From assembly GCA_020718185.1 (NCBI GenBank), contig DYSP01000002.1:44061-108060 (forward strand): 64,000 nucleotides of DNA. The letters are read 5' to 3'. Below, in pieces: positions 1 to 64,000 of this stretch. The notes below the pieces were generated by a model that ran no database searches, had not been told where the DNA came from, and saw only the letters and a program-made list of their open reading frames with translations. Made by a program: the position numbers and the translations under genes. Each line of letters starts with the position of its first letter. Within the stretch, counting starts at the first letter, position 1. The stretch is from Candidatus Odyssella sp. (GTDB taxonomy: Bacteria; Pseudomonadota; Alphaproteobacteria; Paracaedibacterales; Paracaedibacteraceae).

Positions 1-240
1 TTGAATAACTTTAAAAGACAAACAAAAAATTTAAAAAAATGAATAATAACAAAAAAAATTATAAGTGATGGTCAAATTAGAAAAATGAGTAATACCGGTT
101 TAGATCTGTACTCTTACTTCTGCAGTGGTTGCTTATAATAGAAAAAAGGAAAGATATTATGCGCAAGATCAAATTAGAGATTATTTATTCACAACCAAGT
201 TTATGTATATCCATTACAAAAAAGTAAAGTAATACAAATG
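1..240. other. Left-edge stretch without a supported gene
   Basis: This is an AT-rich stretch upstream of the window edge. Only very short open frames are present (about 17 to 35 codons), with no ribosome binding site or recognisable product. One frame would encode a basic 35-residue tail starting at a GTG, which could be the ruined 3' end of something lying to the left, but nothing supports that. No RNA gene or repeat was recognised. Confidence 0.5.
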
Positions 241-1113
241 TTACTTTCCTTGCTTTGATAAATAATCAAGTAACCCATTAATTTTTTTAGAGTTCCTCCT
301 TGACTTCGGATATATAAAATAAATAGATGTTTCAGGACCTTTAATATCCGGCAATACTTCTATAAGACCACTTTTTAAAACAACTGAATAGTCAGGGAAT
401 TCTACGATTCCCAACCCTTCTAACGCACCATTAAGCATTCCATGCAAAGAATCTATTTCAAAGTATGATTTTTTAGATGTCTCGCTTAAATTTAGCAGCC
501 AATTCGTGCTACCATAGGGTGAATAATAGTTTCCACGATAAGTAATAAGATGATGGTGATCTAAATCTTCTAAATTTTGAGGAATCCCAAATTTTTCCAG
601 ATATTCTGAACTTGCAAATAATCTTACCTGAACTGTAAATAAGTATTGTTGAATAAGATAGTGCTGCTGGGGAAGTGCTGTAAGAATCGCTACATCTCCT
701 TCTGTTAAATCAATTCCTTCACTTCGAAGAAGGGTTTTTAAAGTTATTTTGGGATGTAAGTCAAAAAACCCTTTTAACTTAGGAACAAGCCATTCAGAAC
801 CAACAAAAGGAGTTGTAATAACTTTAATTTCACCTTCTATTTCATCTTCTTTTTCATAAAACTGACGTTCAAAAGCATCATGTTCTTCTAAAAGTTTTTT
901 GGCATGAATATATAATTTTTCGCCTTGTTGTGTGAGGCGCATTCCGCCCGAAGTTCTATCAAAAAGCTTGGTTTTCATTCTGTCTTCAAGCATCAAAAGA
1001 GATCGACTTACTGCGGGTTGTACTGTATTTAGCTTTTCAGCAGCACGGGTCATATTTCCTTCCCGAGCTATTTCGTAAAACAGTCTTAGTTTTGATAAGT
1101 CAATAGGTCTCAT
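241..1113 (-). CDS. LysR-family transcriptional regulator
   Basis: This is a DNA-binding regulator of the LysR type, 290 residues, close to the family norm of about 300. The N-terminal winged helix-turn-helix is visible at residues 8-66 (NMTRAAEKLNTVQPAVSRSL), followed by a periplasmic-binding-like effector domain containing GSEWLVPKLKGFF and DLDHHHLITYRG. It is a clear paralogue of the broken LysR gene at 29567-30441: both share the LFxSSEYLEK / LFASKEYLEK stretch, the DLDHH motif and the SRRNSKKI / QRRKNSKKI tail. No divergently transcribed target gene is present; rlpA lies 160 bp away on the other strand. The inducer and regulon cannot be read from the sequence. Confidence 0.9.
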   Translation of the reverse strand: MRPIDLSKLRLFYEIAREGNMTRAAEKLNTVQPAVSRSLLMLEDRMKTKLFDRTSGGMRLTQQGEKLYIHAKKLLEEHDAFERQFYEKEDEIEGEIKVITTPFVGSEWLVPKLKGFFDLHPKITLKTLLRSEGIDLTEGDVAILTALPQQHYLIQQYLFTVQVRLFASSEYLEKFGIPQNLEDLDHHHLITYRGNYYSPYGSTNWLLNLSETSKKSYFEIDSLHGMLNGALEGLGIVEFPDYSVVLKSGLIEVLPDIKGPETSIYFIYPKSRRNSKKINGLLDYLSKQGK

Positions 1114-1272
1114 ACAAAGTCATCTTTAAAAAAATCTCTTGTAACATTTAGCATAAATTATACTCGTTAATATTTATTTTAAATTATAAAATTTTATAAT
1201 GAAACCTCTTGAGTCTTGGAGTAAAAAATTTTAATCTGTATCTAAAAATAAATATAAAGTTGGTAAGCCATT

Positions 1273-2376
1273 GTGCTTTTTGCTTCTCCTTACATAAACA
1301 CGGTAAAATTAATCACCGTCTACCTTACTGTTTTTGGGCTTGGTTTTTTTCTAACAGGCTGTTGTTCGACGCCTGTCAAAAGGATGGCTTCAAAAGAACT
1401 ATGCTCTGGCACCAAAAGACCTTATGAAATTAAAGGAACTCGCTATACGCCGCTAGATAATTATGATTATGACGAACATGGTACTGCCTCTTGGTATGGA
1501 CCAGGTTTTCATAAAAAACCAGGATCTTGTGGTACAAAGTTTGATATGCATAGCTATACGGCAGCCCATAAAACACTTCCTATTCCTTCTGTTGTGGAAG
1601 TCACAAATGTTGCTAATGGTAAAATTCTTCACTTAGTCATCAACGATCGCGGGCCTTTTGTGGATGACCGAATCATCGATTTATCTAAAAAAGCTGCCAT
1701 AGAACTTGGCACACATGGTAAAGGCCTAGAAACAGTGCGCGTCAAAGCATTACCAGAACAAAGTATAGCGCTTGCCAATTATCTTAAACAATATGGACGC
1801 TATGGAATGGATCCTTCGGGTCGTGGATGGGATGAGATTTATCGTACGGAAATTGCGGATAAATACGAACAATATCAAGATCAACACATCGCTGAAGAAC
1901 CAAAAGTTATCAATACTGTTTATTCTCCACGTAATGAAGCAAAATTCAGCGAAGCCGTTTATCAAACGAATATGGATGATGATGTAGAACAAACTTTAGC
2001 GACTTTATCGCCTCCACCTAAAATGCAGCCTGCTGTTTACACAAAAAAACAAAATGGTGACTTTGAAGCATTGCTTAATGAAATTGCTGTTGAAAAAGCA
2101 TATCCTTTGCAAAAAAAATCAACGTCACACACACTTCCCGCGCCTACAAACGCACATTATGTACAAGTGGGTAGCTATATTCAAAAACAAAATGCTGTCA
2201 AAACACAAGCAAAACTAAATCACCATGGTAAAAGCTTAGTTCACTTAGTCAAATCACAAGGACAACAGTTTTACACAGTTAAATTAGGCCCTTTTCCATC
2301 CAAACAACATGCTCAAAAAGTTATGCAAAAAGTAGAAACCAATGGCTATCACGGCCTCACTTTAACGGCTAAATAG
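1273..2376 (+). CDS. rlpA: RlpA-like septal lipoprotein with double-psi beta-barrel and SPOR domain
   Basis: This is a lipoprotein of the RlpA family. RlpA enzymes cleave naked glycan strands at the septum, and the SPOR domain binds denuded peptidoglycan. A GTG start is forced by an in-frame TAA three codons upstream. Residues 1-31 form a lipoprotein signal ending in the lipobox LTGC. The double-psi beta-barrel follows at about 68-160, with GTASWYGPGFHKK, FDMHSYTAAHKTLP and NDRGPF. A long linker leads to a C-terminal SPOR domain at about 293-367 (YVQVGSYIQKQNA). In the catalytic loop the usual G-E-x-(Y/F)-D reads GTKFD, so the Glu known to be essential in Pseudomonas RlpA is Thr here, while the Asp and His are kept. 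It heads an envelope gene run with the carboxypeptidase downstream. Confidence 0.9.
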   Translation: MLFASPYINTVKLITVYLTVFGLGFFLTGCCSTPVKRMASKELCSGTKRPYEIKGTRYTPLDNYDYDEHGTASWYGPGFHKKPGSCGTKFDMHSYTAAHKTLPIPSVVEVTNVANGKILHLVINDRGPFVDDRIIDLSKKAAIELGTHGKGLETVRVKALPEQSIALANYLKQYGRYGMDPSGRGWDEIYRTEIADKYEQYQDQHIAEEPKVINTVYSPRNEAKFSEAVYQTNMDDDVEQTLATLSPPPKMQPAVYTKKQNGDFEALLNEIAVEKAYPLQKKSTSHTLPAPTNAHYVQVGSYIQKQNAVKTQAKLNHHGKSLVHLVKSQGQQFYTVKLGPFPSKQHAQKVMQKVETNGYHGLTLTAK

Positions 2377-2390
2377 GATATATACTTATC

Positions 2391-2546
2391 ATGACTGAAA
2401 ATGCAAATTTCTATCAACCAATCTTTGGGCTCTTTTTCTCACTTGACCTCCGCAGGGAGAGCCTACTCACATTGTCGACCAAGCAAGAAAATTGCCTCAA
2501 ATCTCAATACTATAAATCCACATTTCCAATCACGAAGAGTATATAA
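2391..2546 (+). CDS. Possible small ORF (51 aa) just upstream of exported protein
   Basis: This short frame opens with ATG 14 bp after rlpA and closes with TAA one base before the next ATG. The product is unrecognised. Its last codons (YYKSTFPITKS) resemble the end of another mini-ORF at 59152-59208 (FYQSIPITKS), which also stops right before a start codon. The differences are mostly at third codon positions, which hints at translation. There is a weak AGGA 14 bases upstream of the ATG. It could instead be non-coding leader DNA shared by both sites. Confidence 0.3.
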   Translation: MTENANFYQPIFGLFFSLDLRRESLLTLSTKQENCLKSQYYKSTFPITKSI

Positions 2547-2547
2547 A

Positions 2548-2946
2548 ATGAACACAACTTTTTTTACATACTTAATTTCGATAGCCATGACAACATCCAT
2601 TGCTCATTCTTCGTCTGATCATGGCTCTGTAACACCTTTAAAAGTTTATTCCCCTCAAGAATATCATTTTACTTCTAAAGATAAAGAACCTGCTAATCCA
2701 AAAGCAACCAACTCTGACTTTATCAAGAAAGATAATTCCTCCAAAAGAGAAGATTCACACAAAGAAGATCCACCTTCGATAAAGCAGATAACAAAAACTG
2801 CACTTGACACAATTATGCCCACGCCAAAAATGCAACGTGAACAAACTGAAATCGTCAAAAATCATCATCCCTTTTCACAGATAAATCCACATGCAAAGAG
2901 CCATCCCTTATCATCAACACCCCCGCACACAACAGGAATAAAATAA
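2548..2946 (+). CDS. Small exported hypothetical protein
   Basis: This is an unrecognised protein of 132 residues. The track ORF begins at 2401, but the ATG at 2548 is preferred because it gives a good signal peptide (MNTTFFTYLISIAMTTSIAHS). The mature part is hydrophilic, rich in Ser, Lys, Pro and His, without a visible fold, and so probably disordered in the periplasm. Its stop codon overlaps the start of the carboxypeptidase gene (TAATG), so the two are translationally coupled. It sits between rlpA and the carboxypeptidase, which suggests an envelope role, but this is inference from position only. Confidence 0.6.
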   Translation: MNTTFFTYLISIAMTTSIAHSSSDHGSVTPLKVYSPQEYHFTSKDKEPANPKATNSDFIKKDNSSKREDSHKEDPPSIKQITKTALDTIMPTPKMQREQTEIVKNHHPFSQINPHAKSHPLSSTPPHTTGIK

Positions 2947-4274
2947 TGAAACGGTCTTTTTTTCTTTCTTTTTTATCATTAATTTTCATTACCACAAGCT
3001 GCTTGGCAGCGCCTAAGCATTCTAAAAAAAAGCATTCTCATCAAACAAAAATAACTAAAAAAATAACAACAGTAAAAAAAGCAAAAACAGCTAAAACGGT
3101 AAAAGCTGTTATACCGGATATTCCAGCAACGCCCGCAATTACTCTGGCAACAAATAATCCTAATCTTCCCCCAATCATCGCGGCTGCCGTAAAAATGGAT
3201 ACAGCAGCACAGCAAGCAATTATTATTGATCATGATACAGGACGAGTGATTTTAGAAAAAAATGCAGATGAGCGAGTTTATCCATCTTCAATGACAAAAA
3301 TCATGACCGCTTATATGATTTTTGAGCGATTAAAAAAGGGCACAATCCAGCTTGACACCCCCATCACTATCAGTGAAAGGGCATGGAAAATGGGTGGTTC
3401 AAAGATGTTTATTTCTCTTAATAGTCAGGTAAGTGTTGAAGACCTTTTAAAAGGCGTCATTATTCAATCAGGCAATGATGCATGTGTAGCCATTGCTGAA
3501 GGCGTTTCAGGCAGTGAAGAGGTTTTTGCCGCCGAAATGACTGAACGCGCACACGCACTTGGCGCTAAAAACACAACTTTCAAAAATGCCAGTGGCTGGC
3601 CTGACCCTGAACATTTAACTACGGTTCGTGACTTAATGCTCATTGCGCAACATGTCATCAATGATTATCCACAATACTATCCTATATTTAGTGAAAAAGA
3701 ATTTAGCTATAACAATATTAATCAGCCAAATCGTAATCCCTTGCTTTATAATAATAGCGGATGTGATGGGTTAAAAACAGGGTTCACTGACATTGGTCAA
3801 TATGGGCTTGTGGCGTCTGCAAAACAAATAAATCTTGATGGGTCAGAAAAACGGTTTGATCTTGTCATCAATGGCCTACCTTCTATGAAAGCACGCGCCC
3901 AAGAAGCAACAAAATTAATGACCTGGGCAATGAAAAACTTTACAACTGTTACAGCAATTAAAGGTGGACAAATTCTCGCAACAGCTCCTGTATGGCTAGG
4001 AGCACAAGACACAGTTGCCTTAACCGTCGCAAAAGATTATCGCATAACTGTACCGGAACTTGGAGTGAAAGATATCCAAGTACAGACTGTATATGATACA
4101 CCGTTGAATGCCCCATTACCAGCTGGTCATGTCGTTGGAAAAGCTGTTATTACAGCGCCCACTTTTGAAACTCCACTTGAAGTTCCTCTTATTACAGCTG
4201 TTGAAGTTAAAAAAGCTGGTTTCTTTAAAAAAATTAAAGCATCTATCAGCTATTTGATTTGGGGGCAATCTTAA
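2946..4274 (+). CDS. D-alanyl-D-alanine carboxypeptidase (PBP5/6, DacF type)
   Basis: This is a periplasmic penicillin-binding protein that trims the terminal D-Ala from peptidoglycan pentapeptides (peptidase family S11). It is 442 residues with a signal peptide (MKRSFFLSFLSLIFITTSCLA), then an unusual Lys/Thr/Ala-rich linker of about 50 residues. The catalytic domain shows all three signature boxes: SxxK in SSMTKIM, SGN in IQSGNDACVA, and KTG in LKTGFTDIG. The C-terminal beta-domain (about 335-420) ends in a short hydrophobic, basic segment suited to membrane attachment. The start overlaps the upstream exported-protein stop, and the stop overlaps the tmk start (TAATG at both ends), so the three form one operon. 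Confidence 0.93.
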   Translation: MKRSFFLSFLSLIFITTSCLAAPKHSKKKHSHQTKITKKITTVKKAKTAKTVKAVIPDIPATPAITLATNNPNLPPIIAAAVKMDTAAQQAIIIDHDTGRVILEKNADERVYPSSMTKIMTAYMIFERLKKGTIQLDTPITISERAWKMGGSKMFISLNSQVSVEDLLKGVIIQSGNDACVAIAEGVSGSEEVFAAEMTERAHALGAKNTTFKNASGWPDPEHLTTVRDLMLIAQHVINDYPQYYPIFSEKEFSYNNINQPNRNPLLYNNSGCDGLKTGFTDIGQYGLVASAKQINLDGSEKRFDLVINGLPSMKARAQEATKLMTWAMKNFTTVTAIKGGQILATAPVWLGAQDTVALTVAKDYRITVPELGVKDIQVQTVYDTPLNAPLPAGHVVGKAVITAPTFETPLEVPLITAVEVKKAGFFKKIKASISYLIWGQS

Positions 4275-4900
4275 TGCGCGGAAAATTCATTACCTTTGAA
4301 GGTGGCGAAGGAACCGGCAAATCTACCCAAGCTCATCTCCTTGCCGATGCTTTGCGCAATCAAGGCATAAATGTGACGATCACCCGCGAACCTGGAGGAA
4401 CAGAAGGTGCAGAATTAGTTCGCGCACTTCTTGTTTCTGGCGCAATTAGTCGATGGTCTCCGCTTAGTGAAGTTTTACTTTTAAATGCTGCACGTCTCGA
4501 TCACTTAACAAAAGTAATTTTACCTGCACTTGAAACAGGAAATTGGGTTATCTGTGACCGTTTTACTGATTCAACTATCGCTTATCAAGGATATGGACAT
4601 GGCGTTGATTTAGCGTTTATTCAAAATTTGCATCAACAACTTTTTTCTACCAACACACCTGATCTGACATTTGTTTTTGATCTTGACCCTAGTGTTGGCA
4701 TTCAACGCTCTCTTCAAAGACATACAAGTGAAACTCGATTTGAAAATATGCAATTGGAATTTCACAATCGAATGCGTCAAGGTTATTTGGACATTGCCCA
4801 TCAAGATGTGTCTCGTTGTATTTTGATTAATGCAGCTGATACTGTCGATAACGTTCACAAAACTATTTTGAACGGCATTGAACGATTGCAATTAAGTTAA
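4274..4900 (+). CDS. tmk: Thymidylate kinase
   Basis: This enzyme phosphorylates dTMP to dTDP for DNA synthesis in the cytoplasm. The start is placed at the ATG overlapping the carboxypeptidase stop rather than the upstream TTG used by the ORF track. The 208-residue product begins MRGKFITFEGGEGTGKST, with the P-loop at residues 10-17. It continues with the DR(F/Y) motif in CDRFTDSTIAYQGYG and a LID-like region around RHTSETRFE. Length and motifs match the TMP kinase family. In many alphaproteobacteria tmk is followed by holB (DNA polymerase III delta-prime); here the next gene is a methyltransferase-like protein instead. Confidence 0.95.
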   Translation: MRGKFITFEGGEGTGKSTQAHLLADALRNQGINVTITREPGGTEGAELVRALLVSGAISRWSPLSEVLLLNAARLDHLTKVILPALETGNWVICDRFTDSTIAYQGYGHGVDLAFIQNLHQQLFSTNTPDLTFVFDLDPSVGIQRSLQRHTSETRFENMQLEFHNRMRQGYLDIAHQDVSRCILINAADTVDNVHKTILNGIERLQLS

Positions 4901-5018
4901 TATCCTCATTATGTACAGCTTTATAATATGGATATTTTCGAATCTAATTAACCATTTCTTTTCACAAAAAAAAACCGCACAATAAGATGATGTTTCCCTC
5001 TTTCTACAAGCAGTTTGA

Positions 5019-5726
5019 ATGATGCAGGATATTGTTGATCTTATTGATTTTTATGCCACTCCTCTTGGAAAAACGACTGCAGCAACTATTCGTGGGCTTC
5101 TTAACCAACTTTGGCCGAACATAAATATTAATACACTTATGACGATGGGATATCCCATTCCTTTTATGCCTGAAACGAACAACATTCACCGAACCATTGT
5201 TTTTATGCCTGCAGCACAAGGCATTATTCATTGGCCTGATGAAGCCAAAAATCAATGTTGCTTGATTAATGAAGATGCTCTTCCCTTGCCTAATGAATCA
5301 GTTGATCGCATTCTTATTATTCACTCATTAGAACATGCAGAACACATCCGCCCTTATTTAAGAGAACTATGGCGCATCTTAGCAAGTAATGGGCGTTTGA
5401 TTGTAATTGTTCCTAATCGACGGGGACTTTGGGCGCAAATGGATGAAACTCCTTTTGGCCATGGAAATCCATATACGATGACGCAGTTATCACGAATACT
5501 AAAAGAAAATCAATTTACACCACTTAGATCTTTGAGAGGGCTTTATAATATTCCCAGTCATTCTCGTATTTTAAAAAATATTTCTAAAGTGCTAGAAAAA
5601 ATTGGCCCTTTATGTTTGGCTAAATTTTCAGGGCTCGTGTGTATTGAGGCCAGCAAACAAGTTTATTGTGGTTATCACGTAAAAAAACCACCTCGTATTT
5701 TAATTCGTTCTGCAATTGTGCATTAA
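5019..5726 (+). CDS. SAM-dependent methyltransferase-like protein
   Basis: This 235-residue protein belongs to the conserved alphaproteobacterial methyltransferase-like group often found beside glyoxalase II genes. It has a class I methyltransferase core. The central region INEDALPLPNESVDRILII..LEHAEHIRPYLRELWRIL corresponds to the post-motif I strands and helices, and RLIVIVPNRRGLW to the following beta-strand. The glycine-rich SAM loop is degenerate: the usual GxGxG position reads MGYPIPFMP. Catalytic competence and substrate are therefore uncertain. Two adjacent ATG codons open the frame. No glyoxalase gene is next to it here. Confidence 0.75.
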   Translation: MMQDIVDLIDFYATPLGKTTAATIRGLLNQLWPNININTLMTMGYPIPFMPETNNIHRTIVFMPAAQGIIHWPDEAKNQCCLINEDALPLPNESVDRILIIHSLEHAEHIRPYLRELWRILASNGRLIVIVPNRRGLWAQMDETPFGHGNPYTMTQLSRILKENQFTPLRSLRGLYNIPSHSRILKNISKVLEKIGPLCLAKFSGLVCIEASKQVYCGYHVKKPPRILIRSAIVH

Positions 5727-5738
5727 AGGCATCAAAAA

Positions 5739-5758
5739 AGGGGGAAAAGAACTCCCCT
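5739..5758 (-). terminator. Probable terminator for the minus-strand ftsE-to-DUF2125 run
   Basis: Read on the minus strand, AGGGG is followed by a short loop and CCCCCT, then a run of six T residues. It lies between the convergent methyltransferase and DUF2125 genes. The stem is short, so confidence is modest. Confidence 0.4.
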
Positions 5759-5791
5759 CTCACATAAGCTGCACTTATATAAATATAAAAT

Positions 5792-6589
5792 TTACTTATT
5801 ATCTGTTAAGCGAAAAGGCCCTAAGAAAATATCATTATTTTTGATATATAATTTCAGCGGTAAGTTACCTTGATCATCTTTTAATAATTGGCTCCCAAAA
5901 GTTAAAATCTGAGCCTTGTTTTTATCCAAATATCCAGATTGAACCAATATATCACTAAACTGTTCCACACCCTTAATTTTAATATTTAATTCTCCGTTGT
6001 GTGGCCTGTGAACAGTTACACTGCCTTTTACTTCAAAGCCTAGAGCTTCAGCTTGATTCACTTTCATTTGCGGAACACTTAAATCAATGGCTAGCACATG
6101 GTCGGCTTCATTATAAGTCCCACCGGCAAGAATATTATCAGCTGTAAGGGCGACTAAAGGTGCTGATGCACTTACTTGACGTACAACAATCGGATTAAAT
6201 GTAAAGACATTCCCAATAGGTGTAGACGTTCGCTCAACTGAACTTGTAAGAGCCGAGGCCGTCACAATAGGACTTACAATTTCTTCAGCCGTTAACTGAA
6301 CTCGATTAAAATCAAACAATCCCTTGCGCAAGTTTATCGTTTTAATAGTTACGGCCTCACTATTTTCTGTAGAAACAAGGTTTAAAATATCAACTGAAGC
6401 ACCATTAAAAGAAAAGAAATTTAACTTTGAATCAAATGTATTCTGTCTTTTTCCCGTTGAACGCAACCAATTTGTTGAAAATTTTAACACCAAGTAGTGC
6501 TGTACAATATCAATACCAACTGCTATCAAAGAAACAAAAATGAGGCTTACAGCAAATTTACGAGCAAGATTTTTTCTTGGTTTTATCAT
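5792..6589 (-). CDS. DUF2125-family membrane-anchored periplasmic protein
   Basis: This 265-residue protein has one N-terminal membrane segment (about residues 10-30, KFAVSLIFVSLIAVGIDIVQ) and a beta-rich extracytoplasmic body. The C-terminal pattern DDQGNLPLKLYIKNNDIFLGPFRL is typical of the alphaproteobacterial DUF2125 family, whose function is not established. The ATG at 6589 is chosen over the track start because the longer form runs deeper into plsC; even so it overlaps the plsC end by 32 bp. Its place after plsC and ftsEX matches a recurrent alphaproteobacterial envelope cluster. Confidence 0.75.
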   Translation of the reverse strand: MIKPRKNLARKFAVSLIFVSLIAVGIDIVQHYLVLKFSTNWLRSTGKRQNTFDSKLNFFSFNGASVDILNLVSTENSEAVTIKTINLRKGLFDFNRVQLTAEEIVSPIVTASALTSSVERTSTPIGNVFTFNPIVVRQVSASAPLVALTADNILAGGTYNEADHVLAIDLSVPQMKVNQAEALGFEVKGSVTVHRPHNGELNIKIKGVEQFSDILVQSGYLDKNKAQILTFGSQLLKDDQGNLPLKLYIKNNDIFLGPFRLTDNK

Positions 6590-7304
6590 AAGAACGTACC
6601 TCTTCATACAATTGATTTGAGCGATTTTCAATAACAGTTTGGAGTGTTTTCATAAATTCTTCCCGTGATAAGCCTGGTTGGATTGGGGGAAGAATCGACA
6701 TGGTAATCACACCTTGTTTTTTTATCATACTACGTCGCGGCCAAAAAGCACCTGAATTGAGAGCAATGGGTACAACTGGTACGCCCAATCCTTCTTGAAG
6801 AGAAAAGACTCCAGGACGATAACGCCCTGATTTTCCCACTTCCGATCGCGTACCTTCAGGATAAATAAGAATACAACGTTCGCCCTGCATATGAAATTTA
6901 GCAGCTTCAATCATCGGGATGATTGCATCTTTACCTAACTTTCGATCAACAGCAATCACCTTTTGACGTGCAAAATATAAATTAAATAGTGGAACATACT
7001 TTAGTTCTTTCTTCATAATAAAAACAGGCGATGGCAAAAGATAACACATCGCTACTGTTTCCCAGGCAGATTGATGCTTAGAAGCAATAATATATGGTTT
7101 TTCAGGAAGATTATGTGCGCCTTCTATTTTATAGTCTAACCCTAAAATCCAGCGTGCGCCGAAAAGTGTTAAGTACCCCCATAATCGTGAAGGGATAAAA
7201 GACCATGAAATTGGCCCCAATAAAAATGGCAAGCAAAAAACACTAACAAGTGCGCAAACAATATAAAAATATATATCAAAAATAAATGATCGAATATAAA
7301 GCAT
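6558..7304 (-). CDS. plsC: 1-acyl-sn-glycerol-3-phosphate acyltransferase
   Basis: This is an inner-membrane acyltransferase that makes phosphatidic acid from lysophosphatidic acid. It is 248 residues with a hydrophobic N-terminus (about 1-30). The catalytic HX4(D/E) motif appears as KHQSAWETVA, the form usual in alphaproteobacterial PlsC proteins. The acyl-acceptor motif is YPEGTRS, followed by VPVVPIALNSG. It is co-oriented with the DUF218 and DUF2125 genes with gaps of 20 bp or less or overlaps, so it is probably part of the operon that starts at ftsE. Confidence 0.93.
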   Translation of the reverse strand: MLYIRSFIFDIYFYIVCALVSVFCLPFLLGPISWSFIPSRLWGYLTLFGARWILGLDYKIEGAHNLPEKPYIIASKHQSAWETVAMCYLLPSPVFIMKKELKYVPLFNLYFARQKVIAVDRKLGKDAIIPMIEAAKFHMQGERCILIYPEGTRSEVGKSGRYRPGVFSLQEGLGVPVVPIALNSGAFWPRRSMIKKQGVITMSILPPIQPGLSREEFMKTLQTVIENRSNQLYEEVRSYDKTKKKSCS

Positions 7305-7322
7305 TCTTTTTCTTTCTAAAAT

Positions 7323-8105
7323 TTATTCTTCTAACGGCGTATAAAGGTTTTCTTGGCGTTGAATTCTAAGCCCGAGTAGAATAGAAAGATATTTAGAATA
7401 CTCTAGACTTACTTTGTAGACAATGCGCCAATCTTTATACCAATGACGATGATTAAATTTTGTTAATTCAACAGGATGAATAATTATTTTAACATTCGAC
7501 AAATATTTTTCACATTCAATAAGGCTGCGCGGTATATGCATGGGCGAGGTCACCAGACGAATTGAATGGATTTGATTTGACATTGCCCATTGTGCTGTTT
7601 CAATAGCATTGCCAATAGTAGTTTTTGCTTGATGCCCAATATAAACTTTCGCTAATAGCTGATTAATTTGCTCTTCACTAAGAAAAATATCACAATCCTT
7701 ACAGCTCTTTACAAATACTTTTAAGGGATTCCATCCTTTTACACCGGGAATATTAAAACGATCTAGCATATTCTTTTTTTGAGAAAGTGTACATTCTTTA
7801 CCTATCCATGTATCATTTGAGGCAGAAATTAATTCTATTTGATCACTTTTATCATGTGAATCTCTTGTCTCACCATCCCTATAAACACCAGAAATAAACA
7901 ATCGATCACTCAGGCCATGTGCTAATAACTCTAGCCCCGTCGCAACTCGACAACCACCCCCCGTCCACACCACAATAGCATCTGTTTTTTCTTGGGCGTT
8001 ATCAGACGAATGAGTGGGGAGAGTATAAATGAAATAAAAAAAACCACCGAGCCACAAAAGAGCAACCGTCAAAAAAATAAATAAAAAAACTTTTAAAGTC
8101 GTCAT
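7323..8105 (-). CDS. DUF218 (YdcF/SanA/ElyC-like) membrane protein
   Basis: This is a 260-residue protein with one N-terminal membrane helix (FLFIFLTVALLWLGGFFYFIYTLP) and a DUF218 domain beginning DAIVVWTGGGCRVATGLELL. The stretch IRLVTSPMHIPRSLIECEKYL corresponds to the conserved second half. Relatives such as SanA and ElyC affect envelope integrity and lipid-carrier metabolism, but the biochemical activity here is unknown. The ATG at 8105 is preferred to the TTG at 8114 in the track; it lies just after the ftsX stop. A central stretch with several Cys (NDTWIGKECTL, KSCKDCDIFL) is longer than I expect for the family. Confidence 0.8.
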   Translation of the reverse strand: MTTLKVFLFIFLTVALLWLGGFFYFIYTLPTHSSDNAQEKTDAIVVWTGGGCRVATGLELLAHGLSDRLFISGVYRDGETRDSHDKSDQIELISASNDTWIGKECTLSQKKNMLDRFNIPGVKGWNPLKVFVKSCKDCDIFLSEEQINQLLAKVYIGHQAKTTIGNAIETAQWAMSNQIHSIRLVTSPMHIPRSLIECEKYLSNVKIIIHPVELTKFNHRHWYKDWRIVYKVSLEYSKYLSILLGLRIQRQENLYTPLEE

Positions 8106-8106
8106 G

Positions 8107-8991
8107 TTAGTCAAGTTTGAACAATGTTTTTAAAACAGCAAATCTTGCCACTAAAATGCTAAGACCAATAATAATAAAAGGAATGAGAAATAATAGCCCC
8201 ACAAGAGACAAGTCAGTTGTAGGACGCAGCATTTCTGGCACACCAAAATTTGATGTTAAATAATTAAGACAAAACATCATTGGAAATGCAACTGCACATC
8301 CTATCAATGCCCCTTTTGAAGTTAGCTTTAACGCATGCGATTGAAATTTACGTGCAATATAACTGTTTTGCGCGCCCATTAACCTTAAAACAGCAATATT
8401 TTGATGATGAGAAGCAAGACCGGCTTTTGTGACCAACATAACAGTAATCGCTACAGTCATGGCAATAATAATGGCAAAAAGATAAGCAACAATTTGTAGC
8501 GAAGTTCGCAAAACTGATAAAGTTTCCAACCATCGGCCATGCGACTCCACCCGCACACCTGCAGCATAAAGCCGTAATTTATTAATCAGCTCTGGCACTT
8601 CTAGTTGGCTTTTTGGATCAACATCAACATCAATTAATGCAGGAAGAGGAACTTCTGTTAGCATGTCTGTTCGCCCTACCCATGGCTCAAGAAGAGTCAA
8701 CAATTGATCATGCTTCACGGCTTCAACCTGCGTAATGCCAGGCATTGACTTTAAAAAACCAACGATGTTAGGAATCATGCGATCGCGGTCAAGTTCATGC
8801 TGTAAAGGAACTTCAATTGTCAGTTTATGACTAATTCCGACATGCCAATTTTTTAATGAGGAGCTAACTGAAAAGGCACCGGCCAATACCAAGCTAAGCA
8901 AAAAGACCAATAACGCCATGATCCAAGGCACAAAACGAGTAACAGCGTCACGGTTAATAGGGATTTCATCAATATTGTTTTTGGCTAGCAT
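8107..8991 (-). CDS. ftsX: Cell-division ABC permease FtsX
   Basis: This is the membrane partner of FtsE, which couples the divisome to septal peptidoglycan hydrolysis. The 294-residue product has a short cytoplasmic N-terminus, a first transmembrane helix (FVPWIMALLVFLLSLVLAGA), a periplasmic domain of about 110 residues, and three further helices in the C-terminal FtsX domain. AVLRLMGAQNSYIARKF matches the conserved coupling loop. It overlaps the ftsE 3' end by 23 bp, as expected for the pair. No dedicated amidase activator gene is beside it. Confidence 0.92.
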   Translation of the reverse strand: MLAKNNIDEIPINRDAVTRFVPWIMALLVFLLSLVLAGAFSVSSSLKNWHVGISHKLTIEVPLQHELDRDRMIPNIVGFLKSMPGITQVEAVKHDQLLTLLEPWVGRTDMLTEVPLPALIDVDVDPKSQLEVPELINKLRLYAAGVRVESHGRWLETLSVLRTSLQIVAYLFAIIIAMTVAITVMLVTKAGLASHHQNIAVLRLMGAQNSYIARKFQSHALKLTSKGALIGCAVAFPMMFCLNYLTSNFGVPEMLRPTTDLSLVGLLFLIPFIIIGLSILVARFAVLKTLFKLD

Positions 8992-9703
8992 TACTGTAAA
9001 CCTTTAAAGCCTCACGACCTCTGCTAATCAATCGACCTTGATATAATTCTAATTCAGGATAGGAAAACTCAGAAATTAAATTCTTGTTATGGGTCGCCAC
9101 AACAACAGTTGTTCCAATTTTATTTAATTCTTCAAATAACCTTAATAACCGATATCCAGATTCATAATCTAAGTTACCCGTCGGTTCATCTGCTAATAAA
9201 ATAAGGGGTCTACCAATGACAGCACGCGCCACAGCCACACGTTGTTTTTGACCATCAGAAAGAATAGCAGGATAGTCCATTAAGTGCTGACCTAAGCCTA
9301 CCCATTCTAATAATTCTTTGGCATACACACGCGAAGACTTTACATCAGCCCCTGTAATTTTAAGAGCGAGGGCAACGTTATCCAAAACAGTTAAATGAGA
9401 AAGCAATCGACAATCTTGGAAAACAATTCCAATCCTTTGACGAAATTGAGGTAGTTCTGCACGACTGAGTTTTGCAACATCTTTTCCAAAAACACGAACT
9501 GTGCCTTCAGTAGATTGTGCTTCCCGATACATCAGCTTTAGCAAAGACGTTTTTCCCGCCCCACTTATGCCCGTAATAAATGTAAAAGAACCGACATAGA
9601 AAGAGTGACTGAGCCCATGCAAAACTGGTTGGCCGCCAGGATACATTAATCCAACCTGGTCAAACCGAACCAACTCAACAGATTGACGACGTGTCGTGGT
9701 CAA
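8969..9703 (-). CDS. ftsE: Cell-division ABC ATPase FtsE
   Basis: This is the ATPase subunit of the FtsEX division complex. The 244 residues contain a Walker A (GISGAGKTSLLK), Q-loop region (GIVFQDCRLLSHLTVLDNVAL), Walker B (LILLADEPTGNLD) and H-loop (VVVATHNKNLI). The signature helix reads LSDGQKQRVAVARAV, with Asp where the family has Gly (LSGG). This is a substitution at a position that contacts the ATP gamma-phosphate in ABC dimers. The rest of the protein looks intact. It is the first gene of the minus-strand run down to DUF2125, and its upstream region faces mgtA. Confidence 0.93.
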   Translation of the reverse strand: MTTTRRQSVELVRFDQVGLMYPGGQPVLHGLSHSFYVGSFTFITGISGAGKTSLLKLMYREAQSTEGTVRVFGKDVAKLSRAELPQFRQRIGIVFQDCRLLSHLTVLDNVALALKITGADVKSSRVYAKELLEWVGLGQHLMDYPAILSDGQKQRVAVARAVIGRPLILLADEPTGNLDYESGYRLLRLFEELNKIGTTVVVATHNKNLISEFSYPELELYQGRLISRGREALKVYSNASQKQY

Positions 9704-9880
9704 TCCTCCCCCCTATTTGTTAACTAATTTTTTACCATATTGGCCTTTTTTTCATTTAAGATCCAGTATTTATTTTATCTAATATCAGAAACCCTTTTAA
9801 TATCCTTTTATACACCAAATATTTATTTTTTTTTAGGATTTTACTCCTTAAACTGAAATTATAAATTTATTTGAAGTATT

Positions 9881-12628
9881 GTGAAAATGTCAGCTATTGA
9901 AGCAATTAAAAGATTGTTTATTCATCTTCTTAGCAATAAGTATCTGGAGAGGCATTTTGTTCATTTAGGAATTTTAGAGATTTTCCGCTCTACCCCCTTA
10001 AAGAATGACATTTCAAAAAATTATAAAGAACATTTAACAAATATAGCATTTCTTGACACTTCTATGCTTTTAGAAAGCTTTCACAGCAATATCAATGGAT
10101 TAACAGAAGAAGAAGCAGACGAACTTCGTGACGAAGTCGGCCTTAATAAACTTGCTTGTGATTTACAGTCAACATCGTGGCGGCAACTATGGGAATGTTA
10201 TCGCAATCCATTTAATCTTTTATTGTCGGTTTTAGCATTCATTTCCTATTTCACAGATGATATTCCGGGCATGATTGTCATCGTGTCAATGATTGGGCTA
10301 TCAACATTTATTCGGTTTATTCAAGAACGAAAATCAAGCCAGGCTGCAGAAAAGCTAAAGGCCATGGTCAAGACCACTGCCACTGTTATTCGTCGGCTCA
10401 TTGCCCCACAAACAGAAGGCGGCAATACACTTAGTCAACATAAAATTGAAATTAATGTTGATCATTTAGTGCCAGGAGATATCATTCACCTATCTTCGGG
10501 CGATATGATTCCAGCCGATACACGTCTTTTATCTTGCAAAGATCTTTTTATCAACCAGTCAACAATGACTGGTGAAGCCATGCCCGTTGAAAAATTCACC
10601 ACTACAAAACCAACAGATAGCATATTTGACCTTGAAAATATTTGCTATATGGGCACAAACGTCATTAGCGGCACAGCCATAGGCATTGTGATTGCTACCG
10701 GTCGTCAAAGTTATTTGGGTGAGTTAACTAAACGGATGACCGAATCTAAAAAAATTCAAACAAACTTTCAAACAGGCGTGAATAAAATCAGCTGGACTCT
10801 CATCCAATTTACAATTCTCATGGTACCTATTATTTTTGCCATTAATGGTTTAACAAAACATGATTGGCTTGAAGCATTTTTATTTGCTGTCTCGATTGCT
10901 GTAGGATTAACGCCAGAGATGCTACCGATGATTGTCACCGCAACCCTTGCTAGGGGGGCGGTAGAAATGTCTCGTCAAAAAGTGATTGTCAAACATTTAG
11001 ATGCGATTCAAAGCTTTGGCGCGATGACTGTATTATGTACCGACAAAACCGGCACGCTTACTCAAAACAAGATTTTTTTGGAACGTCATACAGATGCTTG
11101 GGGTGAGGAATCTAATTTAGTTTTAGAGTACGCTTACCTCAATAGTTTTCATCAAACTGGCCTTAAAAACTTACTCGATGTAGCAGTTCTTGAACATATG
11201 GACGTTCATCAAAAATTAAAGCCCTCTATTAATTATGAGAAAATTGACGAAATACCTTTTGATTTTGTTCGTCGCCGAATGTCAGTGATTGTCAATGACC
11301 AGCAAAACAATCACCTTTTAATCTGCAAAGGGGCATTGGAAGAAATGCTAGCCATTTGTTCTCATGTATTTGACAATAATAAATCAGTTAAATTAACGCC
11401 TCGAATTAAAAATGAAATCCTCAGCATTACGAATGACCTTAATAAAGAGGGATTACGGATTGTCGCCGTTGCTAGGAAATTTTTTGAGGCCACTAAAGAA
11501 TTTGAGCACACGACACATGCTGAGCACGATTTAGAGCTATTAGGATATGTTGCATTTCTTGATCCCCCCAAAGAATCAGCCGCACCTGCGATTAAATTTT
11601 TAAAAGAGCATGGGGTAGATATTAAAATATTGACGGGTGACAATGAACTTGTGACACGTAAAATTTGCAAAGATGTAGGTCTTTCTTTACATGGCATTTT
11701 ACTTGGCAGTGAAATTGATGATCTTGACGACCAAGCACTTGCTGTACAAGCAAAATCTTTAAATGTCTTTGCTAAATTATCTCCGTTACAAAAAGAACGT
11801 ATTGTAAGGATTCTAAAAGAAAATGGTGATGTTGTAGGCTTTATGGGAGATGGTATTAATGATGCCAATGCCTTAGAAACAGCTGATATTGGTATTTCTG
11901 TGGATTCTGCCGTTGATATTGCCAAAGAATCTGCTAATATTATTATGTTGGAAAAAAACTTAATGATCTTAGCCACTGGCATTATTGAAGGACGACGCAC
12001 GTTTGCGAATTTGCTCAAATACTTAAAAATGGCTGTAAGTTCGAACTTTGGCAATGTTTTTACAATTTTAATCACCAGTCTGTTTTTACCATTTTTACCG
12101 CTTATGCCCTTACAAATCTTAATCCAAAACTTATTATACGACACATCTCAAATTGCTATTCCTTTTGATAATGTTGACAAAGAAGCACTGACCAAACCGC
12201 TTGACTGGAATACACCTGATTTACTGCGATTTATGCTGGTGTTTGGGCCTTTAAGTTCCCTATTTGACATTTTGACAATTGCTGTTCTTATAGGGATCTT
12301 TCATGCCAATACAATCGCGCATCAAAGTTTATTTCAGTCTGGGTTTTTCGTTGAAGGTATTGTAACGCAAACTTTGATTGTCCATTTAATTCGCACCCGC
12401 AAAATCTCGTTTATTGAAAGTTGCGCATCAATGCCTTTATTACTTGCCACTTTTGCAATTATTGCAATCGGCATTTATCTACCCTACAGTCACTTTGCTC
12501 ATGTGCTTGACTTTACCCACATCCCTCTTCAATTTCACATTTGGCTGACTTTTATTATCGCTGGCTATGTCGTCACTGTTCAAATTGCAAAAGGAATATA
12601 TCAAAAGCGCTTTGGATGGTATCATTAA
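9881..12628 (+). CDS. mgtA: Magnesium-translocating P-type ATPase (MgtA/MgtB type)
   Basis: This is a large inner-membrane P-type ATPase of 915 residues that imports Mg2+ driven by ATP (type IIIB). Diagnostic motifs are TGEAMPVEK (actuator), CTDKTGTLTQ (phosphorylated Asp), and MGDGINDANALETADIGIS (hinge). A cation-transporter N-terminal domain and the C-terminal membrane bundle (LPLMPLQILIQNLLYDTSQIAIPFD) are both present, and the length fits MgtA. The frame can open at GTG 9881 or ATG 9887. The 177-bp leader is very AT-rich, and no Mg2+ riboswitch or leader peptide was recognised. The gene stands alone and ends 1 bp from a convergent MFS gene. Confidence 0.93.
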   Translation: MKMSAIEAIKRLFIHLLSNKYLERHFVHLGILEIFRSTPLKNDISKNYKEHLTNIAFLDTSMLLESFHSNINGLTEEEADELRDEVGLNKLACDLQSTSWRQLWECYRNPFNLLLSVLAFISYFTDDIPGMIVIVSMIGLSTFIRFIQERKSSQAAEKLKAMVKTTATVIRRLIAPQTEGGNTLSQHKIEINVDHLVPGDIIHLSSGDMIPADTRLLSCKDLFINQSTMTGEAMPVEKFTTTKPTDSIFDLENICYMGTNVISGTAIGIVIATGRQSYLGELTKRMTESKKIQTNFQTGVNKISWTLIQFTILMVPIIFAINGLTKHDWLEAFLFAVSIAVGLTPEMLPMIVTATLARGAVEMSRQKVIVKHLDAIQSFGAMTVLCTDKTGTLTQNKIFLERHTDAWGEESNLVLEYAYLNSFHQTGLKNLLDVAVLEHMDVHQKLKPSINYEKIDEIPFDFVRRRMSVIVNDQQNNHLLICKGALEEMLAICSHVFDNNKSVKLTPRIKNEILSITNDLNKEGLRIVAVARKFFEATKEFEHTTHAEHDLELLGYVAFLDPPKESAAPAIKFLKEHGVDIKILTGDNELVTRKICKDVGLSLHGILLGSEIDDLDDQALAVQAKSLNVFAKLSPLQKERIVRILKENGDVVGFMGDGINDANALETADIGISVDSAVDIAKESANIIMLEKNLMILATGIIEGRRTFANLLKYLKMAVSSNFGNVFTILITSLFLPFLPLMPLQILIQNLLYDTSQIAIPFDNVDKEALTKPLDWNTPDLLRFMLVFGPLSSLFDILTIAVLIGIFHANTIAHQSLFQSGFFVEGIVTQTLIVHLIRTRKISFIESCASMPLLLATFAIIAIGIYLPYSHFAHVLDFTHIPLQFHIWLTFIIAGYVVTVQIAKGIYQKRFGWYH

Positions 12629-12629
12629 T

Positions 12630-14195
12630 CTAATGTATGACCCCAACCCCGGGCGCATCATTTATCGGCTTTTGTTGAGGCAGATGTCGTAAATAACGAT
12701 AAACAAGCCCAGCGCAGATGAGAGAAAAAACCAGGCCAATCCATAACGTGACTTTAAACCCTTGCAAGAATGAATTGTCAATAAACTGTAGCAATTGTGG
12801 CACTTGAGAAGGGGTGAACCCTTGCAGTTGAGCTGATGTATGTTCTACTTTACTAATAACTTGCGCTAACGTTTCTTGCTGTTGGAAATCTAAAGAAAGA
12901 TGACTTTGTTGAACCAAAGATGTTAGTTTTGTTCGCCCTATCATTACTAAAAAACTGGTTGAAATAATCACGCTGACTGAATTTGCGATCATCATTGCCA
13001 TCGTAAAAATACCAGATCCCGTGTTAATTTCTTGTGAATCTAAAGTTCGAAACATCGCTGTATTTAAAGAAGGAAACCCAATCCCTAATCCTAACCCTGC
13101 CAGCATTAACCCACCGCACACCATCCATAAAGAGCTTGTGCGCGTTAAAAAGCTTAATAGAAAAAGGGCGATAGCAATAAGTAAAGCACCCGTTATCATA
13201 GGGATGCATACGCCTATTCGATCAGCAAGCTTTCCCCCTATTGGCGAGAGAACTCCCACCGCCAGTGTCATTGACAAAAAGACATATCCTGTTTCACTGC
13301 TATTCAAATGCAAGGTGTTTTGCAGATAAAGGCTCATCATAATCAACACCAAGGCAAAACAATAGGAATACAAAAAGCTTGCACCCACTGTTGCCATAAA
13401 CGATTTGTTTTTCAATAGCGCGACCGGTAAAATTTGCAACTGCTGCTGGCGATCTCGAAGAAAAAAAACAACCAGCACACTCAAACCAAGAATTATAAGA
13501 CCAATAAATCGCCAATCTGTTATTCCCCAAACTTCACTTTGATTTAACGAAAACACTGTTGTGCCTAAACCACAAGCCAATAATCCGACAGATGACCAAT
13601 CTATCGGCGTATGAGAAGCTGCTTTTTCTTCCTTTGGTATTAAGAAAATTAACACGCCAATAATAATAAGACATAATGGGATGTTAATATAAAACAACCA
13701 ACGCCAACTAGTTTCACGAATAATGAGCCCTGCCAATGTCGGCCCTATAGCTAATCCCAACCCCGATGCCCCGCCAATGACTCCCATTGCCATTCCTTGC
13801 TTTGCAGGCGGAACAGAAGAAAAGATAAGACCGTATGCAGGTGCAGAAAACAATGCTGCTCCTAATCCTTGCAGTAAACGACCTAAAATAAGCGTGGTAA
13901 TATCAACACCTACCCCTGTCAATGCGGATCCAAGCATGAATAAAGCCAACCCAAGGATCAGGATTTTTTTCTTACCATGTAAATCTGCTAATCGCCCTCC
14001 TGGCACAACAAAAGCCGCCCACACAAGTACATAGGCACTTAACAACCATTGAAGTGTATTTAGATCCCCCGCAATTTCTTCTGAAATGGGAACAAGTGCT
14101 AAATTAACGGCAGTATAATCGATATTCATCACAAATACCAAAACACTAATAACAGCCAAAATTAAACGAGATTGCCAAGATAATGCCATTGCCAT
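12630..14195 (-). CDS. DHA2-family MFS multidrug exporter (EmrB/QacA type)
   Basis: This is a proton-driven drug exporter with about 14 transmembrane helices, 521 residues. The major facilitator motif A reads GGRLADLHGKKKIL, and the antiporter motif C appears as GVIGGASGLGLAIGPTLAGLI. The first helix carries the DYTAVNLALVPI pattern typical of the DHA2 group. No EmrA-type adaptor gene is adjacent, so it may act alone. The substrate cannot be inferred. It is convergent with mgtA and faces the decayed toxin-antitoxin locus upstream. Confidence 0.88.
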   Translation of the reverse strand: MAMALSWQSRLILAVISVLVFVMNIDYTAVNLALVPISEEIAGDLNTLQWLLSAYVLVWAAFVVPGGRLADLHGKKKILILGLALFMLGSALTGVGVDITTLILGRLLQGLGAALFSAPAYGLIFSSVPPAKQGMAMGVIGGASGLGLAIGPTLAGLIIRETSWRWLFYINIPLCLIIIGVLIFLIPKEEKAASHTPIDWSSVGLLACGLGTTVFSLNQSEVWGITDWRFIGLIILGLSVLVVFFLRDRQQQLQILPVALLKNKSFMATVGASFLYSYCFALVLIMMSLYLQNTLHLNSSETGYVFLSMTLAVGVLSPIGGKLADRIGVCIPMITGALLIAIALFLLSFLTRTSSLWMVCGGLMLAGLGLGIGFPSLNTAMFRTLDSQEINTGSGIFTMAMMIANSVSVIISTSFLVMIGRTKLTSLVQQSHLSLDFQQQETLAQVISKVEHTSAQLQGFTPSQVPQLLQFIDNSFLQGFKVTLWIGLVFSLICAGLVYRYLRHLPQQKPINDAPGVGVIH

Positions 14196-14284
14196 AATAC
14201 TTATTTTTTGTGGTTAAAATTAACGAAAGTAGATCTTAAATGATTTCTTGTGTCAAGAATGGTTTTAACAATGCATATTTTTCA

Positions 14285-14321
14285 TACCTTTTAAGGTGTT
14301 TTTATTAATATCTTTTATGGT
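14285..14321 (+). promoter_or_regulatory. Paired operator-like repeats upstream of the antitoxin relic
   Basis: Two near-identical 13-mers, TACCTTTTAAGGT and TATCTTTTATGGT, lie 24 bp apart in direct orientation, and each is a partial palindrome. Their position 40 to 75 bp upstream of the antitoxin start fits autorepressor sites of a toxin-antitoxin operon. Function is inferred. Confidence 0.35.
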
Positions 14322-14358
14322 ATATATTATAATTACAGAGAAATGAAAGAGGATTAAA

Positions 14359-14606
14359 ATGGTAAATATTATTTTATCTAATATGACAGCAAGCATTACA
14401 GAACTTAAAAACATCCAATGGCAACAGTTAATAGTGCACATGGAGAACCACTTGCAATTTTGAATCATAACGAACCTGTGTTCTACTGCATTCCCCCTAA
14501 AACATACTAGGCAATGATGAACATCATTGAAGATATGGAACTTATTAAAATAGTTCAAGAAAGATTAAATGAAGAAGAAATAGATATTGATATCAATGAC
14601 CTATAA
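14359..14606 (+). pseudogene. Ruined StbD/RelB-type antitoxin gene
   Basis: A good ribosome binding site (AGAGGA) precedes ATG, and the first codons read MVNIILSNMTASITELK. The frame then slips by one base near 14406. In the shifted frame the antitoxin continues as PMATVNSAHGEPLAILNHNE, typical of StbD/Phd-like antitoxins, until a TAG replaces a sense codon at about 14509. The frame then resumes to the natural end EEEIDIDINDL. The gene therefore carries one frameshift and one amber codon. It overlaps the toxin remnant by 11 bp, as in an intact operon. Confidence 0.8.
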
Positions 14607-14778
14607 ACTTACTTTTCTAAAATCGGCAAAAAAAGAGTGGGATAAACTTGCTTCTCCAATTCAAAAACAACTTGTTTATCGAGTAGACGACAATCGGATC
14701 ACAATCCAAGTTATTACTATTGGAAAGAGAGATAAAGATGAAGTTTATAAGGCCGCGCATGATCGCTTTCAAGATTAA
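14596..14778 (+). pseudogene. Internally deleted RelE-type toxin gene
   Basis: The start MTYKLTFLKSAKKEWDKL and the end VYRVDDNRITIQVITIGKRD with EVYKAA are classic RelE. The two halves are joined directly after SPIQKQ, so the middle of about 36 residues is missing. By comparison with E. coli RelE, the lost part holds the central Lys and Arg active-site residues, while the later GKR and the Tyr region remain. The deletion kept the reading frame, so a 60-residue peptide could still be made, but it should not be an active mRNA interferase. The partner antitoxin is also broken. Confidence 0.85.
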
Positions 14779-14830
14779 ATATATTTTCCTAACATTCTAT
14801 CCTTAAAAACGCTTTCTTTAAAAATAAGTA

Positions 14831-14861
14831 TTGCATTACCAATAAAATCCAGATATATAAT
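14831..14861 (+). promoter_or_regulatory. Promoter of the initiator tRNA gene
   Basis: A -35-like TTGCAT is followed after 17 to 19 bp by overlapping -10 candidates, TATATA and TATAAT. The tRNA begins 11 bp further on. Confidence 0.5.
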
Positions 14862-14872
14862 ATCACTATTGA

Positions 14873-14949
<77 letters not shown>

Positions 14950-15053
14950 ATAAAAAATTTCCTTTCATTTTCCACCTTGACATCCTTATTAAATTATAAG
15001 ATTCTACACCTACGTAAAAAATAATAGTGCAAAAAAATGAACAATCAAAGTAT

Positions 15054-15195
15054 GAGACCATTGCATAATGAGGTATTTTGAGATGATTAACGTGTCAAGA
15101 AAACCGCAAAACCGGAGTTTGCTTTATGTAAATGAGGATTTGAGGATCGCATTGATACTGTTAAGGGCTCAAAAGAATCATTAGGCAATGGCCTC
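15054..15195. mobile_element. MITE-like element, 142 bp, with 5-bp target duplications
   Basis: The ends are long imperfect inverted repeats. The left end begins GAGACCATTGCATAATGA, and the reverse complement of the right end begins GAGGCCATTGCCTAATGA. The similarity continues through TTTTGAG and TTAAC about 40 bp inward. The element is flanked by identical AGTAT pentamers (15049-15053 and 15196-15200), as expected for a transposition target duplication. There is no room for a transposase and no coding frame, so it would be moved in trans. The GAGACC..TTGC end resembles IS5-group ends; that assignment is from memory. Confidence 0.8.
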
Positions 15196-15341
15196 AGTAT
15201 CGTTATCACAAAATAACGCGCATACATTATTGACTATTTTGTGTGCTAATAAACCCGTCCAATGCACCCGCAAGATAAACGTGGCAAGCCCACTGGAATA
15301 CTATCCATTGGATAGTTCTATTAAAAAAAGACTGTACTGTT

Positions 15342-16973
15342 ATGATTCTTATTCAAAATTTAACCAAAAAATTTGGACATCGTTTTATATTAAATAATGT
15401 TAGCTATCACTTTCCCGAAGGAGAGCGAATTGCTCTTGTCGGCGCTAATGGCGCGGGAAAATCAACATTACTCAACATTATATGTAATTTGGATGAAGCA
15501 GAGTCAGGTCAAATTATCAAACCTAAAAAGATGGTTTTTGGTTACTTGCCGCAAGAACCTAATCCTCATCCAGAAGAAACGATTTTAGCAGAATGTATGA
15601 CAGGGTCAACGATACTATGTGACCTTGAAAAACGACGCGATGTAGCCCTTGAGTTAATGGGGCGTGACTATACGGATGAAAATTATTATGTCTATGAGAA
15701 ATTAGAAGCTGATTTTCAAGAACAAGGCGGGTACGGCCTTGCTGCCGACGCAAAGGGTCTGTTGATTGGCCTTGGCTTTAACCAAGAACATTTTACGCGT
15801 TCGCCCTTAGAATTATCTGGTGGATGGCGAATGCGTCTTGAGCTTGCAAAAGTTCTCATTAACAAACCGGACTTCCTCATCCTTGACGAACCGACAAATC
15901 ACTTGGATTTACCAAGTCTGATTTGGCTAGAGCAATTCTTGCAAACCTTTAAAGGGACATTGCTATTTGTTTCTCATGATCGCGATTTATTGAACCGATT
16001 GGCAACTGTTACGCTCCACTTACACAACCAAAAAATAGTTCCTTATAAGGGTAACTTTGATGCTTTTCTTGAGCAATACGAACAACGTCAAATGCTTAAT
16101 GCAAGTGAGGTCAAAAACATTCAAAGTCGCTATGCAGATATTGAAAAATTCGTTGATCGCTTTAGAGCTAAACCAACAAAAGCTGCCCAAGTGCGAAGTC
16201 GCTTAAAAATGCTATCTCGTCTTCGTGGCCTTGAAGAATCTGTACAAATTGACCAAGATCCAAGTGAAGTTGCCATTCAATTAAGCAATGGAAACCCTAG
16301 CGGTAAGCACGTTTTGAACATGCAAGAAGTCGCGATCGGTTATACAACTCCTCTTGCTAAAAAACTAAGCTTAAAGGTGGAAAGAGGACAAAAAATTGCC
16401 ATCATTGGCGCGAATGGTATTGGCAAATCAACACTCCTTAAATCCATCACAGGTCAAATTAATTTTTTGACAGGTTACGGTGAAATTGGTCATAATGTTC
16501 GCATTGGTTATCATGCTCAAGAACAATTAGATTATCTCGATGAAAGTAAATCGGCTCTTGAGAATGTCACAGCAACTAACCCCGAAATTTCAGACCAACG
16601 TGCGCGTTCGCTTTTAGGGGGCTTTTTGTTTCGCGGGGACGATGTATTTAAAAAGCTATCTATTCTTTCTGGTGGTGAGAAAAACCGTGTGGGCTTGTGT
16701 TGTTTGATTGTTCAAAACGCCAACTTCTTGGTGCTTGATGAACCGACGAACCATTTAGATATGTCGAGTGCCAATATTCTTGCCAATGCCTTGGCAGATT
16801 TTGAAGGCACAGTATTATTTGTAAGTCACAATCGAGGCTTTATTAATGATGTCGCCACCCATGTTTTTGCGATGACCGCCGATGGACGCGGTGGTTTGTT
16901 TGAAGGAACCCTTGAAGATTATGAATCACAAGCTGAACGTGCTGGGTTCCCGAATGTTTTAAAAGCGGATTAA
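15342..16973 (+). CDS. ABC-F family ATPase
   Basis: This is a soluble protein of 543 residues with two fused ABC ATPase domains and no membrane part, the ABC-F architecture. Members act on the ribosome as translation or antibiotic-protection factors. Walker A motifs are GANGAGKSTLL and GANGIGKSTLL. Signatures are LSGGWRMRLELAKVL and LSGGEKNRVGLCCLI, and the Walker B regions are LILDEPTNHLD and LVLDEPTNHLD. The linker between domains (about 235-310, FVDRFRAKPTKAAQVRSRLK) is the P-site tRNA-interacting motif region. The C-terminal Uup coiled coil is absent, so it is closer to the YheS/EttA side. It lies 3 bp before the RND adaptor gene. Confidence 0.9.
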   Translation: MILIQNLTKKFGHRFILNNVSYHFPEGERIALVGANGAGKSTLLNIICNLDEAESGQIIKPKKMVFGYLPQEPNPHPEETILAECMTGSTILCDLEKRRDVALELMGRDYTDENYYVYEKLEADFQEQGGYGLAADAKGLLIGLGFNQEHFTRSPLELSGGWRMRLELAKVLINKPDFLILDEPTNHLDLPSLIWLEQFLQTFKGTLLFVSHDRDLLNRLATVTLHLHNQKIVPYKGNFDAFLEQYEQRQMLNASEVKNIQSRYADIEKFVDRFRAKPTKAAQVRSRLKMLSRLRGLEESVQIDQDPSEVAIQLSNGNPSGKHVLNMQEVAIGYTTPLAKKLSLKVERGQKIAIIGANGIGKSTLLKSITGQINFLTGYGEIGHNVRIGYHAQEQLDYLDESKSALENVTATNPEISDQRARSLLGGFLFRGDDVFKKLSILSGGEKNRVGLCCLIVQNANFLVLDEPTNHLDMSSANILANALADFEGTVLFVSHNRGFINDVATHVFAMTADGRGGLFEGTLEDYESQAERAGFPNVLKAD

Positions 16974-16976
16974 GTA

Positions 16977-35998: not shown

Positions 35999-37225
35999 TT
36001 AACATGCTACCTGTTGTTTTTTTCTTGGGCTAATAATAAGTAGCAGCACAAGAGCAAAAATTGCAATAAACATAGAGCAAATAAAAGACATAGATTCACC
36101 ATAATAATCTGCAATAAGTCCAGCGGCACTATTAGAAATAAGAACCGAACACGCACAGATAAGATAAAACATCCCAAATCCAGTACCACGTAAATCTTCA
36201 GGAACACTGTCTGCAACTAACGACATGAATAAACTTTGAGTGACAGCCATCTGAATCCCACAAAAAGCAACGCCAATTAAAACAGTTTCAACATTTGTGG
36301 CACAAGCAAGCAGCAAATCGCCAATGATTAAGCAGACAAACCCCACTGCCAAAACATTATAGCGACCAAATTTATCTGACAAGCGACCTGCAGGGTAAGA
36401 AAACAATGAGTATGTAGAGTTATAAATCAATAAAATAAGAGGCGTATTTTTACCAAGTAACCCAAAGTTCTGATGCGCATGCAAAACCATAATCGCTTCA
36501 CCAAGTTGAGCAATTAGGAAAATACAAACCACTATCATCAGCAACCAATAATCTCGACCCAGGCGAGGGATGTCAGACAGATGAATAGGTTTACGTAATT
36601 GTTTATCTTTCGGATGCATATTTTGTTCAGGTTCACGAATCATAAACATCATAATAAGAACAGATATCATAGCTGGAATAGATGCAAGCCAAAAGACCTT
36701 TTGATAGTCATCATCGTTCCAATACATCAACATAAGGCCAAATAAAGCCCCGAAAAATGATCCAGCCGTTCCAAGGCTAATACGCAAGCCATAACAAGCT
36801 CCACGAATAGGTTGAGGAGATAAATCTCCCACCAGTGCATCACGCGGTGAAGCTTGAATGCCATTACCCAAACGATCAAGAATTTTTGCCGCCACGACGG
36901 CATGAAATGTACTAAACATTGCCATTAAGGGACGACTTAACAAGCATAAGGTGTAACCCAAAACAATGATGAATTTACGGCGACGCAAATAATCACTATA
37001 GACGCCAGAAAGAAGTTTCGTGAGGAATGAAAGCCCTTCTACAATTCCTTCTAAAATACCGATCCAGCTTGTTGCAACGCCTAAGACAGATTTCATATAA
37101 ACCGGCACGAGACTACGAATCATAACGGAAGAAAGGTTGACGAAAAAAACCGCTATACCGAGACCCCAAATCGCGGGGGGAATAGAAGGAAGTTCTTGAT
37201 TTTCATTATCAGGATTAATCATCAT
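35999..37225 (-). CDS. Major facilitator superfamily transporter
   Basis: This is a 12-helix inner-membrane transporter of 408 residues. The MFS motif A is present as SGVYSDYLRRRKFIIVLGY between helices 2 and 3, with a second copy AGRLSDKFGRYNVLAVGF after helix 8. The stretch KILDRLGNGIQASPRDALVGDLSP marks a subgroup of uncharacterised bacterial transporters. The substrate is unknown. It is a single gene; host-associated bacteria often carry many such transporters for host metabolites, but nothing here specifies one. Confidence 0.85.
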   Translation of the reverse strand: MMINPDNENQELPSIPPAIWGLGIAVFFVNLSSVMIRSLVPVYMKSVLGVATSWIGILEGIVEGLSFLTKLLSGVYSDYLRRRKFIIVLGYTLCLLSRPLMAMFSTFHAVVAAKILDRLGNGIQASPRDALVGDLSPQPIRGACYGLRISLGTAGSFFGALFGLMLMYWNDDDYQKVFWLASIPAMISVLIMMFMIREPEQNMHPKDKQLRKPIHLSDIPRLGRDYWLLMIVVCIFLIAQLGEAIMVLHAHQNFGLLGKNTPLILLIYNSTYSLFSYPAGRLSDKFGRYNVLAVGFVCLIIGDLLLACATNVETVLIGVAFCGIQMAVTQSLFMSLVADSVPEDLRGTGFGMFYLICACSVLISNSAAGLIADYYGESMSFICSMFIAIFALVLLLIISPRKKQQVAC

Positions 37226-37571
37226 TCTCTCGGTTTTTTAAATGTAATTATTAGAAGGATTTTTTATGAAGAAATACAGGCGTAGATAAAGTGGTAGGTA
37301 TAAAAAAGGAAATAGAAAATGCTTAAGGATAAAATCCCATCTCAAGAACTTTTTTGCCACGAAAATAGTGCCAGTTTCTAAAAAACTTTACGGAGGTAAG
37401 AAAGACCGTAAACTACGCCAAATTTATATTTGCACAATGCCTTTTAATATAACATTTGTCAACACTTACATATGATGAATTTTAGATGCCCTTTATATTA
37501 ACTTTAACCTTGATTTATATTTTCTGAAAACTACCTCTTCAAAAAGGTACTTATATAAACTAAGGAATTTT
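37226..37571. other. Intergenic region between divergent genes, with a small stem-loop
   Basis: These 346 bp separate the divergent MFS gene and an exported-protein gene and should contain both promoters. A 7-bp stem, TTTACGG with CCGTAAA around a 12-nt loop, lies at about 37388-37413, and GGCGTAG at about 37279 is matched by CTACGCC at about 37415. No coding frame or known RNA was recognised. Confidence 0.4.
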
Positions 37572-38222
37572 ATGATGAGCAAATCTTATCTTAACCGTTT
37601 AAGCATGCTTTTGATTGGAGGAATTTTTTTAGGAGCGGCTTCTTTTCCGGCTAGTGCTCACTGGGCAAATATGAACATTGGTACATTTGACAGTGGTTCC
37701 ATGTCACAAAAGCTTCCTTTTGGTGGTGCTTTTACGTTTACTCAACCGGATATAAAAGAATTACCAGGACGATATGAGCGACGCACTAAATTATTTTTTG
37801 GGATTAAAGATGGTTATTGGTCTATCGCTTATAAAAGCAAGCCTGAGATCGATAGCGTTGATCGAAGGGAGTTTGGGCGTTTTGCTGTGACAGCTGTCGA
37901 TGTGGAAAATAATAAATATGAGATTACACTTTATGATGCTGATTTTAAGGGCGTTTATAATGCAAGTGTTAAGGAGTCAACTGGGTACGATCCTGATAGC
38001 TGCAAGGTTCCTCTTGCTGATAAAAAAGTTGTCGCTGTCATGGAATTAAGTGTTGATAAAGAGAAAAAGTTGGTTGTCGGTAAAGTGGTCAAAGCTGACT
38101 CCCAAGACATTAGTTATGTTGAAGGAGATATGTTGCCAATGAAGGCTAAGGACACTCTACCCAACATTCCTAATCACGATGGCTCTAAAGATTCTCATAA
38201 ATCTAAAGATTCTCAAATCTAA
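37572..38222 (+). CDS. Exported hypothetical protein with SKDS repeat tail
   Basis: This is an unrecognised protein of 216 residues with a clear signal peptide (LSMLLIGGIFLGAASFPASA). The mature domain (about 31-190) looks beta-rich, with GRYERRTKLFFGIKDGYWSI and GRFAVTAVDVENNKYEITLYDADFKG. It ends in a Ser/Lys/Asp repeat tail (GSKDSHKSKDSQ). The repeat unit is 18 nt, but the third copy follows after 16 nt, which shifts the frame and ends the protein at once. In the other frame the repeats run on and finish EACICPHL at 38286. The intact tail was therefore probably about 21 residues longer. Confidence 0.7.
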   Translation: MMSKSYLNRLSMLLIGGIFLGAASFPASAHWANMNIGTFDSGSMSQKLPFGGAFTFTQPDIKELPGRYERRTKLFFGIKDGYWSIAYKSKPEIDSVDRREFGRFAVTAVDVENNKYEITLYDADFKGVYNASVKESTGYDPDSCKVPLADKKVVAVMELSVDKEKKLVVGKVVKADSQDISYVEGDMLPMKAKDTLPNIPNHDGSKDSHKSKDSQI

Positions 38223-38262
38223 AGGCTCAAAGCATAAGTCTAAAGATTCCAAAGACTCTGAA
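38184..38262 (+). repeat. Tandem 18-nt TCTAAAGATTCTCATAAA-type repeats spanning a stop codon
   Basis: TCTAAAG recurs at 38184, 38202, 38218 and 38239. The spacings are 18, 16 and 21 nt. The 16-nt step lacks two bases compared with the first unit and is where the reading frame is lost. Confidence 0.7.
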
Positions 38263-38309
38263 GCTTGTATTTGTCCTCACCTTTAAAATTTTCTTAGTAA
38301 CGATCAGAT

Positions 38310-38351
38310 GAGGCTTTATTGAAAAGAATAAATGTTTTCCAATAAAGCCTC
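38310..38351. terminator. Bidirectional terminator hairpin
   Basis: A long stem, GAGGCTTTATTG with CAATAAAGCCTC, is extended by AAAA/TTTT and has a short loop. It lies between the convergent exported-protein gene and gatB, so it can serve both. Confidence 0.75.
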
Positions 38352-38392
38352 TGCTTTAATAAATGCTCTCAAACACTCAATTTAATGTTGAA

Positions 38393-39874
38393 TTAACTCA
38401 ATTTTTTCTTTAATAAGTCATTTACAATAGCTGGATTTGCTTTTCCTTGTGTGGCTTTCATCGCAAGTCCTACAAAAAAACCAAATAGCTGTTGCTTGCC
38501 CGCACGATACTCCGCAACTTTATCTACATTTTCTAACATAAGCGTATCGATCATACTTTCAAGGGCATTAACATCAGTAATTTGCTTTAACCCTAGATCA
38601 TCAACCAATTGAATAGGAGATTTACCTGTTTCCCATAGTTTTAGAAATACATCTTTGGCAATTTTTCCAGAAATAGTTTCATCTAAGATTAAATCGACAA
38701 GCTCAGCCAGATGGGCTGGTATTAACCTCATGGTCTCAATCGTTTCTCCTTCGCGGTTCAACGCACCGAAAACCTCACCCATTAACCAATTTGCAATTTG
38801 TTTGGCTGCTTGTTGCTTGTTTGTAGCTTTACTGACCGCAACGGCTGTTTCATAAAAGGCAGCTATTTCTTGTTCGCTGACTAAAACAAACGCGTCATAT
38901 TTTGGCAAACCAAAGCTATCCATTAACCGTTGTTGTTTTGCATCGGGCAATTCAGGCAATGTGGCTTTAATTTTTTCAATACGTTCTTCGGTCAATCGCA
39001 GTGGTGGTAAATCGGGGTCAGGGAAATAACGGTAATCATGCGCATCTTCTTTGCTACGCATTGATCGTGTAACACCTTTTCCCGCATCAAAAAGGCGTGT
39101 CTCTTGTGCAATTTTACCGCCATCTTCTAAAATTTCCATTTGCCGCTGAATTTCAAAGTCCACAGCTTGACCTAAGAAACGAATAGAGTTGACGTTTTTA
39201 ATTTCAGCGCGTGTTCCAAGCGCCTCTCCTGGGCGACGCAATGAAATGTTGGCATCAACACGTAAACTGCCTTGTTCCATATTGCCATCACAGGTGCCAA
39301 GATAACGCAAAATAGTCCGCAATTTTTTAACATACGCCATCGCTTCGGCGGTGGAACGAATGTCGGGTTCAGACACAATTTCCATCAGCGCAATACCACA
39401 ACGATTGAGGTCAATATAGGTTTTTGTGGGATGAAGATCGTGCGTACTTTTCCCTGCATCCATTTCTAAATGTAGGCGTGTCACCCCAATACGTTTAGAT
39501 TCACCATTTTCCAGATCAATATCTAAATATCCTTCACCAACAATTGGTCGTGTAAATTGAGAAATCTGATAACCGCAGGGAAGGTCAGCATAAAAATAAT
39601 TCTTGCGATCAAAAACCGAAAATTGGTTGATTTGTGCATTAATGCCAAGGCCGGTTTTAATGGCCTGGTCAACGCAAACATGATTTAAAACAGGTAACAT
39701 GCCTGGCATGGCTGTGCCAAAAAAACCTACTTGAGTATTGGGCTCAGCACCAAAGGTAACGGAACAACCATCAAATAACTTAGTGGTAGAGGTAACTTGG
39801 GCATGGACTTCTAAGCCAATAACGACTTCCCATAAACTGGTGCGTCCTTGAATAAGATTTGTTGTATCTTGCAT
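38393..39874 (-). CDS. gatB: Asp-tRNA(Asn)/Glu-tRNA(Gln) amidotransferase subunit B
   Basis: GatB recognises mischarged tRNA and phosphorylates the carboxylate before amidation. The start [10 protein letters not shown] at 39874 lies 1 bp after the gatA stop; the longer track frame would run into gatA. Motifs are [20 protein letters not shown], the catalytic-domain [10 protein letters not shown] and [14 protein letters not shown], and the Glu/His-rich [14 protein letters not shown]. The C-terminal YqeY-like tRNA-binding domain (about 345-493) is present, so the protein is full length at 493 residues. It is the last gene of gatCAB. Confidence 0.96.
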
Positions 39875-39875
39875 A

Positions 39876-41363
39876 TTAGGCAGCCTTTCCAAGGTTGTGA
39901 ACTTGCGATGTAAAATTAGCACATTCTTCTAAAGCTAAGCTGGCATTTAACAGATTTTGCTCAGACATAGCTGGCCCAATTAATTGCAACCCAAGAGGTA
40001 ATCCTTTTTCATCCAGACCTGCTGGAATAGAAATACCGGGCAGATTTGCTAAATTGACAGTCACAGTGAAGATGTCGTTAAGGAACATTGTAATAGGATC
40101 CGTTGGTTTTTCATCCATAGCAAAGGCTGACCCTGGCGTTGTGGGGGTGAGCAACAAGTCAACGTCTTTGAAAACACGCTTAAAATCTTCAGCGATAAGA
40201 CTTCGAATTCGCTGTGCTTTTAAATAATAGGCATCATAATAACCAGCTGATAGCACATATGTACCAATCATCAAACGACGTTGAACTTCAGCGCCAAAGC
40301 CAGCAGCGCGTGTATTTTCATATAACTCGTCCAATGTCTTACCCTCAACACGAAGTCCATAGCGAACACCATCATAGCGTGCCAGGTTTGAAGATGCTTC
40401 AGCGGGTGCAATAATATAATATGTAGGAAGCGCGTGAGGTGTCATCGGAAGGCTAACTTCTTGAACTGTGGCGCCGCAACTTTTCAACCAATCAATACCT
40501 TGTTGAACAAGAGCAGCTGTTGTTGCTGACAGATTTTCTAAATATTCTTTGGGGATACCAATTCTCAATCCTTTCACATTTTGATTGAGCTGCCCTAGAA
40601 AATCATAACGCGGTTGCGAAAGTGAGGTAGCATCCCAAGGATCATAACTGGCCATTGTTTGTAACATTAAAGCCGCATCGCGTACGGTATGGGTAAGGGG
40701 GCCTGCTTGATCAAGAGAAGAGGCAAATGCAACCATGCCGCGCCTGGAACATAAGCCATAGGTAGGTTTAATGCCAACCAATCCGCAATACGCTGCAGGC
40801 TGACGAATGGATCCACCTGTATCAGAGGCTGTCGCAGCAAGACAAAGCTTACCCGCAACGGCTGCTGCTGATCCACCGGACGAGCCACCAGGCACTAAGT
40901 TCTTTTCTGGGCGATTTTTTTCCCGCCACGGGTTTATACAATCCCCGAAATAACTCGTCATATTTGACGACCCCATTGCAAATTCATCCATGTTGGTTTT
41001 ACCAAGCATGACCGCGCCGGCATCAAACAGGTTTTGAGTCACTGTAGATTCATACGATGGTACGAAATTTTCAAGAATTTTTGACCCAGCTGTTGTACGC
41101 ACGTCTTTTGTGCAAAACAAATCCTTAATACCTAAGGGTAAACCTTCCAAAGGTCGTGCTGTGCCCTGTTTCAAGTGGTTATCTGATTGTTTGGCTTGAT
41201 CCAAGGCAAGGTCAGGTGTTTGTGTGATATAGGCATTTAGATGTTGATTCTGAGCCATGTTGTCAAGAAAGGCTTGGGTTAAGTCAACGGCAGAAAAGTC
41301 TTTATTTTGCAAACCATCGCGAGCTTCAATAAGCGTTAACTCAGTTAATTTTGTTTTTGTCAT
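39876..41363 (-). CDS. gatA: Asp-tRNA(Asn)/Glu-tRNA(Gln) amidotransferase subunit A
   Basis: GatA is the glutaminase that supplies ammonia for amidation. Its 495 residues belong to the amidase signature family. The catalytic Lys is in [21 protein letters not shown], and the cis-Ser and nucleophile Ser are in [15 protein letters not shown] and [15 protein letters not shown]. The C-terminal part, [20 protein letters not shown], is conserved. Together with gatC and gatB it shows that Gln-tRNA or Asn-tRNA, or both, are made by the indirect route here. Confidence 0.96.
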
Positions 41364-41374
41364 TGGTTGGTTCC

Positions 41375-41662
41375 TTATTCAACAACTTTTGGCACGGCAA
41401 ACATATCATGGGCTTTTTCTGGCGCATTGGCGAGAACAGCTTCAACTACATTTCCATCACAAATAATGTCTTCACGCTCTGGTATTTGTCGTTCTTGCTG
41501 ATCAGTGAAAATTTCTGCAGCAGAGGTGTCAACTTGTTGAAGTTGGTCAATCCAATGCAAAATGCCATTTAATTGTTGTTGCATGCTGACCAAACCTTCA
41601 TCTGAAAATTTCAAACGAGAGAGGCGAGAAACCTTTTTCACATCTTCAAGAGTTAACGACAT
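41375..41662 (-). CDS. gatC: Asp-tRNA(Asn)/Glu-tRNA(Gln) amidotransferase subunit C
   Basis: This is a 95-residue structural subunit that wraps between GatA and GatB. The family pattern is clear: [41 protein letters not shown] and an end region with REDIICDG. It is the first gene of the operon, 11 bp upstream of gatA, and lies 32 bp from the start side of exonuclease III. Confidence 0.93.
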
Positions 41663-41694
41663 TGTAAACCTTTTGTTTAAGTTGAAACCAAATA

Positions 41695-42465
41695 TTAAAC
41701 GTCAATCGAACACCATACCGGTGCATGGTCCGATGCTTTTTCTTTACCACGAGGTGCTTTGTCAATACCAGTGCTTTCCAGTCGATCTGTTGCTTGTGGT
41801 GACAATAAAAGATGATCAATGCGCAACCCTGCATCATTTGGCCAAGCTTGGCTACGGTAATCCCACCAACTATAGAGTTTTTCGTGAGGATGGTCGATAC
41901 GAAATCCATCACGATAGCCCAGATTTAATAATGCGTAAAAAGCTTTGCGTTCAGGGATCGAACATAAAACATCGCCTGTCCAGGCTTTTGGATCAGCAAC
42001 ATCTAAATCTGTTGGGGCAATATTATAATCTCCACCGATCACAACAGCTTCTTCGTATTGCAGTAACGATTTCATATGTTGGTGAAGTCGTTCTAGAAAG
42101 ACCAATTTATAGGCATATTTATCAGTGCCAACTGCCTGACCATTGGGTACATAAACAGAGGCGACTCGCACCCCATTTGTAACCGCTTCGATATAGCGTG
42201 CTTGAATGTCTTCTTCAAAAAAAGTAAGACCGCGTTGTACATCTTCAATCGGAGATTTAGAAAGAATCGCAACGCCATTGAATGTTTTTTGTCCATGAAT
42301 AGCAATGTTATACCCCAGATCCTCTATTGCCTCTAACGGAAAAGAATGAGCTTCGCATTTGATTTCTTGAAGCAACATGAGATCAGGTTGGTGATCTCGT
42401 AGCCACTCAGTTAAAATGTCAAGGCGCGCACGAACAGAATTTACATTCCAAGTTACAATTTTCAT
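41695..42465 (-). CDS. xth: Exodeoxyribonuclease III
   Basis: This is a base-excision repair enzyme with AP endonuclease and 3'-5' exonuclease activity. Its 256 residues show the metal and catalytic motifs of the family: MKIVTWNVNSVRARL, LMLLQEIKCE, GGDYNIAPTDLDV, LRIDHLLLS and the final SDHAPVWCSI. AWPNDAGLRIDHL is the usual approach to the catalytic Asp. It lies between erpA and gatC on the same strand with small gaps, so the genes may be co-transcribed. Confidence 0.95.
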   Translation of the reverse strand: MKIVTWNVNSVRARLDILTEWLRDHQPDLMLLQEIKCEAHSFPLEAIEDLGYNIAIHGQKTFNGVAILSKSPIEDVQRGLTFFEEDIQARYIEAVTNGVRVASVYVPNGQAVGTDKYAYKLVFLERLHQHMKSLLQYEEAVVIGGDYNIAPTDLDVADPKAWTGDVLCSIPERKAFYALLNLGYRDGFRIDHPHEKLYSWWDYRSQAWPNDAGLRIDHLLLSPQATDRLESTGIDKAPRGKEKASDHAPVWCSIDV

Positions 42466-42480
42466 AATTAGAACAATCTC

Positions 42481-42816
42481 TTAGATTGAAAAAGAATTAC
42501 CGCAACCGCAAGAGGCTGTGGCATTTGGATTTTTTAAAACAAAGCTTGATGACACCATGTCTTCTACATAATCAAGCATCGAGCCTTCCAACAACCCAAG
42601 CGAGACCTCATCAACAATAACTTCAGCGCCATTATGGGCAAAAATCAGATCATCAGATAGTTGTTGATCATCTAATACAAAATGATATTGAAAGCCAGAA
42701 CAGCCACCGCCTGAAACACTAATTCTTAGACGCAAATTATCTTGTTTAACTTCTTCACTTAGCAGCGTCAAGATGCGCTTGGCAGCATTATCAGTGACAG
42801 AAAATTGATGTATCAT
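42481..42816 (-). CDS. erpA: Iron-sulfur cluster insertion protein (ErpA/IscA type)
   Basis: This is an A-type carrier that hands [Fe-S] clusters to apoproteins such as those in SdhB. The 111 residues contain the three ligand Cys, in GGGCSGFQYHF and the C-terminal SCGCGNSFSI, the exact pattern of HesB/IscA/SufA proteins. ErpA is preferred to SufA because the gene is outside any suf or isc operon, but sequence alone does not settle it. It is upstream of xth by 15 bp. Confidence 0.88.
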   Translation of the reverse strand: MIHQFSVTDNAAKRILTLLSEEVKQDNLRLRISVSGGGCSGFQYHFVLDDQQLSDDLIFAHNGAEVIVDEVSLGLLEGSMLDYVEDMVSSSFVLKNPNATASCGCGNSFSI

Positions 42817-42887
42817 TATTTTTCCCCTTCAACCTATAAAATACAGCAATTCTGCAAGGCTTCAAGACATTTTTAATGGAAATTTTT

Positions 42888-43143
42888 TATAATACAGAGA
42901 TATCAGCGATAACATTTCCTGGATCTATAAATTTTATGACAAATTGCTTGAGTTAATTTTAAGGCTTGTCGTTGGTGTTTTACTTGTTGACCAATACGAC
43001 GTTCAATCTTGCAAATCATAAGGGGAACGCAATGATGTTTGAGGATTTCTAAAGCTGACGTTAAAGTAACCCCACGCGGATGTCTAATAAAAAGGTCAGT
43101 CTTCAGGCGATATTCAAACAAATCCATATAAGAAACAGCTTTT
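42888..43143 (-). pseudogene. Fragmented ghost of a LysR / unknown / XRE locus
   Basis: Read on the minus strand, four pieces follow in the same order as the locus at 29.6-31.8 kb. First comes a LysR fragment (MDLFEYRLKTDLFIRHPRG, compare MSLFEHRVKTDLFIRHSRG). Second is the last bases of the unknown gene (CTCAAACATCATTGC). Third is the XRE start (MICKIERRIGQQVKHQRQ). Fourth, after a deletion of about 200 bp, is the XRE 3' end including its stop. About 2 kb of sequence has collapsed to about 250 bp by three internal deletions. Nothing functional remains. It lies between erpA and pdhC. Confidence 0.85.
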
Positions 43144-43146
43144 GTC

Positions 43147-43166
43147 ATGCCAGCGAAAGCTGGCAT
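43147..43166. repeat. Perfect 8-bp palindromic hairpin with GAAA loop
   Basis: ATGCCAGC-GAAA-GCTGGCAT lies 10 bp after the pdhC stop and right at the edge of the LysR ghost. It resembles the short intergenic palindromes (translated as MPAFAGMT) widespread in proteobacteria. It may also end the pdh transcript, but it lacks a T-run. Confidence 0.6.
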
Positions 43167-43176
43167 CCATGTATAG

Positions 43177-44418
43177 TTAAACCAATAATCTTAATGGATC
43201 TTCGATCAGTGATTTAAAAGCTTCGAGGAATCGCGCACCTACGGCACCATCAACCGCACGATGATCAGCAGATAAAGTACAACTCATAACAGTCGCAACC
43301 GCCAATACACCATCCTTAACTATCGGGCGCTTCTCTCCCGCACCAACGGCTAAGATACATGCCTGCGGTGGATTGATAATCGCACTAAATTGTTTGATAC
43401 CATACATACCAAGATTAGAAATTGTAAAACTACCACCTTGATAATCTTCTGGCGCAAGTTTACCAGCGCGGGCTTTTTCAGCCAAAATTTTTACTTCAGC
43501 GGAAATATCTTTCATTGATTTAAGATTTGCTGAGCGCACCACTGGTGTTACTAACCCACCATCAATGGCTACCGCCACACTAATATCAGCTGCTTGGAAT
43601 TGACGAATGTGCGTATCCATCCATGAAACATTGGCTTCTGGTACTTTGATCAATGCTAACGCACAAGCACGCACAATGAAATCATTCACTGAAAGTTTAC
43701 CACCCTCAAGGCGAACATTCACATCTGAACGTAAAGCAAGCAACGCGTCCAGCTCGCAATCCACATTCAAATAAAAATGAGGGACCTGTTGTTTTGATTC
43801 CGTCAATCGACGAGCAATCACTTTGCGCATGTTGTTAAGGGGTAAATCCGCATAACCAGAGTCACCATATACGGTGGTTGGCGCAGGGGGGGCAGAAGTG
43901 CTTTTAGAAGGTGTAAGAACTGCTTGTTCAACATCTGCTTTGATAATTCGACCCCGAGGACCTGAACCAGTGATACTAGTTAAATTGACTTGATTTTGTT
44001 CTGCCACGCGTTTAGCCAACGGACTCGCAAAGAGGCGTTCCCCTGTTGTTGAATTAGCGGAAGTAGCAGCACTGGGTGCATCAGCAAATTTTGGTGCAGA
44101 GGCAGATGCAGTTGATTGTGCAGAAACAGCAACACCTGCTGTAGAAATAAACGCATCTATCCTTGCTGCATCTTCACCTTCTTCTAGCAATACCGCAATC
44201 AAACTATTAACTTTGACACCTTCAGCCCCCGCAGCCACAATAATTTTAGCAAGTGTTCCTTCTTCCACTACCTCAATTTCCATTGTCGCTTTATCGGTTT
44301 CTATTTCTGCTAAGACTTGACCTGATTTAACGGTATCTCCTTCGGACTTTAACCAACGAACAAGATTTCCTTCTGTCATTGTTGGACTTAAAGCAGGCAT
44401 CAAAATTTTTACTGGCAT
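43177..44418 (-). CDS. pdhC: Pyruvate dehydrogenase E2, dihydrolipoamide acetyltransferase
   Basis: This is the core of the pyruvate dehydrogenase complex, transferring the acetyl group to CoA. The 413 residues hold one N-terminal lipoyl domain (lipoyl-Lys in EIETDKATMEIEV), an Ala/Ser-rich linker, a peripheral-subunit-binding domain (SPLAKRVAEQNQVNLTSITG) and the catalytic domain ending ADHRAVDGAVGARFLE with the active-site His and Asp. The first residues MPVKILMPALSPTMTEGNL are typical. It is the last gene of pdhABC; the E3 gene is not in the window. Confidence 0.95.
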   Translation of the reverse strand: MPVKILMPALSPTMTEGNLVRWLKSEGDTVKSGQVLAEIETDKATMEIEVVEEGTLAKIIVAAGAEGVKVNSLIAVLLEEGEDAARIDAFISTAGVAVSAQSTASASAPKFADAPSAATSANSTTGERLFASPLAKRVAEQNQVNLTSITGSGPRGRIIKADVEQAVLTPSKSTSAPPAPTTVYGDSGYADLPLNNMRKVIARRLTESKQQVPHFYLNVDCELDALLALRSDVNVRLEGGKLSVNDFIVRACALALIKVPEANVSWMDTHIRQFQAADISVAVAIDGGLVTPVVRSANLKSMKDISAEVKILAEKARAGKLAPEDYQGGSFTISNLGMYGIKQFSAIINPPQACILAVGAGEKRPIVKDGVLAVATVMSCTLSADHRAVDGAVGARFLEAFKSLIEDPLRLLV

Positions 44419-44429
44419 CCATCCATTCC

Positions 44430-45416
44430 TTATAACTTGTAACAGGCGGCTTGAGCCGCTTTAATGATTTTTTCTACACTGGGCAGTGCCAGTTTTTCTA
44501 GGTTTGCTGCATACGGCAAAGGTACATCTTCAGCAGCAACACGAATAGGTGGTGCATCTAAATAATCAAAGGCTTCTTCACAAATCATTGTTGCTAACTC
44601 AGCCCCAATCCCTGCAAAAGGCCAACCTTCTTCCACACTGATTAATCGATTAGTTTTCATCACCGATTGAATAATTGTTTGCGTATCTAAAGGTCGAATG
44701 GTGCGAAGATCAATAACTTCGGCATCAATACCAAGTTTTGCTAGTTCATCAGCCGCATCTAAAGCCATCCCAACAGTAATGGAAAAAGCAGTAATTGTGA
44801 CATCACGTCCCTCGCGAACAATAGATGCCTTGCCAATTGGCACAATATAATCCTCATCTTCAGGCACATCAAACGTACGACCATACATCAGTTCATTTTC
44901 CAGGAAAATCACTGGATTTGGGTCACGAATGGCTGATTTCAGTAATCCTTTCGCATCTGCTGCTGAATAAGGTGAAACAACCTTTAACCCAGGACAGTGG
45001 GCGTACCAACTTGCATAGCATTGTGAATGTTGCGCACCGACTCGGGATGCAGACCCATTTGGGCCCCGGAATACAATCGGACATCCCATTTGCCCCCCTG
45101 ACATATACAATGTTTTTGCCGCAGAGTTAATAATATGGTCAATAGCCTGCATTGAAAAATTGAACGTCATAAACTCAACAATTGGACGTAACCCTAAAAA
45201 AGCTGACCCGACTGCAAGCCCTGCAAAACCATGTTCTGTGATTGGTGTATCAATGACCCGTTTTGCGCCAAATTCATCCAACAATCCTTGGCTTACTTTA
45301 TAAGCACCTTGATATTCAGCAACTTCTTCGCCCATCAACAATACATTATCATCACGTCGCATTTCTTCAGCCATCGCATCACGCAAAGCTTCACGAACAG
45401 TTATTATTTTTGTCAT
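44430..45416 (-). CDS. pdhB: Pyruvate dehydrogenase E1 beta subunit
   Basis: With E1 alpha this subunit forms the thiamine-diphosphate site that decarboxylates pyruvate. The start [11 protein letters not shown] at 45416 is chosen over the track start inside pdhA. The 328 residues include [19 protein letters not shown] with the TPP-activating Glu, [20 protein letters not shown] and the C-terminal transketolase domain. Unlike many free-living alphaproteobacterial PdhB proteins, it has no fused N-terminal lipoyl domain. It lies between pdhA and pdhC with 14-bp and 11-bp gaps. Confidence 0.95.
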
Positions 45417-45430
45417 TTTATGATTTTCCT

Positions 45431-46444
45431 TCAAGCATCAACATCAATAAGAATATCAGTATAAAGTTCGGATAACTCTGGCTCTGGCGAAGTTTGTGCA
45501 AATTCAGCTGCTTCTTGAACTTTTGTTTTTACGCGCTTATCGATGGTTTTAAATCCTTCTTCATCAAGCATGGTATTGGCTTCCAAGAATTGACGCACTT
45601 TTTCAATCGGATCATGATGTTCGCGAATCTCTTCCACTTCTTCTTTTGATCGATATTTTGCTGGATCCGACATTGAATGCCCCCGATAGCGATAAGTTTT
45701 AATATGTAAAAGGACAGGCCCTTGCCCGCTTCGTGCATGATCTGTTGCCCATTCGCCAGCTGCTCGCACTGCAAATAAATCCATTCCATCCACAACTTTA
45801 CCGGGAATATCATAAGGCTCTCCGCGGCGATAAAAATCAACATTCGCTGATGCACGTTTTGTGGATGTCCCCATCCCGTATTGATTATCTTCTACAATAA
45901 AAATGACCGGTAATTTCCACAAAGAAGCCATGTTAAAAGCCTCATAAACCTGCCCCTGATTAACGGCGCCATCGCCCATATAAGCAAGACTCACGCCGCC
46001 ATCTTGTTTGTATTTATGGGCAAATGCCATCCCAGCGCCAATCGGAATTTGTGCCCCAACAATACCATGTCCCCCAAAAAAGTTTTTCTCGCGGCTGAAC
46101 ATATGCATCGAGCCACCCTTACCTTTTGAATAGCCACCCGCGCGCCCGGTTAACTCGGCCATCACCCCTTTGGGATCCATATCACATGCCAACATATGAC
46201 CATGATCACGATAACTGGTAACAACCGTATCAGTAGGTTTAAGTGATGTTTGCAAACCAACCACCACAGCTTCTTGCCCAATATACAAATGGCAGAATCC
46301 CCCAATCAGCCCCATTCCATAAAGCTGACCCGCTTTTTCTTCAAATCGTCGAATAAGGATCATTTGCTCATAGGCGTGAAGCAGTTGATCTTTAGAATAA
46401 TAGTTATGAACAGCCCCTTCGCTGCTTGCAAGTTTTTTAGTCAT
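45431..46444 (-). CDS. pdhA: Pyruvate dehydrogenase E1 alpha subunit
   Basis: This subunit carries the thiamine-diphosphate binding motif [20 protein letters not shown] with the downstream Asn in [10 protein letters not shown]. Its 337 residues are standard for the alpha2-beta2 type E1. [18 protein letters not shown] and the phosphorylation-loop-like [19 protein letters not shown] are conserved. It is the first gene of pdhABC and is preceded by about 290 bp that separate it from the tRNA-Glu gene on the other strand. Confidence 0.96.
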
Positions 46445-46691
46445 TATTAAGCATGCCTATCAATATTTCCATTCTTCTTTCCTACCCTGATTTTATGAAA
46501 TATGCAATTCCTGTCTTTAGTATTATTTTCAATAAGCGTACACAGAACAGTAAATTCATGTTAAATTTTTAAGATTGTTATCATTAATAATAATAGATTA
46601 GCGAATTATTTCACTATTGAATTATAATAAAAGAAAAGCAATTCTAGCCATTTATCAAAGTGCTGTTATTGCTAACAAAGGTAAATAACCC

Positions 46692-46720
46692 TTGCGGTGC
46701 CTTTATTTTACATTTATAAT
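46692..46720 (+). promoter_or_regulatory. Promoter of the tRNA-Glu gene
   Basis: TTGCGG is followed by exactly 17 bp and a perfect TATAAT, and the tRNA begins 12 bp later. Confidence 0.7.
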
Positions 46721-46732
46721 TAGGGTGTCTGT

Positions 46733-46808
46733 GTCCCCATCGTCTAGAGGCCTAGGACATCGCCCTCTCATGGCGAAAACACGGGTTCGAATCCCGTTGG
46801 GGATACCA
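46733..46808 (+). tRNA. tRNA-Glu (CTC)
   Basis: This is a 76-nt tRNA with encoded CCA. The acceptor arm is GTCCCCA/TGGGGAT, the D-arm is CGTCTAGAGGCCTAGGACA as in bacterial glutamate tRNAs, the anticodon stem TCGCC/GGCGA encloses the loop CTCTCAT with anticodon CTC, and the T-arm contains GGGTTCGAATCCC. A second glutamate tRNA with TTC is expected elsewhere in the genome. Confidence 0.95.
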
Positions 46809-47016
46809 CAAATTGTGGAAAGACATTGGATAGTTTAGTATTGAGCCTCGTTGTTGAAAGTCAGTTAGTTTGTTCGAGTATTTCTTATCATGCTTTAACC
46901 GAATTTTGACAACCTGTCGCCCTATAATCAAAAGGAGTGATACGGTTGCGTAACGGTTGATGCGTTGAAAAACGTCATTAAGTCCACACGCGGCGTAGCA
47001 TGTTTAGGAGGAAATT

Positions 47017-47310
47017 GTGAGCAATAAACTTTATGTAAGTAACCTACCATTCGGCATGACAAGTGAAAGCCTTAATGAGATTTTTGAAAGCCATGGCGCT
47101 GTATTATCCGCCAAAGTGATCACCGATCGCGATACAGGCCGCAGCAAGGGATTTGGTTTCGTAGAAATGGAAACAGAAGATCAAGCGCATGAAGCAATCA
47201 ACAAATTAAATGGCCAAGAAATTCAAGGCCGGACAATTACTGTTGCCGTTGCTAAGCCGCAAACAGAACAACGCCCAACAGCGCGCCCAGCACGTCGTTT
47301 TGATCGTTAG
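47017..47310 (+). CDS. RNA-binding protein with a single RRM domain
   Basis: This is a 97-residue protein made of one RNA recognition motif. RNP2 is KLYVSNLPF and RNP1 is SKGFGFVEM, with a short Arg/Pro basic tail. It resembles the cold-inducible Rbp proteins of cyanobacteria and many proteobacteria, which are thought to act as RNA chaperones. A GTG start follows an excellent AGGAGG five to six bases upstream. The 200-bp leader after the tRNA has TATAAT at 46923-46928 but a TTGACA only 11 bp before it, so the promoter is unclear. A long structured 5' leader typical of cold-shock genes is possible. Confidence 0.9.
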   Translation: MSNKLYVSNLPFGMTSESLNEIFESHGAVLSAKVITDRDTGRSKGFGFVEMETEDQAHEAINKLNGQEIQGRTITVAVAKPQTEQRPTARPARRFDR

Positions 47311-47321
47311 TTTTTAGTAAT

Positions 47322-47385
47322 CTTGACTATATGTCTATTGTGATTTAAAAATAGATATTTTTAGATTACAAAGGGTATAGTCAAG
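47322..47385. repeat. 10-bp perfect inverted repeat around an AT-rich core
   Basis: CTTGACTATA and TATAGTCAAG are perfect inverses separated by 44 bp, just after the RRM gene. The core also contains TCTATT/AATAGA. It could be an mRNA 3' structure or the ends of a tiny mobile element. No flanking duplication was seen. Confidence 0.5.
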
Positions 47386-47441
47386 TGTCTCCAATATATG
47401 CAATTATAAACAAAACATTCATTGTTAAAAGAGTCTTCACC

Positions 47442-47744
47442 ATGAAAACTAAATTTTTGACATTATTCACTTTAATACTAACAACAACTTCGGCTATTTG
47501 CTCTGACGAGCGTAGAGACACATTAGATTTGCCAAACAAACCCACTACAACACACACTTCAAATCGCATGGACGACACAAAAGAAGACCTAAAACCTTTG
47601 TTTTCCAGTGAGTTTTTAAACCTAAGCGGATCCGACAAAGTGTTGATGAATTATAGACGCCTTAGCAAGACAACCGACATACCGACCGACAAAGACATAA
47701 AGACACCTCTATCAAAAGAAGCAACTCACCTATCAGATGATTAA
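47442..47744 (+). CDS. Small exported hypothetical protein
   Basis: This is an unrecognised protein of 100 residues. The ATG at 47442 is preferred because it opens a clear signal peptide (MKTKFLTLFTLILTTTSAIC). The mature part of about 80 residues is charged and rich in Asp, Lys, Thr and Ser (MDDTKEDLKPLF, TDIPTDKDIKTPL), with no visible domain. It lies between the RRM gene and the convergent hldE gene. Function unknown; the composition resembles the exported protein at 2548-2946. Confidence 0.55.
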   Translation: MKTKFLTLFTLILTTTSAICSDERRDTLDLPNKPTTTHTSNRMDDTKEDLKPLFSSEFLNLSGSDKVLMNYRRLSKTTDIPTDKDIKTPLSKEATHLSDD

Positions 47745-47809
47745 GTTCTTTACTCATTAACATTCAATATAGCTAAAAACCGTAGCAGCAACTTCTATCT
47801 CCTCTATGC

Positions 47810-49267
47810 CTACACACTCGGTAATGATTGCATTTTGTGCACAAGGTTTGTTGTACTCTGACCTTGCGCTAGCTCTACTAAATGCACACGACCACCATGA
47901 CGCATCACAATATCTGCACCAATCACTTGATCAACCGTATAATCTGCCCCTTTCACTAAAACATCGGGGATAATCGCCTCAATCAAATGTACAGGTGTAT
48001 CTTGATCAAATAAAATCACCGCATCAACCATCTCTAACGCTGCAAGAACAAGACATCTCACCTCTTCCTTTTGGATAGGGCGATCAGAACCTTTAAGACG
48101 TTTAATGGAATCATCTGTATTCACAGCAACAATTAGTCGATCACACTGACGTTTTGCTTCGCGCAAAGAATGTAGATGGCCTGCATGTAACAAGTCATAA
48201 CAGCCATTAGTAAAACCAACTTTCAAATTTTGATGGCGCCAACACTGAACCATAACTTCCAACCGCGACAATGGCACGATTCGTTCTTCAAAGGCATTAA
48301 TCGATGCAATTGATAACACATTTTGTAGCTCTTGAAGAGTTGCTGTGGCCGTACCAGCCTTCCCCACTACTAATCCAGCAGCCGCATTAGCCAACACACA
48401 AGCCGTTTGCGGATCAATTCCTTTGCTGATAGCAATAGCAAGCGTTGCAATGACTGTATCACCCGCACCAGATACATCAAACACTTCACGTGCTGTTGCC
48501 ATTACGTGGAACTGATCTTCCGGCGCCACAAATGTCATCCCACCTGCACCTTGGGTTACAAACAAGCCTTGCAATTGATAATTGCTGATGAGGCCTTGCG
48601 CAGCAGCAACTAATGTAGCAGGTGAATCAATTTTTTGCCCACAAACTTCCGTAAACTCTTTTAAATTAGGCGTTATAAACGTCGCACCCCTGTATTTTTC
48701 ATAGTTAGATCCTTTTGGATCCACAATCACAACGACACCATGTTGGTGCGCTATTTTAATAACCGACTGGCAAAGCTCTGGTGTTAAAACACCTTTTCCA
48801 TAATCAGAAAGAATAATGGCTTGTATCGATGCAATTTCGCGGCAAACATATTCATTAATTTCAAAAACTTGATCTGGTGTGATTGTGCAAATCATTTCAT
48901 CATCAACACGAAGGAGCTGTTGGCCATTTGTCACATACCTTGTCTTTAAAGATGTTTTTGGGGAAGTAACAAAAAAAGATTCACGATCGGAGCCAACAAT
49001 TTCTTTGATCTGCTGACCGCTTTGATCATTACCAATGGCACTGACAATCACCGGCTCCACTAAAAAACTGCTGAGATTATTCACAACGTTACCAACACCA
49101 CCCAACATTTCAAATTCTGACTGCAAATGAAGTACAGCAACAGGCGCCTCGGGTGAAATGCGATTAACATTTCCATAAACATACTTATCTAGTATAATGT
49201 CACCGATACAAAGAATACGACAATCGGATTTTTCAAAAAAATAAGCAGCTTTTTGGAGCGTTGACAT
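47810..49267 (-). CDS. hldE: Bifunctional heptose kinase / ADP-heptose synthase
   Basis: HldE makes the activated heptose for lipopolysaccharide core. The N-terminal ribokinase-like domain phosphorylates heptose-7-phosphate (ILCIGDIILDKYVYGNVNRISPEAPVAVL, and VFDVSGAGDTVIATLA with the catalytic Asp). The C-terminal nucleotidyltransferase domain adds AMP (FTNGCYDLLHAGHLHSL, VAVNTDDSIKRLKG). The start MSTLQKAAYFF at 49267 gives 485 residues, the normal length; the track start adds 55 non-homologous residues. Its presence shows a heptose-containing core. It is a single gene, divergent from infC. Confidence 0.95.
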   Translation of the reverse strand: MSTLQKAAYFFEKSDCRILCIGDIILDKYVYGNVNRISPEAPVAVLHLQSEFEMLGGVGNVVNNLSSFLVEPVIVSAIGNDQSGQQIKEIVGSDRESFFVTSPKTSLKTRYVTNGQQLLRVDDEMICTITPDQVFEINEYVCREIASIQAIILSDYGKGVLTPELCQSVIKIAHQHGVVVIVDPKGSNYEKYRGATFITPNLKEFTEVCGQKIDSPATLVAAAQGLISNYQLQGLFVTQGAGGMTFVAPEDQFHVMATAREVFDVSGAGDTVIATLAIAISKGIDPQTACVLANAAAGLVVGKAGTATATLQELQNVLSIASINAFEERIVPLSRLEVMVQCWRHQNLKVGFTNGCYDLLHAGHLHSLREAKRQCDRLIVAVNTDDSIKRLKGSDRPIQKEEVRCLVLAALEMVDAVILFDQDTPVHLIEAIIPDVLVKGADYTVDQVIGADIVMRHGGRVHLVELAQGQSTTNLVHKMQSLPSV

Positions 49268-49493
49268 TTCAGTATACTCTTGAGTGATAAATATGAATAA
49301 CAAAATAGCCATACCAAAATTTTTGCAATATGTCAGTACTTTAATTGCATATTCTGTCATTCTTCTGGCTACTTTAAACATTTTTTGTATCTTTGTTACT
49401 ACGCTCAACAACTTTTTATTTCCTGATTGCAAAAAAACTGGTTTGACGAATCAAAAACTTATAGTATAACGATGTTGGCTTCTTGTAGAAAAT

Positions 49494-49497
49494 GGAG
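49494..49497 (+). promoter_or_regulatory. Ribosome binding site that fixes the infC start at AUA
   Basis: GGAG lies 8 nt before an ATA codon at 49506. The in-frame TAA at 49500 excludes any start further upstream, and the first ATG, at 49608, would remove conserved IF3 sequence. Confidence 0.75.
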
Positions 49498-49505
49498 ATT
49501 AATCT

Positions 49506-50048
49506 ATAGTCCGTCCTCATAATAATGCCCCAATCAATAAAGATGGGCCTCGCGTTAATAGTGAAATTACCGCAGCTAAAATTCGTTTAATTAATGAAGC
49601 TGGAGATATGATTGGTGTTGTCACCCGCTCAGAAGGCCTTAAAATGGCTCAAGAAGCAGGTCTTGACCTTGTAGAAGTATCCCCCAACGCAGAACCACCT
49701 GTGTGCAAAATTCTTGACAACGGCAAATACAAATATGAACAACAAAAGAAAAAAGCTGAAGCCAAGAAAAAGCAAAAAGTAATTGAAATTAAAGAAGTTC
49801 AATTACGTCCAGGCATTGATGAAAATGATTTCCAAGTGAAACTTCGCGCTATTCATCGTTTCATAGATGAAGGCAATAAAGTCAAGGTTACTATGCGTTT
49901 CCGTGGCCGTGAAGTTGCTCACCATGAGCTGGGAATGGAAGTATTAATACGTATTCGCGAATCAATAAATGATATGGCGAAAGTTGAAAATAATCCAAAG
50001 CTTGAAGGCAAGCAAATGATTATGGTTATTGCTCCTGCCATGAAATAA
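49506..50048 (+). CDS. infC: Translation initiation factor IF-3 with AUA start codon
   Basis: IF-3 checks start-codon and initiator tRNA pairing on the 30S subunit. The ORF track begins at ATG 49608, but the conserved N-terminal domain continues upstream as VRPHNNAPINKDGPRVNSEI and IRLINEAGDMIGVVTR. An in-frame TAA at 49500 leaves ATA at 49506 as the only sensible start, with GGAG at ideal spacing. This gives 180 residues, the usual IF-3 length. The two domains and the Lys-rich linker (EQQKKKAEAKKKQK) are intact. E. coli infC uses AUU for autoregulation by IF-3; AUA is expected to work the same way. The ribosomal genes rpmI and rplT do not follow. Confidence 0.9.
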   Translation: MVRPHNNAPINKDGPRVNSEITAAKIRLINEAGDMIGVVTRSEGLKMAQEAGLDLVEVSPNAEPPVCKILDNGKYKYEQQKKKAEAKKKQKVIEIKEVQLRPGIDENDFQVKLRAIHRFIDEGNKVKVTMRFRGREVAHHELGMEVLIRIRESINDMAKVENNPKLEGKQMIMVIAPAMK

Positions 50049-50495
50049 TGCCCTACCTCCCCCCCTCAGCACTGCATAAGAGCACTTTGAAATAGAGTGA
50101 CGTGTAGATCATGAGAGCACTCAATTACTCTTAAAAATGAATAATGAATGTTTGAAGAGCCTCCTGTAAAACAAGGGGCTCTATGCTTTATGCCATTCGA
50201 CTCTCTATAAAAATGTTCATTACTTCTCTACGTTATCCAGAAAAATGAGCGCAATCCCCCTTTTAAAAGATCAATTATCTTACTAAAAGCAATGTAAGGA
50301 GCAGCAAAAATTTATTATTTCACAAAAAGGTACCATAAATGTAATTTAACGCTTTATTAACCGATACACCTTAACATAATACAAACATATAGAAAATTAT
50401 TGTCATTTATCATGAGAAAGTGAGTCATGACAAAAAAGACGTAGACGTTGACCTTATTCCACTCACTCTAAAAACAAGATTGTAGTCTAAAATCT
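50049..50495. other. Intergenic region after infC
   Basis: These 447 bp have no accepted gene. A hairpin, AGAGCCTC with GGGGCTCT around an 11-nt loop (50156-50182), may end or stabilise the infC transcript, though no T-run follows. The rest is AT-rich and should hold the promoter of the broken exported-protein gene. The usual rpmI-rplT genes are absent. Confidence 0.5.
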
Positions 50496-51401
50496 ATGAT
50501 ACTATCAGGATTTACCTTTCTTTTTATTTTATGCGTTATTTTTCAAAACGCCTTGACCATGGATGCAGATGAAGATTTTAAAACTCAAAACGCTCTCAAT
50601 CTATACCACATAGCTTTATCCATAGATCCCGTTGAATCTTTTTTATCTAGTTATTATGAGAATAGTAAGATGGAAGTGGATAAGGTTTTTTGCAATCAAT
50701 TAAAAGAATATTGCCATAAACAAACTCTATTTTACGATACTATTTTAAGAGGTGACCATACACAAATCTCTCTCCAAGCATTTTGCGCCATCCTTAGCAA
50801 AATGATTGGAGATCAAGTTTTATGTCGCATAAATCAAGAAAGTGCAGAAAAGATTATCGGCCAACTTTTATGAGATCATCAATCGATACGCGATACATGG
50901 AGTGGACGACATATATTTTTCAGCACCTTAAATAATAGTTTCTCAGAACATTCAGAAAAATCTCTCTCTTCCAAGAGTCTTATGGAATCTACCACTTCTT
51001 TAATAAGTCGCATAAATGTTTGGGTAACCATTTTGCACGATATTCCTGCTTTTTTTGAAAGATACCAAGATAAATACACGCAAGAACTGCCCAAACCACT
51101 TGTCATTAAACAATGAAAACAAAGCAATGTGACAAATGATCCTACCATCAGAGCCAGCGCTTTCACAGCAGCAACAAAAACCATTGATAATTTTATAAAA
51201 AATATTACAACTATCCAACCGCTTCTTTTTTTATTGTGTAAAAATGACGAACAACTATTGCAAAATAATATGCATAACTTAGGCTATTTTGGGGTAATGG
51301 GCAACAAAGCAATGCACCAAAGTATGCTCAATCACGATCCAACGCTCCTAAAACTTACACAATTGAGAGCATTACTTAAAACAGCAATACTTCATCTGTA
51401 A
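50496..51401 (+). pseudogene. Exported-protein ORF interrupted by two in-frame TGA codons
   Basis: Three open stretches lie in the same reading frame with no frameshift: 50496-50870, then 50874-51113, then 51117-51401, separated only by TGA at 50871 and TGA at 51114. Read through, they give about 301 residues starting with a signal peptide (SGFTFLFILCVIFQNALTMDA). The body is helical and polar, with ESTTSLISRINVWVTILHDI and KTIDNFIKNITTIQPLLFLL, ending in KTAILHL. No family is recognised. Both TGA could come from CGA by a C-to-T change. The track ORFs 50496-50873 and 51129-51401 are its two ends, and 50879-51184 on the other strand is a shadow. Confidence 0.7.
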
Positions 51402-51466
51402 ATAATTATTCTCTTTTATATAAAGAGTTCTTGCCTCTTCACAAAAATATCTGTCATATTTTTAGT

Positions 51467-52024
51467 ATGATGCAGTGGATTAAAAAAAAGATTGATGCTT
51501 ATTCTTCTAAAAACCTAGGGGGTAAACTTCCTTTTTTCCGCTCTGACTCTATCCCAACTCATCTATTTCATTTTAATCGAAAATCAATGGCAAAAGGTGT
51601 AGCTATTGGCCTGTTTATTAATTTTTTACCCATTCCTTTACAACCTGTATGGGCATTAGCATTCGCTATTTTTTGCCGTGCCAATATTCCTATCGCTGTT
51701 TCCCTTACCTGGATAAACAATCCATTCACCTTTATACCCATCACTCTTTTTATTTATAAAATTGGTAGTTATTTTACAGATGAGGAATTACCTTCACTTG
51801 CCCTTCCAACTTGGGAATGGCATTTCGATGGCTTTAAAGCGTTTTGGAATGAGATTTCTACGTGGTTTATAGCTCTTGGAAAATCGTATCTCATTGGCTT
51901 GCCTATTGTATCAATAAGTGCAGCTGTTTTAGGGTATTTGATTGTTCAAGGAATCTGGCGAGTTACTCTTATTTTAAAAATTCACCGTAAAAAAAGATCT
52001 AAGCTCCCTCCTAATCATTTATAA
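51467..52024 (+). CDS. DUF2062 membrane protein
   Basis: This is a 185-residue membrane protein of the DUF2062 family. Typical features are KSMAKGVAIGLFINFLPIPLQ, the central NNPFTFIPITLFIYKIGSYF and a last membrane helix (GLPIVSISAAVLGYLIVQGIW). Two adjacent ATG codons at 51467 and 51470 are the likely starts; the longer track frame is not needed. The function of the family is unknown, although it often accompanies envelope or glycosyltransferase genes. It is a single gene, convergent with the histidine kinase gene. Confidence 0.85.
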   Translation: MMQWIKKKIDAYSSKNLGGKLPFFRSDSIPTHLFHFNRKSMAKGVAIGLFINFLPIPLQPVWALAFAIFCRANIPIAVSLTWINNPFTFIPITLFIYKIGSYFTDEELPSLALPTWEWHFDGFKAFWNEISTWFIALGKSYLIGLPIVSISAAVLGYLIVQGIWRVTLILKIHRKKRSKLPPNHL

Positions 52025-52044
52025 AAAATATCTTATAATCTACT

Positions 52045-54066
52045 TTATAGATTAAGTTTTGCAATTAAATCACCCAACTTGCGAGCCGTAATCGGGGCAA
52101 CCAAAACATGATCATAAACCTCGCGCGCAATAGAAAAATTATCTTCAGCATGAATCATCGCAATGATTGGCACTTGAGCTTTGAAAAAAGTAAGACGAAG
52201 CTTTTCAGTGATAGGAAGTGAATAGTCATCTTTTTTTTCTGAACTTAAATCAATAAAAATGGCAGAAAATGATTCATCTTTAAACTTTTCAATAATTTCA
52301 TCGATAGAAGATGCAATACGCGCCTCATGACGTAAAGATTCTAGTAAAATAGGTAAAGTATTTGTTTCTGCTCCTCCTATTTCGTCAATAACTAAAAACT
52401 TCAACTTTTCTTTCTTTGCTTGAGAATGTGATCCACCACTATCATAACGCTCGACAACATCGGCTGGAAATTGCACCCAAAAAGTACTTCCTTGACCAAG
52501 CTTACTAGCAACACCGGCTGTGCCCTGTAATAAATTCGTCAAACTGCGCACAATGGCAAGACCTAAGCCAATTCCTTCCACAGATTGCTGTTTACCATTG
52601 TCTGTCTTAAAAAATTCTTCAAATAAAGATTGTCGCAACCCTTCAGCAATGCCAACACCGGTATCAATCACTTGAATTGATATATCTGTTTTCATATCTG
52701 ACAAAGGGATCGCACTTACATTAATTTTAATAGAACCGACTTTTGTAAATTTCAGTGCATTTGTCACTAAATGCAAAATTATTTGCCGCAAGCGAATGGC
52801 GTCTGATCGAATAATCAGCGGCACATCTTGGCTAAAAAACACTTCAAATTTTAATTTGCGCTGCAGAGCCACTGGCAATAATAACCCATGCACTTCATCG
52901 ATCAATTGACGAATATTCATATTTGCAAAACTAAGACTTACTTCTTCTGACTCAAGGCGACTAAATTCAAGAATTGAATCAACGAGACGCAATAGCGAAT
53001 CTGCCGAAAATTCCATTGTATTTACATATTTTATTTGTGCATCCGTGAGCTCTGTTTCCTTTAACAAACTAATCATCCCAACTACCCCCGTCATAGGCGT
53101 GCGAATTTGATGACTCATCATTGCTAAAAAGTGGTTCTTAGCTTCTAAACTATGACTTGTTTCAGTTTTTTCTTTTTCCAGATTAGTAGCAAGTTCAGAC
53201 AAATCCCCAACCATCTGTTCATAGTTATATGATACGCGTGCCAATTTTCGGGCAATTAATAACCCGACCAATGACATTAAGAAAATCACTATAAAACCAG
53301 TCGGCACAATCGTCATTAACAACCCTTTTGTTCGATCGCGCGGCAACCAGGTAATATACCCTAAGTCTTGGTTGTTTTTATTTAAAATATAAGAAGGCTG
53401 GTTACCAATAAGTTCCATTTGATCCAACGGATAGAATTGTAAATTAGTTAAATTGTAGGTTTGGGCTATTTTTTGAAGAAATGTTTCATTAAGCGCACTG
53501 CCGATCAACATCCTAAGTTTTGTGGGTTTTACCGAACTTTGATGATCCGCATAATTGACTTCACTAATAGCTGCAGTTGAAAGAAGATATATAGCAGAAT
53601 AGATCTTGATGATTTCACTTCTAGCTGTTTCTTGGCCTTCATCTTTATTATGAGCATTTAAGAAGTTTTTAATATTATCAGGAATAATCTTCCCTTTTTC
53701 CAAAAGTTTGGAGTCGGTTGAATAAAGAACTTCATTAGTTTCAGCATTAATAATAGAAAAAAAAGAGATGTCATGGCTTTTCTCTAAATCATAGACAATA
53801 TTTTCTTCAATCCATTTTGGATTATAATTCAGGTAAATATTCTGATAACTTTGATTCCAAACAGCTAAAGAATAAACAATATTTGCATATTTATTTTCTT
53901 CTGCCTTGACGGAGCCTGAAATGGTAATTGATGTTTCTTCTATCGATTGCTGATATAATTTTTTAAAACTAACAAACGAAATAATAAATACAGATAGAAA
54001 ACAAATAAAAAATGCCAATAAAAAATAAATGATGATATCTTTAAACATCAATGCCTTGGGTTTCAT
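52045..54066 (-). CDS. CHASE4-like hybrid histidine kinase with degenerate receiver
   Basis: This is a membrane sensor kinase of 673 residues. Two membrane helices (about 12-34 and 252-273) flank an extracytoplasmic CHASE4-like sensor (ANIVYSLAVWNQSYQNIYLN). The HisKA box MMSHQIRTPMTGVVGM has the phospho-His, and the ATPase domain shows N (LVTNALKFTK), G1 (VIDTGVGIAEG) and G2 (IGLGLAIVRSL) motifs. The C-terminal receiver-like domain keeps an Asp (FIDLSS), but the conserved Lys is Ala (APITARKL) and the Thr region is altered, so it probably cannot signal normally. It overlaps the PP2C-regulator gene by 4 bp and is the last gene of the operon. Confidence 0.88.
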   Translation of the reverse strand: MKPKALMFKDIIIYFLLAFFICFLSVFIISFVSFKKLYQQSIEETSITISGSVKAEENKYANIVYSLAVWNQSYQNIYLNYNPKWIEENIVYDLEKSHDISFFSIINAETNEVLYSTDSKLLEKGKIIPDNIKNFLNAHNKDEGQETARSEIIKIYSAIYLLSTAAISEVNYADHQSSVKPTKLRMLIGSALNETFLQKIAQTYNLTNLQFYPLDQMELIGNQPSYILNKNNQDLGYITWLPRDRTKGLLMTIVPTGFIVIFLMSLVGLLIARKLARVSYNYEQMVGDLSELATNLEKEKTETSHSLEAKNHFLAMMSHQIRTPMTGVVGMISLLKETELTDAQIKYVNTMEFSADSLLRLVDSILEFSRLESEEVSLSFANMNIRQLIDEVHGLLLPVALQRKLKFEVFFSQDVPLIIRSDAIRLRQIILHLVTNALKFTKVGSIKINVSAIPLSDMKTDISIQVIDTGVGIAEGLRQSLFEEFFKTDNGKQQSVEGIGLGLAIVRSLTNLLQGTAGVASKLGQGSTFWVQFPADVVERYDSGGSHSQAKKEKLKFLVIDEIGGAETNTLPILLESLRHEARIASSIDEIIEKFKDESFSAIFIDLSSEKKDDYSLPITEKLRLTFFKAQVPIIAMIHAEDNFSIAREVYDHVLVAPITARKLGDLIAKLNL

Positions 54067-55262
54067 GACATCTTTTCCTTTATATTATTTTCAATACTCA
54101 ATTCCACAAGAGTTAAATCATCTGAAAAACTTGTCTCGCCTAACAAATTTATATGATTTCGAATGACATCTAAAATACTTTTACCTTGTAAGTCTTGGAT
54201 AAAACTAGGCAAATCTTCTGATAAAAAAGAAACGCCTGGAATTGCCCCTACATCGTCCCACAACAAATCACTGTATAAGTTTAATGAAGCACCAGCAGGG
54301 ATATCAAGAATCCGTTCTTCATAAGTTGCATCTTGTAAAATTCCAAGCGGCATTCCTGCCCCATTTCCTAAATAAAACTTTTGCTCTGCAGGAAAATAAA
54401 CAATCGGATGTGTCGAGCCAGCTGCCGCATACGTAAGCGTTCGGTTTTTCAAGTCTAACATACCAATCAAACATGTACAAAAATGACCCACAGGGATTAA
54501 TCCTTTAAGGCTTTTATTCAAGATGATCATCAATTCTGCGGGGCTTGTCACTTTATGACGATATTCTAAAAAAAGGGTATGCAACCTAAAAGTTGACAGT
54601 GACGCCGTGATGCCTTTTCCTGAAAAATCACAAATCCAAATCATTACCTTTTCAGAAGAAACCTCATAAATTCCCCAAATATCCCCACTCAAAAATCGAG
54701 ATGGCAAAAACATTGACTCAATTTTAAGGTGATATTTTTGATAGAGTTCTGCAAGTTGTGTACGCGATGGCAATAAAGCCATTTGAAAATCTAAAGCACG
54801 TGTGAATTCTTCACTGGCTATTTTTTGATAATCTTCAAGAGTACGAATAAGATAACTATTTTGCAATTGAACTTTGACACGCGATAAAAGTTCTAATTTA
54901 TGGATTGGTTTAATAATGACATCTGTAGCACCGTATCCCCATGCCTCTTTACGCTCTTCTGGATCTGTAATCATTGTTTGAACTAAAATAGGCAAGTTTC
55001 GTGTTTTATGATGGCTTCGTAGTGTTTTGATCACTTCTATTCCACTGACATTAGGCATTACTAAATCAAGAATAAGAAGATCGGGTTCTTGTTCATCAAT
55101 TTTTTCTAAAGCATCTTGACCATCAACAGCTGTATGAATATTTCGATAACCTTCACTTTTTAAATAACTAGAAATAAGTTCACGATTAATAATCATATCA
55201 TCAACAATTAAGATCCGATTATCATAGAGGCTAGCTGACATGTTGCTGACGCTCATCTTCAT
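54063..55262 (-). CDS. Response regulator with PP2C (RsbU/SpoIIE-type) phosphatase
   Basis: This is a 399-residue protein with an N-terminal receiver domain (ILIVDDMIINRELISSYL, phospho-Asp in DLLILDLVMPNVSG, Lys in IIKPIHKLELL) and a C-terminal Ser/Thr phosphatase of the RsbU group. The metal-binding motif is LSGDIWGIYEV with WICDFSGKGITASL. It should dephosphorylate a STAS-domain antagonist in response to the histidine kinase. It lies 24 bp after the STAS gene and overlaps the kinase gene. No anti-sigma kinase (RsbW type) or sigma factor lies next to it. Confidence 0.93.
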   Translation of the reverse strand: MKMSVSNMSASLYDNRILIVDDMIINRELISSYLKSEGYRNIHTAVDGQDALEKIDEQEPDLLILDLVMPNVSGIEVIKTLRSHHKTRNLPILVQTMITDPEERKEAWGYGATDVIIKPIHKLELLSRVKVQLQNSYLIRTLEDYQKIASEEFTRALDFQMALLPSRTQLAELYQKYHLKIESMFLPSRFLSGDIWGIYEVSSEKVMIWICDFSGKGITASLSTFRLHTLFLEYRHKVTSPAELMIILNKSLKGLIPVGHFCTCLIGMLDLKNRTLTYAAAGSTHPIVYFPAEQKFYLGNGAGMPLGILQDATYEERILDIPAGASLNLYSDLLWDDVGAIPGVSFLSEDLPSFIQDLQGKSILDVIRNHINLLGETSFSDDLTLVELSIENNIKEKMS

Positions 55263-55286
55263 CCCCTATTTTCACCTCTAAATGGC

Positions 55287-55601
55287 TTAAACAACCTTAA
55301 AGAGACTGTCAAAATGTCCCAAATCAAGCATTTTTTTAACCTGACCTTGGGCTCCTTTTAAAGTCACATCACCATCTTTCATTCGCATTTTATCGCGCGC
55401 AATCAACAACATGCCCAACCCTGCGGAATCAATAAATTCAAGATTTGATAGATTTAACAAACAGTTTTTTAACTCATGCTCCACAAATAACTCTGTCAAT
55501 TCTTTGAAAGATCCATAATCGGCGAATGTCAATCTACCAGTAAGTTCCACATGAATTTCTTCACCAGCTGCATTTACTTTATAATTCACAATACACCTCA
55601 T
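55287..55601 (-). CDS. STAS-domain anti-sigma factor antagonist
   Basis: This is a 104-residue SpoIIAA/RsbV-like protein. The phosphorylatable Ser sits in LEFIDSAGLGMLLIARD. VELTGRLTFADYGSFKELTEL is the opening strand and helix. It is the first gene of a three-gene signalling operon with a PP2C-type regulator and a histidine kinase, so its phosphorylation state should be the output. A GTG four codons in (55589) has a better-spaced AGGTG and may be the true start. The partner kinase must be elsewhere in the genome. Confidence 0.9.
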   Translation of the reverse strand: MRCIVNYKVNAAGEEIHVELTGRLTFADYGSFKELTELFVEHELKNCLLNLSNLEFIDSAGLGMLLIARDKMRMKDGDVTLKGAQGQVKKMLDLGHFDSLFKVV

Positions 55602-55711
55602 CCAAAATGTCTTTTACTAATACGTCAATTTAACAGAAAAACTCTTAAGACATTCTTAATGTTTCACTAAAACAAGATAACAAAAGAGATAGCTAATTTT
55701 ATGAAAATTTA

Positions 55712-55740
55712 TTGAACATTTAGTGAAACTAAGATATAGT
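55712..55740 (+). promoter_or_regulatory. Promoter of the LOG-family gene
   Basis: TTGAAC, a 17-bp spacer and TATAGT lie 34 bp upstream of the chosen start codon. Confidence 0.6.
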
Positions 55741-55774
55741 GAACAGTATTTTAATTAATTATGAAAGAATATTC

Positions 55775-56365
55775 ATGCGAAATATTCAAAGCGTCTGCGT
55801 CTATTGTGGTGCGTCTGGTCGTGTAGATAAAATTTATAAAGATGCTGCTCTCAGAATGGGTGAAGTTCTTGCACGTGCTGGCTTACAGGTTGTTTTTGGC
55901 GGTGGAAAACTGGGTCTTATGGGTTTGGTTGCTGATAATGCCCTTGCAAATGGCGGTCGCGTTATTGGTATTATTCCAAAGCATTTAGAAAAATTTGAAG
56001 GGGCTCATCTTAGTCTTTCAGAACTTCATGTGGTTGACACAATGCACACAAGAAAGCAAAAAATGTCGGAACTTGCTGATGCTTTTATTGTATTACCTGG
56101 CGGATTTGGAACACTTGATGAGCTATTTGAAATTTTAACTTGGCGACAACTTCAAATGCATGAAAAGCCCGTTATTATTGTTAATGTCAATGGCTATTGG
56201 GATCCTTTAAAAAAGTTAATTCATAATATTATTGAGCAAAATTTTGCAACCCCAATCCATGCTCTTTTTGCAACATTTGTTGATAGCCCCGATGAAGTTT
56301 TGGATGCGCTTGACAATGGAATTGTCTCTAATTTTACTTCCGACGAACAGGTGCAAGGAGCATAA
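55775..56365 (+). CDS. LOG-family protein (TIGR00730, nucleotide phosphoribohydrolase)
   Basis: This is a Rossmann-fold protein of 196 residues in the lysine-decarboxylase-like LOG family. Members release free base from nucleoside 5'-monophosphates, such as cytokinin ribotides. The start MRNIQSVCVYCGASG is used rather than the track start, which lies at the promoter. Diagnostic motifs are FGGGKLGLMGLVADNAL and the catalytic VLPGGFGTLDELFEILTWRQ, with the MHTRKQKMSELADAF stretch between. It is divergent from the STAS operon. Its natural substrate in bacteria of this type is uncertain. Confidence 0.92.
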   Translation: MRNIQSVCVYCGASGRVDKIYKDAALRMGEVLARAGLQVVFGGGKLGLMGLVADNALANGGRVIGIIPKHLEKFEGAHLSLSELHVVDTMHTRKQKMSELADAFIVLPGGFGTLDELFEILTWRQLQMHEKPVIIVNVNGYWDPLKKLIHNIIEQNFATPIHALFATFVDSPDEVLDALDNGIVSNFTSDEQVQGA

Positions 56366-56685
56366 GATCTCTTTTATGTAAAGGTTGCTAAAATATATTG
56401 GGTTTTAATGGCACCTTTACTCCTAATACATTTCCATCACAATAATTAATAATAGTTGAAACACCAAAAAAACAGATCATTATCGAATACCTCTAATTTC
56501 CAAACATAGGAACGTTAGATCTACTCTCTTCTCTCTTTATAACTATAAATAATATTTGGCCTTGAATGGATTAACCTGGATGCAGTATATTTAAAATAGC
56601 TTTCTCAAAGGTGCTGCTTGCTCCTCAAAATATCTAAACTTATATAAGAGTATCATAGCATAATGACTATATTAGTGAGTAAAAA
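56366..56685. other. Intergenic region before mipZ
   Basis: These 320 bp have no coding frame. TAAAGGT at about 56379 pairs with ACCTTTA at about 56411, a possible transcript end for the LOG gene. The last 100 bp probably contain the mipZ promoter, but no single pair of boxes stands out. Confidence 0.4.
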
Positions 56686-57507
56686 ATGACAACACAATCA
56701 AAGCCATATATTATTGTACTGGGCAATGAAAAAGGTGGTACAGGTAAATCTACAGCTGCCATGCATTTAGTCACGTCATTACTTCATCAAGGTTATACTG
56801 TGGGATCATTAGATATAGACGCTCGACAAGGAACATTGAGTCGTTATGTAGAAAATCGCAAAAACCTTATTCAGCAAGAAGGTATGGCTCTTTCTATGCC
56901 ACGTCATTATCCTATTCATAGAAGCACACTAGAGTTAGTTATAAAAGCACAAGAAGAAGAACAAAATCGTCTTATCCAAGCAATACAATTACTTCAAGAT
57001 TGTCAATTTATTATCATTGACACCCCAGGAAGTGACACTTATCTTTCCCGACTTGCTCATTCCTACGCAGACACATTAATTACACCTCTAAACGATAGCT
57101 TTATTGATCTTGACATGCTTGTTCGCGTGACACCTGACTCACATGATATTTTACGTCCCAGCACTTATTCTGAAATGGTTTGGGAGCAAAAAAAGCAGCG
57201 CGCCTTACGAGATGGTGGTAAAATTGATTGGATTGTGATGCGGAATCGCTTAAGCAGCATTTATTCCCGCAATAAAGAAGAGATGGATCGTGTTCTTCAG
57301 GCTTTATCCCGACGCATTGGGTTTCGTCTTGTTCCAGGATTTGGTGAACGTGTTATCTTCAAAGAATTATTTTTGAATGGATTAACCGTACTTGATATGC
57401 GCCAGGCAAATACCCCAATGACATTATCTCATGTTGCAGCAAAACAAGAATTAAATGCGTTAATTGACAAGATCGATTTACCTTTCCAAATGAAAGGTGC
57501 TGCTTAA
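56686..57507 (+). CDS. mipZ: MipZ-type division-site ATPase (ParA family)
   Basis: This is a ParA/MinD-family ATPase of 273 residues. In alphaproteobacteria MipZ forms gradients from the ParB-bound origin and blocks FtsZ away from midcell. The deviant Walker A is GNEKGGTGKSTAAMHLV, followed by LDIDARQGTLSRYVENR and FIIIDTPGSDTYLSRLAHSYADTLITPLND. The stretch GGKIDWIVMRNRLSSIYSRN and GFGERVIFKELFLNGLTVLD match Caulobacter MipZ closely rather than ParA. The gene is alone here; parA/parB are not in the window. Its presence is a strong alphaproteobacterial marker. Confidence 0.93.
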   Translation: MTTQSKPYIIVLGNEKGGTGKSTAAMHLVTSLLHQGYTVGSLDIDARQGTLSRYVENRKNLIQQEGMALSMPRHYPIHRSTLELVIKAQEEEQNRLIQAIQLLQDCQFIIIDTPGSDTYLSRLAHSYADTLITPLNDSFIDLDMLVRVTPDSHDILRPSTYSEMVWEQKKQRALRDGGKIDWIVMRNRLSSIYSRNKEEMDRVLQALSRRIGFRLVPGFGERVIFKELFLNGLTVLDMRQANTPMTLSHVAAKQELNALIDKIDLPFQMKGAA

Positions 57508-57671
57508 TAGCTAGAACCCTTTATAAAGAAACTTACCTTCCATATAATTCGAAATCATAATGGGTATGGACATAACGTTTCTCTCGAAAAATTAAGTGGC
57601 TTTCTAAGCAACATTCAATTATCATAAAATTAAATTTAAATTGAACTAAGAAGCCTCTGCTGATTTAAAAT

Positions 57672-59138
57672 ATGAATGAAACTTCAGAAAACACAAAACC
57701 ACCCACCTCTTTTCAAAATACCTTACAAATTGTAAAAGCGCAGGATTTTTTTGAAATGATTGGTTGGTTTTTAACAATCACTCTTCCTCTTATTCTTTAT
57801 TTTTTTACATCGCCTATCAGTGCCCCTCTTCATGGCCAAGACGACCCTAAAATTTTTCTTTGTATTCTTTCTGCCGCTTCGGTCATGTGGGCATTTTCAC
57901 TTGTACCAGAACTTGTCCCCATGTTTTTTATCATTTTAACGACAGCATTATTATCCCTAGTAAACGCTGAAGTCATTTTATCTGGATTTTCTTCGCCTAC
58001 TTTTGTAACTTTGTTGGGGATTTCAGCATTGACTGTCGGTATTATGCAAGCTGGCGCCCTTAAACGTTTCATTCTTTATTTTATGCAAACATCATCGTTT
58101 CGAAAACTTAATATTGTCTTTTTTTGTAGTGGCTTTATTATATCCCCTCTTTTACCTTCTATTATTAACAGATGCCAATTATTAGGATCACTGCTCTCAG
58201 ATATAAGTGGTAGCCTCAGCATATCACCAACAACAAAGCCGTTCTTGAAAATGTTTACCCATGGCTTTTTTAGCACAACACTTTTTTCCAGTTCCTTTTT
58301 GACCGCGTCCTTAATGAATTTTATCATCATTTCTGTATTACCACTTCAAGAGCAAGAAAGCTTTCAAAGTGCGGGTTGGTTTATAGCCACAGCTGTTTTG
58401 ACCGTATTTTTAATGATAAGTTATTGCCTTCTCTGGCTATTATTTATGAGATCTAGTAAAAATATTCCCATTAACGTTGAAAATATCACACAGAATTTAT
58501 CCAAAATGGGACCCATCAAAAAAAGTGAAAAATTTACCACTTTTTGTTTAATTGCTTTGTTTATTGGTATGTTGACAATCAATTTTCATCACATCCCTCA
58601 AAGTTGGCTGAGCTTTATCGTTTTATTTCTTTTACTTGTCTTAAACTATGTTGATATGAATGATTTTCAGCGTAACATTGATTGGTCTTTTATTCTTTTT
58701 TTGTGTTCGTTAGTTAGCCTGTCACAAGTCTTTAAAGATTTAAAACTAGACATTTGGCTTTATCAAGGAATGTTAAATTATTTCCCTCAAATGCTTAGCA
58801 ACCGCTATACCCTATTTGGTTCGATGATTGCCATTACTATCGCTTTGCGTTTCTTTTTACCCATCGGAGCAGTCGTCGCCCTTCTTGTTCCTAGTGCTGT
58901 TTCATTTGCTTACCTTGCCGGGATTAGTGCTTGGGCTTTATGTTTTACCATTCTATTTATTGCTGATATTTGGTTTTTCCCTTATCAATGCACCTTTTAT
59001 CGGATTTATAGAAACCCCTTTGGCAACACGTTCTCTTATCAAAAAAAATTTCTTTTTTTTAACGCGGCAATGAATATTGTCAAGATTCTAGCCATCCTTT
59101 GTAGCCTTCCTTACTGGAAATATATGAGCTTAATTTAG
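57672..59138 (+). CDS. SLC13/DASS-like anion transporter
   Basis: This is an inner-membrane protein of 488 residues with about 11 to 12 hydrophobic segments. The arrangement resembles divalent anion:sodium symporters (SLC13/DASS): FSSPTFVTLLGISALTVGIMQAGALKRF near the first repeat and MNDFQRNIDWSFILFLCSLVSLSQVF before the second repeat, where DASS proteins have I(D/N)W. The canonical sodium-binding SNT motifs are not clear, so the substrate (dicarboxylate, sulfate or other) is uncertain. It precedes a periplasmic binding protein gene by about 70 bp on the same strand. Confidence 0.7.
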   Translation: MNETSENTKPPTSFQNTLQIVKAQDFFEMIGWFLTITLPLILYFFTSPISAPLHGQDDPKIFLCILSAASVMWAFSLVPELVPMFFIILTTALLSLVNAEVILSGFSSPTFVTLLGISALTVGIMQAGALKRFILYFMQTSSFRKLNIVFFCSGFIISPLLPSIINRCQLLGSLLSDISGSLSISPTTKPFLKMFTHGFFSTTLFSSSFLTASLMNFIIISVLPLQEQESFQSAGWFIATAVLTVFLMISYCLLWLLFMRSSKNIPINVENITQNLSKMGPIKKSEKFTTFCLIALFIGMLTINFHHIPQSWLSFIVLFLLLVLNYVDMNDFQRNIDWSFILFLCSLVSLSQVFKDLKLDIWLYQGMLNYFPQMLSNRYTLFGSMIAITIALRFFLPIGAVVALLVPSAVSFAYLAGISAWALCFTILFIADIWFFPYQCTFYRIYRNPFGNTFSYQKKFLFFNAAMNIVKILAILCSLPYWKYMSLI

Positions 59139-59151
59139 AGGTATATCGTTC

Positions 59152-59208
59152 GTGATTCAAAATAAAGAACATTTCTATCAATCGATTCCAATTACAAAGA
59201 GTGCGTAG
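59152..59208 (+). CDS. Possible leader peptide (18 aa)
   Basis: A GTG-started frame reads to FYQSIPITKSA and stops 2 bp before the ATG of the binding protein. Its last codons match the end of the small ORF at 2391-2546 with mostly synonymous changes. It may be a translated leader or only shared DNA. Confidence 0.25.
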   Translation: MIQNKEHFYQSIPITKSA

Positions 59209-59210
59209 TG

Positions 59211-60332
59211 ATGAATGTTATTTTAAACGTTAAAAAATTGGCTATTTATACATTTTTAATCACATTATGTGGTTATTTAGGTTATATGAATTATGAGCGT
59301 GAAACACTTTTAGTTTTACATAGTTACGATGAAAATTATGCTTGGGTTCGAGACGTTAATATCGGCATTAAACGATCTTTAGGAAACAGAAAAAACATTC
59401 GAATCTTTTATCATTATATGGATACCAAAAGCCACCCAGATTTAGAATTCAAAAAGAAATCTGGTGTCATCGCTAGGCGCGTTGTTGATTACATTAAGCC
59501 TGATATTGTCTTAGCTTGCGATGATGATGCGCAAGAATACGTTATGAGTCATTACAAAAACCGTAATGATATTCAAATCGTTTTTGTAGGGCTTAATGCT
59601 AAACCTGAAAGGTATGGGTATCTAAATGCCACTAATGTAACAGGTGTGCTAGAAAGAATCCCCTATGAAGCCGTTAAAAATGTTATTGAAATTATTGCAA
59701 AACAACGAAATTTAAAGCCGCCTTATCGGGCTATTCACATATCAGATCAATCAATTATTGTGGGATATGATGATATCAACATGCATGAATATCCCCATTG
59801 GTTTCCTGTTAAACTTTTAAAATCAAATCTTGTAAGCACATTTGATGAGTGGAAAAGAGCCATTCGTGAAAGTGGCGAGATTGCTGACATCATTCTCATT
59901 TCGAATTATAGAAAAGTTTATAAAAATGATGAAAAAAAAACCATTGTTCCTTTTAAAGAAGTTATTGAATGGTCGTACAAAAATGCAGCTATACCGCTGA
60001 TTGGTCTGAATGGATTTGTCTGTGAAGAAGGAACTGCTCTTGCTGTTGGAGCTTCTCCGATTGAACAGGGTAAACTGGGGGCTCAGATTGCTGTAACACT
60101 CTTAGAAAAAAAAGCAAAAATTGCAGATATCCCTTTTCAAAATAGTGCATACCCCATGATTTATATTGATGAACAACGATTTAATGAATCAGGTTATAAC
60201 TTGCCACAACTGTATATAGCGTTTGCAAAAACCACTAATAACTTTTACCAAACAAAACATCTTTGGGAAAACTTTAAACATCCTGGCTGGAAAAAAGAGT
60301 TTGAAAAACAAAATAACGAAATGAATAAATAA
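59211..60332 (+). CDS. Periplasmic ABC-type substrate-binding-like protein
   Basis: This is a 373-residue protein with an N-terminal signal or anchor helix (LAIYTFLITLCGYLGYMNY), then a two-lobe binding fold. Matches to the ABC_sub_bind type (TrpX/YtrF-like) are LLVLHSYDENYAWVRDVNIGI, KPDIVLACDDDAQEYVMSHY, IQIVFVGLNAKPERYG and PLIGLNGFVCEEGTALAVGASPIEQGKLGAQIA. This domain also occurs as the sensor of some histidine kinases. No ABC permease or ATPase gene is adjacent, so it may serve a distant system or work with the upstream transporter. Ligand unknown. Confidence 0.75.
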   Translation: MNVILNVKKLAIYTFLITLCGYLGYMNYERETLLVLHSYDENYAWVRDVNIGIKRSLGNRKNIRIFYHYMDTKSHPDLEFKKKSGVIARRVVDYIKPDIVLACDDDAQEYVMSHYKNRNDIQIVFVGLNAKPERYGYLNATNVTGVLERIPYEAVKNVIEIIAKQRNLKPPYRAIHISDQSIIVGYDDINMHEYPHWFPVKLLKSNLVSTFDEWKRAIRESGEIADIILISNYRKVYKNDEKKTIVPFKEVIEWSYKNAAIPLIGLNGFVCEEGTALAVGASPIEQGKLGAQIAVTLLEKKAKIADIPFQNSAYPMIYIDEQRFNESGYNLPQLYIAFAKTTNNFYQTKHLWENFKHPGWKKEFEKQNNEMNK

Positions 60333-60403
60333 TATGAAACCGCCTAGGTTGCCAAATGTTTTATACTAAAGTTGTCAACCTAAGTTTCGATTTTCATAAT
60401 TAA

Positions 60404-61668
60404 TCATCGAATCATCTGATTTGATACCTGGATCAGTTCACTAGCAATGCTAATCGCTTTAGCGTTACTTTCATAATTTGCTTTATCAACAATCATCATT
60501 GTTAGCTGCTCCGTTGAATCAATCGTTCAGCCTTCAATATTTGACGTTACGATTGTCCCTGCCCCATTAGCACCAACAGCATTCAACATATAATTACCAG
60601 AACCAGCTGTTGCTTGATAAACGCCACCAGATGTTTCTAGTAATTGATTAGCATCAGCAAAAGTACCAAGCGGTATTTTGGCGAAAGGTACAATGGCACC
60701 ATTATCATATCTCGCCATCACCAGCCCAGTGCTTTGATCAATAGATACACTTTCATAATTACCAGATGTACGCCCATCAGATGTTACTTGCGATGGATTA
60801 AACGCACCACCAACAGCACGAAGACCATCACTTGCACCAATTGCTCCCATATTAACACATTTGAGGCAGCGGCTCCATTATTCCATGTCAGAGCTAATAC
60901 AGGCGGAGGAGCAGCGTTTCCATTAAAAGTCGCAGGATTTCCATTATTGTCAAAAACAATATTCATTCCGGCTTGATAAGGTACAGCAATTGCTGCTGCA
61001 TCGGGACAAGTGGCTACTACGTTCCATGTTTGTGGCGCATTATTTGTTTTTGTATAAGTGAAAGTGACCTGATGAGAAACACCCAGCGTGTCAATAACTT
61101 GAACTGGAACACCAAAGGTGGTTGGGCCAGCAAGCGCTGCCCCTGTAAAACTGCTTTCATGTTCACATTAGCTGTGGGTGCTGGAGCCCCATTTAGTCCA
61201 CCAACCGACAAAATGGAAAGACCGGCGGTTGTAGATTGATCTGTGGACGTCACCCGTTCCAGTATCATTTGTCGGCCACGCCATTAAAAATTGACCCGAT
61301 GTATTGGCAAAATTTCCATTTTTATCAGGCGCAAATGTACCATTACGTGTCCATCCTGTCTTTCCCGTACCCTCGGTCGCCGAACTTGACACAGGAAAAA
61401 AACCTTGATCTCGAATTGCCATAAAAGCACTGACTTCAGAAGGTTTTAATTCACCAACAGTGGTGATATATTGTTGAACACTGGTTGTGACACCCCCTGG
61501 TGTATAACCTTGAACAGAAGTGCTCGATGCCCCTGAAAGCACAAAGACCTCTTTTGATTTACCACCTGCCGCATCGGTTTTTGAAATATTATCTGCTTCA
61601 ATCGAAACACGACTTCCATAAGCATTTAGCCCCGAAATACTTGCCTGCAATCCTGACATTAGTGACAT
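60404..61668 (-). pseudogene. flgE: Flagellar hook protein gene flgE, broken by frameshifts and a TGA
   Basis: The start MSLMSGLQASISGLNAYGSR after AAGGAA and the end STEQLTMMIVDKANYESNAK are clear FlgE hallmarks. In between, the frame is lost at about 61252 (extra G in a GGG run). It is regained at about 61142 (one G too few in a GGGG run), then shifts again at about 60855. A TGA at 60527-60529 cuts off the last 41 codons in the final frame. The track pieces 61168-61686, 61017-61268, 60784-60966 and 60527-60850 are all parts of it. The full length would be about 420 residues. It is last in the run fliK-flgD-flgE. No functional hook could be made unless the sequence has errors. Confidence 0.85.
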
Positions 61669-61703
61669 AAAAAATTCCTTTTTCAATAGTAAATTTTCAG
61701 TTT

Positions 61704-62540
61704 TTATAAGTTTGCGAGTTGCTCTTTCGTTGGCAAAATACTCTCAGTTACTGATGTTTGGTCATTCAACTTATCTTTAAGATAGAGCGATAATTCATCA
61801 TATTTTTTGATTTGCTCTTGCATGCCAGCATTAAGATTCATTAATTGTGGTGAAGGTGGTTTACTGACAACACTTACATCTGATAATTTAACGGGTGTAT
61901 TTTTAACCAATAAAGCAAAGTCTTTGGATTCTTCGTGGAAGCCAATTTTACGTACTGTTCCCTTAAGAGTCATTGGCATTTCCAAAACTTGACCATCTTG
62001 TGTTTGGGCGATGACTTTAGCTTGATATTGACCTGCAGAGACTTGCTTGTTTGGCTCGCCATTAATTGATCCATTCCAAATAAAGTTTTTAACACCTGCT
62101 TCAGCAGCTAAAGGAAAAACGGTAACACCAGCACCAGCTGCGTCTGTAATCGCCAATTGAGCTTGGGCAATATTATCAGGCATTGAAAATGTCAATGTTT
62201 CGTCATTCCCTTCAAATGTAAATTCATTACCGCGATATTCAACTTCTCTATTAAGATAACCCTCAGCCATAATGGCGCGATCTTTCGTATGATTCAAATT
62301 CATTTGTTCCAAATTCTCATTCATTTTAGATTGTTGTGCTACGCCATTAAACATGATCAGCGTTTGCGTAAAATCACCATCATTTTTAGGGTTAAGAGGG
62401 TCGCCTGGATGCTTCATTTTCGTGATTAATAATTGTTGAAAGGCCTTCAATTGATCACTATGACTTTTGTCAAGTATTTGGGATAATCCTGGTTTTTGAA
62501 GGGTTTTATCATTTTTTACTGCACTGATGCCGGCACCCAT
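61704..62540 (-). CDS. flgD: Flagellar hook assembly scaffold FlgD
   Basis: FlgD caps the growing hook and is needed for FlgE to polymerise. The 278-residue frame is intact. The N-terminal conserved block is KAFQQLLITKMKHPGDPLNP with FTQTLIMFNGVAQQSKMNEN, a diverged form of the usual LLTTQLKNQDP pattern. The C-terminal part (about 100-200) has the FlgD Ig-like and TUDOR-like arrangement, including FIWNGSINGEPNKQVSAGQYQ, close to the typical WDG..GxxxpxGxY. It sits 20 bp after fliK and 35 bp before flgE. Its survival beside a dead flgE suggests recent loss of motility. Confidence 0.85.
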   Translation of the reverse strand: MGAGISAVKNDKTLQKPGLSQILDKSHSDQLKAFQQLLITKMKHPGDPLNPKNDGDFTQTLIMFNGVAQQSKMNENLEQMNLNHTKDRAIMAEGYLNREVEYRGNEFTFEGNDETLTFSMPDNIAQAQLAITDAAGAGVTVFPLAAEAGVKNFIWNGSINGEPNKQVSAGQYQAKVIAQTQDGQVLEMPMTLKGTVRKIGFHEESKDFALLVKNTPVKLSDVSVVSKPPSPQLMNLNAGMQEQIKKYDELSLYLKDKLNDQTSVTESILPTKEQLANL

Positions 62541-62560
62541 AATCGTTTCCTCTTCTTAAT

Positions 62561-63991
62561 TTAAGCTTTAATATCAACAAGCGCATCAGGATCAATATCC
62601 TCTTGCAGTGCTTGCTCGTCTTCAATATCCATTTGTAAAGATACTGCATACGGTGAAGTATTTTCATGAAGATTTTGTGACAGATCTTGGTCTGATGTAA
62701 AATTCATATCTGCCAAATTTGCTTGCAGACCTGCCTCATGAAAAAGTTGATTAATATCTTGCGCATGTTTGGCCAAAAGTTCCATGGTTTCGCGTCGTTC
62801 TGCCCGGATCAATGTCGCCATAACGGTTTCTTTTGAAAAATCAATTGTAATCTCAATTCCACCTAAATCTTGGGGAATTAAATTAATTTTCAGATGAGTT
62901 TGTTGATTTTTTAACATATTTTGAAAGTGATCTTTCACTTGCATCAAAGTATTAATTTTGTCCAAACTTGACTGTCTCAACGACTCAGAAAACGACGCAT
63001 CAAGGTTAATCTGCCCTTGACTTACCCCTGCTTCACTCATTTGATTCGTCAGGTTATTGGCATTTATCGCTTGAATCATAGGGGCTGGCGTCGGTGTATT
63101 TTGCTGAAGGGTAGTAGCTGTTTCGACATCAACACCTTTTGGCAATGCCGCAGATATTGTTTGTTGGTCTTTTTTATTTTCAGCAAGACTGAATTTTTTA
63201 TCAAAATCTAAAAACTCATCTTCTTCACTCTCTCCTCTTTCAGCACTTGTTTGAGGAGGCGTAGAAATTTTTTCTCTTTCTTCCGCTTCTTGTTGACTAG
63301 TCAAATCAGGTATTACAATCAGAGATATTTCTTCTTCCATTGCCATCACGATCGCCTGTTGTTGTGGATCGGTCATTAGGTTTGTGGATTCTATAGGTGC
63401 TGCTTGCACTTCAATATGAATAAGAGGCTGTGTAAGTGCAGAATTTAGTCTTAACAATGAATCAACTGATGAAGATATTGCCTTTGCTGACGTTGATTCA
63501 CTTATCACTTCAAATGCAAGATTTTGCTGATGATTAATGCCTTCAAGCGTATCTTGAATAAACAAACCATCTAAAGAAATGGGCATTGCCTCTTCCTCAG
63601 TATCTCTATCTGCTTGATGCTGTACATCTCTCTGATCAACAGATTGATCTTCAGAAATTCTACCATCTGCCTGCTTTACCACGGGATAATCAGAAGCAGA
63701 ATAACTATTTTTGCAAGGTCTATCCCACAAGGGACTATTTTGATTTTGAGAGCCATGGGTGTTTTTTGAGGTTGAGGGATGGGATTGTAATTCATGTAAG
63801 TTACTTAATATTGTGCCAAACTTAGGGGATGTCACCATTTCTTGACCAGAAGGCAAGTGATTGTCTTGCAGCACTTGTTTTTCAACAGAGCTAAAAGAAA
63901 TTTCTTTTACAATAGACAAGTCAGACTTTGCATTATGCGATACTGTCACGGTAAACGCATATAAATATTGACATGAGTTAACCTTCCCCAT
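62561..63991 (-). CDS. fliK: Flagellar hook-length control protein FliK, 5' end at window edge
   Basis: FliK measures hook length and switches the export gate to filament substrates. The frame has 476 residues. The long N-terminal and central region is polar, rich in Gln, Ser and Glu, with Pro/Thr linkers (LQQNTPTPAPMIQAI). The conserved C-terminal domain reads QTHLKINLIPQDLGGIEITI, then LIRAERRETMELLAKHAQDINQLFHEAGLQ. No stop codon is seen between the ATG at 63991 and the window end, so the true start may lie outside. It is followed by flgD. Confidence 0.85.
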   Translation of the reverse strand: MGKVNSCQYLYAFTVTVSHNAKSDLSIVKEISFSSVEKQVLQDNHLPSGQEMVTSPKFGTILSNLHELQSHPSTSKNTHGSQNQNSPLWDRPCKNSYSASDYPVVKQADGRISEDQSVDQRDVQHQADRDTEEEAMPISLDGLFIQDTLEGINHQQNLAFEVISESTSAKAISSSVDSLLRLNSALTQPLIHIEVQAAPIESTNLMTDPQQQAIVMAMEEEISLIVIPDLTSQQEAEEREKISTPPQTSAERGESEEDEFLDFDKKFSLAENKKDQQTISAALPKGVDVETATTLQQNTPTPAPMIQAINANNLTNQMSEAGVSQGQINLDASFSESLRQSSLDKINTLMQVKDHFQNMLKNQQTHLKINLIPQDLGGIEITIDFSKETVMATLIRAERRETMELLAKHAQDINQLFHEAGLQANLADMNFTSDQDLSQNLHENTSPYAVSLQMDIEDEQALQEDIDPDALVDIKA

Positions 63992-64000
63992 ACATTGGTA

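Follow-up and report, generated by a model that had tools for sequence, protein, structure and literature searches.

A stretch of approximately 250 bases located between the housekeeping genes pdhC and erpA in the analyzed window (the whole 64,000-nucleotide stretch of Candidatus Odyssella sp. DNA) is very probably a non-functional pseudogene cluster, i.e. the deletion-shortened remnant of an extra copy of a multi-copy LysR-Unk-XRE gene cluster of Paracaedibacteraceae. This identification is based on comparison with intact copies, and nothing was found that weighs against it. The genome (1.56 Mb) is distributed over 52 contigs; the intact copy present in the window is that of contig C19, and the copies on other contigs are named accordingly. 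The remnant (42881-43127, minus strand) carries ordered pieces of LysR, of the Unk tail with the XRE head, and of the XRE tail. The genes of the intact cluster and the pieces of the remnant are as follows:

29569..30441, plus strand: intact LysR gene (Pfam PF00126 and PF03466, above cut-off)
30864..31460, plus strand: intact Unk gene (198 aa), uncharacterised, of a family expanded in Paracaedibacteraceae
31457..31777, plus strand: intact gene of an XRE-type regulator (Pfam HTH_3, E 5e-12), with a 4-base overlap with Unk
42881..42949, minus strand: XRE tail, including the stop codon and the next 6 bases (87% identity to 31715-31783 over 69 bp, 89% to C37 over 56 bp)
42947..43019, minus strand: XRE head, 25 codons from the ATG (within a 91% match to 31426-31529; also C37:33904-34007)
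43016..43050, minus strand: Unk tail overlapping the XRE start (within the same 91% match)
43069..43127, minus strand: LysR fragment, end of the helix-turn-helix region, codons about 35-55 (95% over 59 bp to C26:712-770)

BLASTN comparison of the reverse complement of positions 42831-43180 with the whole window revealed, apart from the query itself, three collinear stretches of the intact block and no further matches: 43072-43127 aligned with 29671-29726 in LysR (79%, E 6e-8), 42947-43050 with 31426-31529, which spans the Unk tail, the stop/start overlap and the XRE head (91%, E 4e-31), and 42881-42949 with 31715-31783, which covers the XRE tail, the stop codon and 6 bases past it (87%, E 4e-16). 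More than one fragment is thus homologous to the 29.6-31.8 kb block. As the XRE head and tail are joined, the three alignments comprise four fragments in block order, as the initial annotation had proposed, and the Unk/XRE junction, which it had described as kept, lies inside the second of them. In a control, 350-base segments taken at steps of 175 bases across the 64 kb were scored against the intact block. Outside the block, a LysR paralogue (244-1113) reached 138 bits and the remnant site 125 bits, while the next-best place elsewhere in the window scored only 35 bits. Given the collinear matches and these control scores, the homology is real and not a product of chance. Matches of the remnant pieces in the whole genome had E-values of 1e-14 to 1e-36.

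Read from pdhC towards erpA, the site is composed of a palindromic repeat of approximately 60 bases (described below), the 59-base LysR piece, a short stretch of perhaps still LysR sequence, the Unk tail with the XRE start, the first 25 codons of XRE, and its tail. The truncations and frameshift expected of pseudogenes are present: the LysR piece lacks both ends, Unk is reduced to its tail, and the XRE head is joined to the XRE tail with the 188 bp between them missing, a length that is not a multiple of three and therefore shifts the frame. The expected homology is present as well, the pieces being 87-95% identical to intact copies. The lost parts are the 5' part of LysR, approximately 1.7 kb that separated the LysR and Unk pieces, and the 188 bp within XRE. 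Because the surviving pieces have retained this level of identity while the rest was deleted, the loss was chiefly by internal deletion, which agrees with the proposal that the copy decayed by such deletions rather than by point mutations alone. The XRE head differs from that of C19 at 6 of 75 sites (4 nonsynonymous), a very short stretch for judging selection. At each deletion junction, the two joined sequences are similar: TGGATTTGTTT is common to the LysR piece and, nearly, to the repeat copy on contig C4, CTCAAACAT agrees with the Unk tail and also with LysR continuing in a plausible way, and the XRE junction has CAA(G). Protein alignment indicates that the LysR homology may extend slightly into the Unk tail. 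In all, the copy lost most of its length by at least three deletions ending at short shared sequences.

Gene remnants and split genes, reduced mainly by deletion, have been described in obligate intracellular bacteria, Rickettsia among them (PMC2374718; PMC2447293). The remnant resembles those of the Rickettsia type in consisting of short collinear intergenic pieces, in being deletion-driven and in being able to leave accidental small frames. It differs from them in that three neighboring genes left ordered pieces and in that full paralogues persist in the genome. By itself, the remnant is ordinary decay, usual in such bacteria; its setting is useful. It marks a regulator-cluster family that was gained, recombined and lost within one protist-symbiont lineage and that is not in the family libraries searched, and it may connect a chromosome inversion with recombination among the copies. 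Of more interest than the remnant is probably the Unk family.

The genome under study is assigned to the genus Candidatus Paracaedibacter and is closely related to the amoeba symbiont P. symbiosus. In whole-genome searches, Unk was present in five of the seven Paracaedibacteraceae genomes (7 genes in the genome under study, 6 in P. symbiosus, and 9, 11 and 7 in three more), and none was found in the two others. The genome under study also contains XRE and LysR paralogues, and most of its Unk genes lie beside LysR and/or XRE. Across the Unk loci of three genomes (n = 22), XRE is adjacent in 18 and LysR is located within approximately 2 kb in 15. Some Unk loci are flanked by XRE on both sides, and LysR is sometimes oriented away. 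Another LysR paralogue from this subfamily, at 244-1113, has neither Unk nor XRE beside it in the window. In one conserved neighborhood shared by the genome under study and P. symbiosus (L172/L157), Unk occupies different places approximately 5 kb apart, each of which is empty in the other genome. Relatives likewise contain broken Unk genes: at L158:3858-5468 a fragment next to an XRE gene and a truncated Unk, at G004:C1:1304889-1305548 a copy with one stop and frameshifts, and at G001:C50:83416-83697 a copy with six stops.

No relatives of Unk were found in Pfam, NCBIfam, PADLOC or PDB, nor in a scan of a genome collection, whose patterns reach close relatives only, and a literature search returned no paper on the LysR-Unk-XRE cluster. 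Weak, distant matches to the Unk profile (3-8 per genome in G010, G017, G024 and G027, all from a single further family within the order) suggest a distant, likewise multi-copy Unk branch in that family. When the Unk-XRE pair was tested as a toxin-antitoxin system, Unk had no toxin-related match in the same four databases, and its structure model, built from a single sequence, was unusable (pLDDT 35). The dN/dS values among intact copies (0.18-0.43) show a signature of purifying selection on several of them. Gene order and domains allow a guess at the role of the intact cluster: LysR would probably sense a metabolite and control the translationally coupled Unk-XRE pair, in which XRE would be a local DNA-binding regulator.

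Between the same copies, the silent divergence is 1.4-1.5 in LysR (saturated), 0.22-0.33 in Unk and 0.11-0.67 in XRE; Unk-XRE is thus young compared with LysR. At several places, Unk occurs without XRE or without LysR. The window copy (C19) differs overall from the C37 copy at 73 of 875 sites and from the C47 copy at 137 of 914 sites, and it shares an identical tract with each:

31056-31198, plus strand: identical tract of 143 bases shared with C47 (longest identical runs; mosaic pattern)
31345..31660, plus strand: identical tract of 316 bases shared with C37 (longest identical runs versus permutation)

The identical runs are longer than permuted ones (p below 1/5000). This mosaic structure of the window copy points to recent gene conversion between dispersed copies or, with lower probability, to copies merged by the assembly; the 316-base exact repeat inside the intact block is a possible misjoin site for metagenome assembly. 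Owing to the contrast between saturated LysR and young Unk-XRE, the partial loci, the LysR flips and the gene conversion, the block is not a strict unit. Of the earlier claim that it is heritable as a unit, it holds that the cluster genes stay together, but they are not inherited strictly whole. We consider it rather unlikely that LysR-Unk-XRE is an undescribed cassette restricted to Paracaedibacteraceae that multiplies, undergoes gene conversion between copies, gives rise to inversions and leaves remnants, and that constitutes a main recombining repeat family of these genomes.

The LysR piece of the remnant shares 95% identity over 59 bp with the LysR gene at C26:712-770 (E 2.4e-20), versus 79% over 56 bp with 29671-29726 of the window, and it groups with the C26 LysR. 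The Unk-XRE part is equally near to the C19 and C37 copies, and the XRE stop codon with the bases after it fits C19 better than C37. We infer a lost copy whose LysR was near that of C26 and whose Unk-XRE was near those of C37/C19. The 29.6-31.8 kb copy is, to judge by these identities, a relative of the remnant and not its evident parent, and direct descent from it is contradicted by the LysR piece. The proposal that the block was once present twice is upheld by the same-order LysR, Unk and XRE pieces at the site, but the 29.6-31.8 kb copy was not their direct source. Since the nearest relatives differ between the LysR piece and the Unk-XRE pieces, a single event need not have given rise to all parts of the remnant. 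In C26, the LysR gene (L011:1-60, contig start) ends in a tandem repeat of approximately 10 bases, AAAATCAAAG, which extends past the contig edge, and C37 starts just upstream of Unk. Contig C37 carries prfA, contig C26 carries prmC, and a 10-kb span in P. symbiosus contains genes of both contigs. These features are suggestive of two halves of one block that was split by assembly, which the order LysR-Unk-XRE would fit; the join is no more than suggestive because the gene order of P. symbiosus differs there.

The surroundings of the site were compared with genomic stretches of relatives, and the inversion with one congeneric genome, that of P. symbiosus. The prediction that a relative would carry an intact copy between erpA and pdhC failed: erpA adjoins pdhC in none of the six family genomes, and 205-282 kb of the respective P. 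symbiosus contig contains no block sequence. In P. symbiosus, erpA-xth-gatCAB is located approximately 30 kb from pdhC, and ubiG-lysC-hom is near pdhC with an MFS gene between (erpA+ xth+ gatCAB+ ... hom- lysC- ubiG+ MFS- pdhCBA-), whereas the order in the window is ubiG- lysC+ hom+ ... gatBAC- xth- erpA- pdhCBA-. With the exception of the MFS gene, erpA-gatB and hom-ubiG are both flipped relative to pdhC in P. symbiosus. The segment concerned is:

31786..42816, no strand assigned: segment from ubiG to erpA, inverted versus P. symbiosus (gene order comparison)

At its left end lies the intact block (plus strand, 29.6-31.8 kb) and at its right end the remnant (minus strand, 42.9-43.1 kb), i.e. 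inverted copies are found at both ends, as in a repeat-mediated inversion. Inversions arise by recombination between dispersed inverted repeats, e.g. rRNA operons or insertion sequences. The present case is similar in that inverted copies flank the inverted segment and the copies exchange sequence; it is different in that a regulatory gene cluster would act as the repeat, the comparison involves one relative only and the MFS gene is unexplained. The inverted copies would have recombined, the 11 kb between them would have been flipped, erpA would thereby have come to lie beside pdhC, and the remnant copy would subsequently have decayed. We regard it as a tentative possibility, somewhat on the doubtful side, that recombination between the remnant copy and the intact copy inverted these 11 kb. 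The inversion is kept as no more than a proposal, since P. symbiosus, without a block copy in 205-282 kb, does not present the ancestral order with both copies in place, and its gene order need not be the one that preceded the inversion. Our estimate is further lowered by the generally unstable gene order and by the displaced MFS gene (35999-37225), which does not fit a single inversion; in addition, other breakpoints of the region lack the block.

Alternatively, erpA and pdhC may already have been neighbors when ordinary dispersed duplication or insertion placed a copy between them, where it decayed; the inversion of the adjoining segment would then be unrelated. We give this explanation, which competes with the inversion and not with the identity of the remnant, slightly less than an even chance. 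It accords with the instability of gene order in general and with the coming and going of Unk and LysR in conserved neighborhoods between the genome under study and P. symbiosus (L172/L157), but it leaves unexplained why two copies lie exactly at the segment ends in opposite orientation, and the copies demonstrably recombine.

Whichever way the copy arrived, the reading as a decayed remnant has to be weighed against a present function of the site. Two features are relevant here:

42906..43190, minus strand: stop-to-stop frame of 95 codons, in which the LysR piece is fused to the XRE head (translation)
43116..43173, minus strand: short dispersed repeat with an 8-bp hairpin, directly downstream of the pdhC stop codon (91% match to C4:21260-21315)

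It is very unlikely that the pdhABC or erpA genes now use the stretch as a regulatory or mRNA-end element. The 8-bp hairpin directly behind pdhC (core GCCAGCTTTCGCTGGC, 43149-43164; folding energy -16.8 kcal/mol, z -2.6) would suit such a role, but it is part of the repeat and not of the block pieces; within the remnant, no terminator-like or minus-strand promoter-like sites and no Rfam match were found. Even less credible, to the point of near-exclusion, is a functional short gene for a LysR-XRE chimeric peptide, since the open frame that contains both the LysR piece and the XRE head completes neither helix-turn-helix, cuts XRE after 25 codons with continuation out of frame, and has no counterpart in the P. 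symbiosus region examined. The 95-codon frame, which is matched by both family profiles, is taken as accidental. Altogether, the checks of frame, Rfam, folding and promoters/terminators lent no support to a chimeric peptide, an RNA element or a promoter, and the preferred interpretation remains that of a pseudogene cluster.

The palindromic repeat of approximately 60 bases lies between pdhC and the LysR piece and starts about at the pdhC stop codon. A MITE-like short mobile element was considered and rejected: the arrangement seen in the remnant occurs once, and the repeat alone recurs, once. REP-like short palindromic intergenic repeats occur in Proteobacteria; the present repeat resembles them in its hairpin of approximately 20 bases and its intergenic position behind a gene end, and differs from them in having just two copies in this genome (at most 3 mismatches), both intergenic, the second of which is located at C4:21260-21315 (L012:6255-6316).
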